From assembly GCA_000430305.1 (NCBI GenBank), contig ASZZ01000006.1:1-64000 (forward strand): a stretch of 64,000 bases of DNA, read 5' to 3'. This stretch comes from Streptococcus mitis 17/34. GTDB taxonomy: Bacteria > Bacillota > Bacilli > Lactobacillales > Streptococcaceae. This document shows positions 1 through 64,000 of this stretch, piece after piece (positions within the stretch are counted from its first letter, which is position 1; each line of letters starts with the position of its first letter). The notes under the pieces are model-generated. The model was given only the letters and a program-made list of their open reading frames with translations, did not search any database and was not told the origin of the DNA. Made by a program: the position numbers and the translations under genes.

Positions 1-30
1 GTTTTGTGCAAGTTGCACAGAACTTTTTTG
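1..30 (+). terminator. Rho-independent terminator of a gene left of the window
   Basis: A nine-base inverted repeat (GTTTTGTGC / GCACAGAAC, one G-U pair) with a short loop is followed at once by a T run. It ends a transcript whose gene lies outside the window. Confidence 0.7.
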
Positions 31-44
31 TTTTTTTGGTCACC

Positions 45-79
45 TTGCCATAGAAATGTAAAGCGTTTTCATCTATAAT
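45..79 (+). promoter_or_regulatory. msmK promoter with cre-like CcpA site
   Basis: A perfect -10 TATAAT lies at 74-79. The palindrome-like ATGTAAAGCGTTTTCAT at 56-72 sits directly upstream of it and resembles a catabolite-responsive element, although it has one extra base compared with the usual 14-16-base core. A CcpA dimer here would cover the -35/-10 region. The -35 is poor: TTGCCA at 45-50 is 23 bases from the -10. Catabolite repression of msmK is inferred from position only. Confidence 0.55.
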
Positions 80-111
80 GAAACTATCAAAAGACAAAAG
101 GAGTTCACCTC

Positions 112-1242
112 ATGGTAGAATTGAATCTTAAAAATATTTACAAAAAATATCCAAACAGCGAACACTATTCAGTTGAAGACTTCAACTTGGACATCAAAGA
201 CAAAGAATTTATCGTTTTCGTAGGTCCTTCAGGATGTGGTAAATCAACAACTCTTCGTATGATCGCAGGTCTTGAAGATATTACAGAAGGAACTGCATCT
301 ATCGATGGCGTGGTTGTCAACGATGTGGCTCCAAAAGACCGTGACATCGCCATGGTATTCCAAAACTACGCTCTTTACCCACACATGACTGTTTATGACA
401 ACATGGCTTTCGGTTTGAAATTGCGTAAATATAGCAAGGAAGACATCGACAAACGTGTACAAGAAGCAGCTGAAATCCTTGGATTGAAAGAGTTCTTGGA
501 ACGTAAACCCGCTGACCTTTCTGGTGGTCAACGACAACGTGTTGCCATGGGGCGTGCGATTGTCCGTGATGCAAAAGTATTCTTGATGGACGAACCTTTG
601 TCAAACTTGGATGCCAAACTTCGTGTATCTATGCGTGCTGAAATTGCGAAAATCCACCGCCGTATCGGAGCTACAACTATCTACGTAACTCACGACCAAA
701 CAGAAGCGATGACACTTGCAGACCGTATCGTTATCATGTCAGCAACTAAGAACCCTGCTGGTACAGGTACTATCGGACGTGTTGAACAAATCGGTACTCC
801 TCAAGAAGTTTACAAAAACCCAGTTAATAAATTCGTTGCAGGATTTATCGGAAGCCCAGCAATGAACTTCATCAACGTGAAATTGGTTGGTAGCGAAATT
901 GTTTCAGATGGTTTCCGCTTGAAAGTGCCAGAAGGAGCATTGAAAGTTCTTCGTGAAAAAGGCTACGAAGGTAAAGAATTGATCTTCGGTATCCGTCCAG
1001 AAGACGTGAATGCAGAACCTGCTTTCCTTGAAACATTCCCAGAATCAGTTGTAAAAGCAACTATTTCTGTATCTGAATTGCTTGGTTCAGAATCTCACCT
1101 TTACTGCCAAGTTGGTAAAGACGAATTTGTTGCCAAAGTGGATGCTCGTGACTATTTGCAAACAGGTGCAACAGTTGAACTTGGATTTGACTTGAACAAA
1201 GCACACTTCTTCGATGTAGAAACTGAAAGAACAGTTTACTAA
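112..1242 (+). CDS. msmK: Multiple-sugar ABC transporter ATP-binding protein MsmK
   Basis: A 376-residue cytoplasmic ATPase of the MalK/UgpC/MsmK type. Walker [10 protein letters not shown] is near residue 40, the Q-loop lies in VFQNYALYP, the signature LSGGQRQR is near 137, Walker B is [12 protein letters not shown] and the H-loop is VTHD. A C-terminal OB-fold (TOBE) region contains FGIRPEDV. In streptococci this single ATPase energises several carbohydrate importers (raffinose, maltodextrin, sialic acid), which fits its position without permease genes beside it. The start follows AAAGGAG. A terminator follows, so it appears monocistronic. The cre-like site upstream suggests CcpA control. 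Confidence 0.93.
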
Positions 1243-1256
1243 GATAAATGAAACTC

Positions 1257-1290
1257 AAAACACTGCTAGAGAAATCTGGCAGTGTTTTTA
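1257..1290 (+). terminator. msmK terminator
   Basis: The inverted repeat AAAACACTGC / GCAGTGTTTT with a 12-base loop runs into a T run, 15 bases after the msmK stop codon. Confidence 0.8.
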
Positions 1291-1316
1291 AGTATTTGCG
1301 TAGAAAAAAACTCCTG

Positions 1317-1420
1317 ATACTCAATGAAAATCAAAAAGCAAACTAGGAAGCTAGCCGTAGGCTGTACTTAAGTACGGTAAGGCGACGCTGATGTGGTTTG
1401 AAGAGATTTTCGAAGAGTAT
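1317..1420. repeat. BOX element (short boxA-boxC form)
   Basis: The element begins ATACTCAATGAAAATCAA and ends TTTTCGAAGAGTAT. It carries GGTAAGGCGACGCTGATG, close to the well-known BOX-PCR primer site. BOX elements are non-coding mobile-like repeats of pneumococcus and S. mitis. This copy lacks most of the central boxB segment and lies between msmK and the convergent oxidase gene. Confidence 0.85.
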
Positions 1421-1446
1421 GAGAAATCCCTGGAGAATGTGATTGA

Positions 1447-2637
1447 TTATTTGAACTTGAATCCTTCGTAAATAAGCTCTGCTTTTGGATTTTGTTTCTT
1501 AATCTGTTTGGCCAGTGACTTCATCATGGAAAGAGGACCACACATATAGACGGTTGCATGTTCAGTTACTTCTTCTTGATCAAAATTAAGATAGCCGTCT
1601 TTTATACTGTCTACTAGATGGAGTTCAAAATTAGGATTTTTCTGAGCATAGTCACGGAGCAAATCCAGATAGACTGCATTTTCCTCTCCACGGAAGCTAT
1701 AGTAGAAGTGGACCTGTTTATCCAAAATAGGATGTTCACGGATGTAAGAGATGAAAGGGGTAATCCCAATACCTCCAGCAATCCAAACCTGATTTTCTTG
1801 TACTTCTTCTATAATCATGTGTCCATAAGCTCTGTCTACGCTTACTTTGCTGCCGACTTGAAGATTATCATAGATGTTCTTGGTATGGTCACCTGAATTT
1901 TTGACAGTAAAGTAAAGAGTTTGGCCGTGACCGCCTGAGACAGAAAAAGGATGTGGAGCACTTTCAAAGCCTTCTTGGAAAATCTTTAGAAAGGCAAATT
2001 GGCCTGATTGATAGTTGAAAGGTCTGCTAAGATGGATTTGAATTTCTATAGTATCGTGATTCAAGCGTTTGAGATTGGTGATTTTCCCTAGATAGGGGAA
2101 GCCAATCTTTTGATATAGAAAAATGATATAAAAACCAGCTAGCAAGCCTAAAAGGGCATAGCTACCAACAAGGAAACTTAGAAGATTAAATGTAAGGAGA
2201 CGATTGCCCATGATCATGTAGACGTGAAAGAGTCCAAAAATATAAGCTAGATAAACCAGGCGGTGAATCCATCGCCAAGCTTCGTATTGGATGTATTTGC
2301 CTAAATAGGCGACAAGGATGATGCTGATAAAGATATAGATTGCAAGATTTCCAAACTGAGTAGCTAATCGAGAGCCCCACAAACCGCCCATACTAAAGTT
2401 ATGAAAGATTAGTAGGATGATGGAGAGAAAGGCAGTGAATTTGTGGACGGTGTAGACCTTTTCCAAACCGTGAAACCAGCTTTCTATTATCGGGAGACGA
2501 GTAGCTAGGATAAAAGTCAGAGATAGGCTTGTTAAAGCTAGTCCTGGGATCATGAATTGGGGAGAAGTGTTCATCCAAGTCAAAATAGTCAAGGCAAAAC
2601 TAGCTATGATAAAGAGTAGTCCTTTGATTGATTTCAT
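1447..2637 (-). CDS. SpNOX-type bacterial NADPH oxidase (ferric-reductase-like flavocytochrome)
   Basis: The N-terminal half has about six membrane helices with two histidine pairs spaced 14 and 13 residues apart (VHK...FHN and IHR...FHV), the bis-haem pattern of NOX and ferric reductases. The C-terminal half is an FAD/NAD(P)H dehydrogenase module: HPFSVSG (FAD), WIAGGIGITPF (nucleotide) and YMCGPLSMM. It should pass electrons from NAD(P)H through FAD and two haems across the membrane to oxygen or another acceptor. The pneumococcal homologue SpNOX has been studied as a soluble-stable NOX model; its role in the cell is unsettled. I start at the ATG at 2637, preceded by GGAA; an in-frame TTG at 2679 and an ATG at 2649 are alternatives. 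It has its own promoter. Confidence 0.85.
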   Translation of the reverse strand: MKSIKGLLFIIASFALTILTWMNTSPQFMIPGLALTSLSLTFILATRLPIIESWFHGLEKVYTVHKFTAFLSIILLIFHNFSMGGLWGSRLATQFGNLAIYIFISIILVAYLGKYIQYEAWRWIHRLVYLAYIFGLFHVYMIMGNRLLTFNLLSFLVGSYALLGLLAGFYIIFLYQKIGFPYLGKITNLKRLNHDTIEIQIHLSRPFNYQSGQFAFLKIFQEGFESAPHPFSVSGGHGQTLYFTVKNSGDHTKNIYDNLQVGSKVSVDRAYGHMIIEEVQENQVWIAGGIGITPFISYIREHPILDKQVHFYYSFRGEENAVYLDLLRDYAQKNPNFELHLVDSIKDGYLNFDQEEVTEHATVYMCGPLSMMKSLAKQIKKQNPKAELIYEGFKFK

Positions 2638-2670
2638 AGAAAATTCCATTTCATTTAGATTTTGATTTGT

Positions 2671-2717
2671 TGTAAACAAACTTGTTACATTTTATCATAG
2701 AAAAACTATGCTGTCAA
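2671..2717 (-). promoter_or_regulatory. Promoter of the NOX-like gene with an inverted repeat at the start site
   Basis: Read on the minus strand there is a perfect -35 TTGACA (2712-2717), a 17-base spacer and TAAAAT (2689-2694). Just downstream, at 2671-2689, TGTAAACAAACTTGTTACA is a nearly perfect inverted repeat (one bulged base) where transcription should begin, which is a reasonable repressor site. No regulator could be assigned. Confidence 0.6.
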
Positions 2718-2750
2718 ATTGAGCTCTATAAGTATCTACTATCATCAAAA

Positions 2751-2783
2751 AACTCTCCAATTGAACTGGAGAGCTGTTTTTTA
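2751..2783 (-). terminator. Terminator of the amino-acid ABC operon
   Basis: CTCTCCA and its complement TGGAGAG form a hairpin flanked by A and T runs on either side. On the minus strand it lies just past the stop codon of the permease gene and ends in six T residues. It could also work on the other strand. Confidence 0.75.
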
Positions 2784-3439
2784 TTCTGCAGCTTGTTGCC
2801 AACGTTTTGCTAGCATATGTGACAGGCTAGAGATTGCTAGGTTAAAGCTGAAGTAGATGAGGGCAATCAGGATATAAAGACTGAAGACTTGCTCTGGTTC
2901 GAAATAACGGCCCATGAGAATTTGGCTGGCTCCAAAGAGCTCTTGTAGGGCGATAACAGAGTAGAGAAGACTGGTATCCTTAATCACGGTTACAAACTGA
3001 GAAATGATGGCTGGCAGCATTTTACGAATAGCTTGTGGAAGAATGATGTGGTAGAGGATTTGGGTTGAGGTAAATCCTTGCGACATTCCCGATTCGTATT
3101 GCCCTTTGTCCACAGCGTTGAGACCACCTCGGATAATCTCAGCCAGGGCTGCTGAGGTAAAGAGGGTGAAGGCAGTGATACCTGCTGGTGTGGATTTCAT
3201 CTTGAACACCAAAAAGATAGTGAAAATCCAGAGAAGATTGGGAACGTTACGTACAAACTCGATGTAAATGCTGGAGATAATGCGCAAGACAGGATTTTTA
3301 CCATTTCTCATGACAGCTAGAACCGTACCGATAAGGTAGAGAGGATGATGGCAATCAGAGAAATATAGAGGGTCAAGCCAAATCCTTTAAAGATAAAGAT
3401 TAGGTTATCTGGGGTCAAAACTTCTAAAATAGATTCCAT
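2781..3439 (-). pseudogene. Polar amino-acid ABC transporter permease (HisM/GlnP type), frameshifted
   Basis: Membrane subunit of a glutamine/polar amino-acid importer. The intact 176-residue C-terminal part carries the permease EAA-like loop (GLNAVDKGQYESGMSQG) and several membrane helices. Translation from the natural ATG at 3439 (AGGAGG upstream) reads about 35 residues and then shifts near 3335. Restoring one T in a TTT of the coding strand rejoins the frames and gives the normal family length of about 219 residues. It is the last gene of the operon. The break matches the pattern of one-base losses elsewhere in the window and may be a sequencing error. Confidence 0.85.
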
Positions 3440-3448
3440 AGTAACCTC

Positions 3449-4126
3449 CTAAAGTGAATAGGCTTTTTTGTTGGCTTGCTCCATCTTGCGACCAAACTGG
3501 GCAACAGGGAAGCATAAAGCAAAGTAGAGCAGTGCAGCGCCTAAAAAGGCTGGGATGTAATTTCCGTTGAGGGCTGACCAAGACTTGGTCACAAACATCA
3601 AGTCTACTCCAGAGATGATAGCAACTGTCGAGGTATTCTTGATGAGGTTGACGATTTGGTTGGTCAAAGGAGGGAGAATGATACGAAAGGCCTGAGGCAA
3701 GATAATTAAGCGCATGGCACTGATATAGGTAAAACCTTGTGACAAGGCAGCCTCCATTTGACCGCTAGGAATAGACTGAATCCCTGAGCGAATCACCTCG
3801 GCGATATAGGCGCCGTGATAGAGTCCCACGCAGAGAACAGCCGTCCAATAAATCGGAATCATGATGATATGATCACTGATAAGAGGTAGGCCATAAAAAA
3901 CGATAACAAACTGCACCAAGAGGGGAGTATTTTGGTAAAATTCAACAAAGATGCGAGCTAAAATGCGTAAAATTGGACGTTTGCTGGTTGACATGGCTCC
4001 GAAGAAGATGCCCAAAACCATGGCTAGGATAAAGGATCCAATCGCTAGAGCAAGGGTGAAGAGGAAACCATTGAAAAATTGGCCAAAATCCTGAAAATAG
4101 GCTGTCCAAGATGATAAATCTGTCAT
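3449..4126 (-). CDS. Polar amino-acid ABC transporter permease
   Basis: A 225-residue membrane protein with about five helices and the inner-membrane permease loop GIQSIPSGQMEAALSQG near residue 115, which contacts the ATPase. It pairs with the neighbouring permease (2781-3439) to form the channel. A Shine-Dalgarno (GGAGG) lies before the ATG. The spacing to both neighbours is about 10 bases, so it is clearly part of the binding protein/ATPase operon. Confidence 0.88.
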   Translation of the reverse strand: MTDLSSWTAYFQDFGQFFNGFLFTLALAIGSFILAMVLGIFFGAMSTSKRPILRILARIFVEFYQNTPLLVQFVIVFYGLPLISDHIIMIPIYWTAVLCVGLYHGAYIAEVIRSGIQSIPSGQMEAALSQGFTYISAMRLIILPQAFRIILPPLTNQIVNLIKNTSTVAIISGVDLMFVTKSWSALNGNYIPAFLGAALLYFALCFPVAQFGRKMEQANKKAYSL

Positions 4127-4138
4127 AGGGTATCCTCC

Positions 4139-4933
4139 TTAATCTACGGTATGGCTAGATGGTTTGAGCTTGTAACGATCATAGAGTCTCTGCAAACTAC
4201 CATCCTTACCCCATTTGGTGACTAAGTTATCAAGATAGTCGTTGAGTTCGGTATTTGATTTCTTGGTAACAATACCGTAATCAGATGGCTTGAAACTATC
4301 ATTTAGTAGTACTGTGCGTTTGCTGATATAGCCAGATAGAATCGAGCGGTCAACGGAAAAAGCATCAATACGGTGGGCATGAAGGGAGGTAATCAATTCT
4401 GGGTAGGAACCAAGTTCGACGAATTTAAAGGTCAAGCCTTTCTTTTTACCCAGTTCAGTAATCAAGCGTTGGGTGATGGAGCCTTGGGCAACTCCGATGG
4501 TTTTGCCGTTTAGATCTTCAATACTTTTGATTTTGGCAGATTTATTGACCAAAAAGCCAGAAGCATCCGTGTAGTAGGGACTGGTAAAGTTATAGAGTTT
4601 TTTGCGTTCGTCTGTGATGGTAAAGGTCGCGATATCCATATCGACCTGTTCGTTGTCTAGAAGGGGGCCACGAGTTTGTGCGGTAACAGGCACGTAGCGA
4701 ACCTTGACCTTGAGCTCATCAGCGACCATCTTGGCTAAGTCCGTTTCAATACCAGAATAGGTCCCTGTCTTGGGATCTTTGTAACCGAAATTGGGAACGT
4801 CTTGTTTGACACCGACAACTAGTTCGCCTCTTTTTTGAATGTCTACCACACTGGTATTGGCTTGAACTGGTTTTGCAGTAGCAAGGCCGAAAAGGCTAAT
4901 CAATAATGCGGATAAAAAGAGTTTCTTTTTCAT
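4139..4933 (-). CDS. Amino-acid ABC transporter substrate-binding protein
   Basis: A 264-residue family 3 solute-binding protein. It begins with an Ala-rich signal peptide (MKKKLFLSALLISL, then TAKPVQA) and has no lipobox cysteine, so it may be secreted or held by the uncleaved leader. Family motifs include GVKQDVPNFGYKD near the N terminus, SGIETDLAKMVADEL and DMDIATFTITDERK. The start at 4933 is set by TAAGGAGGTG; reading further upstream only enters the ATPase gene in another frame. It delivers a polar amino acid (substrate not determinable here) to the two permeases downstream. Confidence 0.87.
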   Translation of the reverse strand: MKKKLFLSALLISLFGLATAKPVQANTSVVDIQKRGELVVGVKQDVPNFGYKDPKTGTYSGIETDLAKMVADELKVKVRYVPVTAQTRGPLLDNEQVDMDIATFTITDERKKLYNFTSPYYTDASGFLVNKSAKIKSIEDLNGKTIGVAQGSITQRLITELGKKKGLTFKFVELGSYPELITSLHAHRIDAFSVDRSILSGYISKRTVLLNDSFKPSDYGIVTKKSNTELNDYLDNLVTKWGKDGSLQRLYDRYKLKPSSHTVD

Positions 4934-4943
4934 AGGCACCTCC

Positions 4944-5702
4944 TTATTTGACTTTGTCACTTTCGTGGTTGATGATTTTGCTGAGAAATTGTTGGGCACG
5001 AGGTTCGCTTGGATTGTCGAAAAAGTCATCAACATCTGTCGTATCCACCAAAACCTCTCCGTCAGCCATAAAGATGATGCGATCCGCAACTTCACGGGCA
5101 AAGCCCATTTCATGAGTAACGATAATCATATTCATACCATCGTGGGCCAATTTTTGCATAACTGCTAGAACATCGCCGATAGTTTCAGGGTCTAGGGCAG
5201 ATGTTGGCTCATCAAAGAGGAGGAGTTCAGGATGCATAGCGAGTCCACGTGCGATGGCAATCCGTTGTTTTTGTCCACCAGATAGCATGGCTGGATAAGA
5301 ATCTTTCTTGTCCCACATATTTACAAATTCCAGATATTTTTGGGCTGTTTTTTCAGCTTCTTTTTTATCAATTCCTAGAACTTTTATGGGTGCTAGTGTT
5401 ACGTTTTCTAACACTGTTTTGTGCGGATAGAGGTTGAAATGTTGGAAAACCATGCCGACTTCCTTGCGAAGGGGCACCAAATCTTTCTGGCTGGCACCAG
5501 CAACCTGGTGACCATTTACTAGAAGACTTCCCTTATCAACAGCCTCTAAACCATTAATCGTACGGATAAGAGTTGACTTCCCAGAACCAGAAGGTCCAAG
5601 GAGGACAACGACTTGTCCTTTTTCAAAACGGAGATTGATGTCGCGGAGTGCATGGTAGTCTCCGTAATATTTTTCGACGTGTTCAAATTCTACTAAAGCC
5701 AT
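4944..5702 (-). CDS. Polar amino-acid ABC transporter ATP-binding protein (GlnQ type)
   Basis: A 252-residue ATPase with Walker A GPSGSGKSTLIRTING near residue 34, Q-loop VFQHFNLYPHKT, signature LSGGQKQRIAIARGLA, Walker B LLLFDEPTSALDPE and H-loop VTHEMGFA, all typical of GlnQ/HisP proteins. It is the first gene of a four-gene operon, 10 bases from the binding protein. Transcription starts from a good promoter at 5737-5765 and the RBS is AAAGGAG. Confidence 0.92.
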   Translation of the reverse strand: MALVEFEHVEKYYGDYHALRDINLRFEKGQVVVLLGPSGSGKSTLIRTINGLEAVDKGSLLVNGHQVAGASQKDLVPLRKEVGMVFQHFNLYPHKTVLENVTLAPIKVLGIDKKEAEKTAQKYLEFVNMWDKKDSYPAMLSGGQKQRIAIARGLAMHPELLLFDEPTSALDPETIGDVLAVMQKLAHDGMNMIIVTHEMGFAREVADRIIFMADGEVLVDTTDVDDFFDNPSEPRAQQFLSKIINHESDKVK

Positions 5703-5736
5703 AAGGAATCTCCTTTGTGTTAGATTTTATAACATG

Positions 5737-5765
5737 ATTCTACACCAAAAGATTTTTCTTGTCAA
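5737..5765 (-). promoter_or_regulatory. Promoter of the amino-acid ABC operon
   Basis: On the minus strand a perfect TTGACA (5760-5765) is followed after 17 bases by TAGAAT (5737-5742), about 35 bases before the ATG of the ATPase gene. Confidence 0.75.
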
Positions 5766-5866
5766 ATCATATCAGAAAAAAGTTAGTAAAATTTTTGTAG
5801 AAAGCAATCTGGATAGAGAAAAAGCCTAAATCATGTTATAATGAAGCAATAGAATTCTTAGAAAGA

Positions 5867-8100
5867 GTGGATGTCTTTTTGATAACACCTACTTATGAAT
5901 GGCAATTTGCCCCGCAGGTAGAAGATGCGGATTTTACAAAGATAGCCAAGAAGGCTGGACTGGGTCCTGAGGTGGCTCGGTTATTATTTGAGAGAGGGAT
6001 TCAGGACGAAGAAAGTCTGAAGAAGTTTTTAGAACCCTCCTTGGAGGACTTGCACGACCCTTATCTGCTCCATGATATGGACAAGGCAGTGGCTCGGATT
6101 CGTCAGGCCATTGAAGAAGGGGAAAATATTCTCATCTATGGAGATTACGATGCGGATGGTATGACTTCGGCTTCGATTGTGAAGGAAAGTTTGGAACAAC
6201 TTGGTGCCGAGTGCCGTGTTTACTTGCCTAATCGTTTTACTGATGGATATGGTCCCAATGCTAGTGTTTATAAATACTTTATCGAGCAAGAGGGAATTTC
6301 CTTGATAGTGACAGTGGATAATGGGGTTGCGGGTCACGAAGCCATTGAATTGGCCCAGTCGATGGGAGTGGATGTCATTGTGACTGACCACCATTCCATG
6401 CCTGAAACCCTGCCAGATGCTTATGCTATCGTTCATCCTGAGCATCCAGACGCGAGTTATCCTTTCAAATATTTGGCTGGTTGTGGAGTGGCTTTCAAGC
6501 TGGCTTGTGCCTTTTAGAAGAAGTGCAAGTGGAACTACTGGACTTGGTTGCTATTGGAACCATTGCTGATATGGTAAGTCTAACGGATGAAAATCGTATC
6601 TTGGTGCAATATGGTCTGGAAATGTTGGGGCATACTCAGCGCATTGGTCTACAAGAAATGCTAGACATGGCTGGAATTGCTACAAATGAAGTAACAGAAG
6701 AAACGGTTGGCTTCCAGATTGCTCCTCGTTTAAATGCCTTGGGGCGCTTGGATGATCCCAATCCAGCTATTGATTTGTTGACTGGGTTTGATGATGAGGA
6801 AGCGCATGAGATTGCCCTTATGATTCACCAGAAAAACGAAGAGCGCAAGGAAATCGTCCAGTCTATCTATGAAGAAGCTAAGACCATGGTGGATTCTGAG
6901 AAGAAGGTCCAGGTTTTGGCTAAGGAAGGCTGGAATCCTGGGGTTCTGGGTATCGTGGCTGGTCGTTTGTTGGAAGAACTAGGGCAGACAGTCATCGTTC
7001 TTAATATAGAGGACGGTCGTGCCAAGGGTAGCGCTCGTAGTGTTGAAGCGGTCGATATTTTTGAAGCCTTGGATCCTTATCGTGACCTCTTCATTGCATT
7101 TGGTGGTCATGCTGGCGCAGCAGGAATGACGCTGGAAATTGAGAAACTCTCAGATTTATCTCAGGTTTTGGAAGACTATGTCTGTGAAAAGGGAGCAGAT
7201 GCTGGTGGCAAGAATAAGTTAAACCTAGATGAAGAGTTGGATTTGGAGACTTTGAGTCTTGAAACAGTCAAGAACTTTGAGCGCTTGGCACCTTTTGGAA
7301 TGGATAATCAGAAACCAGTCTTTTATATTAAGGATTTTCAGGTTGAAAGTGCTCGTACTATGGGAGCAGGTAATGCCCATCTCAAACTGAAAATTTCTAA
7401 AGGCGAGGCGAGTTTTGAAGTGGTAGCTTTTGGTCAAGGTAGATGGGCAACGGAGTTTGCTCAAACCAAGAATCTAGAGTTAGCAGTCAAATTGTCTGTC
7501 AACCAATGGAATGGCCAAACTGCCCTCCAGTTGATGATGGTGGACGCGCGTGTGGAGGGTGTTCAACTCTTTAACATTCGTGGAAAAAATGCAGTCTTGC
7601 CAGAAGGAGTTCCAGTCTTGGATTTTGCTGGAGAAGTGCCAGATTTAGCGACTAGTGAAGCTGTGGTCGTAAAAACCGTTCCTGAGGACATTACCCTGCT
7701 GAAAACCATTTTTCAGGAACAGAATTTCTCTGCTGTCTATTTCAAAAATGATATTGACAAGGCCTATTATCTGACAGGTTATGGGACTAGAGAACAGTTT
7801 GCTAAATTGTACAAGACTATTTACCAGTTCCCAGAGTTTGATATTCGTTACAAGCTCAAGGATTTGGCCGCATATCTCAATATTCAACAAATCTTGCTGG
7901 TCAAGATGATTCAAGTATTTGAAGAACTAGGTTTTGTGACGATCACAGATGGTGTGATGACAGTCAATAAAGAGGCACCAAAGCGAGAGATAGGAGAAAG
8001 TCAGATTTACCAAAATCTCAAACAAACCGTTAAAGACCAAGAAATGATGGCACTAGGTACCGTGCAAGAAATTTATGACTTTTTAATGGAAAAAGAGTAG
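5867..8100 (+). pseudogene. recJ: Single-stranded-DNA exonuclease RecJ, frameshifted
   Basis: 5'-3' single-strand exonuclease of recombination and mismatch repair. The N-terminal part has the DHH-superfamily motifs DYDADGMTSASI, VTVDNGVAGHEA and VTDHHSMPE. The second part has the DHHA1 motif FGGHAGAAGMTLE, an OB-fold and a long C-terminal extension typical of Firmicutes RecJ. The frame breaks near 6513: one C missing from a CCC restores continuous ACALLEE reading and a normal protein of about 744 residues. The start is GTG 5867 or TTG 5879; TATAAT at 5837-5842 gives a short leader. All catalytic motifs are otherwise intact, so an artefactual indel is likely. Confidence 0.9.
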
Positions 8101-8108
8101 AAGTTAGG

Positions 8109-8136
8109 AAAGAGTTGGGCAACCAGCTCTTTTTTG
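8109..8136 (+). terminator. recJ terminator
   Basis: AAGAGTTGG and CCAGCTCTT pair around a GCAA loop and run into six T residues, ten bases after the recJ stop. Confidence 0.75.
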
Positions 8137-8152
8137 AAAACAAATCTTCATT

Positions 8153-8180
8153 TTGAAAATCATCAAAAAAATGGTATAAT
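8153..8180 (+). promoter_or_regulatory. rnjB promoter
   Basis: TTGAAA (8153-8158) and TATAAT (8175-8180) are separated by 16 bases. The transcript would carry a leader of about 87 bases before the RNase J2 start. Confidence 0.75.
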
Positions 8181-8273
8181 GGTAGGAAAAGATTCGGCTA
8201 AAAGTAATAGTGCTTTTAGAATAAGAGGGAAAGCAACCCTATAATCAAGATAAACTAAGCTTTCGGAGGAAAA

Positions 8274-9935
8274 ATGAGTAATATCAGTCTAACAACACTT
8301 GGTGGTGTACGTGAAAACGGGAAAAATATGTATATCGCTGAAATCGATGGGTCTATTTTCGTTTTGGATGCAGGTCTGAAATACCCTGAAAATGAACAAC
8401 TAGGGGTGGACGTCGTTATTCCAAATATGGACTACCTTTTTGAAAATAGCGATCGTATCGCTGGGGTTTTCTTGACCCACGGACATGCGGATGCCATTGG
8501 TGCACTGCCTTATCTCTTGGCTGAAGCCAAGGTACCTGTATTTGGGTCTGAGTTGACCATTGAGTTGGCCAAACTCTTTGTCAAAGGAAATGATGCGGTT
8601 AAGAAATTCAATGATTTCCATGTCATTGATGAGAATACGGAGATTGATTTTGGAGGGACTGTGGTTTCCTTCTTCCGTACGACCCACTCTATCCCAGAGA
8701 GTCTGGGTGTTGTCTTGAAGACGTCTGAGGGTAGCATTGTTTATACAGGGGACTTCAAATTTGACCAGACAGCTAGCGAATCTTATGCGACAGACTTTGC
8801 TCGTTTGGCAGAAATCGGTCGTGACGGAGTTCTGGCTCTTCTCAGTGATTCAGCCAATGCAGACAGTAATGTTCAAGTGGCTAGCGAAAGTGAAGTTGGG
8901 GATGAAATCACCCAAACCATTGCGGACTGGGAGGGACGTATTATCGTTGCGGCAGTAGCCAGCAACCTCTCTCGTATCCAGCAGGTGTTTGACGCTGCGG
9001 ATGCAACAGGTCGTCGTGTGGTTTTGACAGGGTTTGATATTGAAAATATCGTCCGTACTGCTATTCGTCTCAAGAAATTGTCTCTAGCTAACGAAAGTCT
9101 TTTGATTAAGCCAAAAGATATGTCTCGTTTTGAAGACCATGAGTTAATTATCCTTGAGACAGGTCGTATGGGTGAGCCAATTAATGGTCTTCGCAAGATG
9201 TCGATTGGTCGCCACCGTTATGTGGAAATCAAGGACGGTGACCTGGTCTATATCGTAACGACTCCATCTATCGCCAAAGAAGCAGTCATGGCGCGTGTGG
9301 AAAACATGATTTACCAAGCTGGCGGGGTTGTTAAATTGATCACCCAAAGCTTGCGTGTGTCAGGTCATGGAAATGCGCGTGATTTGCAGTTGATGATCAA
9401 TCTCTTGCAACCCAAGTATCTCTTCCCAATTCAAGGTGAATACCGTGAGTTGGATGCCCATGCCAAGGCTGCTATGGCAGTTGGGATGTTGCCAGAACAC
9501 ATTTTCATTCCTAAAAAGGGAACCAGCATGTCTTATGAGAATGGGGACTTTGTCCCAGCTGGCGCAGTTTCGGCGGGCGATGTCTTGATTGACGGGAACG
9601 CCATTGGTGATGTTGGTAATGTAGTCCTTCGTGACCGTAAGGTCTTGTCAGAGGATGGTATTTTCATCGTAGCAATTACCGTTAACCGTCGTGAGAAGAA
9701 AATTGTGGCCAAGGCCCGTGTTCACACGCGTGGATTTGTTTATCTCAAGAAGAGCCGCGATATTCTCCGTGAAAGTTCAGAATTGATTAACCAAACGGTA
9801 GAAGACTATCTTCAAGGAGATGACTTTGACTGGGCAGATCTCAAAGGGAAGGTTCGTGATACTCTGACCAAGTACCTCTTTGATCAAACTAAACGTCGTC
9901 CAGCCGTTTTACCAGTGGTCATGGAAGCAAAATAA
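8274..9935 (+). CDS. rnjB: Ribonuclease J2
   Basis: A 553-residue metallo-beta-lactamase/beta-CASP nuclease that works with RNase J1 in mRNA decay and RNA processing. The domains are the MBL fold, a beta-CASP insert, a second MBL piece (SGHGNARDLQLMINLLQP near residue 364) and a C-terminal domain (about 460-553). The zinc signature usually written HxHxDH reads HGHADA here; loss of the last His is the hallmark of the weakly active J2 paralogue and distinguishes it from J1. The RBS is GGAGG at good spacing. It stands alone between a promoter and a terminator. Confidence 0.85.
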   Translation: MSNISLTTLGGVRENGKNMYIAEIDGSIFVLDAGLKYPENEQLGVDVVIPNMDYLFENSDRIAGVFLTHGHADAIGALPYLLAEAKVPVFGSELTIELAKLFVKGNDAVKKFNDFHVIDENTEIDFGGTVVSFFRTTHSIPESLGVVLKTSEGSIVYTGDFKFDQTASESYATDFARLAEIGRDGVLALLSDSANADSNVQVASESEVGDEITQTIADWEGRIIVAAVASNLSRIQQVFDAADATGRRVVLTGFDIENIVRTAIRLKKLSLANESLLIKPKDMSRFEDHELIILETGRMGEPINGLRKMSIGRHRYVEIKDGDLVYIVTTPSIAKEAVMARVENMIYQAGGVVKLITQSLRVSGHGNARDLQLMINLLQPKYLFPIQGEYRELDAHAKAAMAVGMLPEHIFIPKKGTSMSYENGDFVPAGAVSAGDVLIDGNAIGDVGNVVLRDRKVLSEDGIFIVAITVNRREKKIVAKARVHTRGFVYLKKSRDILRESSELINQTVEDYLQGDDFDWADLKGKVRDTLTKYLFDQTKRRPAVLPVVMEAK

Positions 9936-9953
9936 TCGTTGAAATAAACAGAG

Positions 9954-9979
9954 AGAAAGTCGAATTTCGGCTTTTTCTT
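9954..9979 (+). terminator. rnjB terminator
   Basis: AAAGTCGAA and TTTCGGCTTT form a short stem followed by TTTCT, just after the RNase J2 stop. Confidence 0.6.
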
Positions 9980-10003
9980 ATCGGAAAATAAAAGGAAAAA
10001 ATT

Positions 10004-10783
10004 ATGGCAGTAATGAAAATCGAGTATTACTCACAGGTATTAGATATGGAGTGGGGGGTGAATGTTCTTTACCCCGATGCCAATCGAGTGGAAGAACCAG
10101 ATTGCGAAGATATCCCTGTTTTGTATCTTTTACACGGGATGTCTGGCAATCATAACAGTTGGCTCAAGCGAACCAACGTAGAACGCTTGCTTCGAGGAAC
10201 CAATCTCATCGTTGTCATGCCCAATACCAGCAATGGTTGGTACACTGATACTAAGTATGGTTTTGATTACTACACAGCTCTAGCAGAGGAATTGCCACAG
10301 GTTTTGAAACGTTTCTTCCCTAATATGACTAGTAAGCGTGAAAAGACCTTTATCGCTGGTCTTTCTATGGGAGGCTATGGCTGTTTCAAACTGGCTCTTG
10401 CAACAAATCGTTTTTCTCACGCAGCTAGTTTTTCAGGCGCCCTTAGCTTTCAAGATTTTTCTCCTGAAAGCCAAAATTTGGGAACACCAGCTTATTGGAG
10501 AGGTGTGTTTGGGGAGATTAAAGATTGGACAGCTAGTCCTTATTCTCTTGAAAGTCTGGCTAAAAAATCAGATAAACAGACCAAGCTTTGGGCTTGGTGT
10601 GGCGAGCAAGATTTCTTGTACGAAGCCAATAATCTCGCAGTGAAAAATCTCAAAAAACTGGGATTTTATGTGACCTATAGCCATAGCGCTGGAACTCACG
10701 AATGGTACTACTGGGAAAAACAATTGGAACGGTTTTTAGCAATTCTACCAATTGATTTCAAATTAGAAGAGAGATTGAGTTAG
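10004..10783 (+). CDS. estA: Tributyrin esterase EstA (alpha/beta hydrolase)
   Basis: A 259-residue esterase of the S-formylglutathione hydrolase/esterase D family. The nucleophile elbow is GLSMGGYG (Ser near residue 121), [12 protein letters not shown] supplies the oxyanion region, and a late Asp (GEQDFLYEA) and His (GTHEWYYWE) complete the triad. No signal peptide is present. The pneumococcal homologue EstA removes O-acetyl groups and hydrolyses short-chain esters. It lies between rnjB and murM as in pneumococcus, with its own terminator. Confidence 0.85.
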
Positions 10784-10836
10784 CTTTTTATAAATGAATC
10801 ACTATTCATAGTTATTCTTGGCTTAAAAACAATGAT

Positions 10837-10863
10837 GGAAGTCTATTTTCGCTAGACTTTTTA
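10837..10863 (+). terminator. estA terminator
   Basis: AAGTCTA and TAGACTT pair around a TTTTCGC loop, followed by a T run. Confidence 0.7.
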
Positions 10864-10913
10864 ATCGAAAATAGTAAAATAGTAGAGAGATACTAGTTGA
10901 AAGAGAGAAAAAT

Positions 10914-12134
10914 ATGTATCGTTATCAGCTTGGGATACCATTATCAGAGTATGATGGTTTTGTAAAAGAACATCCCATGGTTAATCTATTACAAAGCAGT
11001 GCTTGGGAAAAAGTGAAATCTGATTGGAATCATGAGAGGCTTGGTATCTATGAAGGGGAGAACTTACTGGCTGTGGCTAGTATTCTCATAAAGTCTCTGC
11101 CTTTGGGGTATAAAATGTTTTATATTCCAAGAGGTCCTATATTGGATTACAGGGATACAGAACTTTTAAAGTTTGTCCTGCAGTCTATTAAGTCTTATGC
11201 TCGCAGTAAGAGAGCGATTTTTGTGACTTTCGATCCAAGCATTTGTCTATCTCAACATTTGGTCAATCAAGATAAAACAGAATATCCTGAAAATCTTGCT
11301 ATTGTTGATATTTTAGGGCAATTAGGAGTGGAATGGTCTGGGCAGACAATCGAGATGGATGACACCATTCAGCCTCGTATTCAGGCGAAAATATATAAGG
11401 AAAATTTTGAAGAAGATAAACTTTCTAAATCAACGAGGCAAGCTATCCGAACAGCACGAAACAAAGGGCTTGAAATTCAATATGGTGGACTGGAACTATT
11501 AGATTCATTTTCGGAGTTGATGAAAAAACTGAGAAGCGCAAAGAGATTCATTTAAGAAACGAAGCCTATTATAAAAAAATTATTAGATAACTTCAAAGAA
11601 GATTCCTATATCACGCTAACGAGTTTGGATGTTTCTAAGCGTTTAAGAGAATTAGAAGAACAGTTAGAAAAAAATAGAGTAGTTGCAGAAAAATTTAATG
11701 ATGCAACCAAACCTTCAAAAGTTCAGGAAAATATAAAAGAAAAAGAACGTTTAGAAGAGGAAATAGATTTCTTGCAGGGATATATGAATATGGGAAAATC
11801 AAACATTCCTTTAGCGGCTACTTTAAGTTTGGAATTTGGTACTACCTCTGTCAATCTATATGCTGGTATGGATGATGATTTTAAACGTTACAATGCACCA
11901 ATTTTAACTTGGTATGAAACGGCTCGCTATGCCTTTGAGCGAGGTATGGTGTGGCAAAATTTAGGTGGTGTTGAAAACTCTCTCAATGGTGGACTTTATC
12001 ATTTTAAGGAAAAATTTAATCCAACGATTGAAGAATACTTGGGTGAATTTACAATGCCCACTCATCCCCTCTATCCTCTGTTAAGACTTGCTCTTGATTT
12101 CCGTAAAACATTAAGAAAAAAACATAGAAAGTAA
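10914..12134 (+). pseudogene. murM: MurM, seryl/alanyl-tRNA-dependent lipid II ligase, doubly frameshifted
   Basis: FemABX-family transferase that adds the first residue (Ser or Ala) of the peptidoglycan branch to the lysine of lipid II; variants affect beta-lactam resistance. The N-terminal 200 residues are intact (FYIPRGPILDYRD, STRQAIRTARNKG). A missing A (six instead of seven, about 11528-11533) shifts into a TAA at 11553-11555, and an extra A (seven instead of six, about 11573-11579) restores the frame, so the sum is the normal 406 residues. The C-terminal part has a coiled-coil helical arm (RELEEQLEKNR) and LTWYETARYAF. It is four bases from murN. Confidence 0.9.
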
Positions 12135-12138
12135 GTAT

Positions 12139-13371
12139 ATGGCACTAACTACACTCACGAAAGAAGAGTTTCGTACTTATTCTGATCAGGTTTCTTCTCG
12201 TTCCTTTATTCAATCTGTCCAGATGGGGGACTTATTAGAAAAAAGAGGGGCTCGAATTGTTTACCTTGCTTTGAAACAAGAAGGAGAAATTCAAGTTGCA
12301 GCTCTGGTTTATAGCTTGCCCATGCTAGGTGGTCTGCATATGGAGCTCAATTCGGGGCCTATTTATACTCAACAAGATGCTCTTCCAGTTTTTTATGCGG
12401 AGTTAAAAGAATATGCCAAGCAAAATGGTGTATTAGAGTTGCTTGTAAAACCTTATGAAACGTATCAAACTTTTGATAGTGAAGGTGATCCAATAGATGC
12501 TGAGAAAAAAAGTATTATTCAAGATTTGACTAATTTAGGTTATCAATTTGATGGATTGACAACAGGTTATCCAGGTGGAGAACCAGATTGGTTATACTAT
12601 AAAGATTTGACTGAATTAACTGAAAAGAATTTGCTTAAAAGTTTTAGTAAAAAGGGTAAACCCTTGGTGAAAAAGGCTGAAACGTTTGGCATTCGGTTGA
12701 AAAAGTTAAAACGTGAAGAACTATCGATTTTTAAGAATATAACAAAAGAAACCTCTGAACGTAGAGAATATAGTGATAAAAGTTTAGAATATTATGAGCA
12801 CTTTTATGATTCATTTGGCGAACAAGCGGAGTTTCTCATAGCAAGCTTAAATTTTTCGGAGTATATGAACAAATTGCAAGGTGAACAAAGTAAACTAGAA
12901 GAAATCTTGGACAAGTTGCGACTTGATTTGAGTAAAAATCCTCATTCTGAGAAAAAACAAAATCAACTGAGAGAATATTCTAGTCAATTTGAAACTTTTG
13001 AAGTTCGAAAAGCAGAAGCGAGAGACTTGATTGAAAAATATGGAGAAGAAGATATTGTTTTAGCCGGGAGTTTATTTGTTTATATGCCTCAGGAAACGAC
13101 TTACCTCTTTAGTGGTTCCTACACTGAATTTAATAAGTTCTATGCCCCTGCGCTACTTCAAAAATATGTTATGTTGGAAAGTATAAAACGTGGAATACCT
13201 AAATACAACTTCCTAGGTATTCAAGGGATTTTTGATGGTAGTGATGGTGTTTTGCGTTTTAAACAAAATTTTAATGGCTATATTGTACGCAAAGCGGGTA
13301 CTTTCCGTTACCATCCATCACCTTTAAAATACAAAGCTATTCAGTTATTCAAAAAAATATTAGGACGTTAA
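12139..13371 (+). CDS. murN: MurN, alanyl-tRNA-dependent lipid II-Ser/Ala N-acyltransferase
   Basis: A 410-residue FemABX protein that adds the second residue (Ala) of the dipeptide branch to lipid II at the cytoplasmic face of the membrane. Two GNAT-like subdomains (MLGGLHMELNSGPIY; LFSGSYTEFNKFYAP and YNFLGIQGIFDGSDG) flank a helical coiled-coil arm at about residues 245-300. The start is the ATG four bases after the murM stop, so the pair is translationally linked. Intact, in contrast to murM. Confidence 0.93.
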   Translation: MALTTLTKEEFRTYSDQVSSRSFIQSVQMGDLLEKRGARIVYLALKQEGEIQVAALVYSLPMLGGLHMELNSGPIYTQQDALPVFYAELKEYAKQNGVLELLVKPYETYQTFDSEGDPIDAEKKSIIQDLTNLGYQFDGLTTGYPGGEPDWLYYKDLTELTEKNLLKSFSKKGKPLVKKAETFGIRLKKLKREELSIFKNITKETSERREYSDKSLEYYEHFYDSFGEQAEFLIASLNFSEYMNKLQGEQSKLEEILDKLRLDLSKNPHSEKKQNQLREYSSQFETFEVRKAEARDLIEKYGEEDIVLAGSLFVYMPQETTYLFSGSYTEFNKFYAPALLQKYVMLESIKRGIPKYNFLGIQGIFDGSDGVLRFKQNFNGYIVRKAGTFRYHPSPLKYKAIQLFKKILGR

Positions 13372-13449
13372 GATGAAAAAGCCAGTATTTAGCTTTCTTT
13401 CAGCTTGTTTTAGTAAAATAGACTTTATTTGCTAGAAAGGTGGAGAGAT

Positions 13450-14151
13450 ATGCGTTGGCTTTTTCGTTTGATAGGGGCTTTCTTTTCTTTTGTGTGGCGT
13501 TTGTTTTGGCGCCTGGTTTGGATAGTTGTTCTCTTATGCGCTCTTGCTTTTGGTTTTCTCTGGTATCTGAACGGGGATTTTCAAGGAGCGCTAAAGCAAG
13601 CAGAGCGGTCGGTAAAAATTGGTCAACAAAGTATCGACCAATGGGAAAGAACAGGGCAACTGCCTAAGTTGAACCAGACTGATAGCCACCAACATTCTGA
13701 AGGAAGGTGGTCACAGGCTTCTGCTCGTATTTACTTGGATCCCCAGATGGATTCACGCTTTCAAGAGGCGTATTTAGAAGCGATTCAGAATTGGAATCAA
13801 ACTGGTGCTTTTAATTTTGAACTCGTGACTGAGGTCAGCAAGGCAGATATTACGGCTACGGAGATGAACGATGGAAACACTCCTGTGGCAGGAGAGGCGG
13901 AAAGTCAAACCAACTTCTTAACAGGACAATTCTTGTCTGTCACGGTGCGGTTGAATCATTATTATCTGTCCAATCCTGACTATGGCTATTCCTATGAGCG
14001 CCTTGTCCATACGGCAGAACATGAGTTGGGGCATGCGATTGGCTTGGACCATACAGATGAGAAGTCTGTGATGCAACCAGCAGGTTCTTTTTATGGTATC
14101 CAGAAAGAGGATGTTGAAAAACTTCGAAAATTATATGAGACCAATGAGTAG
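13450..14151 (+). CDS. Membrane-anchored matrixin-like zinc metalloprotease
   Basis: A 233-residue protein. An N-terminal membrane helix (about residues 5-38, rich in Phe, Trp and Leu) is followed by a linker and an extracytoplasmic metzincin-like domain. The zinc motif [11 protein letters not shown] near residue 196 fits HExxHxxGxxH of the M10 family, and a downstream SVMQP Met-turn completes it. The substrate is unknown. I start at ATG 13450 (AGGTGGAGAGAT before it) rather than TTG 13429. It lies between murN and uvrC, the same place as in pneumococcus. Confidence 0.75.
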
Positions 14152-14175
14152 GGGACTATCTTTCCCTACTTTTTT
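14148..14175 (+). terminator. Terminator after the metalloprotease gene
   Basis: GTAGGG and CCCTAC form a hairpin followed by six T residues. It overlaps the stop codon and ends just before the -10 of uvrC. Confidence 0.75.
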
Positions 14176-14183
14176 GCTATAAT
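14175..14183 (+). promoter_or_regulatory. Extended -10 promoter of uvrC
   Basis: TGC followed by TATAAT (14178-14183) makes an extended -10 element; no good -35 is visible because the preceding terminator occupies that space. The uvrC ATG begins only seven bases after the -10, so the transcript would start at or next to the start codon. Confidence 0.55.
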
Positions 14184-14189
14184 GGAACT

Positions 14190-16037
14190 ATGAATAACTT
14201 GATTAAATCAAAACTAGAGCTATTGCCTACCAGCCCTGGTTGCTACATTCACAAGGATAAAAACGGTACGATTATCTATGTAGGAAAGGCTAAAAATCTA
14301 CGTAACCGCGTGAGGTCTTATTTCCGTGGGAGTCACGATACAAAAACAGAGGCCTTGGTGTCTGAGATTGTGGATTTTGAATTTATCGTTACGGAGTCTA
14401 ATATTGAGGCACTTCTCCTAGAAATCAACCTAATCAAGGAAAACAAGCCCAAATACAATATCATGCTCAAGGATGATAAGTCCTATCCTTTTATCAAAGT
14501 TACCAATGAGCGCTATCCTCGTTTGATTATCACCCGTCAGGTCAAGAAGGACGGAGGTCTCTACTTTGGACCTTATCCAGATGTGGGAGCAGCCAATGAA
14601 ATCAAGCGGTTGCTGGATCGAATTTTTCCTTTTAGAAAGTGTACCAATCCACCGTCTAAGGTCTGTTTTTACTACCATATCGGTCAATGTATGGCCCACA
14701 CCATCTGTAAGAAAGATGAGGCCTATTTCAAGTCCATGGCTCAGGAGGTTTCTGATTTCCTAAAAGGACAGGATGACAAAATCATCGATGACCTCAAGGG
14801 AAAGATGGCAAAGGCAGCTCAAAGTATGGAGTTTGAACGTGCTGCGGAATACCGTGACTTGATTCAGGCCATTGGAACGCTTCGGACCAAGCAAAGGGTT
14901 ATGGCCAAGGATCTCCAAAATCGGGATGTCTTTGGCTACTATGTGGACAAGGGATGGATGTGTGTTCAGGTTTTCTTTGTTCGTCAGGGAAAACTCATTG
15001 AGCGCGATGTCAATCTCTTCCCCTACTACAATGATCCAGATGAGGATTTCTTGACCTATGTGGGACAATTTTATCAAGAAAAATCTCACCTAGTACCCAA
15101 TGAGGTACTAATTCCGCAGGATATTGACGAAGAAGCTGTCAAGGCTTTGGTGGATACCAAGATTCTCAAACCCCAGCGTGGAGAGAAAAAACAACTGGTT
15201 AATCTGGCTATAAAGAATGCCCGTGTCAGCCTAGAGCAGAAATTCAACCTGCTAGAGAAATCTGTTGAAAAGACCCAAGGGGCTATTGAAAATCTTGGTC
15301 GCTTACTCCAAATCCCGACTCCAGTCCGTATCGAATCCTTTGATAACTCCAATATCATGGGAACAAGTCCTGTTTCGGCCATGGTGGTCTTTGTCAATGG
15401 CAAACCGAGTAAGAAGGATTACCGTAAGTACAAGATAAAAACCGTTGTTGGACCAGACGACTATGCCAGTATGAGAGAAGTCATTCGCAGGCGCTATGGT
15501 CGAGTACAGCGTGACGGTTTAACTCCTCCAGATTTGATTGTCATTGATGGGGGACAAGGTCAGGTCAATATCGCCAAGCAAGTCATTCAAGAGGAGCTGG
15601 GCTTGGATATCCCCATTGCAGGTCTGCAAAAGAATGATAAGCACCAAACCCATGAATTGCTCTTTGGAGATCCGCTTGAGGTGGTGGAGTTGTCTCGCAA
15701 TTCTCAGGAGTTTTTCCTCCTCCAACGCATTCAAGATGAGGTCCACCGATTTGCCATTACTTTCCACCGCCAACTGCGCTCCAAAAATTCCTTTTCATCA
15801 CAACTGGATGGAATTGAAGGGCTGGGACCTAAACGCAAGCAGAATCTCATGAAGCATTTCAAGTCTCTCACTAAAATCAAGGAAGCCAGTGTGGATGAGA
15901 TTGTCGAAGTTGGAGTACCTAGAGCGGTTGCAGAGGCTGTGCAGAGGAAGTTGAACCCGCAGGAAGAAGTGGAATTAGCTCAAGTGGCGGAAGAAAGAGT
16001 AGATTACCAAACGGAAGGAAACCACAATGAAACATAA
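14190..16037 (+). CDS. uvrC: Excinuclease ABC subunit C
   Basis: A 615-residue nucleotide-excision-repair nuclease that cuts on both sides of a lesion after UvrA-UvrB loading. The GIY-YIG domain is N-terminal ([20 protein letters not shown]), a UVR motif lies at about residue 205 ([16 protein letters not shown]), the RNase H-like nuclease has [19 protein letters not shown] and VIDGGQGQ, and HhH repeats sit near 560. Only a weak GGAA precedes the ATG, which fits a leaderless or near-leaderless mRNA. Overlaps the next gene by 11 bases. Confidence 0.96.
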
Positions 16038-16860
16038 AATCGCAATTTTATCAGATATTCATGGCAATACAACTGCCCTAGAAGCAGTGATTGCAGATGC
16101 TAAAAATCAAGGGGTCAGTGAATACTGGCTTCTGGGAGATATTTTTCTTCCTGGTCCAGGCGCAAATGACTTAGTTGCCCTGCTAAAGGACCTTCCTATC
16201 ACAGCCAGTGTTCGAGGCAATTGGGATGATCGTGTCCTTGAGGCCTTGGATGGCGAATATGGTTTGGAACATCCGAAAGAAATCCAGTCAATGCGCATGA
16301 CCCAGTTTTTGATGGAGCGAATGGATCCTGCAACGATTGTCTGGCTACGAAGCTTGCCTTTGCTGGAAAAGAAAGAAATTGACGGATTGCGCTTTTCTAT
16401 CTCTCATAATTTGCCAAATAAGAACTATGGTGGTGACTTGCTAGTTGAGAATGATACAGAGAAATTTGACAAACTCCTAGATGATGAAGTTGACGTGGCA
16501 GTCTATGGTCATGTTCACAAGCAGTTGCTTCGTTATGGCAGTCAAGGGCAACAAATCATCAATCCAGGTTCGATTGGTATGCCTTATTTTAATTGGGAGG
16601 CGTTAAAAAATCACCGTGCCCAGTATACCGTGATAGAAGTTGAAGATGGGGAATTGGTAAATATCCTATTTCGTAAAGTCGCTTATGACTATGAAGCGGA
16701 GTTGGAATTGGCCAAATCCAAGGGGCTTCCTTTTATCGAAATGTATGAAGAACTAAGACGAGAAGACAACTATCAGGGGCACAATCTGGAATTATTAGCA
16801 AGCTTAATAGAAAAGTATGGGTATGTAGAAGATGTGAAGAATTTTTTTGATTTTTTGTAA
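16027..16860 (+). CDS. Metallophosphoesterase (YfcE/MPP family)
   Basis: A 277-residue calcineurin-like phosphoesterase. All metal-binding blocks are visible: SDIHGN near residue 8, [11 protein letters not shown] near 35, RGNWDDR near 63, [17 protein letters not shown] near 163 and INPGSIGMP near 180. The physiological substrate is not predictable from sequence. The start ATG overlaps the uvrC end by 11 bases, and the AGGAAACCACA before it serves as the RBS; co-transcription with uvrC is likely. Confidence 0.85.
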
Positions 16861-16885
16861 GAGTTTCCTAAAATAAGCAATGCAA

Positions 16886-16920
16886 ACTAAAAACGATTGG
16901 CTGGTCCAATCGCTTTTAGT
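16886..16920. terminator. Bidirectional terminator between convergent genes
   Basis: ACTAAAAACGATTGG and CCAATCGCTTTTAGT form a long stem with a five-base loop and A/T runs on both sides, separating the plus-strand phosphoesterase from the minus-strand binding protein. Confidence 0.8.
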
Positions 16921-16925
16921 ATATC

Positions 16926-17726
16926 TTATTGTAACTGAGATTGATCTGGAAGATAAGATCCACCTAGATAAGTATTGCTGAGTTTTTCAAGAGTTCCATC
17001 TTGGTAGAGTTCTTTGAGCGCTTTATCAAATTTCTCTTTAAACTTTTTTTGATCGCTTGAGAAAACGATGTAATTGCTGGGACTATCGGCAGAAGGTAAA
17101 TCAACAAGAGAAAGGTCCAAACCGCGATCCTTGATAATCTTTTGAACGGATACCTTGTCAAAAACTAGGAAATCAAATTCACCGTTAGAGAGGTCTAGGA
17201 TTCGTTTACCGATATCCTCACCAGAAAAATCAATTGTAGCGGGATTATCAGTGTGTTTTTGATTCCAGTTATTGATGAATTGAGCGTTTGAAGTTCCGGT
17301 ATCCTCTTGCGTTGTTTTACCAGCAATTTGGTCAAGTGAAGTCAAAGGATTTTTCTTGTTGCTGACAAGGACGAGGGGATTGTTCGAAATTGGAAGTGAG
17401 TAGAGGTATTTTTCAGCGCGTTCTTTTGTATAACTCAAGTTATTAGCTGCAGCCTGATAGTGACCAGAATCAAGTCCTGGGAAGATACTCTCCCAAGCAG
17501 TTCTTTGGAATTGAATCTCGTAGTCGCTGAGTTTTTCATCCACTGCTTTCAGAACTTCGATATCGAAGCCTGTTAGATTGCCCTTGTCTTCGTAGTCAAA
17601 TGGTGGCACATCGCCAGCTGTAGCAACGACGATTGTCTTTTGGGAGTTAGTCTCTTTAGGTGTAGCTTGATTTCCACAGGCAACTAAAAGTGGGAGGATG
17701 GCTAGTAATAGGCTAAATTTTTTCAT
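16926..17726 (-). CDS. Amino-acid ABC transporter substrate-binding lipoprotein
   Basis: A 266-residue solute-binding protein, family 3. The lipoprotein signal is MKKFSLLLAILPLLVACGNQ with lipobox LVAC, so it is anchored outside the membrane by a lipidated Cys. Family motifs are DVPPFDYEDKGNLTGFDIEVLKAVDEKL, QAAANNLSYTKERAEKY and a C-terminal lobe. No permease or ATPase lies beside it, so it probably feeds a transporter encoded elsewhere. I start at the ATG at 17726, which has GGAGAC before it, not at the ATG 15 bases upstream. Confidence 0.87.
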   Translation of the reverse strand: MKKFSLLLAILPLLVACGNQATPKETNSQKTIVVATAGDVPPFDYEDKGNLTGFDIEVLKAVDEKLSDYEIQFQRTAWESIFPGLDSGHYQAAANNLSYTKERAEKYLYSLPISNNPLVLVSNKKNPLTSLDQIAGKTTQEDTGTSNAQFINNWNQKHTDNPATIDFSGEDIGKRILDLSNGEFDFLVFDKVSVQKIIKDRGLDLSLVDLPSADSPSNYIVFSSDQKKFKEKFDKALKELYQDGTLEKLSNTYLGGSYLPDQSQLQ

Positions 17727-17897
17727 AATGTCTCCATTCAAATGTAAAGTTATCTGTTAGTTTATCAGAAACTTTCCCGATGAACCAATATATATTTTTT
17801 ATGGCTGTGATAAAAAAACTTAATCATGAAAAATCCCTGCAAGCTCTTTCAAATTATGGTAGAATGGAAGCAGTAGAATTAGAAAAGGAAATCGATT

Positions 17898-18503
17898 ATG
17901 AAATTTCTTGAATTAAATAAAAAACGTCATGCGACTAAGCATTTCACTGATAAGCCAGTGGATCCTAAAGATGTGCGTACGGCTATCGAAATTGCAACCT
18001 TGGCTCCAAGTGCCCACAATAGCCAGCCTTGGAAATTTGTGGTCGTTCGTGAGAAAAATGCTGAATTGGCAAAGTTGGCTTACGGTTCCAACTTTGAGCA
18101 GGTATCATCAGCGCCTGTAACTATTGCCCTCTTTACAGATACAGATTTGGCTAAACGTGCTCGTAAGATTGCCCGAGTTGGTGGTGCTAATAACTTTTCT
18201 GAAGAACAACTTCAATACTTCATGAAAAATTTGCCAGCTGAATTTGCCCGCTACAATGAACAACAAGTTAGTGACTACCTAGCCCTCAATGCAGGTTTGG
18301 TTGCTATGAACTTGATTCTCGCTCTTACAGACCAAGGAATCGGATCAAATATGATTCTTGGATTTGACAAATCAAAAGTCAACGAAGTTTTGGACATTGA
18401 AGACCGTTTCCGCCCAGAACTCTTGATTACGGTAGGTTACACAGATGAAAAATTGGAACCAAGCTACCGCTTGCCAGTAGATGAAATCATCGAGAAAAGA
18501 TAG
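17898..18503 (+). CDS. Nitroreductase family protein (NAD(P)H-dependent, FMN)
   Basis: A 201-residue flavoprotein of the NfsA/Frp superfamily. FMN contacts are suggested by the opening KKRHATKHF, by LAPSAHNSQPWKFVVV near residue 36 and by QGIGSNMILGFD near 150. It should reduce quinones or nitro compounds. The RBS is AGGAAAT. It precedes pepV by 12 bases, so the two are likely co-transcribed; TAGAAT near 17861 is a plausible -10. Confidence 0.85.
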   Translation: MKFLELNKKRHATKHFTDKPVDPKDVRTAIEIATLAPSAHNSQPWKFVVVREKNAELAKLAYGSNFEQVSSAPVTIALFTDTDLAKRARKIARVGGANNFSEEQLQYFMKNLPAEFARYNEQQVSDYLALNAGLVAMNLILALTDQGIGSNMILGFDKSKVNEVLDIEDRFRPELLITVGYTDEKLEPSYRLPVDEIIEKR

Positions 18504-18515
18504 AAGGAAGATAAT

Positions 18516-19916
18516 ATGACAGCAATTGATTTTACAGCAGAAGTAGAAAAACGCAAAGAAGACCTCTTGGCTGACTTGTTTAGCCTTTTGGAAATCAACT
18601 CAGAACGTGATGATAGCAAGGTTGATGCTGAGCATCCATTTGGACCTGGGCCGGTAAAAGCCTTGGAAAAATTCCTTGAAATCGCAGACCGTGATGGCTA
18701 TCCAACTAAGAATGTCGATAACTACGCAGGACATTTCGAGTTTGGTGATGGAGAAGAAGTCCTCGGAATCTTTGCCCACATGGACGTGGTTCCAGCTGGT
18801 AGCGGTTGGGACACAGATCCTTACACCCCAACTATCAAAGACGGTCGTCTTTATGCGCGTGGTGCTTCGGACGACAAGGGTCCTACAACAGCTTGTTACT
18901 ATGGTTTGAAAATCATCAAAGAATTGGGTCTTCCAACTTCTAAAAAAGTTCGTTTCATTGTCGGAACAGACGAAGAATCAGGCTGGGCAGACATGGACTA
19001 CTACTTCGAGCACGTAGGACTTGCAAAACCAGACTTCGGTTTCTCTCCTGACGCTGAATTCCCTATCATCAATGGTGAAAAAGGAAATATCACGGAATAC
19101 CTCCACTTTGCAGGTGAAAATACAGGTGCAGCCCGTCTTCACAGCTTCACAGGTGGATTGCGTGAAAACATGGTACCTGAATCAGCAACAGCTGTTGTTT
19201 CAGGAGATTTGGCTGATTTGAAAGCTAAACTAGATACTTTTGTTGTAGAACACAAACTTAGAGGAGAACTCCAAGAAGAAAACGGTCAATACAAGGTGAC
19301 GATTATTGGTAAATCAGCCCATGGTGCTATGCCTGCTTCAGGTGTCAATGGTGCGACTTACCTAGCCCTCTTCCTCAGCCAGTTTAACTTTGCAGGACCT
19401 GCAAAAGACTACCTAGATATCGCTGGTAAGATTCTCTTGAACGACCATGAGGGTGAAAATCTCAAGATTGCTCATGTGGATGAAAAGATGGGTGCCCTTT
19501 CTATGAATGCCGGTGTCTTCCGCTTCGATGAAACAAGCGCTGACAATACTATTGCCCTTAATATCCGCTATCCAAAAGGAACAAGTCCAGAGCAGATCAA
19601 GTCAATCCTTGAAAACTTGCCAGTTGCTTCTGTTAGCCTTTCTGAACACGGTCACACGCCTCACTATGTGCCAATGGAAGATCCACTTGTGCAAACCTTG
19701 TTGAATGTTTATGAAAAACAAACTGGTCTTCAAGGTCACGAACAAGTCATTGGTGGTGGTACCTTTGGTCGCTTGCTTGAGCGTGGGGTTGCCTACGGTG
19801 CTATGTTCCCAGACTCTATTGACACCATGCACCAGGCCAATGAATTTATCGCCTTGGACGATCTCTTCCGAGCAGCAGCAATCTATGCCGAAGCTATTTA
19901 CGAATTGATCAAATAA
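18516..19916 (+). CDS. pepV: Dipeptidase PepV (M20 family)
   Basis: A 466-residue cytoplasmic dizinc dipeptidase that splits dipeptides delivered by peptide uptake. Metal and catalytic sites are visible: FAHMDVVPAG (His, catalytic Asp), ARGASDDKGP (bridging Asp), GTDEESGW (catalytic Glu), FSPDAEFP and, near the end, DTMHQANE (His). A large lid domain occupies the middle. The length matches lactococcal and lactobacillar PepV. The RBS is GAAGGAAG. Followed by its own terminator. Confidence 0.93.
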   Translation: MTAIDFTAEVEKRKEDLLADLFSLLEINSERDDSKVDAEHPFGPGPVKALEKFLEIADRDGYPTKNVDNYAGHFEFGDGEEVLGIFAHMDVVPAGSGWDTDPYTPTIKDGRLYARGASDDKGPTTACYYGLKIIKELGLPTSKKVRFIVGTDEESGWADMDYYFEHVGLAKPDFGFSPDAEFPIINGEKGNITEYLHFAGENTGAARLHSFTGGLRENMVPESATAVVSGDLADLKAKLDTFVVEHKLRGELQEENGQYKVTIIGKSAHGAMPASGVNGATYLALFLSQFNFAGPAKDYLDIAGKILLNDHEGENLKIAHVDEKMGALSMNAGVFRFDETSADNTIALNIRYPKGTSPEQIKSILENLPVASVSLSEHGHTPHYVPMEDPLVQTLLNVYEKQTGLQGHEQVIGGGTFGRLLERGVAYGAMFPDSIDTMHQANEFIALDDLFRAAAIYAEAIYELIK

Positions 19917-19922
19917 AGCCTT

Positions 19923-19956
19923 AGAAGTCTGAGATGTAATGCTTGGACTTCTTTTT
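19923..19956 (+). terminator. pepV terminator
   Basis: AGAAGTC and GACTTCT pair across a 17-base loop, followed by TTTTT. Confidence 0.6.
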
Positions 19957-19969
19957 GGAGGGAAAACAG

Positions 19970-20560
19970 ATGTCTCAAATCGAAAGAATTAAGCAGGCTA
20001 TCATGGCGGATCCGCAGAATGCTAGCTATACAGAACGCGGTATTGAGCCTCTCTTTGCGGCGCCAAAAACTGCTCGTATCAATATCATTGGTCAGGCACC
20101 GGGACTTAAAACTCAAGAAGCAGGTCTTTACTGGAAGGACAAGAGTGGTGACCGCTTGCGGGAGTGGCTAGGTGTGGATGAAGACACCTTTTACAACTCA
20201 GGTTATTTCGCAGTTCTGCCCATGGATTTCTACTTTCCAGGGCATGGTAAGTCAGGTGACCTGCCACCGAGAACTGGATTTGCCGAAAAATGGCATCCAC
20301 AGCTCTTGCAAGAATTACCAGATATTCAGTTAACCCTCTTGATTGGGCAATATGCCCAAGCCTACTATTTACAGGAGAAAGTCAGTGGCAAGGTGACAGA
20401 GAGAGTAAAACATTACCAGAACTACTTGCCAACCTATTTTCCGCTAGTTCACCCCTCACCGCGAAACCAAATCTGGATGGCTAAAAATCCTTGGTTTGAG
20501 TTAGAAGTAGTGCCAGATTTGAAAAAAAGAATTAAAACGATTTTAGGAGAAAAAGAATGA
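19970..20560 (+). CDS. Uracil-DNA-glycosylase-superfamily protein
   Basis: A 196-residue protein with NIIGQAPGLKTQEAG near residue 31 and LVHPSPRNQIW near 165, matching the two catalytic blocks (GQAPG and HPSPRN) of the family-4/5-like UDG superfamily. It probably excises uracil or a related damaged base, but the exact specificity is not evident. The ATG at 19970 follows GGAGGG and is preferred over the TTG at 19943. It overlaps the rhodanese gene by four bases. Confidence 0.82.
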   Translation: MSQIERIKQAIMADPQNASYTERGIEPLFAAPKTARINIIGQAPGLKTQEAGLYWKDKSGDRLREWLGVDEDTFYNSGYFAVLPMDFYFPGHGKSGDLPPRTGFAEKWHPQLLQELPDIQLTLLIGQYAQAYYLQEKVSGKVTERVKHYQNYLPTYFPLVHPSPRNQIWMAKNPWFELEVVPDLKKRIKTILGEKE

Positions 20561-20844
20561 AAGAAATTACCTTTGACGCATTTTACCAGCTTTATCAAAA
20601 CGACCAACTTTCTCTAGTGGACGTGCGAGAAGTGGATGAGTTTGAAACACTTCATTTAGAAGGTGCCCACAACCTACCGCTTAGTCAATTGGCTGATACC
20701 TTTGATCAGTTGGACAAGGACCAGTTGCATTATGTTATTTGCAAATCTGGAATGAGATCGGCGCGTGCTTGTCAATTCCTAGCTGAACAAGGTTATGAGG
20801 TTATCAATGTTCAGGGTGGCATGTTAGCCTTTGAAGAACTTTAA
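20557..20844 (+). CDS. Rhodanese-like domain protein
   Basis: A 95-residue single-domain rhodanese. VDVREVDEFETLHLEGAHNLP is the CH2A region, and the active-site loop CKSGMRSA carries the catalytic Cys near residue 67. It likely carries persulfide sulfur in the cytoplasm; the acceptor is unknown. It overlaps the UDG-like gene (ATGA), so it is translationally coupled. A strong terminator follows. Confidence 0.88.
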   Translation: MKEITFDAFYQLYQNDQLSLVDVREVDEFETLHLEGAHNLPLSQLADTFDQLDKDQLHYVICKSGMRSARACQFLAEQGYEVINVQGGMLAFEEL

Positions 20845-20853
20845 ACAGTAGAT

Positions 20854-20897
20854 TTTCTCCTACTCGGTATGGACTGGGTAGGAGAGTTTTATTTTTA
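20854..20897 (+). terminator. Terminator after the rhodanese gene
   Basis: TCTCCTAC (20856-20863) and GTAGGAGA (20878-20885) form a stem, followed by TTTTATTTTT. Confidence 0.8.
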
Positions 20898-20901
20898 GAC
20901 A

Positions 20902-20980
20902 ATTCTCATTTTTGAGAATCTTGAAAACATTCAATATTTACTTCGTGAAGCTTTTTTCATACTCGTATTCATGATATACT
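20902..20980 (+). promoter_or_regulatory. brnQ upstream region: perfect inverted repeat and -10 box
   Basis: ATTCTCA and TGAGAAT (20902-20919) form a perfect seven-base inverted repeat with a four-base gap and no T run after it, so it looks like a protein-binding site rather than a terminator. The probable brnQ -10 is TATACT at 20975-20980; the -35 is weak. No regulator is assigned. Confidence 0.45.
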
Positions 20981-21014
20981 AGGTCAGTATTTTATAAATA
21001 TGAAGGAGATTTTC

Positions 21015-22340
21015 ATGGCTAAAAAAGGTGCCCTAACAGGTTTGCTCCTGTTTGGAATATTTTTTGGTGCGGGAAACTTGATTTTTCCGCCTTCTCTAGG
21101 TGCTTTATCTGGAGAACATTTTCTTCCTGCCATCGCAGGTTTTGTCTTTTCAGGCGTCGGTATCGCAGTCTTGACCCTTATTATTGGAACGCTCAATCCT
21201 AAAGGATATATCTACGAGATTTCAACAAAGATAGCGCCTTGGTTTGCGACTCTTTACCTCTCAGTTCTTTACTTGTCAATCGGCCCATTCTTTGCCATCC
21301 CACGTACAGCTACAACAGCTTACGAAGTAGGGATTAGCCCCCTTTTGTCGAATGCAAATAAAGGTCTTGGTTTGATTGTCTTTACGGTTCTGTATTTTGC
21401 GGCAGCCTATTTAATTTCGCTTAATCCATCAAAAATCTTAGACCGTATCGGCCGTATTTTAACACCAGTCTTTGCGATTTTGATTGTTATCTTGGTTGTG
21501 CTAGGAGCTATCAAATATGGTGGGACAAGTCCTCAAGCTGCGTCAGCTGCTTATCAGGCTTCTGCCTTTGGTACAGGTTTCCTAGAAGGTTATAATACCT
21601 TGGATGCCCTTGCCTCAGTTGCCTTTAGTGTAATCGCAGTTCAAACCTTGAAACAACTTGGATTTTCAAGTAAGAAAGAATACATTTCAACCATTTGGGT
21701 TGTTGGTATCGTTGTTGCCCTTGCTTTCAGCGCCCTTTATATCGGTTTAGGTTTCCTTGGAAATCATTTCCCAGTGCCAGCTGAAGCGATGAAGGGTGGA
21801 ACACCAGGTGTATACATCTTATCACAAGCGACTCAAGAAATCTTTGGTTCAACAGCTCAACTCTTCCTCGCAGCCATGGTTACTGTAACCTGCTTCACAA
21901 CAACAGTTGGTCTGATTGTGTCAACAGCTGAGTTCTTTAATGAACGCTTCCCACAAATAAGCTACAAGGTTTATGCGACAGCCTTTACCTTGATTGGATT
22001 TGCGATTGCCAATTTGGGTCTTGATGCGATTATCAGGTACTCAATTCCAGTACTGGTTATCTTGTACCCAATCACGATTGCCATCGTTATGATTGTTATT
22101 GTGAACAAATTTGTTGCCCTTTCAAAACCAGGTATGCAGTTGACAATTGCTGTGGTTACAGCTATTGCCATTGCAAGCGTACTAGGAAGCTCATTTAAGG
22201 TTGAGTTTCTTGCAAATCTTGTTAACGCTCTTCCTTTTGCCAAGGCATCTCTTCCATGGTTGGTGCCAGCCATCGTCGGAATCTTGCTCTCATTGGTTCT
22301 ACCAGACAAGCAAGAAAGTGATGTTTTTGAAATGGAATAA
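21015..22340 (+). CDS. brnQ: Branched-chain amino-acid carrier BrnQ
   Basis: A 441-residue LIVCS-family membrane symporter for leucine, isoleucine and valine with about 12 membrane segments. The opening GALTGLLLFGIFFGAGNLIFPP is characteristic, as is SIGPFFAIPRTATTAYEVG near residue 90. The ATG at 21015 follows AAGGAGATTTTC; an ATG five codons earlier overlaps that RBS and is unlikely. Monocistronic between terminators. Confidence 0.92.
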   Translation: MAKKGALTGLLLFGIFFGAGNLIFPPSLGALSGEHFLPAIAGFVFSGVGIAVLTLIIGTLNPKGYIYEISTKIAPWFATLYLSVLYLSIGPFFAIPRTATTAYEVGISPLLSNANKGLGLIVFTVLYFAAAYLISLNPSKILDRIGRILTPVFAILIVILVVLGAIKYGGTSPQAASAAYQASAFGTGFLEGYNTLDALASVAFSVIAVQTLKQLGFSSKKEYISTIWVVGIVVALAFSALYIGLGFLGNHFPVPAEAMKGGTPGVYILSQATQEIFGSTAQLFLAAMVTVTCFTTTVGLIVSTAEFFNERFPQISYKVYATAFTLIGFAIANLGLDAIIRYSIPVLVILYPITIAIVMIVIVNKFVALSKPGMQLTIAVVTAIAIASVLGSSFKVEFLANLVNALPFAKASLPWLVPAIVGILLSLVLPDKQESDVFEME

Positions 22341-22347
22341 TCACTTA

Positions 22348-22391
22348 AATCACTTTTGTAGCCAAGTCTACAGGAGTGATTTTCTTTTTTT
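22348..22391 (+). terminator. brnQ terminator
   Basis: AATCACT...GTAG and CTAC...AGTGATT pair into an interrupted stem, followed by a run of seven T residues. Confidence 0.75.
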
Positions 22392-22437
22392 ATCCGATGA
22401 TAAATGTGTTATAATAGGTAGCAAAAGAGGTGAAGAA

Positions 22438-23475
22438 ATGAATCAAACAGTAGAATATATCAAAGAACTGACAGCCATCGCATCGCCAACGGGCTTCACT
22501 CGTGAGATTTCAGACTATTTAGTCAAGACACTAGAAGCTTTTGGTTACCAGCCAGTTCGTACAGCCAAGGGCGGTGTCAATTTGACTATCAAAGGTCAAA
22601 ATGATGAGCAACAACGCTATGTGACTGCCCATGTGGATACGCTTGGTGCTATTGTCCGTGCTGTAAAACCAGATGGTCGTCTCAAATTGGACCGTATCGG
22701 TGGTTTTCCTTGGAACATGATTGAAGGAGAAAACTGTACCGTTCATGTAGCTAGCACAGGTCAAACGGTATCCGGAACCATCCTTATCCACCAGACCTCT
22801 TGCCATGTCTACAAGGATGCAGGAACTGCAGAACGCACGCAAGACAATATGGAAGTGCGTTTGGATGCAAAAGTAAGCAATGAAAAAGAAACTCGTGCTC
22901 TTGGGATTGAGGTTGGTGATTTTATCAGCTTTGATCCACGAACTGTCGTGACAGAGACAGGTTTTATCAAGTCTCGTCATTTGGATGACAAGGTCAGCGC
23001 AGCGATTTTGCTTAACCTGCTTCGTATTTATAAGGAAGAGAAGATTGAATTGCCAGTTACAACCCATTTTGCTTTTTCAGTCTTTGAAGAAGTAGGTCAC
23101 GGTGCTAACTCTAATATTCCTGCTCAGGTAGTAGAATATCTAGCTGTGGATATGGGCGCTATGGGCGATGACCAGCAAACAGATGAGTACACAGTGTCTA
23201 TCTGTGTCAAGGATGCTTCAGGCCCTTATCACTATGACTTCCGTCAACACTTGGTTGCCTTGGCGAAAGTACAAGATATTCCATTTAAGCTAGATATCTA
23301 TCCATTTTATGGTTCGGACGCTTCAGCAGCTATGTCTGCAGGGGCAGAGGTTAAACATGCCCTTCTTGGTGCTGGTATCGAGTCTAGCCATTCTTATGAG
23401 CGTACCCATGTTGACTCGGTGGTCGCAACGGAGCGTATGGTTGATGCCTATCTTAAGAGCGCATTGGTAGACTAA
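22438..23475 (+). CDS. M42-family metallopeptidase (glutamyl/deblocking aminopeptidase type)
   Basis: A 345-residue cocatalytic metallo-aminopeptidase. Ligands are visible in order: TAHVDTLGAIV (His), SRHLDDKVSAA (bridging Asp), FEEVGHGAN (catalytic Glu pair), AVDMGAMGDD and SSHSYERTHVDS near the C terminus. The family forms large tetrahedral assemblies that trim peptides in the cytoplasm. The start at 22438 follows AAAAGAGGTGAAGAA; TATAAT at 22410-22415 is its -10. The next gene starts one base after the stop. Confidence 0.87.
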   Translation: MNQTVEYIKELTAIASPTGFTREISDYLVKTLEAFGYQPVRTAKGGVNLTIKGQNDEQQRYVTAHVDTLGAIVRAVKPDGRLKLDRIGGFPWNMIEGENCTVHVASTGQTVSGTILIHQTSCHVYKDAGTAERTQDNMEVRLDAKVSNEKETRALGIEVGDFISFDPRTVVTETGFIKSRHLDDKVSAAILLNLLRIYKEEKIELPVTTHFAFSVFEEVGHGANSNIPAQVVEYLAVDMGAMGDDQQTDEYTVSICVKDASGPYHYDFRQHLVALAKVQDIPFKLDIYPFYGSDASAAMSAGAEVKHALLGAGIESSHSYERTHVDSVVATERMVDAYLKSALVD

Positions 23476-23476
23476 T

Positions 23477-23938
23477 ATGTGCCTGATTTGCCAGAGAATT
23501 GAGCTGATCAAGGCTGGGGAAAATCCTTACTTTGTAAGAGAGTTGGAAACAGGCTATTTTGTGGTTGGAGACCACCAGTATTTTGCAGGATATAGTCTTT
23601 TTCTATCCAAAGAACATGTCACCGAATTGCACCATTTAGAAAAGGAAACGAAACTCCGTTTTCTAGAAGAAATGAGTGTGGTCCAAGAGGCAGTTGCCAA
23701 GGCTTTTGCTGCTGAGAAAATGAATATCGAACTGCTAGGAAATGGCGATGCCCATCTTCATTGGCATCTTTTTCCTAGACGGACAGGTGATATGAATGGT
23801 CACGGTCTCAAGGGACGTGGGCCAGTCTGGTGGGTTCCTTTTGAAGAAATGACAGCAAAAACTTTCCAAGCAAAACCGGATGAGATTAAAAGATTAGTTG
23901 AACGTTTATCATTAGAACTAGATAAACTATTAGAATAA
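23477..23938 (+). CDS. HIT-family hydrolase
   Basis: A 153-residue histidine-triad protein with the active-site block DAHLHWHLFPR near residue 94 (HxHxH followed by two hydrophobics). It starts MCLICQRIEL, with a CxxC-like opening. Members hydrolyse nucleoside phosphoramidates or dinucleoside polyphosphates. It begins just after the M42 peptidase stop and ends ten bases before the LD-carboxypeptidase gene, so the three probably share a transcript. Confidence 0.85.
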   Translation: MCLICQRIELIKAGENPYFVRELETGYFVVGDHQYFAGYSLFLSKEHVTELHHLEKETKLRFLEEMSVVQEAVAKAFAAEKMNIELLGNGDAHLHWHLFPRRTGDMNGHGLKGRGPVWWVPFEEMTAKTFQAKPDEIKRLVERLSLELDKLLE

Positions 23939-23948
23939 AGGAGTAGAA

Positions 23949-24665
23949 ATGAAGAAAAGATACCTTATCTTGCCCGCCTTGCTAGCCTTGAGTCTAGCAG
24001 CTTGTTCACAAGAAAAAGCAAAAAATGAAGATGGCGCAGCTAAGACAGAACAAACAGCCAAAGCTGATGGAACAGCCGGCAGTAAATCTCAAGGAGCTGC
24101 CCAGAAGAAAGCAGAAGTGGCTAACAAAGGAGACTACTACAGCATACAAGGAAAATACGATGAAATCATCGTAGCCAATAAACACTATCCATTGTCTAAA
24201 GACTATAATCCAGGGGAAAATCCAACAGCCAAGGCTGAGTTGGTCAAACTCATAAAAGCTATGCAAGAGGCAGGTTTCCCAATCAGCGATCATTACAGTG
24301 GCTTTAGAAGTTATGAAACTCAGACCAAGCTCTATCAAGATTATGTCAATCAAGATGGGAAAGAAGCTGCCGACCGTTATTCTGCTCGTCCTGGCTATAG
24401 CGAACACCAGACAGGCTTAGCCTTTGATGTGATTGGGACAAATGGTGATTTGGTGACAGAAGAGAAGGCGGCACAATGGCTCTTGGACCATGCTGCTGAT
24501 TATGGCTTTGTTGTCCGTTATCTCAAAGGTAAGGAAAAGGAAACAGGCTATATGGCTGAGGAATGGCACCTTCGTTATGTCGGAAAAGAAGCTAAAGAAA
24601 TTGCTGAGACTGGTCTCAGCTTGGAAGAATACTATGGCTTTGAAGGCGGAGATTACGTCGATTAA
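23949..24665 (+). CDS. dacB: L,D-carboxypeptidase LdcB/DacB (M15B lipoprotein)
   Basis: A 238-residue lipoprotein. The lipobox LSLAAC at residues 14-19 is followed by an Ala/Lys-rich linker (20-55) and a VanY-type domain. Zinc and catalytic motifs are SGFRSYETQ, SARPGYSEHQTGLAFDV (SxHxxGxAxD) and AEEWHLRYVG. In pneumococcus DacB cuts the tetrapeptide stem to a tripeptide after DacA, shaping peptidoglycan turnover. The RBS is AAAGGAG. A BOX repeat begins at its stop codon. Confidence 0.88.
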   Translation: MKKRYLILPALLALSLAACSQEKAKNEDGAAKTEQTAKADGTAGSKSQGAAQKKAEVANKGDYYSIQGKYDEIIVANKHYPLSKDYNPGENPTAKAELVKLIKAMQEAGFPISDHYSGFRSYETQTKLYQDYVNQDGKEAADRYSARPGYSEHQTGLAFDVIGTNGDLVTEEKAAQWLLDHAADYGFVVRYLKGKEKETGYMAEEWHLRYVGKEAKEIAETGLSLEEYYGFEGGDYVD

Positions 24666-24815
24666 TACTCTTCGAAAATTAAATTCAAACCACGTCAGCG
24701 TCGCCTTACCGTACGTATGTTACTGATTTCGTCAGTTTTATCTGCAACCTCAAAGCTGTACTTTGAGCAGCCTGCGGCTAGCTTCCTAGTTTGCTCTTTG
24801 ATTTTCATTGAGTAT
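24665..24815. repeat. BOX element (full boxA-boxB-boxC form)
   Basis: It starts ATACTCTTCGAAAATT, carries CGTCAGCGTCGCCTTACCG (boxA, the BOX-PCR site) and CTGATTTCGTCAG (boxB hairpin), and ends TTGATTTTCATTGAGTAT (boxC). The first base is also the last base of the dacB stop codon. The RNA can fold into a long stem. Confidence 0.9.
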
Positions 24816-24833
24816 AAAAAATAAACTTTTCTC

Positions 24834-24861
24834 TTGCAATTCTAGATAAATAGTGTATAAT
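24834..24861 (+). promoter_or_regulatory. rplK-rplA promoter
   Basis: TTGCAA (24834-24839), a 16-base spacer and TATAAT (24856-24861). The transcript has a leader of about 70 bases. Confidence 0.75.
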
Positions 24862-24867
24862 AGATGG

Positions 24868-24925
24868 GTATGTGAAAAGCATACTTGTGGGAGGTAAAAA
24901 TCTCTAATTACCGCCAAAACCACAA
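24868..24925 (+). promoter_or_regulatory. Candidate L1-binding leader of rplK
   Basis: A small hairpin (GTATG...CATAC) is followed by GTGGGAGGTAAAAATC (24887-24902) and then TTACCGCC and ACCAC, which can pair back with it. A GTGGGAG-type stem-loop in front of rplK is the usual form of the operator by which ribosomal protein L1 represses its own operon. A related motif lies before rplA (25418-25433). Assignment is by motif and context. Confidence 0.5.
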
Positions 24926-24939
24926 AGGAGGATTTAAAA

Positions 24940-25365
24940 ATGGCTAAAAAAGTCGAAAAACTTGTAAAATTGCAAATCCCTGCTGGTAAAGCTACACCAG
25001 CTCCACCAGTTGGACCAGCTCTTGGTCAAGCTGGTATCAACATCATGGGATTCACAAAAGAGTTCAACGCTCGTACAGCTGACCAAGCTGGTATGATCAT
25101 TCCAGTTGTTATCTCAGTTTACGAAGATAAATCATTTACTTTCATCACTAAAACACCACCAGCTGCTGTTCTTTTGAAAAAAGCTGCAGGTGTTGAAAAA
25201 GGATCAGGTACACCTAACAAAACTAAAGTTGCTACAGTTACTCGTGCACAAGTACAAGAAATTGCAGAAACTAAGATGCCAGATTTGAACGCAGCAAACG
25301 TAGAGTCTGCAATGCGTATGATCGAAGGTACTGCTCGTTCTATGGGATTCACTGTTGTTGACTAA
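24940..25365 (+). CDS. rplK: 50S ribosomal protein L11
   Basis: A 141-residue protein with the standard uL11 features: [23 protein letters not shown] at the N terminus, the linker and a C-terminal 23S rRNA-binding domain with [19 protein letters not shown]. It forms the GTPase-associated centre stalk base and is needed for RelA activation. A very strong RBS (AAAGGAGG) precedes it. It is the first gene of the L11-L1 operon. Confidence 0.98.
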
Positions 25366-25395
25366 TCAATAACACCCCCAATATAACCCGCAAGA

Positions 25396-25433
25396 CTTCA
25401 TCATTTCGAGGAGTGACGTGGGAGATGAAAATC
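25396..25433 (+). promoter_or_regulatory. Candidate second L1-binding site, between rplK and rplA
   Basis: TTCATC (25396-25401) pairs with GATGAA (25424-25429), exposing GTGGGAGATGAAAATC (25418-25433). This closely resembles the sequence before rplK, and it is also followed by ACCAC and AAGGAG. The duplication suggests that L1 could act at both start sites. Confidence 0.45.
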
Positions 25434-25462
25434 GATTGAACCACTTACAAGGAGAATAGAAA

Positions 25463-26153
25463 ATGGCTAAAAAAAGCAAACAACTTCGTGCTGCTCTTGA
25501 GAAAATCGACAGCACAAAAGCATACAGCGTAGAAGAAGCTGTAGCACTTGCAAAAGAAACTAACTTTGCAAAAATTTGACGCAACTGTAGAAGTTGCTTA
25601 CAACTTGAACATCGACGTTAAAAAAGCTGACCAACAAATCCGTGGAGCAATGGTATTGCCAAACGGTACTGGTAAAACTTCACGCGTTCTTGTTTTCGCA
25701 CGTGGTGCAAAAGCTGAAGAAGCAAAAGCTGCTGGTGCAGATTTTGTTGGTGAAGATGACCTTGTTGCTAAAATCAACGACGGTTGGTTGGACTTCGACG
25801 TAGTTATCGCTACACCTGATATGATGGCTCTTGTTGGACGTCTTGGACGTGTCCTTGGACCACGTAACTTGATGCCAAACCCTAAAACTGGTACTGTAAC
25901 TATGGATGTTGCTAAAGCAGTTGAAGAGTCTAAAGGTGGTAAAATCACTTACCGTGCTGACCGTGCAGGTAACGTTCAAGCAATTATCGGTAAAGTATCA
26001 TTTGAAGCTGAAAAATTGGTTGAAAACTTCAAAGCTTTCAACGAAACAATCCAAAAAGCAAAACCAGCTACAGCTAAAGGAACTTACGTAACAAACTTGA
26101 CTATCACAACTACTCAAGGTGTTGGTATCAAAGTTGACGTAAACTCACTTTAA
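25463..26153 (+). pseudogene. rplA: 50S ribosomal protein L1, frameshifted
   Basis: Protein of the 23S L1 stalk and translational repressor of its own operon. From the ATG at 25463 (AAGGAG upstream) the reading is normal for 37 residues ([20 protein letters not shown]...), then an extra A in an A-run near 25570 (five where four fit) creates a TGA. Removing it gives the standard 229-residue L1, with [17 protein letters not shown] near residue 120 intact. Loss of L1 would slow growth badly, so a base-calling error is the simplest reading. Confidence 0.93.
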
Positions 26154-26165
26154 TCAGTTGTTTAT

Positions 26166-26201
26166 ACACAAAGGCGAGTACGAAAGTGCTCGTTTTTGTG
26201 T
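26166..26201 (+). terminator. rplK-rplA terminator
   Basis: ACACAAA...CGAG and CTCG...TTTGTGT form a long stem around a TACGAAAGTG loop, with an internal T run. Confidence 0.8.
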
Positions 26202-26338
26202 GTGAGTTATAGTTTAGATAAAAATAGTTATCTTAATTTAGCTCATAGAGTGAGTAGCAAATGAAATACTGTTTCCTCTTCTTCTTTCACAGAAAATATG
26301 GTATAATAGAGAGTAAAAACTTTGAAAGAAAGAAAAAG

Positions 26339-26839
26339 ATGAATTTAAAAGATTACATTGCAACAATTGAAAATTATCCAAAGGAAGGGATTACCTTCCG
26401 TGATATTAGTCCTTTGATGGCTGATGGAAATGCCTATAGCTACGCTGTTCGTGAAATCGTTCAGTATGCTACTGACAAGAAAATTGACATGATCGTGGGA
26501 CCTGAAGCGCGTGGATTTATCGTGGGTTGTCCAGTTGCTTTTGAGTTGGGAATTGGTTTTGCCCCTGTTCGCAAGCCAGGAAAATTGCCACGCGAAGTCA
26601 TTTCTGCTGACTATGAAAAAGAGTACGGTGTTGATACCTTAACTATGCACGCGGATGCCATCAAGCCAGGTCAACGTGTTCTTATCGTAGACGACCTCTT
26701 GGCAACAGGTGGTACTGTTAAAGCAACTATCGAAATGATTGAAAAACTGGGTGGTGTTGTGGCAGGTTGTGCCTTCCTTGTTGAATTGGATGAATTGAAC
26801 GGCCGTGAAAAATCGGTGACTACGATTACAAAGTTTTGA
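26339..26839 (+). CDS. apt: Adenine phosphoribosyltransferase
   Basis: A 166-residue purine-salvage enzyme making AMP from adenine and PRPP. The PRPP-binding motif [13 protein letters not shown] lies near residue 120, the flexible-loop region is [13 protein letters not shown] and the N-terminal adenine-side motif is [13 protein letters not shown]. The start at 26339 (GAAAGAAAGAAAA upstream) is chosen because the 26 residues before it are unlike the family and include the -10 box TATAAT at 26302-26307. It lies alone between terminators. Confidence 0.93.
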
Positions 26840-26852
26840 TGCATTATTAATG

Positions 26853-26880
26853 AAAAACAGTCCCTAGGGCTGTTTTCTCT
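26853..26880 (+). terminator. apt terminator
   Basis: AAAACAG and CTGTTTT enclose TCCCTAGGG, which can also pair within itself; a pyrimidine run follows. Confidence 0.7.
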
Positions 26881-26923
26881 ACATTAGGATATAAAAATAG
26901 ACTATAGCTAGTTAGAGAAAAAC

Positions 26924-26957
26924 TATAATTGAAAACTATATCTTCTTGCAGTATAAT
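26924..26957 (+). promoter_or_regulatory. metA promoter with MET-box
   Basis: TATAATTGAAAACTATA at 26924-26940 agrees at 14 of 17 positions with the streptococcal MET-box (TATAGTTTSAAACTATA), the site of the MtaR/MetR-type activator of methionine genes. It lies over the -35 region of a -10 TATAAT at 26952-26957. A further half-site-like ACTATA is at 26901-26906. Control of metA by methionine status is inferred. Confidence 0.65.
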
Positions 26958-27032
26958 AAAAGGACTAAGTGTTTGAGATTTGACTTCAAACACATTCAAT
27001 TATTTCTAAAAGAGTACAGTTAGGAGAAGGTT

Positions 27033-27977
27033 ATGCCGATTAGAATTGATAAAAAATTGCCAGCTGTTGAGATTTTACGGACAGAGAATATCTTTGTCAT
27101 GGATGATCAACGTGCGGCCCACCAAGATATCCGTCCCTTGAAAATTTTGATTTTAAACCTAATGCCCAAAAAAGTGGTCACAGAGACCCAGTTGTTACGG
27201 CATTTAGCAAATACTCCTTTGCAATTGGACATAGACTTTCTCTATATGGAGAGCCACCGTTCCAAGACGACTCGTGCAGAGCACATGGAGACCTTTTATA
27301 AAACTTTTCCTGAAGTCAAGGACGAGTATTTTGATGGGATGATTATCACAGGGGCTCCGATTGAGCATTTACCATTTGAGGAAGTGGACTATTGGGAGGA
27401 ATTCAGTCAGGTGCTTGAGTGGTCCAAGACCCATGTCTATTCGACCCTTCATATCTGTTGGGGTGCTCAGGCTGGTCTTTATCTGCGCTATGGAGTGGAA
27501 AAATACCAGATGGACAGTAAGCTATCAGGTATTTATCCTCAAGACACCCTAAAAGAGGGTCACCTTCTTTTTAGAGGCTTTGATGATAGCTACGTTTCCC
27601 CTCATTCACGGCACACGGAGATTTCTAAGGAAGAGGTCTTAAACAAAACTAATCTCGAGATTTTATCAGAGGGTCCTCAGGTTGGGGTTTCGATTTTGGC
27701 CAGTCGGGATTTACGAGAAATTTATAGTTTTGGGCATTTGGAATATGACCGTGATACCTTGGCAAAAGAGTATTTTAGGGATCGTGATGCAGGTTTAGAT
27801 CCTCATATTCCAGAAAATTACTTTAAGGATGATGATGTCAACCAGACACCTTGTCTTTGTTGGTCTTCATCAGCAGCCCTCTTTTTCAGTAACTGGGTAA
27901 ACTATGCGGTCTATCAGGAAACACCTTTTGACTGGAGAAAGATAGAAGATGATGCATCTGCATATGGGTATTTATAA
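27033..27977 (+). CDS. metA: Homoserine O-acyltransferase MetA
   Basis: A 314-residue enzyme that activates homoserine as its O-acyl ester at the first committed step of methionine synthesis. [18 protein letters not shown] is near residue 43, the catalytic Cys lies in [18 protein letters not shown] (about residue 142), His in FGHLEYD (about 235) and Glu just after. Many Firmicutes MetA proteins use acetyl- rather than succinyl-CoA; the sequence alone does not settle it for me. The RBS is AGGAGAAGG. Preceded by a MET-box. Confidence 0.93.
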
Positions 27978-27985
27978 GAGGAATT

Positions 27986-28663
27986 ATGACATATTTAGAC
28001 GCTTTTAAATCAGGGAACTTGGTTTTACCGAGTGCCCTGCTCTTGCATTTTAAGGAACTCTTTCCTTCTAGCGACGATTTTCTGGTTTGGCAATTTTTCT
28101 ATTTGCAAAATACGACAGACTTAGAAGAAATGTCGCCAAGCCAGATTGCTGACAGGATTGGCAAGGAAATTTCGGATGTCAACCAGTCCATTTCCAATCT
28201 AACGGAGAGGGGACTACTTCAGTACCGTACTATCGAGCTAAATGGCGAAATCGAATTGCTTTTTGATACCAGTCTAGCCTTGGAACGTTTGGATGACTTG
28301 CTTGGTGCTACTCATTCAAATCAAGACCAGTTGATACCTCAAAATCATCTTAAGGATTTGGTGGAAACCTTCCAGCAGGAGTTGGGACGCTTGTTGACTC
28401 CTTTTGAGATTGAGGATTTGACCAAGACTCTAAAAGAAGATGGGACCAGTGCTGACTTGATTAAGGAAGCTCTTCGTGAAGCTGTTTTGAATGGAAAAGC
28501 AAACTGGAAGTACATTCAGGCGATTTTGAGAAATTGGCGCCATGAAGGTATCAAAAGTGTGGCTCAAATTGAGGCTAAGCGGGCAGAAAGAGAAGCAAGC
28601 AATCCTCAGTTGACACATGTATCTGCAGATTTCAGAAATGCCATGGATCTCTGGAAGGATTAA
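27986..28663 (+). CDS. DnaD domain protein
   Basis: A 225-residue protein of the DnaD/DnaB-like replication-restart family. The N-terminal part is a winged helix (about residues 1-90, MSPSQIADRIGKEISDVNQSISNLTERG). The C-terminal DnaD domain (about 120-200) ends with the conserved signature NWKYIQAILRNW near residue 172. It helps load the helicase DnaC in Firmicutes. Eight bases separate it from metA, and AGAGGA serves as RBS, so co-transcription is possible. Confidence 0.87.
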   Translation: MTYLDAFKSGNLVLPSALLLHFKELFPSSDDFLVWQFFYLQNTTDLEEMSPSQIADRIGKEISDVNQSISNLTERGLLQYRTIELNGEIELLFDTSLALERLDDLLGATHSNQDQLIPQNHLKDLVETFQQELGRLLTPFEIEDLTKTLKEDGTSADLIKEALREAVLNGKANWKYIQAILRNWRHEGIKSVAQIEAKRAEREASNPQLTHVSADFRNAMDLWKD

Positions 28664-28696
28664 TCCATGCAAGCAGGCTTGAAATCCGAGTAAGAT

Positions 28697-28725
28697 TTGC
28701 AAGCTGTGTTTAATTGTGATAAAAT
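28697..28725 (+). promoter_or_regulatory. tpiA promoter
   Basis: TTGCAA (28697-28702), a 17-base spacer and TAAAAT (28720-28725), about 35 bases before the tpiA start. Confidence 0.7.
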
Positions 28726-28760
28726 AAATAGAAAATAAATTGAAAAAAGAGGTATGTGAA

Positions 28761-29519
28761 ATGTCACGTAAACCATTTATCGCGGGTAACTGGAAAATGA
28801 ACAAAAATCCAGAAGAAGCTAAAGCATTTGTTGAAGCAGTTGCATCAAAACTTCCTTCATCAGATCTTGTTGAAGCAGGTATCGCTGCTCCAGCTCTTGA
28901 TTTGACAGCTGTTCTTGCTGCTGCTAAAGGTTCAAACCTTAAAGTTGCTGCTCAAAACTGCTACTTTGAAAATGCAGGTGCTTTCACTGGTGAAACTAGC
29001 CCACAAGTTTTGAAAGAAATTGATACTGACTACGTTGTTATCGGTCACTCAGAACGCCGTGACTACTTCCATGAAACTGACGAAGATATCAACAAAAAAG
29101 CAAAAGCAATCTTTGAAAATGGTATGCTTCCAATCATCTGTTGTGGTGAATCACTTGAAACTTACGAAGCTGGTAAAGCTGCTGAATTGGTAGGTGCTCA
29201 AGTATCTGCTGCATTGGCTGGATTGACAGCTGAACAAGTTGCTGCATCAGTTATCGCTTACGAGCCAATCTGGGCTATCGGTACTGGTAAATCAGCTTCA
29301 CAAGACGACGCACAAAAAATGTGTAAAGTTGTTCGTGACGTTGTAGCTGCTGACTTTGGTCAAGAAGTCGCAGACAAAGTTCGTGTTCAATACGGTGGTT
29401 CTGTTAAACCTGAAAACGTTGCTTCATACATGGCTTGCCCAGACGTTGACGGTGCCCTTGTAGGTGGTGCGTCACTTGAAGCAGAAAGCTTCTTGGCTTT
29501 GCTTGACTTTGTAAAATAA
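28761..29519 (+). CDS. tpiA: Triosephosphate isomerase
   Basis: A 252-residue glycolytic enzyme interconverting dihydroxyacetone phosphate and glyceraldehyde-3-phosphate. Catalytic Lys is in [10 protein letters not shown], His in VVIGHSERR (about residue 96) and Glu in [14 protein letters not shown] (about 168); the phosphate-binding loop is [11 protein letters not shown]. The start at 28761 follows AAGAGGTATGTGAA; codon use is that of a highly expressed gene. Own promoter and terminator. Confidence 0.98.
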
Positions 29520-29541
29520 TTAGTAAGTAGCAAAAGCTAGG

Positions 29542-29574
29542 TGGAACAGCATTGAGATGTCTGTTCCATTTTTA
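29542..29574 (+). terminator. tpiA terminator
   Basis: TGGAACAG (29542-29549) and CTGTTCCA (29561-29568) form a perfect stem followed by a T run. Confidence 0.85.
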
Positions 29575-29588
29575 TAGGAGAGGAAAGA

Positions 29589-31165
29589 TTGAAAACAAAG
29601 ATTGGAAAAATCGGATTAGCAAGTATCTTTTTACTAGGCTTGGCAGTTAGTCATGTTGCTGCAAATGAAACTGAAGTGAAAGCATCTTCGGAAGGAAGTA
29701 GCATCCAGACTTCTTCTAGTAAGGCTGAGGAAAAGAAATCAGAAACGACGACAAGTCAAAAAGAGGAAGAGAAAAAGGTTGCAGTTTCTTCTAGTCAACA
29801 GGCAGATAAAAAGGAAGAAGTAAAAGAGACGCGCGCTAGTAGTCAAAAATCGGAAAGTAAGCCAACTTCCACATCGGCACACTGGGAAGGCGACTTCTAT
29901 GTAAAGGCAGATGGGTCAAAAGCTAAGAGTGAGTGGATTTTCGATACTAGCTACAAGGCTTGGTTCTATATAAAAGCAGATGGTCGTTATGCCCAAAAAG
30001 AATGGCATGGAAACTACTACCTCAAAGTGGGTGGTTACATGGCTAAAAATGAATGGGTTTACGATAACAATTATAAGAGCTGGTTCTACCTTAAGGCAGA
30101 CGGTTCATATGCAAATCAAGAATGGCAGAAAATTAATGGCAAATGGTACTATTTCAAGAAATGGGGCTATATGGCCAAAAGTCAGTGGCAAGGAAATTAT
30201 TTCTTGAATGGTCAAGGTGCATGATGCAAAACGAATGGCTTTACGATAAGCATTATAAGAGTTGGTTCTATCTTAAGGCAGATGGTTCTTACGCTAATGA
30301 GCAGTGGCAAAAGATAGATGGTAAGTGGTACTATTTCAAGAAGTGGGGCTACATGGCTCAAGATGAGTGGCAAGGTAATTACTATCTTACTGAAAGTGGT
30401 GCCGTGGCAACAGGTGAGTTAATTATGGACGATACTCGCTATACTTTTGCTGATTCAGGGGAACTGAAAGAAAAGAAAGCCTTGAATGTTGGTTGGGTTT
30501 ATCGAAACGGCCACCGTTATTTCTTTAACCATCGTGAAGAACAGGTTGGAACAGATCGTGCTAAGAAGGTTATTGATGTCAGTGAACATAATGGCCGCAT
30601 TAGTGATTGGAAAAAGGTTATCCAGGAAAATGGAGTTGATGGAGTCATTGTTCGTTTGGGATATAGTGGTGTAGAAGATAAGGAATTGGCTTATAATATT
30701 CAAGAATTGAATCGACTAGGCATTCCTTATGGTGTTTATCTTTATACCTATGCCGAAAATGAGACCGATGCTGAGAACGATGCCAAGCAGACTGTGGAGC
30801 TCTTGAAGAAATACAAGATGAATCTGTCTTATCCTATCTACTATGATGTTGAGAACTGGGAGTATGTCAATAAAACCAAGAGAGCACCAAGTGATACTGG
30901 AATCTGGGTCAAGATCATCAATAAGTATATGGCAACAATGAAGCAGACTGGTTATCAAAATGTGAAAGTTTATAGCTATCGTCAACTTTTGCAAACTCGT
31001 TTGAATCATCCTGATATTCTGCAACATGTCAACTGGGTTGCAGCCTATACGGATGCGCTTGATTGGAATAATCCTCATTATTCAGGAGAAAAAGGATGGC
31101 AATATACTTCATCTGACTCTCTTAAAGGGATTAGGGGTCATGTTGATGTTAGTGTCTGGTATTAA
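29589..31165 (+). pseudogene. lytC: LytC-type choline-binding lysozyme, frameshifted
   Basis: Exported muramidase. The TTG start (29589, AGGAGAGGAAAGA before it) leads into a signal peptide, a Ser/Lys/Glu-rich linker (about residues 25-95), then tandem choline-binding repeats of about 20 residues with the usual W-FY-KADG pattern, and a C-terminal GH25 domain (VIDVSEHNG, IVRLGYSG, YPIYYDVENWEY). CBRs before GH25 is the LytC order, and the place between tpiA and dpr is that of pneumococcal lytC. One A is missing near 30223 in the repeats; restoring it gives about 525 residues. Confidence 0.88.
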
Positions 31166-31179
31166 GATATAAAGTTGAG

Positions 31180-31215
31180 AAAGGAGCGTGCAAGAAATTT
31201 GCATCCTCTTTTTCT
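31180..31215 (+). terminator. lytC terminator
   Basis: AGGA...TGCAA and TTGCA...TCCT pair around a GAAAT loop and run into TTTTT. Confidence 0.65.
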
Positions 31216-31247
31216 TTGTTTTACTGAAGCGAAGGGGCATGAAATTT

Positions 31248-31353
31248 ATACTCTACGAAAATCTCTTCAAACCACGTCGGCTTTATTTGCAACCTCAAAG
31301 CTGTACTTTGAGCAATCTACGGCTAGCTTTCTAGTTTGATCTTCATTAAGTAT
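31248..31353. repeat. BOX element (degenerate boxA-boxC form)
   Basis: It begins ATACTCTACGAAAATCTC and ends TCTTCATTAAGTAT, with the conserved CAACCTCAAAGCTGTACTTT inside. The second half of boxA and boxB are deleted, and the end is more diverged than in the other two copies. It lies between lytC and dpr. Confidence 0.82.
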
Positions 31354-31439
31354 TAATCAAAAAATCTCTAAATAATTCTTAAATTATCAGTCTATTGCAA
31401 CTTTTCTCATGTGGGTCATTTGACTTGCTATTTGTTTTC

Positions 31440-31456
31440 CTTAGTAGTATACTAAG
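31440..31456 (+). promoter_or_regulatory. Operator-like palindrome over the dpr -10
   Basis: CTTAGTA and TACTAAG form a perfect seven-base inverted repeat with a three-base gap. The probable -10 TATACT (31448-31453) lies inside it, so a bound protein would block transcription. Dpr genes are usually controlled by iron or peroxide regulators (PerR, RitR), but this sequence does not let me name one. Confidence 0.5.
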
Positions 31457-31507
31457 ATAGTAATCATTAAGAAGTGGTTACAAAAAATAATGAACGAGGT
31501 AAAGAAA

Positions 31508-32026
31508 ATGGTAGAATTGAAAAAAGAAGCAGTAAAAGATGTAGCATCATTAACAAAAACAGCGCCAGTAGCATTGGCAAAAACAAAGGAAGTATTGAAT
31601 CAAGCTGTTGCTGATTTGTATGTAGCCCATGTGGCATTGCACCAAGTGCACTGGTACATGCGTGGTCGTGGATTTCTTGTATGGCATCCAAAAATGGATG
31701 AGTACATGGAAGCTCTTGATGGTCATTTAGATGAAATCAGCGAACGATTGATTACACTCGGAGGTAGCCCATTCTCTACATTGACAGAGTTCCTTCAAAA
31801 CAGTGAAATCGAAGAAGAAGTTGGAGAGTTCCGCAATGTAGAAGAAAGTTTGGAACGTGTCCTTGAAATTTATCGTTACCTCATCACGCTTTTCCAAGAA
31901 GCTTTGGATGTGACAGATAAAGAAGGCGATGATGTAACCAATGATATCTTTGTTGGAGCTAAGGCTGACCTTGAAAAAACAGTCTGGATGCTTGCGGCAG
32001 AATTAGGACAAGCACCTGGTTTGTAA
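31508..32026 (+). CDS. dpr: Dps-like peroxide resistance protein Dpr
   Basis: A 172-residue ferritin-like protein that forms a 12-mer, oxidises and stores iron and so protects the catalase-negative cell from hydroxyl radicals. The inter-subunit ferroxidase motif is [37 protein letters not shown], with His and Asp/Glu ligands in place. The ATG at 31508 has GAGGT upstream; one six codons earlier has no RBS. The gene is flanked by an operator-like palindrome and a terminator. Confidence 0.93.
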
Positions 32027-32045
32027 GAAACAATAGAAAATATAT

Positions 32046-32077
32046 AAATCTGTAGGAAATTTCTTACAGATTTTTTC
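32046..32077 (+). terminator. dpr terminator
   Basis: AAATCTGTA and TACAGATTT pair (with GAAATTTC at the top) and run into T residues. Confidence 0.85.
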
Positions 32078-32155
32078 TATTCTGTAAGCTATTCCAAACC
32101 AGTCTTTTTTTGAGTTTTTTGATAAAATAGTACTATCAGTGAAAAGGATGGAAGC

Positions 32156-32662
32156 ATGACTAAAAAAATCGTAGCTATTTGGGCCCAGGATGAAGAGGGT
32201 GTGATTGGTAAGGACAATCGTCTGCCCTGGTATTTGCCAGCAGAATTGCAACACTTTAAAGAAACAACTCTGAATCATGCTATCTTGATGGGGCGTGTGA
32301 CCTTTGATGGGATGGAACGCCGCTTGCTTCCAAAACGGGAGACACTGATTTTGACTCGTAATTTTGCAGAAAAGATAGACGGGGTTGCTACTTTTCAGGA
32401 TGTCCGGTCTGTTCTCGACTGGTATCACAGTCAAGAAAAGAATCTCTATATTATCGGTGGGAAGCAAATTTTTCAGGCTTTTGAACCCTACCTTGACGAA
32501 GTGATTGTGACTCACATTCATGCTCGGGTGGAGGGAGATACCTATTTCCCTGAAGAGTTTGATCTGTCTCTTTTTGAGACAGTTTCAAGCAAATCTTATA
32601 CCAAAGATGAGAAAAATCCTTATGATTTTACCATCCAATACCGCAAGAGAAAGGAAGTCTAA
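32156..32662 (+). CDS. dfr: Dihydrofolate reductase
   Basis: A 168-residue enzyme making tetrahydrofolate with NADPH, the trimethoprim target. [21 protein letters not shown] is N-terminal, [11 protein letters not shown] is the NADPH region and [11 protein letters not shown] is the second nucleotide loop. Position 100 is Ile, the residue of trimethoprim-susceptible pneumococcal alleles. Position 26 is Tyr and 54 is Glu, which differ from the pneumococcal sequence as I recall it. -10 TAAAAT at 32122-32127; RBS AAAGGATGGAAG. Confidence 0.95.
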
Positions 32663-32832
32663 TGGAACGTAGTATATTTGGTTTTTTCACAGCCATGTTG
32701 TGTTTGGTCTGTTTGCTTGCTGGAGCACAGGCTTTTCGTAAAAAGCGTTATGGACTTTCTGTCCTGCTCTGGTTAAATGCCTTTACCAATTTGGTCAATA
32801 GTGTTCATGCCTTTTACATGACCTTATTTTAG
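32662..32832 (+). CDS. Small membrane protein between dfr and clpX
   Basis: A 56-residue protein. Two hydrophobic helices (about residues 5-24, GFFTAMLCLVCLLAG, and 33-54, VLLWLNAFTNLVNSV) are joined by a basic loop FRKKRYG. The ATG overlaps the dfr stop (TAATG), so translation is coupled. A small hypothetical gene at this place is also known between dfr and clpX of pneumococcus. No function can be assigned; a two-helix hairpin in the membrane is likely. Confidence 0.75.
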   Translation: MERSIFGFFTAMLCLVCLLAGAQAFRKKRYGLSVLLWLNAFTNLVNSVHAFYMTLF

Positions 32833-32868
32833 ATAGAATGATAGTATAGAATAGAACGGAAGGAAATC

Positions 32869-34100
32869 ATGCCTACAACTAGGAATAATGATATGATGGT
32901 TTATTGCTCATTTTGTGGCAAAAGCCAAGAAGAAGTACAAAAAATAATCGCAGGCAATAACGCTTTATCTGTAATGAATGTGTAGAGTTAGCCCAGGAAA
33001 TCATTCGGGAGGAGTTGGCTGAGGAAGTCTTGGCAGACTTGTCAGAAGTTCCAAAACCAATCGAACTTCTCCATATCTTGAACCACTATGTAATCGGTCA
33101 AGATCGTGCCAAGCGTGCCTTGGCTGTGGCGGTTTACAACCACTACAAACGCATCAATTTCCACGATACGCGTGAAGAGTCAGAAGATGTGGATTTGCAG
33201 AAGTCAAACATCTTGATGATTGGCCCAACTGGTTCAGGGAAAACATTCCTTGCTCAGACCTTGGCTAAGAGCTTGAATGTGCCTTTTGCTATTGCAGATG
33301 CGACTGCTCTTACTGAGGCTGGTTATGTGGGTGAGGACGTGGAAAATATCCTCCTCAAACTCTTGCAGGCTGCTGACTTTAACATCGAACGTGCAGAGCG
33401 CGGGATTATCTACGTGGATGAAATTGACAAGATTGCTAAGAAGAGCGAGAACGTATCGATAACACGTGACGTTTCTGGTGAAGGGGTGCAACAAGCCCTT
33501 CTCAAGATTATCGAAGGAACTGTTGCTAGCGTACCGCCTCAAGGTGGACGTAAACATCCACAACAAGAGATGATTCAAGTGGATACCAAAAATATTCTCT
33601 TCATTGTGGGTGGTGCTTTTGATGGCATCGAAGAAATCGTCAAACAACGTCTGGGTGAAAAGGTTATCGGTTTTGGTCAAAATAACAAGGCGATTGACGA
33701 AAACAGCTCTTACATGCAAGAAATCATCGCAGAAGATATTCAAAAATTCGGGATTATCCCTGAGTTGATTGGACGCTTGCCTGTCTTTGCAGCTCTTGAA
33801 CAATTGACGGTTGATGACTTGGTTCGTATCTTGAAAGAGCCAAGAAATGCCTTGGTCAAACAATACCAAACCTTGCTTTCTTATGATGATGTTGAGTTGG
33901 AATTTGACGACGAAGCCCTTCAAGAGATTGCTAATAAAGCCATTGAACGGAAGACAGGGGCGCGTGGTCTTCGCTCCATCATCGAAGAAACTATGCTAGA
34001 TGTCATGTTTGAAGTACCGAGTCAGGAAAATGTGAAATTGGTCCGCATCACAAAAGAAGCTGTCGATGGAACGGATAAACCAATCCTAGAAACAGCCTAG
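32869..34100 (+). pseudogene. clpX: ClpX, ATP-dependent protease ATPase subunit, frameshifted
   Basis: AAA+ unfoldase that feeds substrates to ClpP. From the ATG at 32869 (AAGGAA before it) the zinc-finger domain begins [13 protein letters not shown]; one T is missing from a T-run near 32965, which yields a TAG at the second Cys pair. Restoring it gives [11 protein letters not shown] and a normal protein of about 410 residues. The rest is complete: Walker A GPTGSGKT, Walker [10 protein letters not shown], sensor and arginine-finger region, and the ClpP loop IGF. ClpX is essential in pneumococcus, so the break is probably artefactual. Confidence 0.93.
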
Positions 34101-34108
34101 AGGTGACT

Positions 34109-34696
34109 ATGGAACTTAATACACACAATGCTGAAATCTTGCTCAGTGCGGCTAATAAATCCCACTATCCGCAGGATGAACTACCAGAGATTGCCCTAGC
34201 AGGGCGTTCAAATGTTGGTAAATCCAGCTTTATCAACACTATGTTGAACCGTAAGAATCTCGCTCGTACATCAGGGAAACCTGGAAAAACCCAGCTTCTC
34301 AACTTCTTTAATATCGACGACAAGATGCGTTTTGTGGATGTGCCTGGCTATGGCTATGCCCGCGTTTCCAAAAAGGAACGTGAAAAGTGGGGGCGCATGA
34401 TTGAGGAGTACCTAACGACTCGGGAAAATCTCCGTGCAGTAGTCAGTTTAGTTGACCTTCGTCATGACCCGTCAGCAGATGATGTGCAGATGTACGAATT
34501 TCTCAAGTATTACGAGATTCCAGTTATCATTGTTGCGACCAAGGCGGACAAGATTCCTCGTGGTAAATGGAACAAGCACGAATCAGCAATCAAAAAGAAA
34601 TTAAACTTTGACCCAAGTGACGATTTTATCCTCTTTTCATCTGTCAGTAAGGCAGGAATGGACCAAGCTTGGGATGCAATCTTAGAAAAATTGTGA
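34109..34696 (+). CDS. ysxC: Ribosome-biogenesis GTPase YsxC/EngB
   Basis: A 195-residue TRAFAC GTPase acting late in 50S assembly. G1 is GRSNVGKSS (about residue 29), G2 TSGKPGKT, G3 DVPGYG, G4 TKADK and G5 SSVSKAG. The ATG at 34109 follows GAGGTG; a GTG two codons earlier is less likely. It follows clpX by eight bases, the same pairing as in other streptococci and bacilli. Confidence 0.93.
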
Positions 34697-34706
34697 GGTA
34701 AAGAAA

Positions 34707-35087
34707 ATGGCAAAAACAATTCATACAGATAAAGCTCCAAAAGCTATCGGACCTTATGTTCAAGGTAAAATCGTTGGCAATCTTTTATTTGCTAGCGGTC
34801 AAGTTCCTCTCTCTCCTGAAACTGGGGAAATCGTTGGAGAGACTATCCAAGAACAGACAGAACAAGTCTTGAAAAACATTGCTGCTATTTTGGCAGAAGC
34901 AGGAACAGATTTTGACCATGTGGTTAAAACAACTTGCTTCTTGAGCGATATGAACGACTTTGTTCCTTTTAATGAGGTTTACCAAACGGCCTTTAAAGAG
35001 GAATTTCCAGCTCGTTCAGCTGTGGAGGTAGCTCGTCTTCCTCGTGATGTAAAAGTCGAAATTGAAGTCATCGCAGAGATTGGATAA
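34707..35087 (+). CDS. RidA-family enamine/imine deaminase
   Basis: A 126-residue YjgF/YER057c/UK114 protein. IGPYVQGKIVGNLLFASGQVPLSP at the N terminus and the family signature ARSAVEVARLPRDVKVEIEV (with the substrate-binding Arg) near residue 105 are present. It hydrolyses reactive enamines left by PLP enzymes such as threonine dehydratase. It starts 11 bases after ysxC with RBS GAGGTAAAG; a terminator follows. Confidence 0.9.
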   Translation: MAKTIHTDKAPKAIGPYVQGKIVGNLLFASGQVPLSPETGEIVGETIQEQTEQVLKNIAAILAEAGTDFDHVVKTTCFLSDMNDFVPFNEVYQTAFKEEFPARSAVEVARLPRDVKVEIEVIAEIG

Positions 35088-35094
35088 GCTAGTT

Positions 35095-35120
35095 GAAGTT
35101 TGGTTCTGCCAAACTTCTTT
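35095..35120 (+). terminator. Terminator after the RidA gene
   Basis: GAAGTTTGG (35095-35103) and CCAAACTTC (35109-35117) form a perfect stem; a short T run follows. Confidence 0.75.
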
Positions 35121-35138
35121 TGATATAAGGAGAAAAAG

Positions 35139-36029
35139 ATGACAAAGAAACAACTTCACTTGGTGATTGTGACAGGGATGAGTGGTGCAGGCAAAACTGT
35201 GGCCATTCAGTCCTTCGAGGATCTAGGTTATTTTACCATTGATAATATGCCACCAGCCCTCTTGCCTAAGTTTTTGCAGTTGGTTGAAACCAAAGATGAT
35301 GACCATAAGTTGGCCTTGGTAGTGGATATGCGTAGCCGTTCTTTCTTCTTAGAGATTCAAACTGTTTTGGATGAGTTGGAAAACAAGGAAGAACTGGACT
35401 TCAAAATTCTCTTTTTGGACGCAGCAGATAAGGAATTGGTGGCGCGCTACAAGGAAACCAGACGAAGTCACCCGCTAGCAGCAGACGGTCGTATTTTGGA
35501 TGGAATCAAGCTGGAACGTGAACTCTTGGCACCACTGAAAAACATGAGCCAAAATGTGGTGGATACAACTGAACTCACTCCACGTGAGCTACGTAAAACC
35601 CTTGCAGAGCAGTTTTCAGATCAAGAACAAGCCCAGTCTTTCCGTATCGAAGTCATGTCTTTTGGTTTTAAATATGGAATCCCAATTGATGCGGACTTGG
35701 TCTTTGATGTCCGATTCTTGCCAAATCCCTATTACCTACCAGAACTACGTAATCAAACGGGTGTGGATGAACCAGTTTATGACTATGTCATGAATCATCC
35801 TGAGTCAGAAGATTTTTATCAGCATTTGTTGGCCTTGATTGAGCCGATTTTGCCAAGTTACCAAAAGGAAGGTAAGTCCGTCTTGACCATTGCCATGGGT
35901 TGTACGGGTGGACAACACCGTAGTGTGGCATTTGCTAAACGCTTGGCGCAAAACTTATCCAAGAATTGGCCTGTCAATGAAGGGCATCGCGACAAAGACC
36001 GAAGAAAGGAAACGGTAAACCGTTCATGA
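35139..36029 (+). CDS. rapZ: RapZ/YvcJ-type nucleotide-binding protein
   Basis: A 296-residue P-loop protein. Walker [20 protein letters not shown] is near residue 13, with the family motif [13 protein letters not shown] after it. The C-terminal domain (from about 155) has [26 protein letters not shown] and [16 protein letters not shown]. In E. coli RapZ controls glmZ; in Gram-positives YvcJ affects competence. The rapZ-yvcK-whiA order is conserved in Firmicutes, and this gene overlaps yvcK by four bases. Confidence 0.93.
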
Positions 36030-37003
36030 GAAAACCAAAGATAACGGTGATTGGTGGAGGGACTGGGATCCCCGTCATTCTTAAAAGTCTACGTGAAAAA
36101 GATGTGGAAATCGCTGCTATCGTAACGGTGGCGGATGATGGCGGTTCATCAGGTGAACTCCGAAAAAATATGCAACAATTGACACCGCCAGGTGACCTCC
36201 GTAATGTCCTTGTGGCCATGTCGGATATGCCTAAGTTTTATGAGAAAGTCTTTCAGTATCGCTTTTCTGAGGATGCCGGAGCCTTTGCTGGTCATCCGCT
36301 GGGAAATCTCATTATTGCAGGCCTGTCAGAAATGCAGGGTTCGACCTATAATGCCATGCAGTTACTGAGCAAATTTTTCCATACAACAGGGAAAATTTAT
36401 CCTTCCAGCGATCATCCTTTGACCCTTCATGCAGTCTTTCAGGATGGGACAAAAGTGGCTGGAGAGAGTCATATTGCAGACCATCCAGGCATGATTGACC
36501 ATGTCTATGTGACCAATACTCTCAATGATGATACACCTCTGGCTAGCCGTCGAGTTGTGCAGACCATTCTTGAAAGTGACATGATTGTCCTAGGGCCAGG
36601 TTCCCTCTTTACCTCTATTTTGCCCAATATTGTCATTAAGGAAATTGGTCGAGCGCTTTTGGAAACCAAGGCAGAAATCGCCTATGTCTGCAATATCATG
36701 ACCCAACGTGGGGAGACGGAACACTTTACAGATAGTGATCACGTGGAAGTCTTGCATCGTCACCTTGGCCGACCTTTTATTGATACGGTCTTGGTGAATA
36801 TCGAAAAAGTGCCACAGGAATATATGAATTCCAACCGTTTTGATGAATACTTGGTGCAGGTGGACCATGATTTTGCTGGTCTTAGTAAGCAAGTTCCGCG
36901 TGTGATTTCATCCAACTTCCTTCGTCTGGAAAATGGAGGTGCTTTCCACGATGGGGATTTGATTGTGGATGAGTTGATGCGGATTATACAGGTGAGAAAA
37001 TGA
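36026..37003 (+). CDS. yvcK: YvcK/CofD-like cell-morphology and carbon-control protein
   Basis: A 325-residue CofD-fold protein. [15 protein letters not shown] is the N-terminal nucleotide-binding loop; [12 protein letters not shown] and [14 protein letters not shown] follow, and [14 protein letters not shown] lies near 190. YvcK binds UDP-sugars and is needed for growth on gluconeogenic carbon sources and correct cell-wall synthesis in Bacillus. ATGA overlap with rapZ on one side and with whiA on the other shows tight coupling. Confidence 0.92.
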
Positions 37004-37910
37004 GTTTCACAGTAGCAGTAAAAGAAGAAATCCTAGGTCAACACCATCTGAGCCGGCATGAATTATCTGCCATTATCAAGATGTCTGGTAGTATCGGTCT
37101 CTCAACTTCGGGCTTGACCTTGTCAGTTGTGACAGAAAATGCCAAGCTGGCTCGTCACCTCTATGAGTCCTTTCTCCATTTCTATGAAATCAAATCAGAA
37201 ATTCGCCACCACCAAAGAAGTAATCTTCGCAAGAATCGGGTCTATACTGTTTTACAGATGAAAAGGTACAGGACTTGCTGAGTGATTTGCACTTGGCGGA
37301 CTCCTTCTTTGGCCTGGAAACAGGTATCGATGAGGCGATTTTATCAGACGAGGAAGCAGGTCGTGCTTATCTCTGTGGTGCTTTCTTGGCAAATGGGAGT
37401 ATTCGTGACCCTGAATCAGGTAAGTACCAGTTGGAAATCAGTTCTGTTTATCTAGACCACGCGCAAGGGATTGCCTCTCTTCTCCAGCAATTTTTACTGG
37501 ATGCTAAGGTGCTTGAGCGCAAAAAGGGGGCTGTGACCTATCTCCAGCGTGCCGAAGATATTATGGACTTCTTGATTGTCATCGGAGCTATGCAGGCGCG
37601 CGATGATTTTGAGAGAGTAAAGATTTTGCGGGAAACTCGTAATGACCTCAATCGGGCCAACAATGCCGAGACAGCTAATATCGCTCGGACAGTTTCTGCC
37701 AGCATGAAGACCATCAACAATATTAGCAAAATCAAAGATATTATGGGCTTAGAAAATCTGCCAGTGGATTTGCAGGAAGTGGCGCAGCTGCGGATTCAGC
37801 ATCCAGACTACTCAATCCAGCAGTTAGCAGATAGCCTCAGCAACCCTCTGACCAAAAGTGGTGTCAACCATAGACTTAGAAAGATAAACAAGATTGCCGA
37901 TGAGTTATAA
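37000..37910 (+). pseudogene. whiA: WhiA sporulation/division regulator homologue, frameshifted
   Basis: DNA-binding protein with a LAGLIDADG-like N-terminal domain and a C-terminal helix-turn-helix ([21 protein letters not shown]). The frame is lost near 37251 because one T is missing from a T run; correction restores [21 protein letters not shown]. The full protein is then about 303 residues, as usual. The N-terminal [16 protein letters not shown] and the [20 protein letters not shown] block (about residue 125) are intact. In Bacillus WhiA influences cell division. It is third in rapZ-yvcK-whiA. Confidence 0.92.
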
Positions 37911-37930
37911 AGATATAAAACACCTCTTTC

Positions 37931-37960
37931 TTGACAATTGAATAGAGCATGTGAGATAAT
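37931..37960 (+). promoter_or_regulatory. Promoter of the antitoxin RNA
   Basis: TTGACA (37931-37936) and the extended -10 TGA-GATAAT (37952-37960) are separated by 18 bases. A strong promoter for a short RNA with no reading frame is what a type I antitoxin needs. Confidence 0.7.
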
Positions 37961-37966
37961 AAAGAG

Positions 37967-38038
37967 GAATTGAGAAGTTCTAGCATTTTAGTGCTAAAAC
38001 AGAAATCCCCTCGGTACTGCAATACCAAGGGGATTTTT
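37967..38038 (+). ncRNA. Antisense antitoxin RNA of an Fst/par-type locus
   Basis: A predicted RNA of about 72 bases from the promoter at 37931-37960 to the terminator at 38003-38038. It contains the 17-base sequence TTGAGAAGTTCTAGCAT (37970-37986), which recurs exactly at 38146-38162, where it is the complement of the toxin start region (AUGCUAGAACUUCUCAA). It also has TTAGTGC, complementary to the toxin 5' leader, inside a small TTTTAG-CTAAAA hairpin. The RNA can thus pair with toxin mRNA at the start codon and at the shared terminator, the layout of RNA II in par of pAD1. Not tested experimentally here. Confidence 0.7.
38003..38038. terminator. Shared bidirectional terminator of toxin and antitoxin RNAs
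   Basis: AAATCCCCT and AGGGGATTT form a nine-base stem extended by GGTA/TACC around CTGCAA, with T residues on the plus strand and T residues (from GAAA) on the minus strand. Convergent transcripts therefore both end here and are complementary over this hairpin. Confidence 0.75.
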
Positions 38039-38066
38039 CTGGGTTAGATAGCACTAACCAGGAAGG

Positions 38067-38162
38067 TTACTTGTCGAAGTGATCGTCTAACCAACGAGTC
38101 ACCAGCCATGAGATGATACTCTCGATGACTGCGATAAGTACTATTTTGAGAAGTTCTAGCAT
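38067..38162 (-). CDS. Fst-like type I toxin peptide
   Basis: A 31-residue peptide beginning MLELLKIVLIAV, with a hydrophobic helix through about residue 20, then WLVTRWLDDHFDK. One membrane span followed by a charged tail with WLDD fits the Fst/par family of membrane-acting toxins. A very strong RBS (AAAGGAGG) lies eight bases upstream. The mRNA leader has CCTT able to cover that RBS. GCACTAAC near its 5' end is complementary to GTTAGTGC in the 3' region, so the two ends of the mRNA can pair. It lies between whiA and the ferredoxin-NADP reductase gene. Confidence 0.72.
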   Translation of the reverse strand: MLELLKIVLIAVIESIISWLVTRWLDDHFDK

Positions 38163-38206
38163 CTGTAATACCTCCTTTTCCAAGGCGTATCGTTAGTGCC
38201 ATTGTT

Positions 38207-38215
38207 ATTATATCA
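38207..38215 (-). promoter_or_regulatory. Toxin promoter (extended -10)
   Basis: On the minus strand TGA is followed by TATAAT (38207-38212). The -35 is weak (TATCAA at 17 bases). The predicted transcript starts near 38200 and runs about 190 bases to the shared terminator. Confidence 0.6.
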
Positions 38216-38304
38216 CATGCTGTATCAGTTTGATAGGACATTTTTACTTTTTGAAAAAAGAAGGGTAAAGGTATGAGTTAACCAGATAGCTGATGAACTA
38301 TAAA

Positions 38305-38338
38305 ACCACGAATCCTATGTGACTCGTGGTTCTTTTTT
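38305..38338. terminator. Terminator next to the ferredoxin-NADP reductase gene
   Basis: ACCACGA and TCGTGGT form a hairpin with a 12-base loop. T residues follow on both strands (six on plus, four on minus). On the minus strand it lies just past the reductase stop codon. Confidence 0.65.
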
Positions 38339-39305
38339 ATAAACTGGTTGAGTGTTTTGGTTGTACTTTTTGTTCAGGGTAGATGTAGTTGATGGCGTTG
38401 TTAACAGCGGTTGGCGCTTCTCCAAGCCCTGTCGCAATCAAGTCAATTTTTCCGTCATAGTAGCAACAGTCACCGATAGCATAGATACCTGCTTGGCTAG
38501 ATTCTTGTTTGCTGTTGACGATAATCTTGTGACGGTTGAGGTCTAGACCCCAGTTTTTAAGATTACCAACAGAAGATTTAAAACCATAGTTGACAAAGAG
38601 GTGATCTAGGTCAATCGTTTCTGTTTCATCAGATTTGACTTTTGTGATTTCAAGTTTATCAAGTGTTTGTCCGTCTCCAAGGAGTTGGCTAGGGACGAAT
38701 GGTGTTTTGATGGTTACAGATGATTCTTGCAAAGCTTGGACACTATGCTCTAAGGCACGGAAATTATCTCTGCGGTGAACAAGGGTAGTTGGTGCGATTT
38801 TTTCAAAAGCTAACGCCCAATCCACAGCTGAGTCTCCCCCACCAAGAATCGTCACTTTCTTACCAGCATATTGCTGGATGTTGGAAACGTGGTAGTGGAT
38901 ATTTTCATAGCTCTCAACGCCTTCTAGTTCCAGAGGACGTGGCTTAAAGGCACCGCCACCCATAGCGATGATAACTGTTTTAGACAAGTGACTTCCTTTA
39001 GAAGTTGTGATGACAAATCCTTCTTCTTGTTTTTCAATCTCAAGAACCGTTTCATTGAGATGAATAGGGGTATCAAATCCGTTTAGCTGTTCAATCAAGC
39101 GGTTAGTCAACTCTTCTCCAGTCAGGTTTGGGAAACCTGGTACGTCTAGGATTTCCTTTTCAGGGTAGAGAATAGCAGGTTGTCCACCGAGTTGGGGAAG
39201 AGAGTCGATGATTTGGACCTTGGCTTGGCGTAGGTGGGCATAGAAGGCTGCAAAAAGACCGACGGGACCACCACCTACAATGGTAATATCATAGAGTTGA
39301 GACAT
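38337..39305 (-). CDS. Ferredoxin/flavodoxin-NADP(+) reductase (thioredoxin-reductase-like)
   Basis: A 322-residue flavoprotein. FAD motif IVGGGPVGLFAAFYAHLRQ is at the N terminus, NADPH motif ILGGGDSAVDWALAF near residue 155 and the second FAD motif GIYAIGDCCYYDGKIDLIATGLGEAP near 270. The redox-active CxxC of true thioredoxin reductase is absent from the NADPH domain, which places it with the TrxR-like FNR group (YumC). It should reduce ferredoxin or flavodoxin. The RBS is AAAGGAGAA; it stands alone. Confidence 0.9.
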   Translation of the reverse strand: MSQLYDITIVGGGPVGLFAAFYAHLRQAKVQIIDSLPQLGGQPAILYPEKEILDVPGFPNLTGEELTNRLIEQLNGFDTPIHLNETVLEIEKQEEGFVITTSKGSHLSKTVIIAMGGGAFKPRPLELEGVESYENIHYHVSNIQQYAGKKVTILGGGDSAVDWALAFEKIAPTTLVHRRDNFRALEHSVQALQESSVTIKTPFVPSQLLGDGQTLDKLEITKVKSDETETIDLDHLFVNYGFKSSVGNLKNWGLDLNRHKIIVNSKQESSQAGIYAIGDCCYYDGKIDLIATGLGEAPTAVNNAINYIYPEQKVQPKHSTSL

Positions 39306-39443
39306 GGTTTCTCCTTTGTTTTTTCTAGTCAGTTTATTTTATCATATTTTTTCTTTAATTTAAAATGAAGTAGGATAGGGAAAAAAATGCTAGAAAAATG
39401 GTATAATAGAAAGGAACGTGTTTGGACAGAGAGGAGACAGCAG

Positions 39444-40301
39444 ATGAACTTTCAACAATTATCCAACCTGCAATATTGGACTAGCTTGTTTTCTAGTCCT
39501 TGGAGTATTGCCGTCAATCTGTTTGATATTTTGATTGTGACCTATGTTTTGTATCGTTTTACAAAAGCGATAGCTGGTACCAAGATTATGATTTTGGTGC
39601 GTGGGGTCCTGATCTTTGTATTAGCCCAGGTTGTGGCCAATATTCTTGGTTTAACAACGATTTCTTGGTTGATTAATCAGATTATCACCTATGGAGTTAT
39701 TGCTGCGGTTGTTATCTTCTCTCCAGAGATTCGGACTGGTTTGGAACGCTTGGGAAGGGCGACAGATTTTTTTTCTACTAGTCAAATTAGTGCGGAAGAG
39801 AAAATGATTCGTGCTTTTGTTAAGTCAGTTGAATATATGAGTCCTCGTAAGATTGGTGCTCTGGTTGCCATTCAACGGGTTCGGACCTTGCAAGAATATA
39901 TTGCGACAGGAATTCTTTTGGATGCCAAAATTTCGGCAGAACTCCTCATCAATATTTTTATTCCCAATACCCCCCTACATGATGGAGCTGTGATTATCAG
40001 AGAAAATCGGATTGCGGTGACTTCTGCCTATTTGCCCTTGACAGAAAGTACAGGGATTTCCAAGGAATTTGGAACCAGACACCGGGCGGCTATCGGTTTA
40101 TCAGAAGTATCCGATGCCTTGACTTTCATCGTCTCAGAGGAAACAGGTGGTATCTCTATTACCTACAATGGTGTCTTCAAGCATGATTTGACTCTTGAAG
40201 AATTTGAAGCAGAGCTACGAACCCTTCTTTTGCCAGCAGTTGAGGAAAAAGTCAGTTTCAAGGACCGTTTGCTAGGAGGTTGGAAATATGAGAAAAAATA
40301 G
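39444..40301 (+). CDS. cdaA: Diadenylate cyclase CdaA
   Basis: A 285-residue membrane enzyme making c-di-AMP from two ATP. Three N-terminal helices (about residues 10-95) precede the DAC domain, whose signature motifs are PLHDGAVIIRENRI (DGA) and GTRHRAAIGLSE (RHR). c-di-AMP controls potassium uptake, turgor and the cell wall in streptococci. The ATG at 39444 follows AGAGGAGACAG; in-frame codons further upstream lack an RBS. The next gene overlaps by 14 bases. First gene of cdaA-cdaR-glmM. Confidence 0.95.
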   Translation: MNFQQLSNLQYWTSLFSSPWSIAVNLFDILIVTYVLYRFTKAIAGTKIMILVRGVLIFVLAQVVANILGLTTISWLINQIITYGVIAAVVIFSPEIRTGLERLGRATDFFSTSQISAEEKMIRAFVKSVEYMSPRKIGALVAIQRVRTLQEYIATGILLDAKISAELLINIFIPNTPLHDGAVIIRENRIAVTSAYLPLTESTGISKEFGTRHRAAIGLSEVSDALTFIVSEETGGISITYNGVFKHDLTLEEFEAELRTLLLPAVEEKVSFKDRLLGGWKYEKK

Positions 40302-41052
40302 TCTATATATCATTTCATCTCTCTTTTTTGCTTGTGTCTTATTCATTTATGCAACGTCGACCAACTTTCAAAATAGCAATACCGCAAGGCAGGTAAAATC
40401 GGAAACCTACACTAATACGATAGCAAATATTCCCATTGATATTCACTATGATGATGATCAGTATTTTATTAGCGGATTTGCATCAGAGGTTTCTGTTGTG
40501 CTGACAGGAGCCAATCGTGTGACCTTGGCAAGTGAAATGCAGGAAAGTACTCGTAAGTTCAAGGTGACAGCGGATTTGACAGATGTTAGTATTGGAACGA
40601 TTGAAGTTCCTTTAAACATTGAAAATCTTCCTAGTGGATTGACCGCTGTGGCAACGCCTCAAAAGATAACAGTGAAAGTTGGGAAGAAGGTTAAACGAGA
40701 TGGGATGCTTGTTGTACCACAAGTTGACCAAAGTCAGATTGATCCCAAGCTACAAATTGATAGTGTAACCGTATCAAATGAACGAGTTTCGGTTACGACT
40801 GACCAGGAAACATTAGCTAAGATTGACAAAGTTATTGCGCTTTTACCAACCAGCGAACGCATAACAGGTAATTATAGTGGTTCAGTACCTTTGCAGGCAA
40901 TCGACCGCAACGGGGTTGTCTTACCAGTAGTAATCACGCCGTTTGATACAACAATGAAGGTGACTACAAAACCAGTATCACCAAGTTCAAGCACAAGCAG
41001 TTCGTCGGAGACGTCTTCGTCAACGAAAGCTACTAGTTCAAAAACGAATTAA
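40288..41052 (+). CDS. cdaR: CdaR (YbbR-domain regulator of CdaA)
   Basis: A 254-residue protein with one N-terminal membrane helix (SLYIISSLFFACVLFIYA) and two to three extracytoplasmic YbbR repeats (about 45-220). The tail is rich in Ser and Thr. It binds and modulates CdaA at the membrane. RBS AGGAGG lies inside the end of cdaA. The cdaA-cdaR-glmM order is conserved in Firmicutes. Confidence 0.92.
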   Translation: MRKNSLYIISSLFFACVLFIYATSTNFQNSNTARQVKSETYTNTIANIPIDIHYDDDQYFISGFASEVSVVLTGANRVTLASEMQESTRKFKVTADLTDVSIGTIEVPLNIENLPSGLTAVATPQKITVKVGKKVKRDGMLVVPQVDQSQIDPKLQIDSVTVSNERVSVTTDQETLAKIDKVIALLPTSERITGNYSGSVPLQAIDRNGVVLPVVITPFDTTMKVTTKPVSPSSSTSSSSETSSSTKATSSKTN

Positions 41053-41076
41053 AAATAGAAAAAGGATTTTATAAAA

Positions 41077-42429
41077 ATGGGTAAATATTTTGGGACTGAT
41101 GGAGTCCGTGGAGAAGCTAACGTAGAACTAACGCCAGAATTGGCTTTTAAATTAGGACGTTTTGGAGGCTATGTTCTTAGTCAACATGAAACGGAAGCAC
41201 CGAAAGTCTTTGTAGGACGCGATACACGTATTTCAGGAGAAATGCTAGAATCTGCCTTGGTAGCTGGTCTTCTTTCAGTTGGGATTCACGTATACAAACT
41301 AGGCGTTCTGGCAACACCAGCAGTAGCTTACTTGGTCAAAACTGAAGGAGCAAGTGCAGGTGTCATGATTTCTGCTAGCCATAATCCAGCCCTTGATAAT
41401 GGAATCAAGTTCTTTGGTGGTGATGGCTTCAAACTAGATGATGAAAAAGAAGCGGAAATTGAAGCTTTGCTAGATGCTGCGGAAGATACTCTTCCTCGTC
41501 CAAGTGCAGAAGGTTTGGGAACTTTGGTAGATTATCCAGAAGGTTTGCGTAAGTATGAAAGCTATCTGGTTTCAACTGGAACTCCCCTTGAAGGAATGAA
41601 GGTTGCCTTGGATACAGCCAATGGTGCAGCGTCTACAAGTGCCCGTCAAATCTTTGCAGACCTTGGTGCCCAATTGACGGTTATCGGGGAAACACCAGAT
41701 GGTCTTAACATTAACCTCAATGTTGGTTCTACACACCCAGAAGCCCTTCAAGAAGTGGTCAAAGAAAGCGGTGCAGCTATCGGTTTGGCCTTTGACGGAG
41801 ACAGTGACCGTTTGATTGCGGTTGATGAGAATGGCGACATCGTTGATGGTGACAAGATTATGTACATCATCGGAAAATACCTTTCTGAAAAAGGACAATT
41901 GGCTCAAAATACAATCGTGACAACTGTTATGTCTAACCTTGGTTTCCACAAGGCTTTGGACCGTGAAGGTATTAACAAGGCAGTCACTGCAGTTGGCGAT
42001 CGCTATGTTGTTGAAGAAATGAGAAAATCAGGCTACAATCTCGGCGGAGAACAGTCTGGGCACGTGATTTTGATGGATTACAATACCACAGGTGATGGCC
42101 AATTATCAGCTGTCCAATTGACGAAAATCATGAAAGAAACTGGTAAGAGCTTGTCAGAGCTGGCCGCAGAAGTAACCATCTATCCACAAAAATTAGTCAA
42201 TATCCGAGTGGAAAATGCCATGAAGGAAAATGCCATGGAAGTGCCAGCTATCAAGGCCATCATTGAGAAGATGGAAGAAGAAATGGCAGGAAATGGCCGT
42301 ATCCTTGTTCGCCCAAGTGGAACAGAGCCCCTCTTACGTGTTATGGCAGAAGCGCCTACAACAGAAGAAGTGGACTACTATGTTGATACCATCGCTGATG
42401 TAGTTCGAGCTGAAATTGGGATTGACTAA
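41077..42429 (+). CDS. glmM: Phosphoglucosamine mutase
   Basis: A 450-residue enzyme turning glucosamine-6-phosphate into glucosamine-1-phosphate for UDP-GlcNAc and peptidoglycan. The phosphoserine loop [15 protein letters not shown] puts the active Ser at residue 101; the metal loop AFDGDSDRL is near 240, the sugar loop GGEQSGHV near 325 and the phosphate loop [12 protein letters not shown] near 410. The protein also binds and inhibits CdaA in relatives, so operon sharing is meaningful. Confidence 0.96.
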
Positions 42430-42502
42430 ATCCTAGAAAACTAGATGAAAATAAAAATTTATGGTACAATAGCTTATAATATTGTAGCTAAGGGAGAGAG
42501 AC

Positions 42503-42877
42503 ATGAATCTTAAACGTGAACAAGAATTTGTTAGTCAGTATCATTTTGATGCGCGTAATTTTGAATGGGAAAATGAAAATGGAGCTCCTGAAACCAAGGT
42601 AGATGTGAACTTCCAATTGCTTCAACATGACCAAGAAAATCAAGTGACTTCCTTAATTGTCGTCTTGAGTTTTATGATTGTATTTGATAAGTTTGTCATT
42701 AGTGGAACCATTTCACAGGTGAACCATATCGATGGTCGTATTGTCAATGAACCAAGTGAATTGAGCCAAGAAGAAGTGGAAACTTTGGCTCGTCCATGTT
42801 TGAATATGCTCAATCGTTTGACTTATGAAGTGACTGAAATTGCATTAGACTTACCAGGAATCAATTTGGAGTTCTAA
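42503..42877 (+). CDS. DUF1149 family protein
   Basis: A 124-residue soluble protein with the SecB-like fold expected for DUF1149. It is acidic and begins [62 protein letters not shown] at the C terminus is the conserved part. The function is unknown; the fold group includes protein-export chaperones. RBS GGGAGAGAG. One base separates it from the DegV gene. Confidence 0.8.
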
Positions 42878-42878
42878 T

Positions 42879-43727
42879 ATGAAACTAGCTGTTATTACAG
42901 ATTCCTCTGCCTTTCTCAGTATAGAGACCTTGCAAAGAGAAGATTTGTTTGTCTTGGATATTCCTGTCAATATTGATGGTGAGGAGTATGTTGAAGGCAT
43001 CAATCTGACTGCTGAGGAATTTTATCAAAAAATGGCTCAGGCTTCTGAATTGCCTAAGACCAGTCAACCAAGCATTGCCAAGTTAGATGAAATCTTAACT
43101 TCGCTCAAAGAACAAGGTTATACCCATGCCTTGGGGCTTTTCCTATCTTCTGGAATTTCAGGTTTTTATCAAAATATTCAGTATATGGTGGATGATTATG
43201 AGGGGTTGACCATTGCTTTCCCAGACACTTTGATTACAAGTGCTCCGCTGGGTATTATGGTTGAAAGTGTCTTTAACTGGCGAGACCAGGGCGATGATTT
43301 TGCCATTATTCAGGATAAGCTAGCCATTCAAATCAGCCGTACGTCAGCTTTTATCATGGTAGATGATTTGGACCACTTGGTGAAAGGTGGACGCCTTTCA
43401 AATGGAGCTGCGATTTTGGGCAATCTGCTAAGCATTAAGCCAATCCTTTATTTTAACGATCAAGGTGTGATTGAAGTTTACGAAAAAGTTCGTACTGAAA
43501 AGAAAGCAACCAAGCGCTTAATTGAAATCATTAAGGAAACAACGGCTTCAGGCCAATATCGGGTCATTGTCATTCATGGAAATGCTCCTGAAAAGGCTGA
43601 AGAATTGCGTCAACACTTGCTTGAATCTGGAGTGGGTACGGATATTTCACTAGCTACATTTGGTAGTGTCATTGGAACTCACCTAGGAGCAGGAAGTATT
43701 GCTCTGGGTTATATTCCAGTGATTTAG
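42879..43727 (+). CDS. DegV family fatty-acid-binding protein
   Basis: A 282-residue protein starting [13 protein letters not shown], with SLPKTSQPS-like ([13 protein letters not shown]) and [24 protein letters not shown], the diagnostic DegV blocks. DegV proteins (FakB) present a bound fatty acid to the kinase FakA for phospholipid synthesis; Ser in TSQPS and the GRLS region contact the carboxylate. Which FakB subtype it is cannot be fixed here. Starts one base after DUF1149. Confidence 0.87.
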
Positions 43728-43762
43728 TTGGCACTTTTAGACTAGTTAAGAAGTTAGCAGTT

Positions 43763-43858
43763 GAACACGCCTGGAACCCCGTGTGAAAAAGATAGTTCTT
43801 CCAAGGAGTAGACGCTCCTTGATCAGAACTCCTATTTTCACTTTGTGTTCCTACAGGC
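43763..43858 (+). ncRNA. Structured leader RNA upstream of dapB, family not identified
   Basis: A long imperfect hairpin: GTGAAAA (43783-43789), ATAGTTCT and AAGGAG on the left pair with CTCCTT, AGAACT and CTATTTTCAC on the right (to 43841), with a TAGACG loop. GAACAC (43763-43768) pairs with GTGTTC (43845-43850) to close it, and GCCTG (43769-43773) can pair with CAGGC (43854-43858), a pseudoknot or an alternative. No T run follows, so it is not a simple terminator. It ends about 25 bases before the dapB start. It may be a cis-regulatory RNA; the asd motif is one possibility I could not verify. Confidence 0.6.
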
Positions 43859-43882
43859 TTTGTATCTTAAATAGGAGTAGAG

Positions 43883-44650
43883 ATGAGTATTCGAGTAATT
43901 ATTGCTGGTTTTAAAGGAAAGATGGGTCAGGCTGCTTGTCAGATGGTCTTGGCTGATCCAGACTTGGACTTGGTAGCAGTTTTGGATCCCTTTGAGTCTG
44001 AATCAGAATGGCAAGGAATTCCTGTTTTCAAGGATAAGGCTGATTTAGCAGGCTTTGAAGCGGATGTCTGGGTAGATTTTACTATTCCAACTGTTGCCTA
44101 TGAAAATACACGCTTTGCTCTTGAAAATGGCTTTGCTCCAGTAGTTGGAACGACAGGCTTTACTAGTGAAGAAATTGCAGAGCTAAAAGATTTTTCACGT
44201 GCCCAAGATTTGGGTGGTTTGATTGCCCCTAACTTTGCCCTGGGTGCTGTCTTGCTTATGCAATTTGCGACGCAGGCGGCTAAATATTTCCCAAATGTGG
44301 AGATTATTGAGCTCCATCATGACAAGAAAAAGGATGCTCCTAGTGGAACAGCCATTAAAACAGCTGAGTTGATGGCGGAAGTTCGAGAGTCTATCCAGCA
44401 AGGTGCGCCTGATGAGGAAGAATTGATTGCAGGTGCCCGTGGTGCTGACTTTGATGGCATGCGGATCCACTCAGTTCGTTTGCCAGGCTTGGTAGCCCAT
44501 CAGGAAGTTATCTTTGGCAATCAGGGAGAAGGATTGATCCTCCGTCATGACTCCTATGATCGTAGCTCCTTCATGACAGGGGTGAATTTGGGAATTAAAG
44601 AAGTTGTCAAGCGTCATGAGCTTGTCTATGGATTAGAACACTTATTATGA
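43883..44650 (+). CDS. dapB: 4-Hydroxy-tetrahydrodipicolinate reductase
   Basis: A 255-residue enzyme of lysine/diaminopimelate synthesis. The NAD(P) motif is [16 protein letters not shown], then [29 protein letters not shown] and the substrate-binding [18 protein letters not shown] (catalytic His and Lys). The RBS is AATAGGAG. It overlaps cca by four bases and is preceded by the strongly structured leader. Confidence 0.96.
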
Positions 44651-45845
44651 GATTAACGCAAATGCCTTCTGAATTTCAGAAGGCTTTACCAGTATTAGAA
44701 AAAATTAAAGAAGCAGGCTTTGAAGCCTATTTTGTTGGAGGCTCTGTTCGAGATGCCCTCCTCAATCGTCCCATCCACGATGTGGACATTGCGACGTCTT
44801 CTTATCCAGAAGAGACCAAGCAGATTTTTCCGCGAACAGCCGATATCGGAATTGAGCATGGAACCGTCTTGGTCTTAGATGGGGATGAGGAGTATGAGGT
44901 AACCACCTTTCGGACGGAGGATGTCTATGTGGACTATCGTAGGCCCAGTGCGGTTTCCTTTGTTCGCTCGCTGGAAGAAGACCTCAAGCGCCGTGATTTT
45001 ACAGTCAACGCCTTTGCTTTGGACGAGACAGGGGAAATCGTTGACTTGTTTCATGGTTTAGAGGATTTGGAAAACCAAGTCTTGCGAGCAGTTGGAGTGG
45101 CCAGTGAGCGTTTCAACGAAGATGCTTTGCGGATTATGCGTGGTTTTCGTTTTCAGGCCAGCCTTGGCTTTGAACTTGAGCCAGAAACATTTAAAGCTAT
45201 GAAGACCTTGACGCCACTTTTGGAGAAAATTTCTGTAGAGCGTACCTTCGTTGAGTTTGATAAACTCTTGCTGGCTCCATTTTGGAGAGGGGGCTTGACT
45301 TCTATGATTGAGAGTCAAGCTTATGACTATCTCCCTGATATGGCATCTAGCAGGACAAGCTCAATAGACTGTTTGATTTGGAGACTGATTTCACTTTTGA
45401 ATCTTCTGAACAAGCCTGGGCGGCTTTACTGTGGGCTTTGGAGATTGAAAATGCGCAGCCATTTTTGAAGGCTTGGAAGACATCACGCCAGTTTGCCAAG
45501 CAGGTACAGGATTTACTGACTATTTTGGCTCTACGTGAAAAGGGAGAATTGAGCAAGCGCGATTGTTACCGCTTTGACTTGGATTTACTTTTACAGGCTG
45601 AAAATCTTCGTCAGGCTCAAGGAAAAGAAGTCAACCCACAAGCTATCACAGAAACTTACCAGAGTTTGACAATTCATGATAAGAAAGAAATCCAAATCAA
45701 CGGTGGTATTTTAATCAAGGAATATGGTTATCAGCCGGGCCCAGACTTGGGAGAGATTTTAACAGATATTGAATATGCTATTGTCGATGGAGAATTGGAA
45801 AATGACCGTCAAGCCATCCATGCTTATCTGAGGGAGAAAAAATGA
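44647..45845 (+). pseudogene. cca: CCA tRNA nucleotidyltransferase, frameshifted
   Basis: Enzyme that builds or repairs the 3' CCA end of tRNA. The class II head domain is intact: [25 protein letters not shown] (metal Asp pair), [12 protein letters not shown] and [12 protein letters not shown]. The frame breaks near 45352, where one G is missing from a GGG; correction gives [16 protein letters not shown] and a full-length protein of about 399 residues. The enzyme is essential where tRNA genes lack encoded CCA, so an indel error is likely. Overlaps dapB and the ABC-F gene by four bases each. Confidence 0.92.
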
Positions 45846-47713
45846 GTGATTTTATCGTTGAAAAACTAAGTAAATCCGTCGGTGACAAGACCGTTTTTAA
45901 GGATATTTCCTTTATCATCCATGACCTAGACAGAATTGGTCTAATCGGTGTCAATGGGACTGGTAAGACTACCCTTTTGGATGTTCTTTCTGGTGTTTCT
46001 GGCTTTGATGGGGATGTTAGTCCCTTTTCGGCTAAGAATGATTACCAGATTGGTTACTTGACTCAAGATCCTGATTTTGATGATAGCAAGACAGTTTTGG
46101 ATACGGTTCTATCCAGCGACCTCAAGGAAATCCAGCTCATTCGTGAGTATGAATTGATCATGCTCAACTATAGTGAGGACAAGCAGGCTCGTTTGGAACG
46201 GGTCATGGCTGAAATGGACTCTCTCCAAGCTTGGGAAATTGAGAGTCAGGTCAAGACGGTTCTTAGTAAGCTGGGTATTCAGGACTTATCAACTCCTGTT
46301 GGGGAATTGTCAGGTGGTCTGAGAAGAAGGGTACAGTTAGCGCAAGTCTTACTTGGCAACCACGACCTTTTGCTACTGGATGAGCCGACCAACCATCTAG
46401 ACATTGCAACCATCGAGTGGCTGACCCTCTTTTTGAAAAATTCTAAGAAAACCGTCCTTTTTATCACCCATGATCGTTATTTCCTAGACGCTTTATCAAC
46501 ACGTATTTTCGAGTTAGATCGCGCAGGCTTGACAGAGTATCAAGGGAATTATCAGGACTATGTTCGCCTTAAGGCGGAACAGGATGAGCGCGATGCAGCT
46601 CTACTTCATAAAAAAGAACAACTTTATAAGCAAGAATTGGCCTGGATGCGCAGACAACCGCAGGCGCGTGCGACCAAGCAACAAGCTCGTATCAATCGTT
46701 TCCATGACTTGAAGAAAGAAGTTTCAGGTGGCCTTGCTGAGACAGACTTGACCATGAACTTTGAAACCAGTCGGATTGGCAAGAAGGTCATCGAGTTTCA
46801 GGATGTTTCCTTTTCCTATGAAAACAAGCCAATTTTACAAAATTTTAATCTCTTGGTGCAGGCCAAAGACCGTATCGGAATCGTTGGGGACAACGGTGTT
46901 GGGAAATCAACTCTCCTTAACTTGATTGCGGGAAGTCTTGAGCCAACTGAAGGTCAAGTTGTGATTGGGGAAACTGTTCGCATCGCCTATTTCTCTCAGC
47001 AAATCGAGGGCTTAGATGAAAGCAAGCGAGTGATCAATTACCTGCAGGAAGTGGCAGAGGAGGTCAAGACCAATGGTGGTTCTACGACTTCGATTGCAGA
47101 GCTGCTGGAGCAGTTCCTTTTCCCACGTTCGACGCATGGAACCTTGATTGAGAAATTGTCTGGCGGCGAGAAAAAACGTCTTTATCTCCTCAAATTGCTC
47201 TTGGAAAAGCCAAATGTTCTTCTCTTGGACGAACCGACAAATGACCTAGATATTGCTACTTTGACAGTTTTGGAGAATTTCTTGCAAGGCTTTGCAGGTC
47301 CTGTCTTGACAGTTAGTCACGACCGTTATTTCTTGGATAAGGTAGCGACCAAGATTCTCGCTTTTGAGGATGGTAAGATTCGTCCTTTCTTTGGTCATTA
47401 CACTGATTACCTTGATGAAAAAGCCTTTGAAACAGAGATGGCTAATCAAGTACAAAAGGCCGAAAAGGAAAAAGTGGTCAAGGTCCGTGAAGATAAGAAA
47501 CGCATGACCTACCAAGAAAAGCAGGAGTGGGCAAATATTGAAGGCGATATTGAAGCCTTGGAAGATCGTATCGCTGCGATTGAAGAGGAGATGCAGGCCA
47601 ATGGCTCTGACTTTGGTAAGCTGGCTACTCTCCAAAAAGAACTGGATGATAAGAACGAAGCACTCCTTGAAAAATACGAACGCTATGAGTATCTAAGTGA
47701 CTTTGATAGCTAG
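45842..47713 (+). CDS. ABC-F ATPase (Uup/YfmR type)
   Basis: A 623-residue soluble twin-ATPase that acts on ribosomes. First Walker A GVNGTGKTT, signature LSGGLRRRVQLA, DEPTNHLDIATIEW; the linker (about 245-310) is basic and helical; second Walker A GDNGVGKST, signature LSGGEKKRLYLL, DEPTNDLDIATL. A C-terminal coiled coil (about 545-620, DIEALEDRIAAIEEEM) is the Uup feature. No membrane segments, so not a transporter. ATG overlaps the cca stop. Confidence 0.9.
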   Translation: MSDFIVEKLSKSVGDKTVFKDISFIIHDLDRIGLIGVNGTGKTTLLDVLSGVSGFDGDVSPFSAKNDYQIGYLTQDPDFDDSKTVLDTVLSSDLKEIQLIREYELIMLNYSEDKQARLERVMAEMDSLQAWEIESQVKTVLSKLGIQDLSTPVGELSGGLRRRVQLAQVLLGNHDLLLLDEPTNHLDIATIEWLTLFLKNSKKTVLFITHDRYFLDALSTRIFELDRAGLTEYQGNYQDYVRLKAEQDERDAALLHKKEQLYKQELAWMRRQPQARATKQQARINRFHDLKKEVSGGLAETDLTMNFETSRIGKKVIEFQDVSFSYENKPILQNFNLLVQAKDRIGIVGDNGVGKSTLLNLIAGSLEPTEGQVVIGETVRIAYFSQQIEGLDESKRVINYLQEVAEEVKTNGGSTTSIAELLEQFLFPRSTHGTLIEKLSGGEKKRLYLLKLLLEKPNVLLLDEPTNDLDIATLTVLENFLQGFAGPVLTVSHDRYFLDKVATKILAFEDGKIRPFFGHYTDYLDEKAFETEMANQVQKAEKEKVVKVREDKKRMTYQEKQEWANIEGDIEALEDRIAAIEEEMQANGSDFGKLATLQKELDDKNEALLEKYERYEYLSDFDS

Positions 47714-47714
47714 A

Positions 47715-47760
47715 AGAATAGAAAAATCCCGTCTCATGACAGGATTTCTCTATTCTTTTT
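47715..47760. terminator. Bidirectional terminator between ABC-F and mntE
   Basis: GAATAGA...AATCC...GTC and GAC...GGATT...TCTATTC pair around a TCAT loop, followed by T residues. It lies between converging genes and overlaps the end of mntE. Confidence 0.75.
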
Positions 47761-48933
47761 TAGTTTCTTGATGAAAGATATTTTGCCAAGTTTCATGCGA
47801 CGCCAGATACTGGTGTGGATGATGCCATCTAACTCATAGCAGATGAGTTTGGTTTTCTGACTGATGGAAGTGATCTGAATATCCTTGATAGCAGAATTCA
47901 ACTCTTTTTCAGCCTTATAAGCTTCTTTATCTATTTGCTCTCCATCTTGACGAATATAGATAAAATCGTCAGCCAAGAGTTCTTCCAGTTGATTTCCTTG
48001 ATCAATCAATTGTTCACGCATGAGCAATTTTTTATAGACATTGTCTAAAATCTCATCCTCAGGTATAGGTGCTGGCTCGATATGGACATCGGTATCAAAG
48101 ACTCCAAAACGCTCTTCCAGCATAGACTCTACCTGATCCGCAATCTCGTGACTTTCAAAAACAGACAAGTCAGGGTTCATTTCTAGCGTAATATCAAGGT
48201 AAATATTGCTACCGTAGGTGCGCCCTCTTTGGGACTTAACCTTGCTGATTTTGGGAATTTCCATGATAGCCTTTTGATAGTCCTCAAGCAGACGGTCGTC
48301 GAAACCATCTGAAAGACTAAAGGAAGATTCGATGAAAATATCATAGGCAGTCTTCAAAATAAAGAAAGTGATGATGATAGCGACCAGTTTATCTACAATC
48401 GGATAATTAAAACTGCTAGCTAGGATGGCAATGGTGGTGCCAAGTGAAGTAACAGCATCGGAAAGATTGTCCTTAGCAGCGGCCTTCAGTGCCTTGGAGT
48501 TAGATTCCTTACTAAGGCGAGTATTGTAGAGATAGACCACAAACATAATTGTGGCAGAAATGATTCCTAGAGTTGCACCCAGAGGATCAATGACCGTTTC
48601 TTCCCGACTGAGAATCTTTTGAATAGTGTCCCTTAGCACATCGAAACCGACATAGAACATGATGATGGAAGTGATTAAGCTAGCCAAATCTTCAATCTTC
48701 CAGTGACCAAAACGATGGTCACGGTCTGCAGGCTGGCGCGCCATCCGAATCCCAATCAAGAGGGCAACATTTCCAATGATATCCGAGACGTTGTTAAAAC
48801 CATCGGCCACCAAACTGGATGAATGAAGAAGATGGCCAGTAGCCAATTTGGCTGCAGACAAGAGGAGGTAGGTTGAAATACTGATAATGGCCCCACGTTC
48901 CGCCAACTTGAGATTTGAAATAGATTGCTTCAT
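47734..48933 (-). CDS. mntE: Manganese efflux protein MntE (CDF family)
   Basis: A 399-residue cation diffusion facilitator. Six membrane helices span residues 10-210, with the metal-site motifs SLVADGFNNVSD in helix 2 and DNLSDAVTSLG in helix 5 (DxxxD). The NxxxD form in helix 2 is that of Mn-exporting CDFs. The C-terminal cytoplasmic domain contains SHEIADQVESMLEERFGV; an extra C-terminal stretch of about 110 residues follows. The pneumococcal homologue MntE exports Mn(II). Divergent from an Mn-riboswitch-controlled P-type ATPase. Confidence 0.88.
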   Translation of the reverse strand: MKQSISNLKLAERGAIISISTYLLLSAAKLATGHLLHSSSLVADGFNNVSDIIGNVALLIGIRMARQPADRDHRFGHWKIEDLASLITSIIMFYVGFDVLRDTIQKILSREETVIDPLGATLGIISATIMFVVYLYNTRLSKESNSKALKAAAKDNLSDAVTSLGTTIAILASSFNYPIVDKLVAIIITFFILKTAYDIFIESSFSLSDGFDDRLLEDYQKAIMEIPKISKVKSQRGRTYGSNIYLDITLEMNPDLSVFESHEIADQVESMLEERFGVFDTDVHIEPAPIPEDEILDNVYKKLLMREQLIDQGNQLEELLADDFIYIRQDGEQIDKEAYKAEKELNSAIKDIQITSISQKTKLICYELDGIIHTSIWRRMKLGKISFIKKLKKNREILS

Positions 48934-48966
48934 TCAACTTCCTTTCCAGTCACATAGCATTCTACC

Positions 48967-48995
48967 ATTATACTGGTTTTCAAGGGAAAATTCAA
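48967..48995 (-). promoter_or_regulatory. mntE promoter
   Basis: Minus-strand TTGAAT (48990-48995), 17-base spacer, TATAAT (48967-48972), about 33 bases before the mntE start. No riboswitch is seen on this side. Confidence 0.7.
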
Positions 48996-49014
48996 ATAAG
49001 GCAGTTTTTACTCT

Positions 49015-49042
49015 TTGAAAACTTTTCAAAATTTGGTATAAT
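49015..49042 (+). promoter_or_regulatory. Promoter of the Mn riboswitch and P-type ATPase
   Basis: TTGAAA (49015-49020), a 16-base spacer and TATAAT (49037-49042), directly in front of the riboswitch. Confidence 0.75.
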
Positions 49043-49048
49043 AGTACT

Positions 49049-49172
49049 ACTCAAGGGAGTAGCTGGCAGAAACCTGTGATAGTGTCGTCATTCCGAATTT
49101 TATACTGAAAAGTATGCTTTCCGGCCCTATCTTAAACAGCGAGACTTGTTATGATTAACAGGTCTCTTTTTG
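49049..49172 (+). promoter_or_regulatory. yybP-ykoY manganese riboswitch with terminator
   Basis: CAAGGGAGTAGC near the 5' end and CTTTCCGGCCCTA near the 3' end are the conserved L1/L3 parts of the yybP-ykoY aptamer. GAGACTTGTT (49141-49150) and AACAGGTCTC (49157-49166) form a terminator with five T residues. High Mn(II) should favour aptamer folding and read-through into the P-type ATPase, as shown for pneumococcal mgtA. About 70 bases then lead to the RBS. Confidence 0.85.
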
Positions 49173-49239
49173 TTTGTCGTGAAAAGATACGATGGGGAAA
49201 AGAGAGTCTGTTTTGCACACAATGTCAAGGAGGAGACAC

Positions 49240-51935
49240 ATGTCAAAAGAACAAAAACGCCAAGCGTTTTACACTCAGAGTCCTGAAGAGGTCTTGAAGG
49301 CTGTGGATGCGACCGAGCAAGGTTTGTCATCAAGCGAGGCAGAAAAACGCCTTGCCGAATTTGGCCACAATGAGCTCGAAGAAGGCGAGAAACGATCAAT
49401 CCTGGTCAAATTCATCGAACAATTTAAGGATTTGATGATTATCATCCTAGTTGCGGCGGCTATCTTGTCAGTTGTGACTTCTGGTGGGGAAGATATCGCA
49501 GATGCTATTATCATCCTAGCCGTGGTTATCATCAACGCTGCCTTTGGTGTTTACCAAGAAGGAAAAGCAGAAGAAGCTATCGAAGCCCTCAAATCTATGT
49601 CTAGTCCAGCTGCTCGCGTTCTTCGTGATGGCCACATGGCTGAGATTGACTCTAAAGAATTGGTACCTGGAGATATCGTTGCCCTTGAAGCAGGTGATGT
49701 AGTACCTGCAGACCTACGTTTGCTAGAAGCCAATTCTCTCAAGATTGAAGAAGCTGCCTTGACTGGTGAGTCTGTTCCGGTTGAAAAAGACTTGTCAGTC
49801 GAGCTTGCTGCAGATGCTGGTATTGGTGACCGTGTCAACATGGCCTTCCAAAACTCAAACGTGACCTATGGTCGTGGAATGGGTGTTGTTGTCAATACAG
49901 GTATGTACACTGAAGTTGGTCATATCGCTGGCATGCTTCAAGACGCTGATGAGACGGATACACCCCTCAAACAAAACTTGAACAACCTTTCTAAGGTCTT
50001 GACCTATGCTATCTTGGTTATTGCCCTTGTTACTTTTGTAGTAGGTGTCTTCATTCAAGGGAAAAATCCACTTGGTGAGTTGATGACCTCTGTTGCGCTT
50101 GCCGTTGCAGCTATCCCAGAAGGCTCCCAGCTATCGTAACCATCGTTCTTGCCCTTGGTACTCAAGTTTTGGCAAAACGTAACTCAATCGTTCGTAAGTT
50201 GCCAGCAGTAGAAACACTTGGTTCAACTGAAATCATCGCTTCTGATAAGACTGGTACGCTGACTATGAACAAGATGACCGTTGAAAAAGTCTTCTACGAT
50301 GCAGTTCTACATGACTCAGCTGATGACATTGAACTAGGTCTTGAAATGCCTCTTCTTCGTTCAGTTGTTTTGGCAAATGATACTAAAATCGATGTGGAAG
50401 GAAACCTGATCGGAGACCCAACCGAAACAGCCTTCATTCAATATGCTTTGGATAAGGGATATGATGTTAAAGGATTTTTAGAGAAATATCCTCGTGTGGC
50501 TGAGTTGCCATTTGACTCGGATCGTAAGCTCATGTCAACGGTTCACCCGCTGTCAGATGGTCGTTTCCTTGTAGCAGTCAAGGGTGCGCCAGACCAACTT
50601 TTGAAACGTTGTGTTCTTCGTGATAAGGCTGGGGATATTGCTCCGATTGATGAGAAGGTTACAAACCTCATTCACACAAACAACTCTGAAATGGCCCACC
50701 AAGCCTTGCGTGTCCTTGCAGGTGCTTATAAGATTATCGATAGCATTCCAGAAAACCTCACTTCTGAAGAGCTTGAAAATGATTTAATCTTTACTGGTTT
50801 GATTGGGATGATTGACCCTGAACGTCCTGAGGCAGCTGAGGCTGTTCGTGTAGCCAAGGAAGCTGGCATCCGTCCAATCATGATTACAGGTGACCACCAA
50901 GATACAGCAGAAGCCATTGCCAAACGTTTGGGAATCATCGATGCAAATGATACAGAAGGTCACGTTTTAACTGGTGCTGAGCTCAACGAACTATCTGATG
51001 AAGACTTTGAAAAAGTAGTTGGTCAATACTCTGTTTATGCCCGTGTGTCTCCAGAACACAAGGTTCGTATCGTCAAGGCCTGGCAAAAACAAGGTAAGGT
51101 TGTTGCTATGACAGGGGACGGTGTCAACGATGCGCCAGCTCTGAAAACAGCCGATATCGGTATTGGTATGGGAATCACTGGTACTGAGGTTTCTAAGGGA
51201 GCTTCTGACATGATTCTTGCAGATGATAACTTTGCGACTATCATCGTCGCAGTTGAAGAAGGACGTAAGGTCTTCTCTAATATTCAAAAGACTATCCAGT
51301 ACCTACTTTCTGCCAATACTGCTGAAGTATTAACTATCTTCCTATCAACCTTGTTTGGTTGGGATGTTTTGCAGCCAGTTCATCTTTTGTGGATCAACTT
51401 GGTAACGGATACCTTCCCAGCTATCGCTCTAGGTGTTGAGCCGGCTGAGCCAGGTGTTATGACCCATAAACCACGTGGACGCAAGTCAAGCTTCTTCTCT
51501 GGTGGGGTCATGAGTTCGATTATTTACCAAGGTTTCCTTCAAGGTGCTCTTGTTCTAGCTGTTTATGGTCTTGCCCTTCTTTACCCAGTTCATGTGGGTG
51601 ACAATCATGCCATTCATGCGGATGCCCTCACTATGGCCTTTGCAACACTTGGCTTGATTCAGCTCTTCCATGCCTACAATGTCAAATCTGTTTACCAGTC
51701 CATCTTGACAGTTGGCCCATTCAAGTCTAAGACCTTTAACTGGTCTATCTTGGTATCCTTCATTCTTCTCATGGCAACAATCGTTGTAGAACCACTTGAA
51801 GGAATCTTCCATGTAACCAAACTAGACTTGTCACAATGGGGAATCGTCATGGCTGGAAGCTTCTCAATGATTATCATCGTCGAAATCGTTAAGTTTGTTC
51901 AACGTAAACTCGGTTTTGATAAGAATGCGATATAA
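49240..51935 (+). pseudogene. mgtA: Cation-transporting P-type ATPase (MgtA/CaxP, type II), frameshifted
   Basis: P2-type ATPase exporting Mn(II) and/or Ca(II). The N-terminal actuator has LTGESVPVEK, the phosphorylation motif is SDKTGTLTMNKMT, then KGAPDQLLKRC, MITGDHQDTA and VAMTGDGVNDAPALK, with six C-terminal helices. The frame breaks at the helix-4 metal site: AAIPEG is followed by a lost C near 50126; correction gives PEGLPAIVTI and about 898 residues. The ATG at 49240 follows AAGGAGGAG; an ATG 48 bases upstream is inside the leader. Controlled by the riboswitch. Called mgtA or caxP in pneumococcus. Confidence 0.9.
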
Positions 51936-51947
51936 GGGAGATTTCTG

Positions 51948-52738
51948 ATGTCAGCTTATCAATTACCGACCGTATGGCAGGATGAGGCTAGTAATCAAGG
52001 AGCCTTTACGGGACTAAACAGATCAACAGCAGGTGCACGTTTCGAACAAGACTTGCCAAAAGGAGAACAACCTTTTCAGCTTTATTCACTGGGAACACCA
52101 AATGGTGTGAAGGTCACTATCTTATTAGAAGAATTACTAGAAGCTGGTTTTGAGCAAGCGGCTTACGACTTGTATAAGATTGCTATCATGGATGGGGATC
52201 AGTTTGGTTCAGACTTCGTAAAGCTCAATCCAAATTCAAAGATTCCAGCCTTGTTGGATCAGTCTGGGACTGAAGAAGTAAGAGTCTTTGAGTCTGCTCA
52301 TATTCTTCTTTATCTTGCTGAGAAATTTGGAGCCTTTTTACCAAGCAATCCTGTGAAAAAGGTAGAAGTTTTGAATTGGCTATTCTGGCAAGCAGGTGCA
52401 GCACCTTTTCTAGGTGGAGGATTTGGACATTTCTTTAATTATGCCCTGAAAAATTGGAATATCCAATTAATCGTTTTACGATGGAAGTGAAACGCCAGTT
52501 GGATTTATTAGATCAGGAATTGGCTAAGAAGCCTTATATTGCAGGCAATGACTATACGATTGCAGATATTGCTATCTGGTCTTGGTATGGACAGTTAGTT
52601 CAAGGAAAACTTTATCAAGGTTCTGCAAAATTCTTAGATGCCTCAAGTTATCAGAATCTAGTAAACTGGGCAGAAAAAATTGCCAATCGTTCAGCTGTTA
52701 AGCGTGGCATAGAAGTCACTTATAAAGAAATTAAATAG
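51948..52738 (+). pseudogene. Glutathione S-transferase-like protein (YghU type), frameshifted
   Basis: Thioredoxin-fold N-terminal domain with FQLYSLGTPNGVKVTILLEEL (near residue 45) and LNPNSKIPALLDQ, then ESAHILLYLAEKFG; the C-terminal helical domain has IADIAIWSWYGQLV. The frame is lost near 52450: one C missing from a C run; correction gives NYAPEKLEYPINRF and a protein of about 263 residues. Likely a disulfide-bond reductase/GST of the YfcG/YghU group. Follows the P-type ATPase by 12 bases with GGGAG as RBS. Confidence 0.87.
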
Positions 52739-52740
52739 CA

Positions 52741-52767
52741 AAAAAGTCATCTTCGGATGGCTTTTTA
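52741..52767 (+). terminator. Terminator after the GST-like gene
   Basis: AAAAAAGTCATC and GATGGCTTTTT pair around a stable TTCG tetraloop, starting two bases after the stop codon. Confidence 0.8.
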
Positions 52768-52853
52768 CTACAGTTGAGGGAAAGGGCTTGCAGTTATCGG
52801 CTTTTGTGCTATAATTGCTATAATATAGTAAAAAGTAAGAGGAGTGTGAGGAA

Positions 52854-53264
52854 GTGGAAAAGAAAATTGTAAAGGATATCTTATTTTTATCTCAGGTGTC
52901 TCAACCGGCAAGTCAGGATGATCTGTATCTTGCCAGAGATTTACAGGATACGCTTTTAGCAAATCGTGAGACTTGTGTTGGGCTGGCTGCCAATATGATT
53001 GGGGTGCAGAAGCGCGTGATTATCTTTAATCTTGGCTTGGTTCCCATTGTCATGTTTAACCCAGTGCTCCTGTCCTTTGAAGGACCTTATGAGACAGAAG
53101 AAGGCTGTTTGTCCTTGGTAGGTGTGAGAGCAACTAAGCGTTATGAAACTATAACTGTTTCCTATCGTGACAGCAAATGGCAGGAACAGACCATTACCTT
53201 GACAGGCTTCCCAGCTCAGATTTGCCAGCATGAACTGGATCACTTGGAAGGACGAATCATTTAG
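52854..53264 (+). CDS. Peptide-deformylase-like protein (second, type III-like copy)
   Basis: A 136-residue protein with two of the three deformylase motifs intact: EEGCLSL near residue 83 (metal Cys) and QHELDHLEG near 125 (two metal His and catalytic Glu). The first motif reads VGLAANMIG, where true deformylases have GxGLAAxQ, so the catalytic Gln is replaced. It may have altered or no deformylase activity. The start is GTG 52854 with GGAGTGTGAG upstream; two TATAAT-like boxes lie at 52809-52824. Confidence 0.8.
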   Translation: MEKKIVKDILFLSQVSQPASQDDLYLARDLQDTLLANRETCVGLAANMIGVQKRVIIFNLGLVPIVMFNPVLLSFEGPYETEEGCLSLVGVRATKRYETITVSYRDSKWQEQTITLTGFPAQICQHELDHLEGRII

Positions 53265-53275
53265 GAGGAAAGTAA

Positions 53276-54870
53276 ATGAAACGGATAATCTTTGAACTTA
53301 TTTTTATTGCAACGACCTGGTATATTTTTTTACCGCCTCTTAATTTGACCAGCTGGGAATTTCTCTTTTTTCTCTGTGGGCATTTGTTGGTTGTGGCAGT
53401 CTTATTTGGCTTTGGCAAGGGAATCAATCTGGTCAAAACTGTTCATGTGCGCCACGGCAAGGCGGAAGCTGCTTTAAATTTTGAGGGTTTCAAAATCAAT
53501 CGGTTAGGGAAAATTCTTTTAGCTTCTATTGGAGGAATTCTTCTCTTGGCAGGTTTGGTTTCCTTGGTGACTTCTAGCATTTTTCAGGCTAAAAATTATG
53601 CCAATGTAGTCACGGTTACGGAAAAAGACTTTACTGAATTTCCTAAGACTGATACCAGTAAGGTTCCTATCCTAGATAGAAGTACTGCTGAAAAAATTGG
53701 CGACCGCTACTTGGGTTCCCTAACCGATAAGGTGTCACAGTACGTGGCGGCAGATACCTATACTCAATTGACGATTGACGGAAAGCCTTATCGGGTTACA
53801 CCGCTAGAATACGCAGACCCTATCAAATGGTTTAACAATCAGGCCAAGGGAATCGGCGAGTATATCAAGGTGGACATGGTAACCGGAAATGCGGACTTGG
53901 TGGACTTGAAGACACCAATCAAGTATTCGGATTCGGAGTATTTTAACCGTGATGTCAAACGACATCTGCGCTTTAAATACCCAACTAAAATCTTCAAGAC
54001 TCCATCTTTCGAGGTGGACGATGAGGGCAATCCTTTCTATGTGGCGACGGTTTACCAAAAGCAATTTGGACTTGCGGTTCCTCGTCCTGTTTCAGTCATT
54101 ATCTTAGATGCCACAAATGGAGAAACCAAAGAATACAGCTTGGCAGATGTTCCGGAATGGGTGGACAGGGTTTATCCAGCTGAGGAAACCATTGAACAAA
54201 TCAACTATAACGGCAAGTACAAGGATGGTTTCTGGAATGCCATGATTTCCAAGAAAAATGTGACTCAGACTACCAAGGGCTATAATTACTTGTCTATCGG
54301 AAATGACATTTATCTCTACACAGGTGTGACGTCGGCCAATGCGGATGAGAGTAATCTTGGTTTCATCCTTGAGAATATGCGAACAGGAGAAATCACTAAG
54401 TACAGCTTGGCTTCTGCGACCGAAGAATCAGCCGTGAATCAGCAGAAGGTGCTGTCCAGGAGAAATCTTACAAGGCAACCTTCCCAATTCTCATCAACCT
54501 CAATGATAAACCTCTCTACATCATGGGCTTGAAGGACAATGCTGGCTTGGTCAAAGAGTATGCTTTGGTGGATGCAGTTGAGTACCAAAACGTTATCGTA
54601 GCTACTACAGTAGAAGAACTGCTCAGCAAGTATGCCAATAAAAATGATCTTGAGATTGATAATGCAACAACAGAAAGCATCAAGGGTGTGGTAGCAGATC
54701 TCAAATCAGCTGTAATCAAGGGAGACACCGTCTACTTCTTTAAAGTTGATGGTAAGATTTACAAGGTTAAGGCCTCTGTATCAGATGACCTGCCTTACCT
54801 CGAAAATGGGAAAACCTTCGAGGGTCAAGTAGGAAAAGACAATTATCTCAAGACCTTTAAAGTGCAGTAA
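53276..54870 (+). pseudogene. Conserved membrane protein of unknown function, frameshifted
   Basis: About 531 residues after correction. Three membrane helices near the N terminus (about 5-22, 27-48 and 80-102) precede a long extracytoplasmic part with repeated beta-rich segments (VTPLEYADPIKWFNNQAKGIG, FYVATVYQKQFGLAVPRPV, YNYLSIGNDIYLYTGV). No catalytic motif recognised. One C is missing from a CCC near 54432; correction restores EESARESAEGAV and a frame running to 54870. RBS TTAGGAGGAAAG lies at the end of the deformylase-like gene, 11 bases away. Similar hypothetical proteins occur in pneumococcus. Confidence 0.75.
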
Positions 54871-54921
54871 AGACAGCTTTATTTAGAAGGTATAAGTTAT
54901 AATAAGGGAATTTAAAGACTA

Positions 54922-55101
54922 ATGGAGGACAAAGAAATAGGTTTTTATATGATGCTTGCTTCAATGCTACTTGGATTGTTTGATTTGAAGATAGGTTTTT
55001 CTCAGTTTAAGGAGAAAAAAGATAAATTCTTATCTATCTTAACAAGCTTAACTGGCACAGCCCTTGTTCTCGTGGCTATCTGGTTAGGATGGCCTAAATA
55101 A
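54922..55101 (+). CDS. Small membrane protein upstream of yaaA
   Basis: A 59-residue protein not overlapping any other gene. Two hydrophobic helices (about 8-21, FYMMLASMLLGLF; 38-57, SILTSLTGTALVLVAIWLGW) are separated by a charged loop (FKEKKDK). TATAAT at 54898-54903 lies just before it; the RBS is poor (AAGGGAAT). ATGs at 54949 and 54952 are alternative starts, which would shorten the protein by nine or ten residues. A terminator follows directly. Function unknown. Confidence 0.65.
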   Translation: MEDKEIGFYMMLASMLLGLFDLKIGFSQFKEKKDKFLSILTSLTGTALVLVAIWLGWPK

Positions 55102-55107
55102 ACAGAG

Positions 55108-55132
55108 AAACCTCGGTCAAGCCGAGGTTTTT
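55108..55132 (+). terminator. Terminator of the small membrane protein gene
   Basis: AAACCTCGG and CCGAGGTTT pair perfectly around TCAAG, followed by T residues. Confidence 0.88.
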
Positions 55133-55179
55133 CAGATGAATTTCTTGGTTGTGACTAAAAAATATGCTACACTATCAAT

Positions 55180-55908
55180 ATGAAAATTTTAATCCCAACA
55201 GCAAAAGAAATGAACACAGATTTGCCAAGTATTGAAGTAGCCCCTTTAAAACCAGAAAGTCAGGCTGTGCTGGATGCCTTGGCTCTCTATTCTGCTAGTC
55301 AATTGGAGAGTTTTTATAAGGTATCAGCCGAGAAGGCTACGGAAGAGTTTCAAAATATTCAGGCTTTGAAAAGGCAAAGAGCTCAACACTACCCAGCCCT
55401 GAAACTTTTTGATGGGCTTATGTACCGCCATATAAAGCGAGATAAATTGACTGAGGCAGAACAAGCCTATCTTGAAAATCATGTCTTCATTACCTCGGCT
55501 TTGTACGGGGTCGTTCCAGCCTTGTCACCTATGGCTCCTCACCGTTTGGACTTTTTGATGAAGTTAAAAGTCGCTGGTAAGACTTTGAAGAGCCATTGGA
55601 AGGCAGCCTACGATGAAGCTGTGAAGAAGGAGGAGCTAATTTTCTCCCTCTTGTCGTCCGAGTTTGAGACTGTATTTTCTAAGGAAATCAGAGAAAAAAT
55701 GGTGACTTTCAAATTCATGGAGGATAGAGGCGGTCAGTTGAAGATTCATTCAACCATTTCCAAGAAAGCGCGTGGTGCCTTCCTAACAGCCCTGATAGAA
55801 AATCAAGTACAGACGGTGGAGGAAGCTCGCCACTTAAACTTTGCAGAATTTGTCTACCGAGAAGACCTATCCCAGCAACAGGAATTGGTTTTTGTTAAGG
55901 AAGTATGA
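55180..55908 (+). CDS. yaaA: Peroxide stress protein YaaA (UPF0246)
   Basis: A 242-residue cytoplasmic protein starting MKILIPTAKEMN. ALKLFDGLMYRHI (about residue 70), ITSALYGVVPALSPMAPHRLDFLMKL (about 107) and FMEDRGGQLKIHSTISKKARGAFLTALIE are the conserved blocks of the family. In E. coli YaaA lowers free iron during hydrogen peroxide stress. No Shine-Dalgarno sequence precedes the ATG; a -10-like TACACT ends seven bases upstream, so the mRNA may be leaderless. Confidence 0.9.
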   Translation: MKILIPTAKEMNTDLPSIEVAPLKPESQAVLDALALYSASQLESFYKVSAEKATEEFQNIQALKRQRAQHYPALKLFDGLMYRHIKRDKLTEAEQAYLENHVFITSALYGVVPALSPMAPHRLDFLMKLKVAGKTLKSHWKAAYDEAVKKEELIFSLLSSEFETVFSKEIREKMVTFKFMEDRGGQLKIHSTISKKARGAFLTALIENQVQTVEEARHLNFAEFVYREDLSQQQELVFVKEV

Positions 55909-55987
55909 AAAGAGAACAATTCAAATTGAGGCTCAACTTCTTCGTTTTTAAAACGCATGAGGTTGGATAAAGAGTCTTTAAAATCAG

Positions 55988-56042
55988 AAAAATGCATATT
56001 ATCAGATATTGAAAAAATTTGATGATATGCATTTTATTTTTC
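55988..56042 (+). terminator. Terminator-like hairpin after yaaA
   Basis: AAAATGCATATTATCA (55988-56003) and TGATGATATGCATTTT (56020-56035) form a long stem with T residues after it. It lies 80 bases past yaaA. The remainder of this gap up to 56227 is AT-rich and shows only a possible promoter (56140-56200); nothing else is recognised. Confidence 0.65.
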
Positions 56043-56226
56043 TAGAGTATTTTGGAGATTTTATACTTTAATTTTACTAGGATTGAAAGAAAAAATTAGT
56101 CATTTCCTATCTTTTCTATTGCTTTATTGGCTATCATTTGTTATATTAAAAGTGTAATTATTTTTTATTTAATGACGTAAGTGTTGCACTTTTTAGACAG
56201 AAAGGAGTATTTTTTTGAACAGCGAA

Positions 56227-56240
56227 TGTAAACGCTTACG
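56227..56240 (+). promoter_or_regulatory. cre-like CcpA site before the GH101 gene
   Basis: TGTAAACGCTTACG fits the catabolite-responsive element apart from the last base. It lies 27 bases before the start codon, so a bound CcpA would block transcription when glucose is plentiful, sensible for a glycan-degrading enzyme. A similar site precedes the next surface gene. Confidence 0.65.
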
Positions 56241-56260
56241 GATAAAATGAAAGGATTTAA

Positions 56261-63289
<7,029 letters not shown>

Positions 63290-63360
63290 AATATACAAGA
63301 GTTTTCATTAAAAGGGAGCTCAAACTCTCTGCTTGTTCTAGTGGAGAAAAAAGAATACCC

Positions 63361-63389
63361 AGAGAGGACCTCTAGGTCCTCTCTTTTTC
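63361..63389 (+). terminator. Terminator of the protease-GH101 gene
   Basis: AGAGAGGACCT and AGGTCCTCTCT form an almost perfect 11-base stem with a two-base loop, followed by TTTTT. Confidence 0.88.
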
Positions 63390-63399
63390 TAAAGGGAAA

Positions 63400-63413
63400 T
63401 GAGAACGTTTACG
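63400..63413 (+). promoter_or_regulatory. cre-like CcpA site before the last gene
   Basis: TGAGAACGTTTACG resembles the cre in front of the GH101 gene and is followed, as there, by an ATGAAAGGA-type RBS region. It lies about 32 bases before the ATG. Confidence 0.55.
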
Positions 63414-63444
63414 ATTGTGAGCGTATGAAAGGAAATAGGAAAAA

Positions 63445-64000
63445 ATGGGAAAACATTTTTTTGAGAAACGGTGTCATTATAGTATTCGTAAATTTACGAT
63501 TGGTGCAGCTTCTGTTATGATTGGTGCCAGTATCTTTGGTGCTGGCATGGTTCAAGCAGCTGAAACAGAAGGACCTGCTGAGACAGAAGGAACAATAACA
63601 CAGGCTCATCCTCTGGATAAACTGCCAGCAGATATAGCAGCAGCAATTGAAAAAGCAGAAACTGCTACTACGACGGAGGATACTGAAATTCAACCAAGTG
63701 AGACAGAAAGTCAGCCTGAAAATACTGGAGAAACAGTTACAAAACCAACTGAAACTCCTGCTCCTAAGGAAGAAACAACTCCAAAACCAGCAGAAACTCC
63801 CAAAGAAGAAGTAGCTCCAGCAGCTAAACCTGCTGAAAAGCCAGTGGCCAAAGATTTGGTCGAAACTCCAGATGTCAATCATTTAGAAAAAGCTTCTGCT
63901 ACAGCATCAAACCATGAAGCAAACACACAGTACACAGCAGAAAAGGCAATTGACGGAAAACCTGATACTCGCTGGGCTACTGATCAAAATGTTGAAAAAC
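63445..64000 (+). CDS. YSIRK-signal surface protein, 5' part only
   Basis: Open to the right edge (185 codons seen). ATG 63445 is preceded by AAAGGAAATAGG. The YSIRK signal (EKRCHYSIRKFTIGAASVMIG) ends near VQAAE at residue 38. A Pro/Thr/Glu-rich stalk (about 40-140) follows, and then ATASNHEANTQYTAEKAIDGKPDTRWATD, the typical start of an F5/8 type C (discoidin-like) carbohydrate-binding domain. The enzyme or adhesin part lies outside. A cell-wall glycosidase is a fair guess because of the neighbour and the cre-like site, but it is not shown. Confidence 0.85.
   Translation, partial: MGKHFFEKRCHYSIRKFTIGAASVMIGASIFGAGMVQAAETEGPAETEGTITQAHPLDKLPADIAAAIEKAETATTTEDTEIQPSETESQPENTGETVTKPTETPAPKEETTPKPAETPKEEVAPAAKPAEKPVAKDLVETPDVNHLEKASATASNHEANTQYTAEKAIDGKPDTRWATDQNVEK

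What the first reader, a model, noticed from the sequence alone, without database searches (positions are those of the whole stretch)
37931..38215. Unannotated-looking type I toxin-antitoxin locus of Fst/par design
Between whiA and the FNR gene, a 31-residue hydrophobic peptide (38067-38162, minus strand) with a near-perfect RBS faces a predicted short RNA on the plus strand. Both end at one bidirectional terminator (38003-38038). The 17-base TTGAGAAGTTCTAGCAT is present twice in direct orientation (37970-37986 and 38146-38162), so the RNA can pair with the toxin start codon region. The toxin mRNA has complementary 5' and 3' ends (GCACTAAC/GTTAGTGC) and a leader able to hide the RBS. This is the known logic of par on plasmid pAD1, here chromosomal and with a divergent peptide ending in WLDDHFDK.
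Basis: partly seen in the sequence, partly recalled or inferred. Interest (0 to 1): 0.78.

Follow-up and report, generated by a model that had tools for sequence, protein, structure and literature searches.

The report
Prophage toxin-antitoxin module in a scar
A tiny toxin-like gene and its antisense-RNA antidote, of a kind found in the control region of streptococcal viruses, appear to be nearly all that is left of an old virus insertion at the end of the whiA gene, and the toxin is not recognised by the standard family models.

Summary
A 31-residue hydrophobic peptide (38067-38162, minus) faces a predicted ~72-nt plus-strand RNA; they share a terminator and an exact 17-nt repeat over the toxin start. 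Across 13 loci toxin starts match their own antitoxin better than others (0 of 20,000 permutations), so the repeats co-evolve. The design is that of par/Fst type I toxin-antitoxin systems. The toxin lacks the PxxxG motif; Fst profiles match 0 of 6 toxins of this type and 4 of 4 canonical ones. A 393-bp insert, absent from 15 of 30 genomes examined, lies between two copies of the phage MM1 att core at the 3' end of whiA; 37925-38269 matches the lysogeny-switch region of a prophage (313 of 348 columns). Five relatives keep phage-end and integrase scraps. Phage SF39, with an MM1-type integrase, carries Fst loci in its switch region, and one relative's whiA insert matches that pair. In 16 copies the antitoxin promoter is unchanged; the toxin is damaged in 4-5. 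Most likely a prophage addiction module outlived its prophage. Transcription and toxicity are untested.

The parts
37896..37910 (+). attL-like core GCCGATGAGTTATAA, the last codons and stop of whiA
   Evidence: 2 mismatches to the MM1/PPH080 att core (PMC8637289 Table 4, passages)
37911..37928 (.). probable remnant of the phage left end (AGATATAAAACACCTCTT)
   Evidence: aligns with the phage side of the MM1 att junction; longer in five relatives, e.g. 28 identical nt in G151
37931..37960 (+). antitoxin promoter, TTGACA-18-GATAAT with TG
   Evidence: same -10 in 16 of 16 whiA copies (the -35 was the search anchor there); 48 bp at 92-94% with pneumococcal phages
37967..38038 (+). predicted antitoxin RNA, about 72 nt; ends inferred
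   Evidence: promoter and terminator position; fold z -5.2 for 37967-38040
37970..37986 (+). direct repeat copy DRb, in the antitoxin
38003..38036 (.). shared terminator hairpin
38051..38058 (-). 3' arm of the helix that closes the toxin mRNA ends
   Evidence: centroid; 7-9 of 9 pairs kept in 9 sequences
38067..38162 (-). toxin-like peptide gene, 31 aa
   Evidence: homologs in 22 of 284 genus genomes at E <= 2.7e-4
38146..38162 (+). direct repeat copy DRa, over the toxin start codon (given as + strand letters)
38171..38176 (-). toxin ribosome-binding site AGGAGG, partly paired in the leader hairpin
38192..38199 (-). 5' arm of the end-closing helix of the toxin mRNA
38207..38212 (-). toxin promoter -10 TATAAT with TG (no clear -35)
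   Evidence: read from sequence; not listed by the scan; TATAAT in 15 of 16 copies
37925..38269 (.). block homologous to the lysogeny-switch region of the DD10 prophage, up to the ribosome-binding site of a short cro-like frame
   Evidence: 313 of 348 alignment columns identical
38289..38303 (+). attR-like core GCTGATGAACTATAA, followed by the host sequence of the empty site
   Evidence: empty sites

Best explanation
It is a par-type type I toxin-antitoxin module that came in with an MM1-type prophage at the 3' end of whiA and is almost all that remains of it. Shown by sequence: two MM1-like att cores bracket a 393-bp insert; the insert is homologous to the repressor/cro switch region of streptococcal prophages; the two repeats co-evolve. 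Inferred: the plus-strand RNA pairs with the toxin mRNA at the start codon and at the terminator loops and blocks translation; the toxin mRNA is kept stable and silent by its closed ends and its leader hairpin; free toxin would act on the membrane. In the prophage the module would punish loss of the element. In the chromosome it persists because the antitoxin cannot safely be lost before the toxin.
For: Repeat co-evolution: 13 loci, own mean 14.1 against 7.1 for cross pairs, 0 of 20,000 permutations, own pair best or tied in 12 of 13, own score above all 200 shuffles in 11 of 13. RNA folds: toxin mRNA z -4.7, antitoxin z -5.2. End helix kept in 7-9 of 9 pairs in 9 sequences. Empty site of 37-41 bp in 15 of 30 genomes examined. 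att cores with 2 mismatches to the core annotated in the MM1 attR record, exactly at the two junctions. Homology of 37925-38269 to the DD10 prophage, 313 of 348 columns. In the five relatives with a longer scar (G151, G268, G293, G181, G140) both a phage-end piece of 15-31 nt and a piece of MM1-type integrase DNA (16-20 nt) match in the same order. SF39 integrase 100% over 343 aa to an integrase that lies beside an MM1-like phage end in an IMG/VR contig; the G198 integrase at whiA is 96% to it. SF39 carries two Fst loci in its switch region. The G138 whiA insert matches SF39 at 91-93% over 478+149 bp. Homologs near a repressor and an integrase in phages Javan254 and Javan290 and in the DD10 prophage.
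Against: No transcript or toxicity data. The toxin fails the Fst profiles and lacks PxxxG, said to be essential in Fst of pAD1 (PMC7472228 section 4, read). In 15 of the 16 chromosomal copies plus DD10 the codon changes are 9 nonsynonymous to 3 synonymous against 219:60 possible, so no constraint is visible there. No -35 for the toxin. The 72-nt leader fold alone is not better than shuffles (z -0.87, 34 of 200). The att core itself is short: about 3 matches with up to 3 mismatches are expected per shuffled window and 3 were found, so the argument rests on position. The integrase scraps are short (best E 7e-5 to 0.035), and a 78-nt probe of the scrap, typed as a mixture of two relatives, found no streptococcal phage. 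That SF39 itself integrates at whiA was not checked.
Confidence: 0.83

Rival explanations
1. A resident chromosomal toxin-antitoxin system with a host role, whose place beside an att site is incidental.
For: 16 of the 22 genomes with a clear homolog keep it next to whiA; par loci on core genomes are known (PMC7472228, sections read).
Against: The site is empty in 15 of 30 genomes examined, the window insert ends at att cores, and its flanks are phage-like sequence.
Confidence: 0.06
2. A miniature att-flanked cassette that moves by a phage integrase acting in trans, rather than a deletion remnant.
For: Small size, att cores on both sides, sharp empty sites.
Against: Five relatives keep phage-end and integrase-like scraps inside the insert, in phage order, which looks like stepwise deletion. 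I did not search systematically for the same ends at other att sites.
Confidence: 0.07
3. A dead fossil: the prophage origin is right, but neither RNA has a function now and the sequence looks intact only because it is recent. (This overlaps with the best explanation on origin and differs on present function.)
For: Toxin start lost in 3, frame broken in 1 and -10 changed in 1 of 16 copies; 9:3 codon changes; the first toxin gene of the G138 pair is interrupted by about 100 bp.
Against: Antitoxin -10 identical in 16 of 16, DRb identical in 15 of 16; in the window copy every listed part is intact.
Confidence: 0.2
4. The plus-strand RNA is an ordinary trans-acting small RNA and the peptide ORF is chance.
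For: No peptide family matches.
Against: The peptide is conserved to phage relatives (dN 0.19, dS 0.71 to strain 121), has a strong ribosome-binding site, and the repeat over its start co-evolves.
Confidence: 0.03

Closest known systems
par locus of plasmid pAD1 (Fst / RNA I / RNA II), as described in PMC7472228 (sections 1, 2, 4 and 5 of the text read)
   Same: Convergent RNAs, one terminator, direct repeats over the toxin start, closed mRNA ends, leader hairpin at the ribosome-binding site, small hydrophobic peptide with a charged tail; Trp before the tail as in most of that superfamily
   Different: No PxxxG motif, no match to Fst profiles, chromosomal inside what looks like a prophage scar; RNA behaviour untested
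fst-Sm/srSm of Streptococcus mutans (PMC3543317, passages; in ICE TnSmu1, PMC10233336, passages)
   Same: Par design, 32-aa toxin, lies beside a repressor pair (immRA) in a mobile element
   Different: [quoted passage not shown] it sits in a whole element
Pneumococcal Fst loci srf-07, srf-27, srf-28 of D39 (PMC6212727, passages)
   Same: Same genus and design; omitted by earlier annotations according to that paper
   Different: Filed there as Fst family; I did not compare their sequences
Fst loci of pneumococcal phages SF39 and IPP63
   Same: Shared antitoxin-promoter and toxin-promoter flanks, same switch position; MM1-type integrase in SF39
   Different: Toxins are canonical Fst (GPIVVG, LPLVVG), not the window type
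attB of phage MM1 / prophage group PPH080 at whiA (PMC8637289, PMC7600539, PMC12637031; passages)
   Same: The insert lies between two copies of this core
   Different: No integrase gene and no other phage gene in the window insert, only the toxin-antitoxin module

Membership tests
Fst/Ldr toxin family | Match to Pfam PF13955 or NCBIfam NF033608 | tested here: not met
   0 of 6 window-type toxins matched either Fst model at E <= 10 (2 of 6 had weak unrelated Pfam hits, E 0.02-0.03); 4 of 4 canonical toxins matched both, one of them below the curated cut-off in both. PF13955 over 279 genus genomes did not report the window locus at E <= 0.1.
Fst/Ldr toxin family | P/D/S/TxxxG motif in the membrane helix (majority of members, PMC7472228) | tested here: not met
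   Window has AVIES / ESIIS at that place (alignment A2)
Fst/Ldr toxin family | Conserved Trp between a hydrophobic helix and a charged tail | tested here: met
   RWLDDHFDK; this Trp is kept in 5 of 6 members of A2, Leu in Javan290
Fst/Ldr toxin family | Profile-level similarity to canonical streptococcal Fst | tested here: inconclusive
   hhalign score 21.4, probability 69%; 0 of 100 column-shuffled profiles reached it, maximum 19.1, but the alignment does not put the two Trp in register
par-type type I toxin-antitoxin | Direct repeats over toxin start and antitoxin 5' part | tested here: met
par-type type I toxin-antitoxin | Convergent promoters | tested here: inconclusive
   Antitoxin promoter 11 of 12 (not above shuffles by count); toxin only an extended -10, not in the scan
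par-type type I toxin-antitoxin | Shared bidirectional terminator | tested here: met
   Hairpin folds on both strands; the scan flagged the minus strand only
par-type type I toxin-antitoxin | Complementary mRNA ends and leader hairpin hiding the ribosome-binding site | tested here: met
   the leader alone is not better than shuffles
par-type type I toxin-antitoxin | Antisense RNA represses a toxic peptide | not testable with these tools
   Needs expression and toxicity tests
MM1-type prophage remnant | att core duplicated around the insert, empty site in relatives | tested here: met
   attR core found in 11 of 16 whiA copies, attL core in 15 of 16 with up to 4 mismatches
MM1-type prophage remnant | Phage sequence inside the insert | tested here: met

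The most novel reading that the evidence does not exclude
The scar is a standing anti-addiction site. The chromosome keeps the antitoxin RNA, in some strains with the toxin disabled, so that cells survive losing or curing prophages that carry the matching toxin, and different phage toxin-antitoxin cassettes are swapped into the scar through their shared promoter flanks. This would be an RNA counterpart of the anti-addiction role that, as I recall, has been proposed for chromosomal type II systems.
Probability: 0.2. Interest if true: 0.72.

Novelty: new variant of a known kind. Interest (0 to 1): 0.5.

Why it matters
The function of chromosomal par-type loci remains obscure (PMC7472228, sections read). 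Here steps on the path from phage to chromosome can be read in a set of relatives at one att site: prophage ends (G198), scars with phage-end and integrase scraps (five genomes), a short scar (the window and others), scars with a damaged toxin. It also shows a group of phage-borne toxins that Pfam and NCBIfam miss and that lack a motif held essential in Fst, and it makes the addiction and anti-addiction ideas testable at a well-known phage attachment site.

Tried and rejected
Rfam: below-threshold hits at the locus (RsaJ, SpF66, His_leader, PyrR, fstAT E 4.7 and others) look like terminator noise; the three sRNA families found elsewhere in the window are not at this locus. PDB profile search: no hit at E <= 10. 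Plasmids: no match to the toxin at E <= 10. Phages: the window toxin itself matched 2 of 50,697 records at E <= 10, Javan254 (E 1e-4) and a chance-like mycobacteriophage hit. The idea that canonical Fst loci generally mark phage att sites was only touched: 21 of the 30 canonical Fst loci returned hold a PPH010-type core within about 1 kb (20 exact, 1 with one mismatch); in the window's own genome (L046) and in D39 the toxin is beside, not between, cores, so I do not claim it. Constraint on the peptide inside the chromosomal clade was looked for and not found. A repeat search in the whiA frameshift region found nothing. Structure prediction was not run, since a 31-aa helix would tell little. 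No family search was run on the flanking phage genes; where no annotation is cited they are named from their letters.

Literature searches: (listings). In those listings and in the passages read I saw no description of a par module filling the whiA att site. Fozo 2010 (PMC2887945) is not held, so its candidate list was not checked. Papers: sections of PMC7472228; passages only of PMC3543317, PMC6212727, PMC8637289, PMC10383233, PMC7600539, PMC12637031, PMC10233336, PMC6755750, PMC6379469; the rest are listings.

Full report
What is there. A 17-nt repeat is not expected by chance in this stretch (0 of 1000 Markov shuffles), though 8 of 671 overlapping tiles of the window, this locus included, hold one as long. 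The toxin promoter was not listed by the scan, and the number of promoter-like sites is no higher than in shuffles.

Relatives. The peptide has homologs in 29 of 284 genomes of the genus at E <= 0.1; 22 of these are at E <= 2.7e-4 and I treat the other 7 as doubtful. Of the 22, 16 (the window included) lie next to whiA; the ferredoxin-NADP reductase gene follows closely in 11, lies farther off behind other DNA in 4 and is cut off by the contig end in 1. [quoted passage not shown] mitis, the others S. hohhotensis, S. thalassemiae and three unnamed Streptococcus strains (121, DD10, SPS1). The other six genomes: DD10 (G244), strain 121 (G264), G306, G106 (same ORFs as phage Javan254 of S. himalayensis HTS2) and one of the two copies in G134 lie among phage-like genes beside repressor-like frames, by my reading of the ORFs; an integrase relative was found near those of DD10, G106 and G134. 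G089 has phage-like genes on one side; the other G134 copy looks chromosomal.

The design is par. I took 13 loci: the window, five relatives of its type (DD10, 121, L025, Javan254, L028), Javan290, four canonical Fst loci of phages, one canonical Fst of the window's own genome, and the distant L029. The stretch around each toxin start was compared with every antitoxin region. Own pairs score 14.1 on average, cross pairs 7.1; own is best or tied in 12 of 13; 0 of 20,000 permutations reach the observed sum. Against this: DD10's toxin start fits the window antitoxin slightly better (17 against 16); the second SF39 toxin start scores 13.0 with the L025 and Javan254 antitoxins (own 14.5); for Javan254 and L029 at least one of 200 shuffles reached the own score; window/DD10 and L025/Javan254 are near-duplicates, so the effective number is about 11. 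The toxin mRNA folds better than 200 of 200 shuffles (z -4.7) and so does the antitoxin (z -5.2). The helix that closes the mRNA ends keeps 7 to 9 of 9 pairs in 9 sequences. The leader hairpin covers the ribosome-binding site, but that 72-nt part alone is not better than shuffles.

The toxin. Pfam and NCBIfam Fst models match 4 of 4 canonical toxins and 0 of 6 window-type toxins at E <= 10 (one of the four is below the curated cut-off in both). Over 279 genus genomes the Pfam model finds a canonical Fst in the window's own genome (G000 contig 1) but not this locus. The PxxxG motif, said to be essential in Fst of pAD1 (PMC7472228, section read), is replaced by AxxxS, with an acidic residue in the helix. 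The Trp before the charged tail, the superfamily signature in that review, is present. A profile comparison scores 21.4 against a maximum of 19.1 in 100 column-shuffled controls, but the alignment is out of register at the Trp. Thus: it works like par, and its toxin is probably a far relative of Fst, but I do not file it as Fst.

Where it came from. Of 118 genomes searched with whiA, the 30 best-matching loci were returned and read, the window's own among them. In 15 whiA is followed after 37-41 bp by the next gene; 6 hold the window-type module, 1 (G138) two other par modules, 1 (G198) prophage ends (an integrase and what looks like an endolysin tail, separated by one N), and 7 other DNA. The 3' end of whiA is the attachment site of phage MM1 and the PPH080 prophages (PMC8637289, PMC7600539, PMC10383233, PMC12637031; passages), and the MM1 attR record annotates the core there. 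The window has this core with 2 mismatches at 37896-37910 and 38289-38303. Such a short core is expected by chance (about 3 hits with up to 3 mismatches per shuffled window, 3 found); what counts is that the two lie exactly at the junctions with the empty-site sequence, 393 bp apart. The stretch 37925-38269 aligns with the switch region of the DD10 prophage, 313 of 348 columns identical, from the antitoxin promoter to the ribosome-binding site of a short cro-like frame. Between attL and the module the window keeps a short piece like the MM1 end. G151, G268, G293, G181 and G140 keep 72-76 bp more, and in each of them a phage-end piece (15-31 nt; 28 identical nt in G151) and a piece of MM1-type integrase DNA (16-20 nt, E 7e-5 to 0.035) match in phage order. 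Pneumococcal phage SF39 has an integrase identical over 343 aa to one that lies beside an MM1-like phage end in an IMG/VR contig, and carries two annotated Fst loci between repressor and early genes. The G138 insert at whiA matches that SF39 pair at 91-93%, its first toxin gene interrupted by about 100 bp, with the same left junction as the window. So at one scar two kinds of module are found between shared flanks, which suggests cassette exchange by recombination; this step is inference.

Decay. In the 16 chromosomal copies the antitoxin -10 is identical in 16 of 16 (the -35 served as search anchor and was found in all), its repeat in 15 of 16, and a terminator stem is present in 16 of 16. 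The toxin has lost its start codon in 3, its frame in 1, and has a changed -10 in 1. The one antitoxin with a changed repeat (G140) is the one whose toxin is out of frame. Codon changes among 15 of these copies and DD10 are 9 nonsynonymous to 3 synonymous against 219:60 possible, so no constraint on the peptide shows there, whereas comparisons with relatives outside whiA give dN below dS (0.043/0.16 to DD10, 0.19/0.71 to strain 121, 0.34/0.59 to Javan254). Numbers are small and the 3 start losses may be one event.

Mechanism. Shown: anatomy, co-evolving repeats, prophage ancestry. Inferred: antisense block at the start codon, kissing at the terminator loops, stable silent mRNA, membrane-active toxin, addiction to the prophage. 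A parallel exists in S. mutans, where fst-Sm lies beside immRA in TnSmu1 and its region is induced when the repressor is depleted (PMC10233336, passages).

Novelty. Par systems, prophage scars and the whiA att site are each known. In the listings and the passages read I saw neither the toxin type without PxxxG nor a par module filling the MM1 attachment site in Mitis-group chromosomes; Fozo 2010 could not be checked. Hence a new variant of a known kind.

Noticed in passing
37000-37910: whiA is split into two overlapping frames (37000-37281 and 37275-37910) while close relatives show one open frame of about 312 codons; a frameshift or an assembly error in this draft genome.
   Followed up: partly
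L018 and L024 (G070, G140), in or behind the toxin gene's 3' end: A repeat element of about 107 bp that I recall as RUP is inserted behind the toxin gene in two relatives.
   Followed up: no
Right of the module in G148, G152, G070, G107, G001: The attR side is replaced by another DNA block, also seen at whiA in G141 and G144, which seems to hold a secreted-protein gene.
   Followed up: no
L118 (G134): A relative of the toxin lies between genes that look like yajC and uppS, without phage genes in view: possibly another chromosomal copy at a different site.
   Followed up: no
L130 3078-3620: The DD10 prophage carries a second par-like module upstream of the window-type one, with another toxin type (HPLVVALAPVILTWLLDKYSDED).
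   Followed up: no
L037-L066: 21 of 30 canonical Fst loci have the PPH010-type att core within about 1 kb.
   Followed up: partly
57191-57760: Direct repeats of up to 59 nt exact identity in the window.
   Followed up: no
20753-20892, 49050-49171, 55053-55097: Rfam sRNAs SpF22, SSRC10 and SpR20.
   Followed up: no
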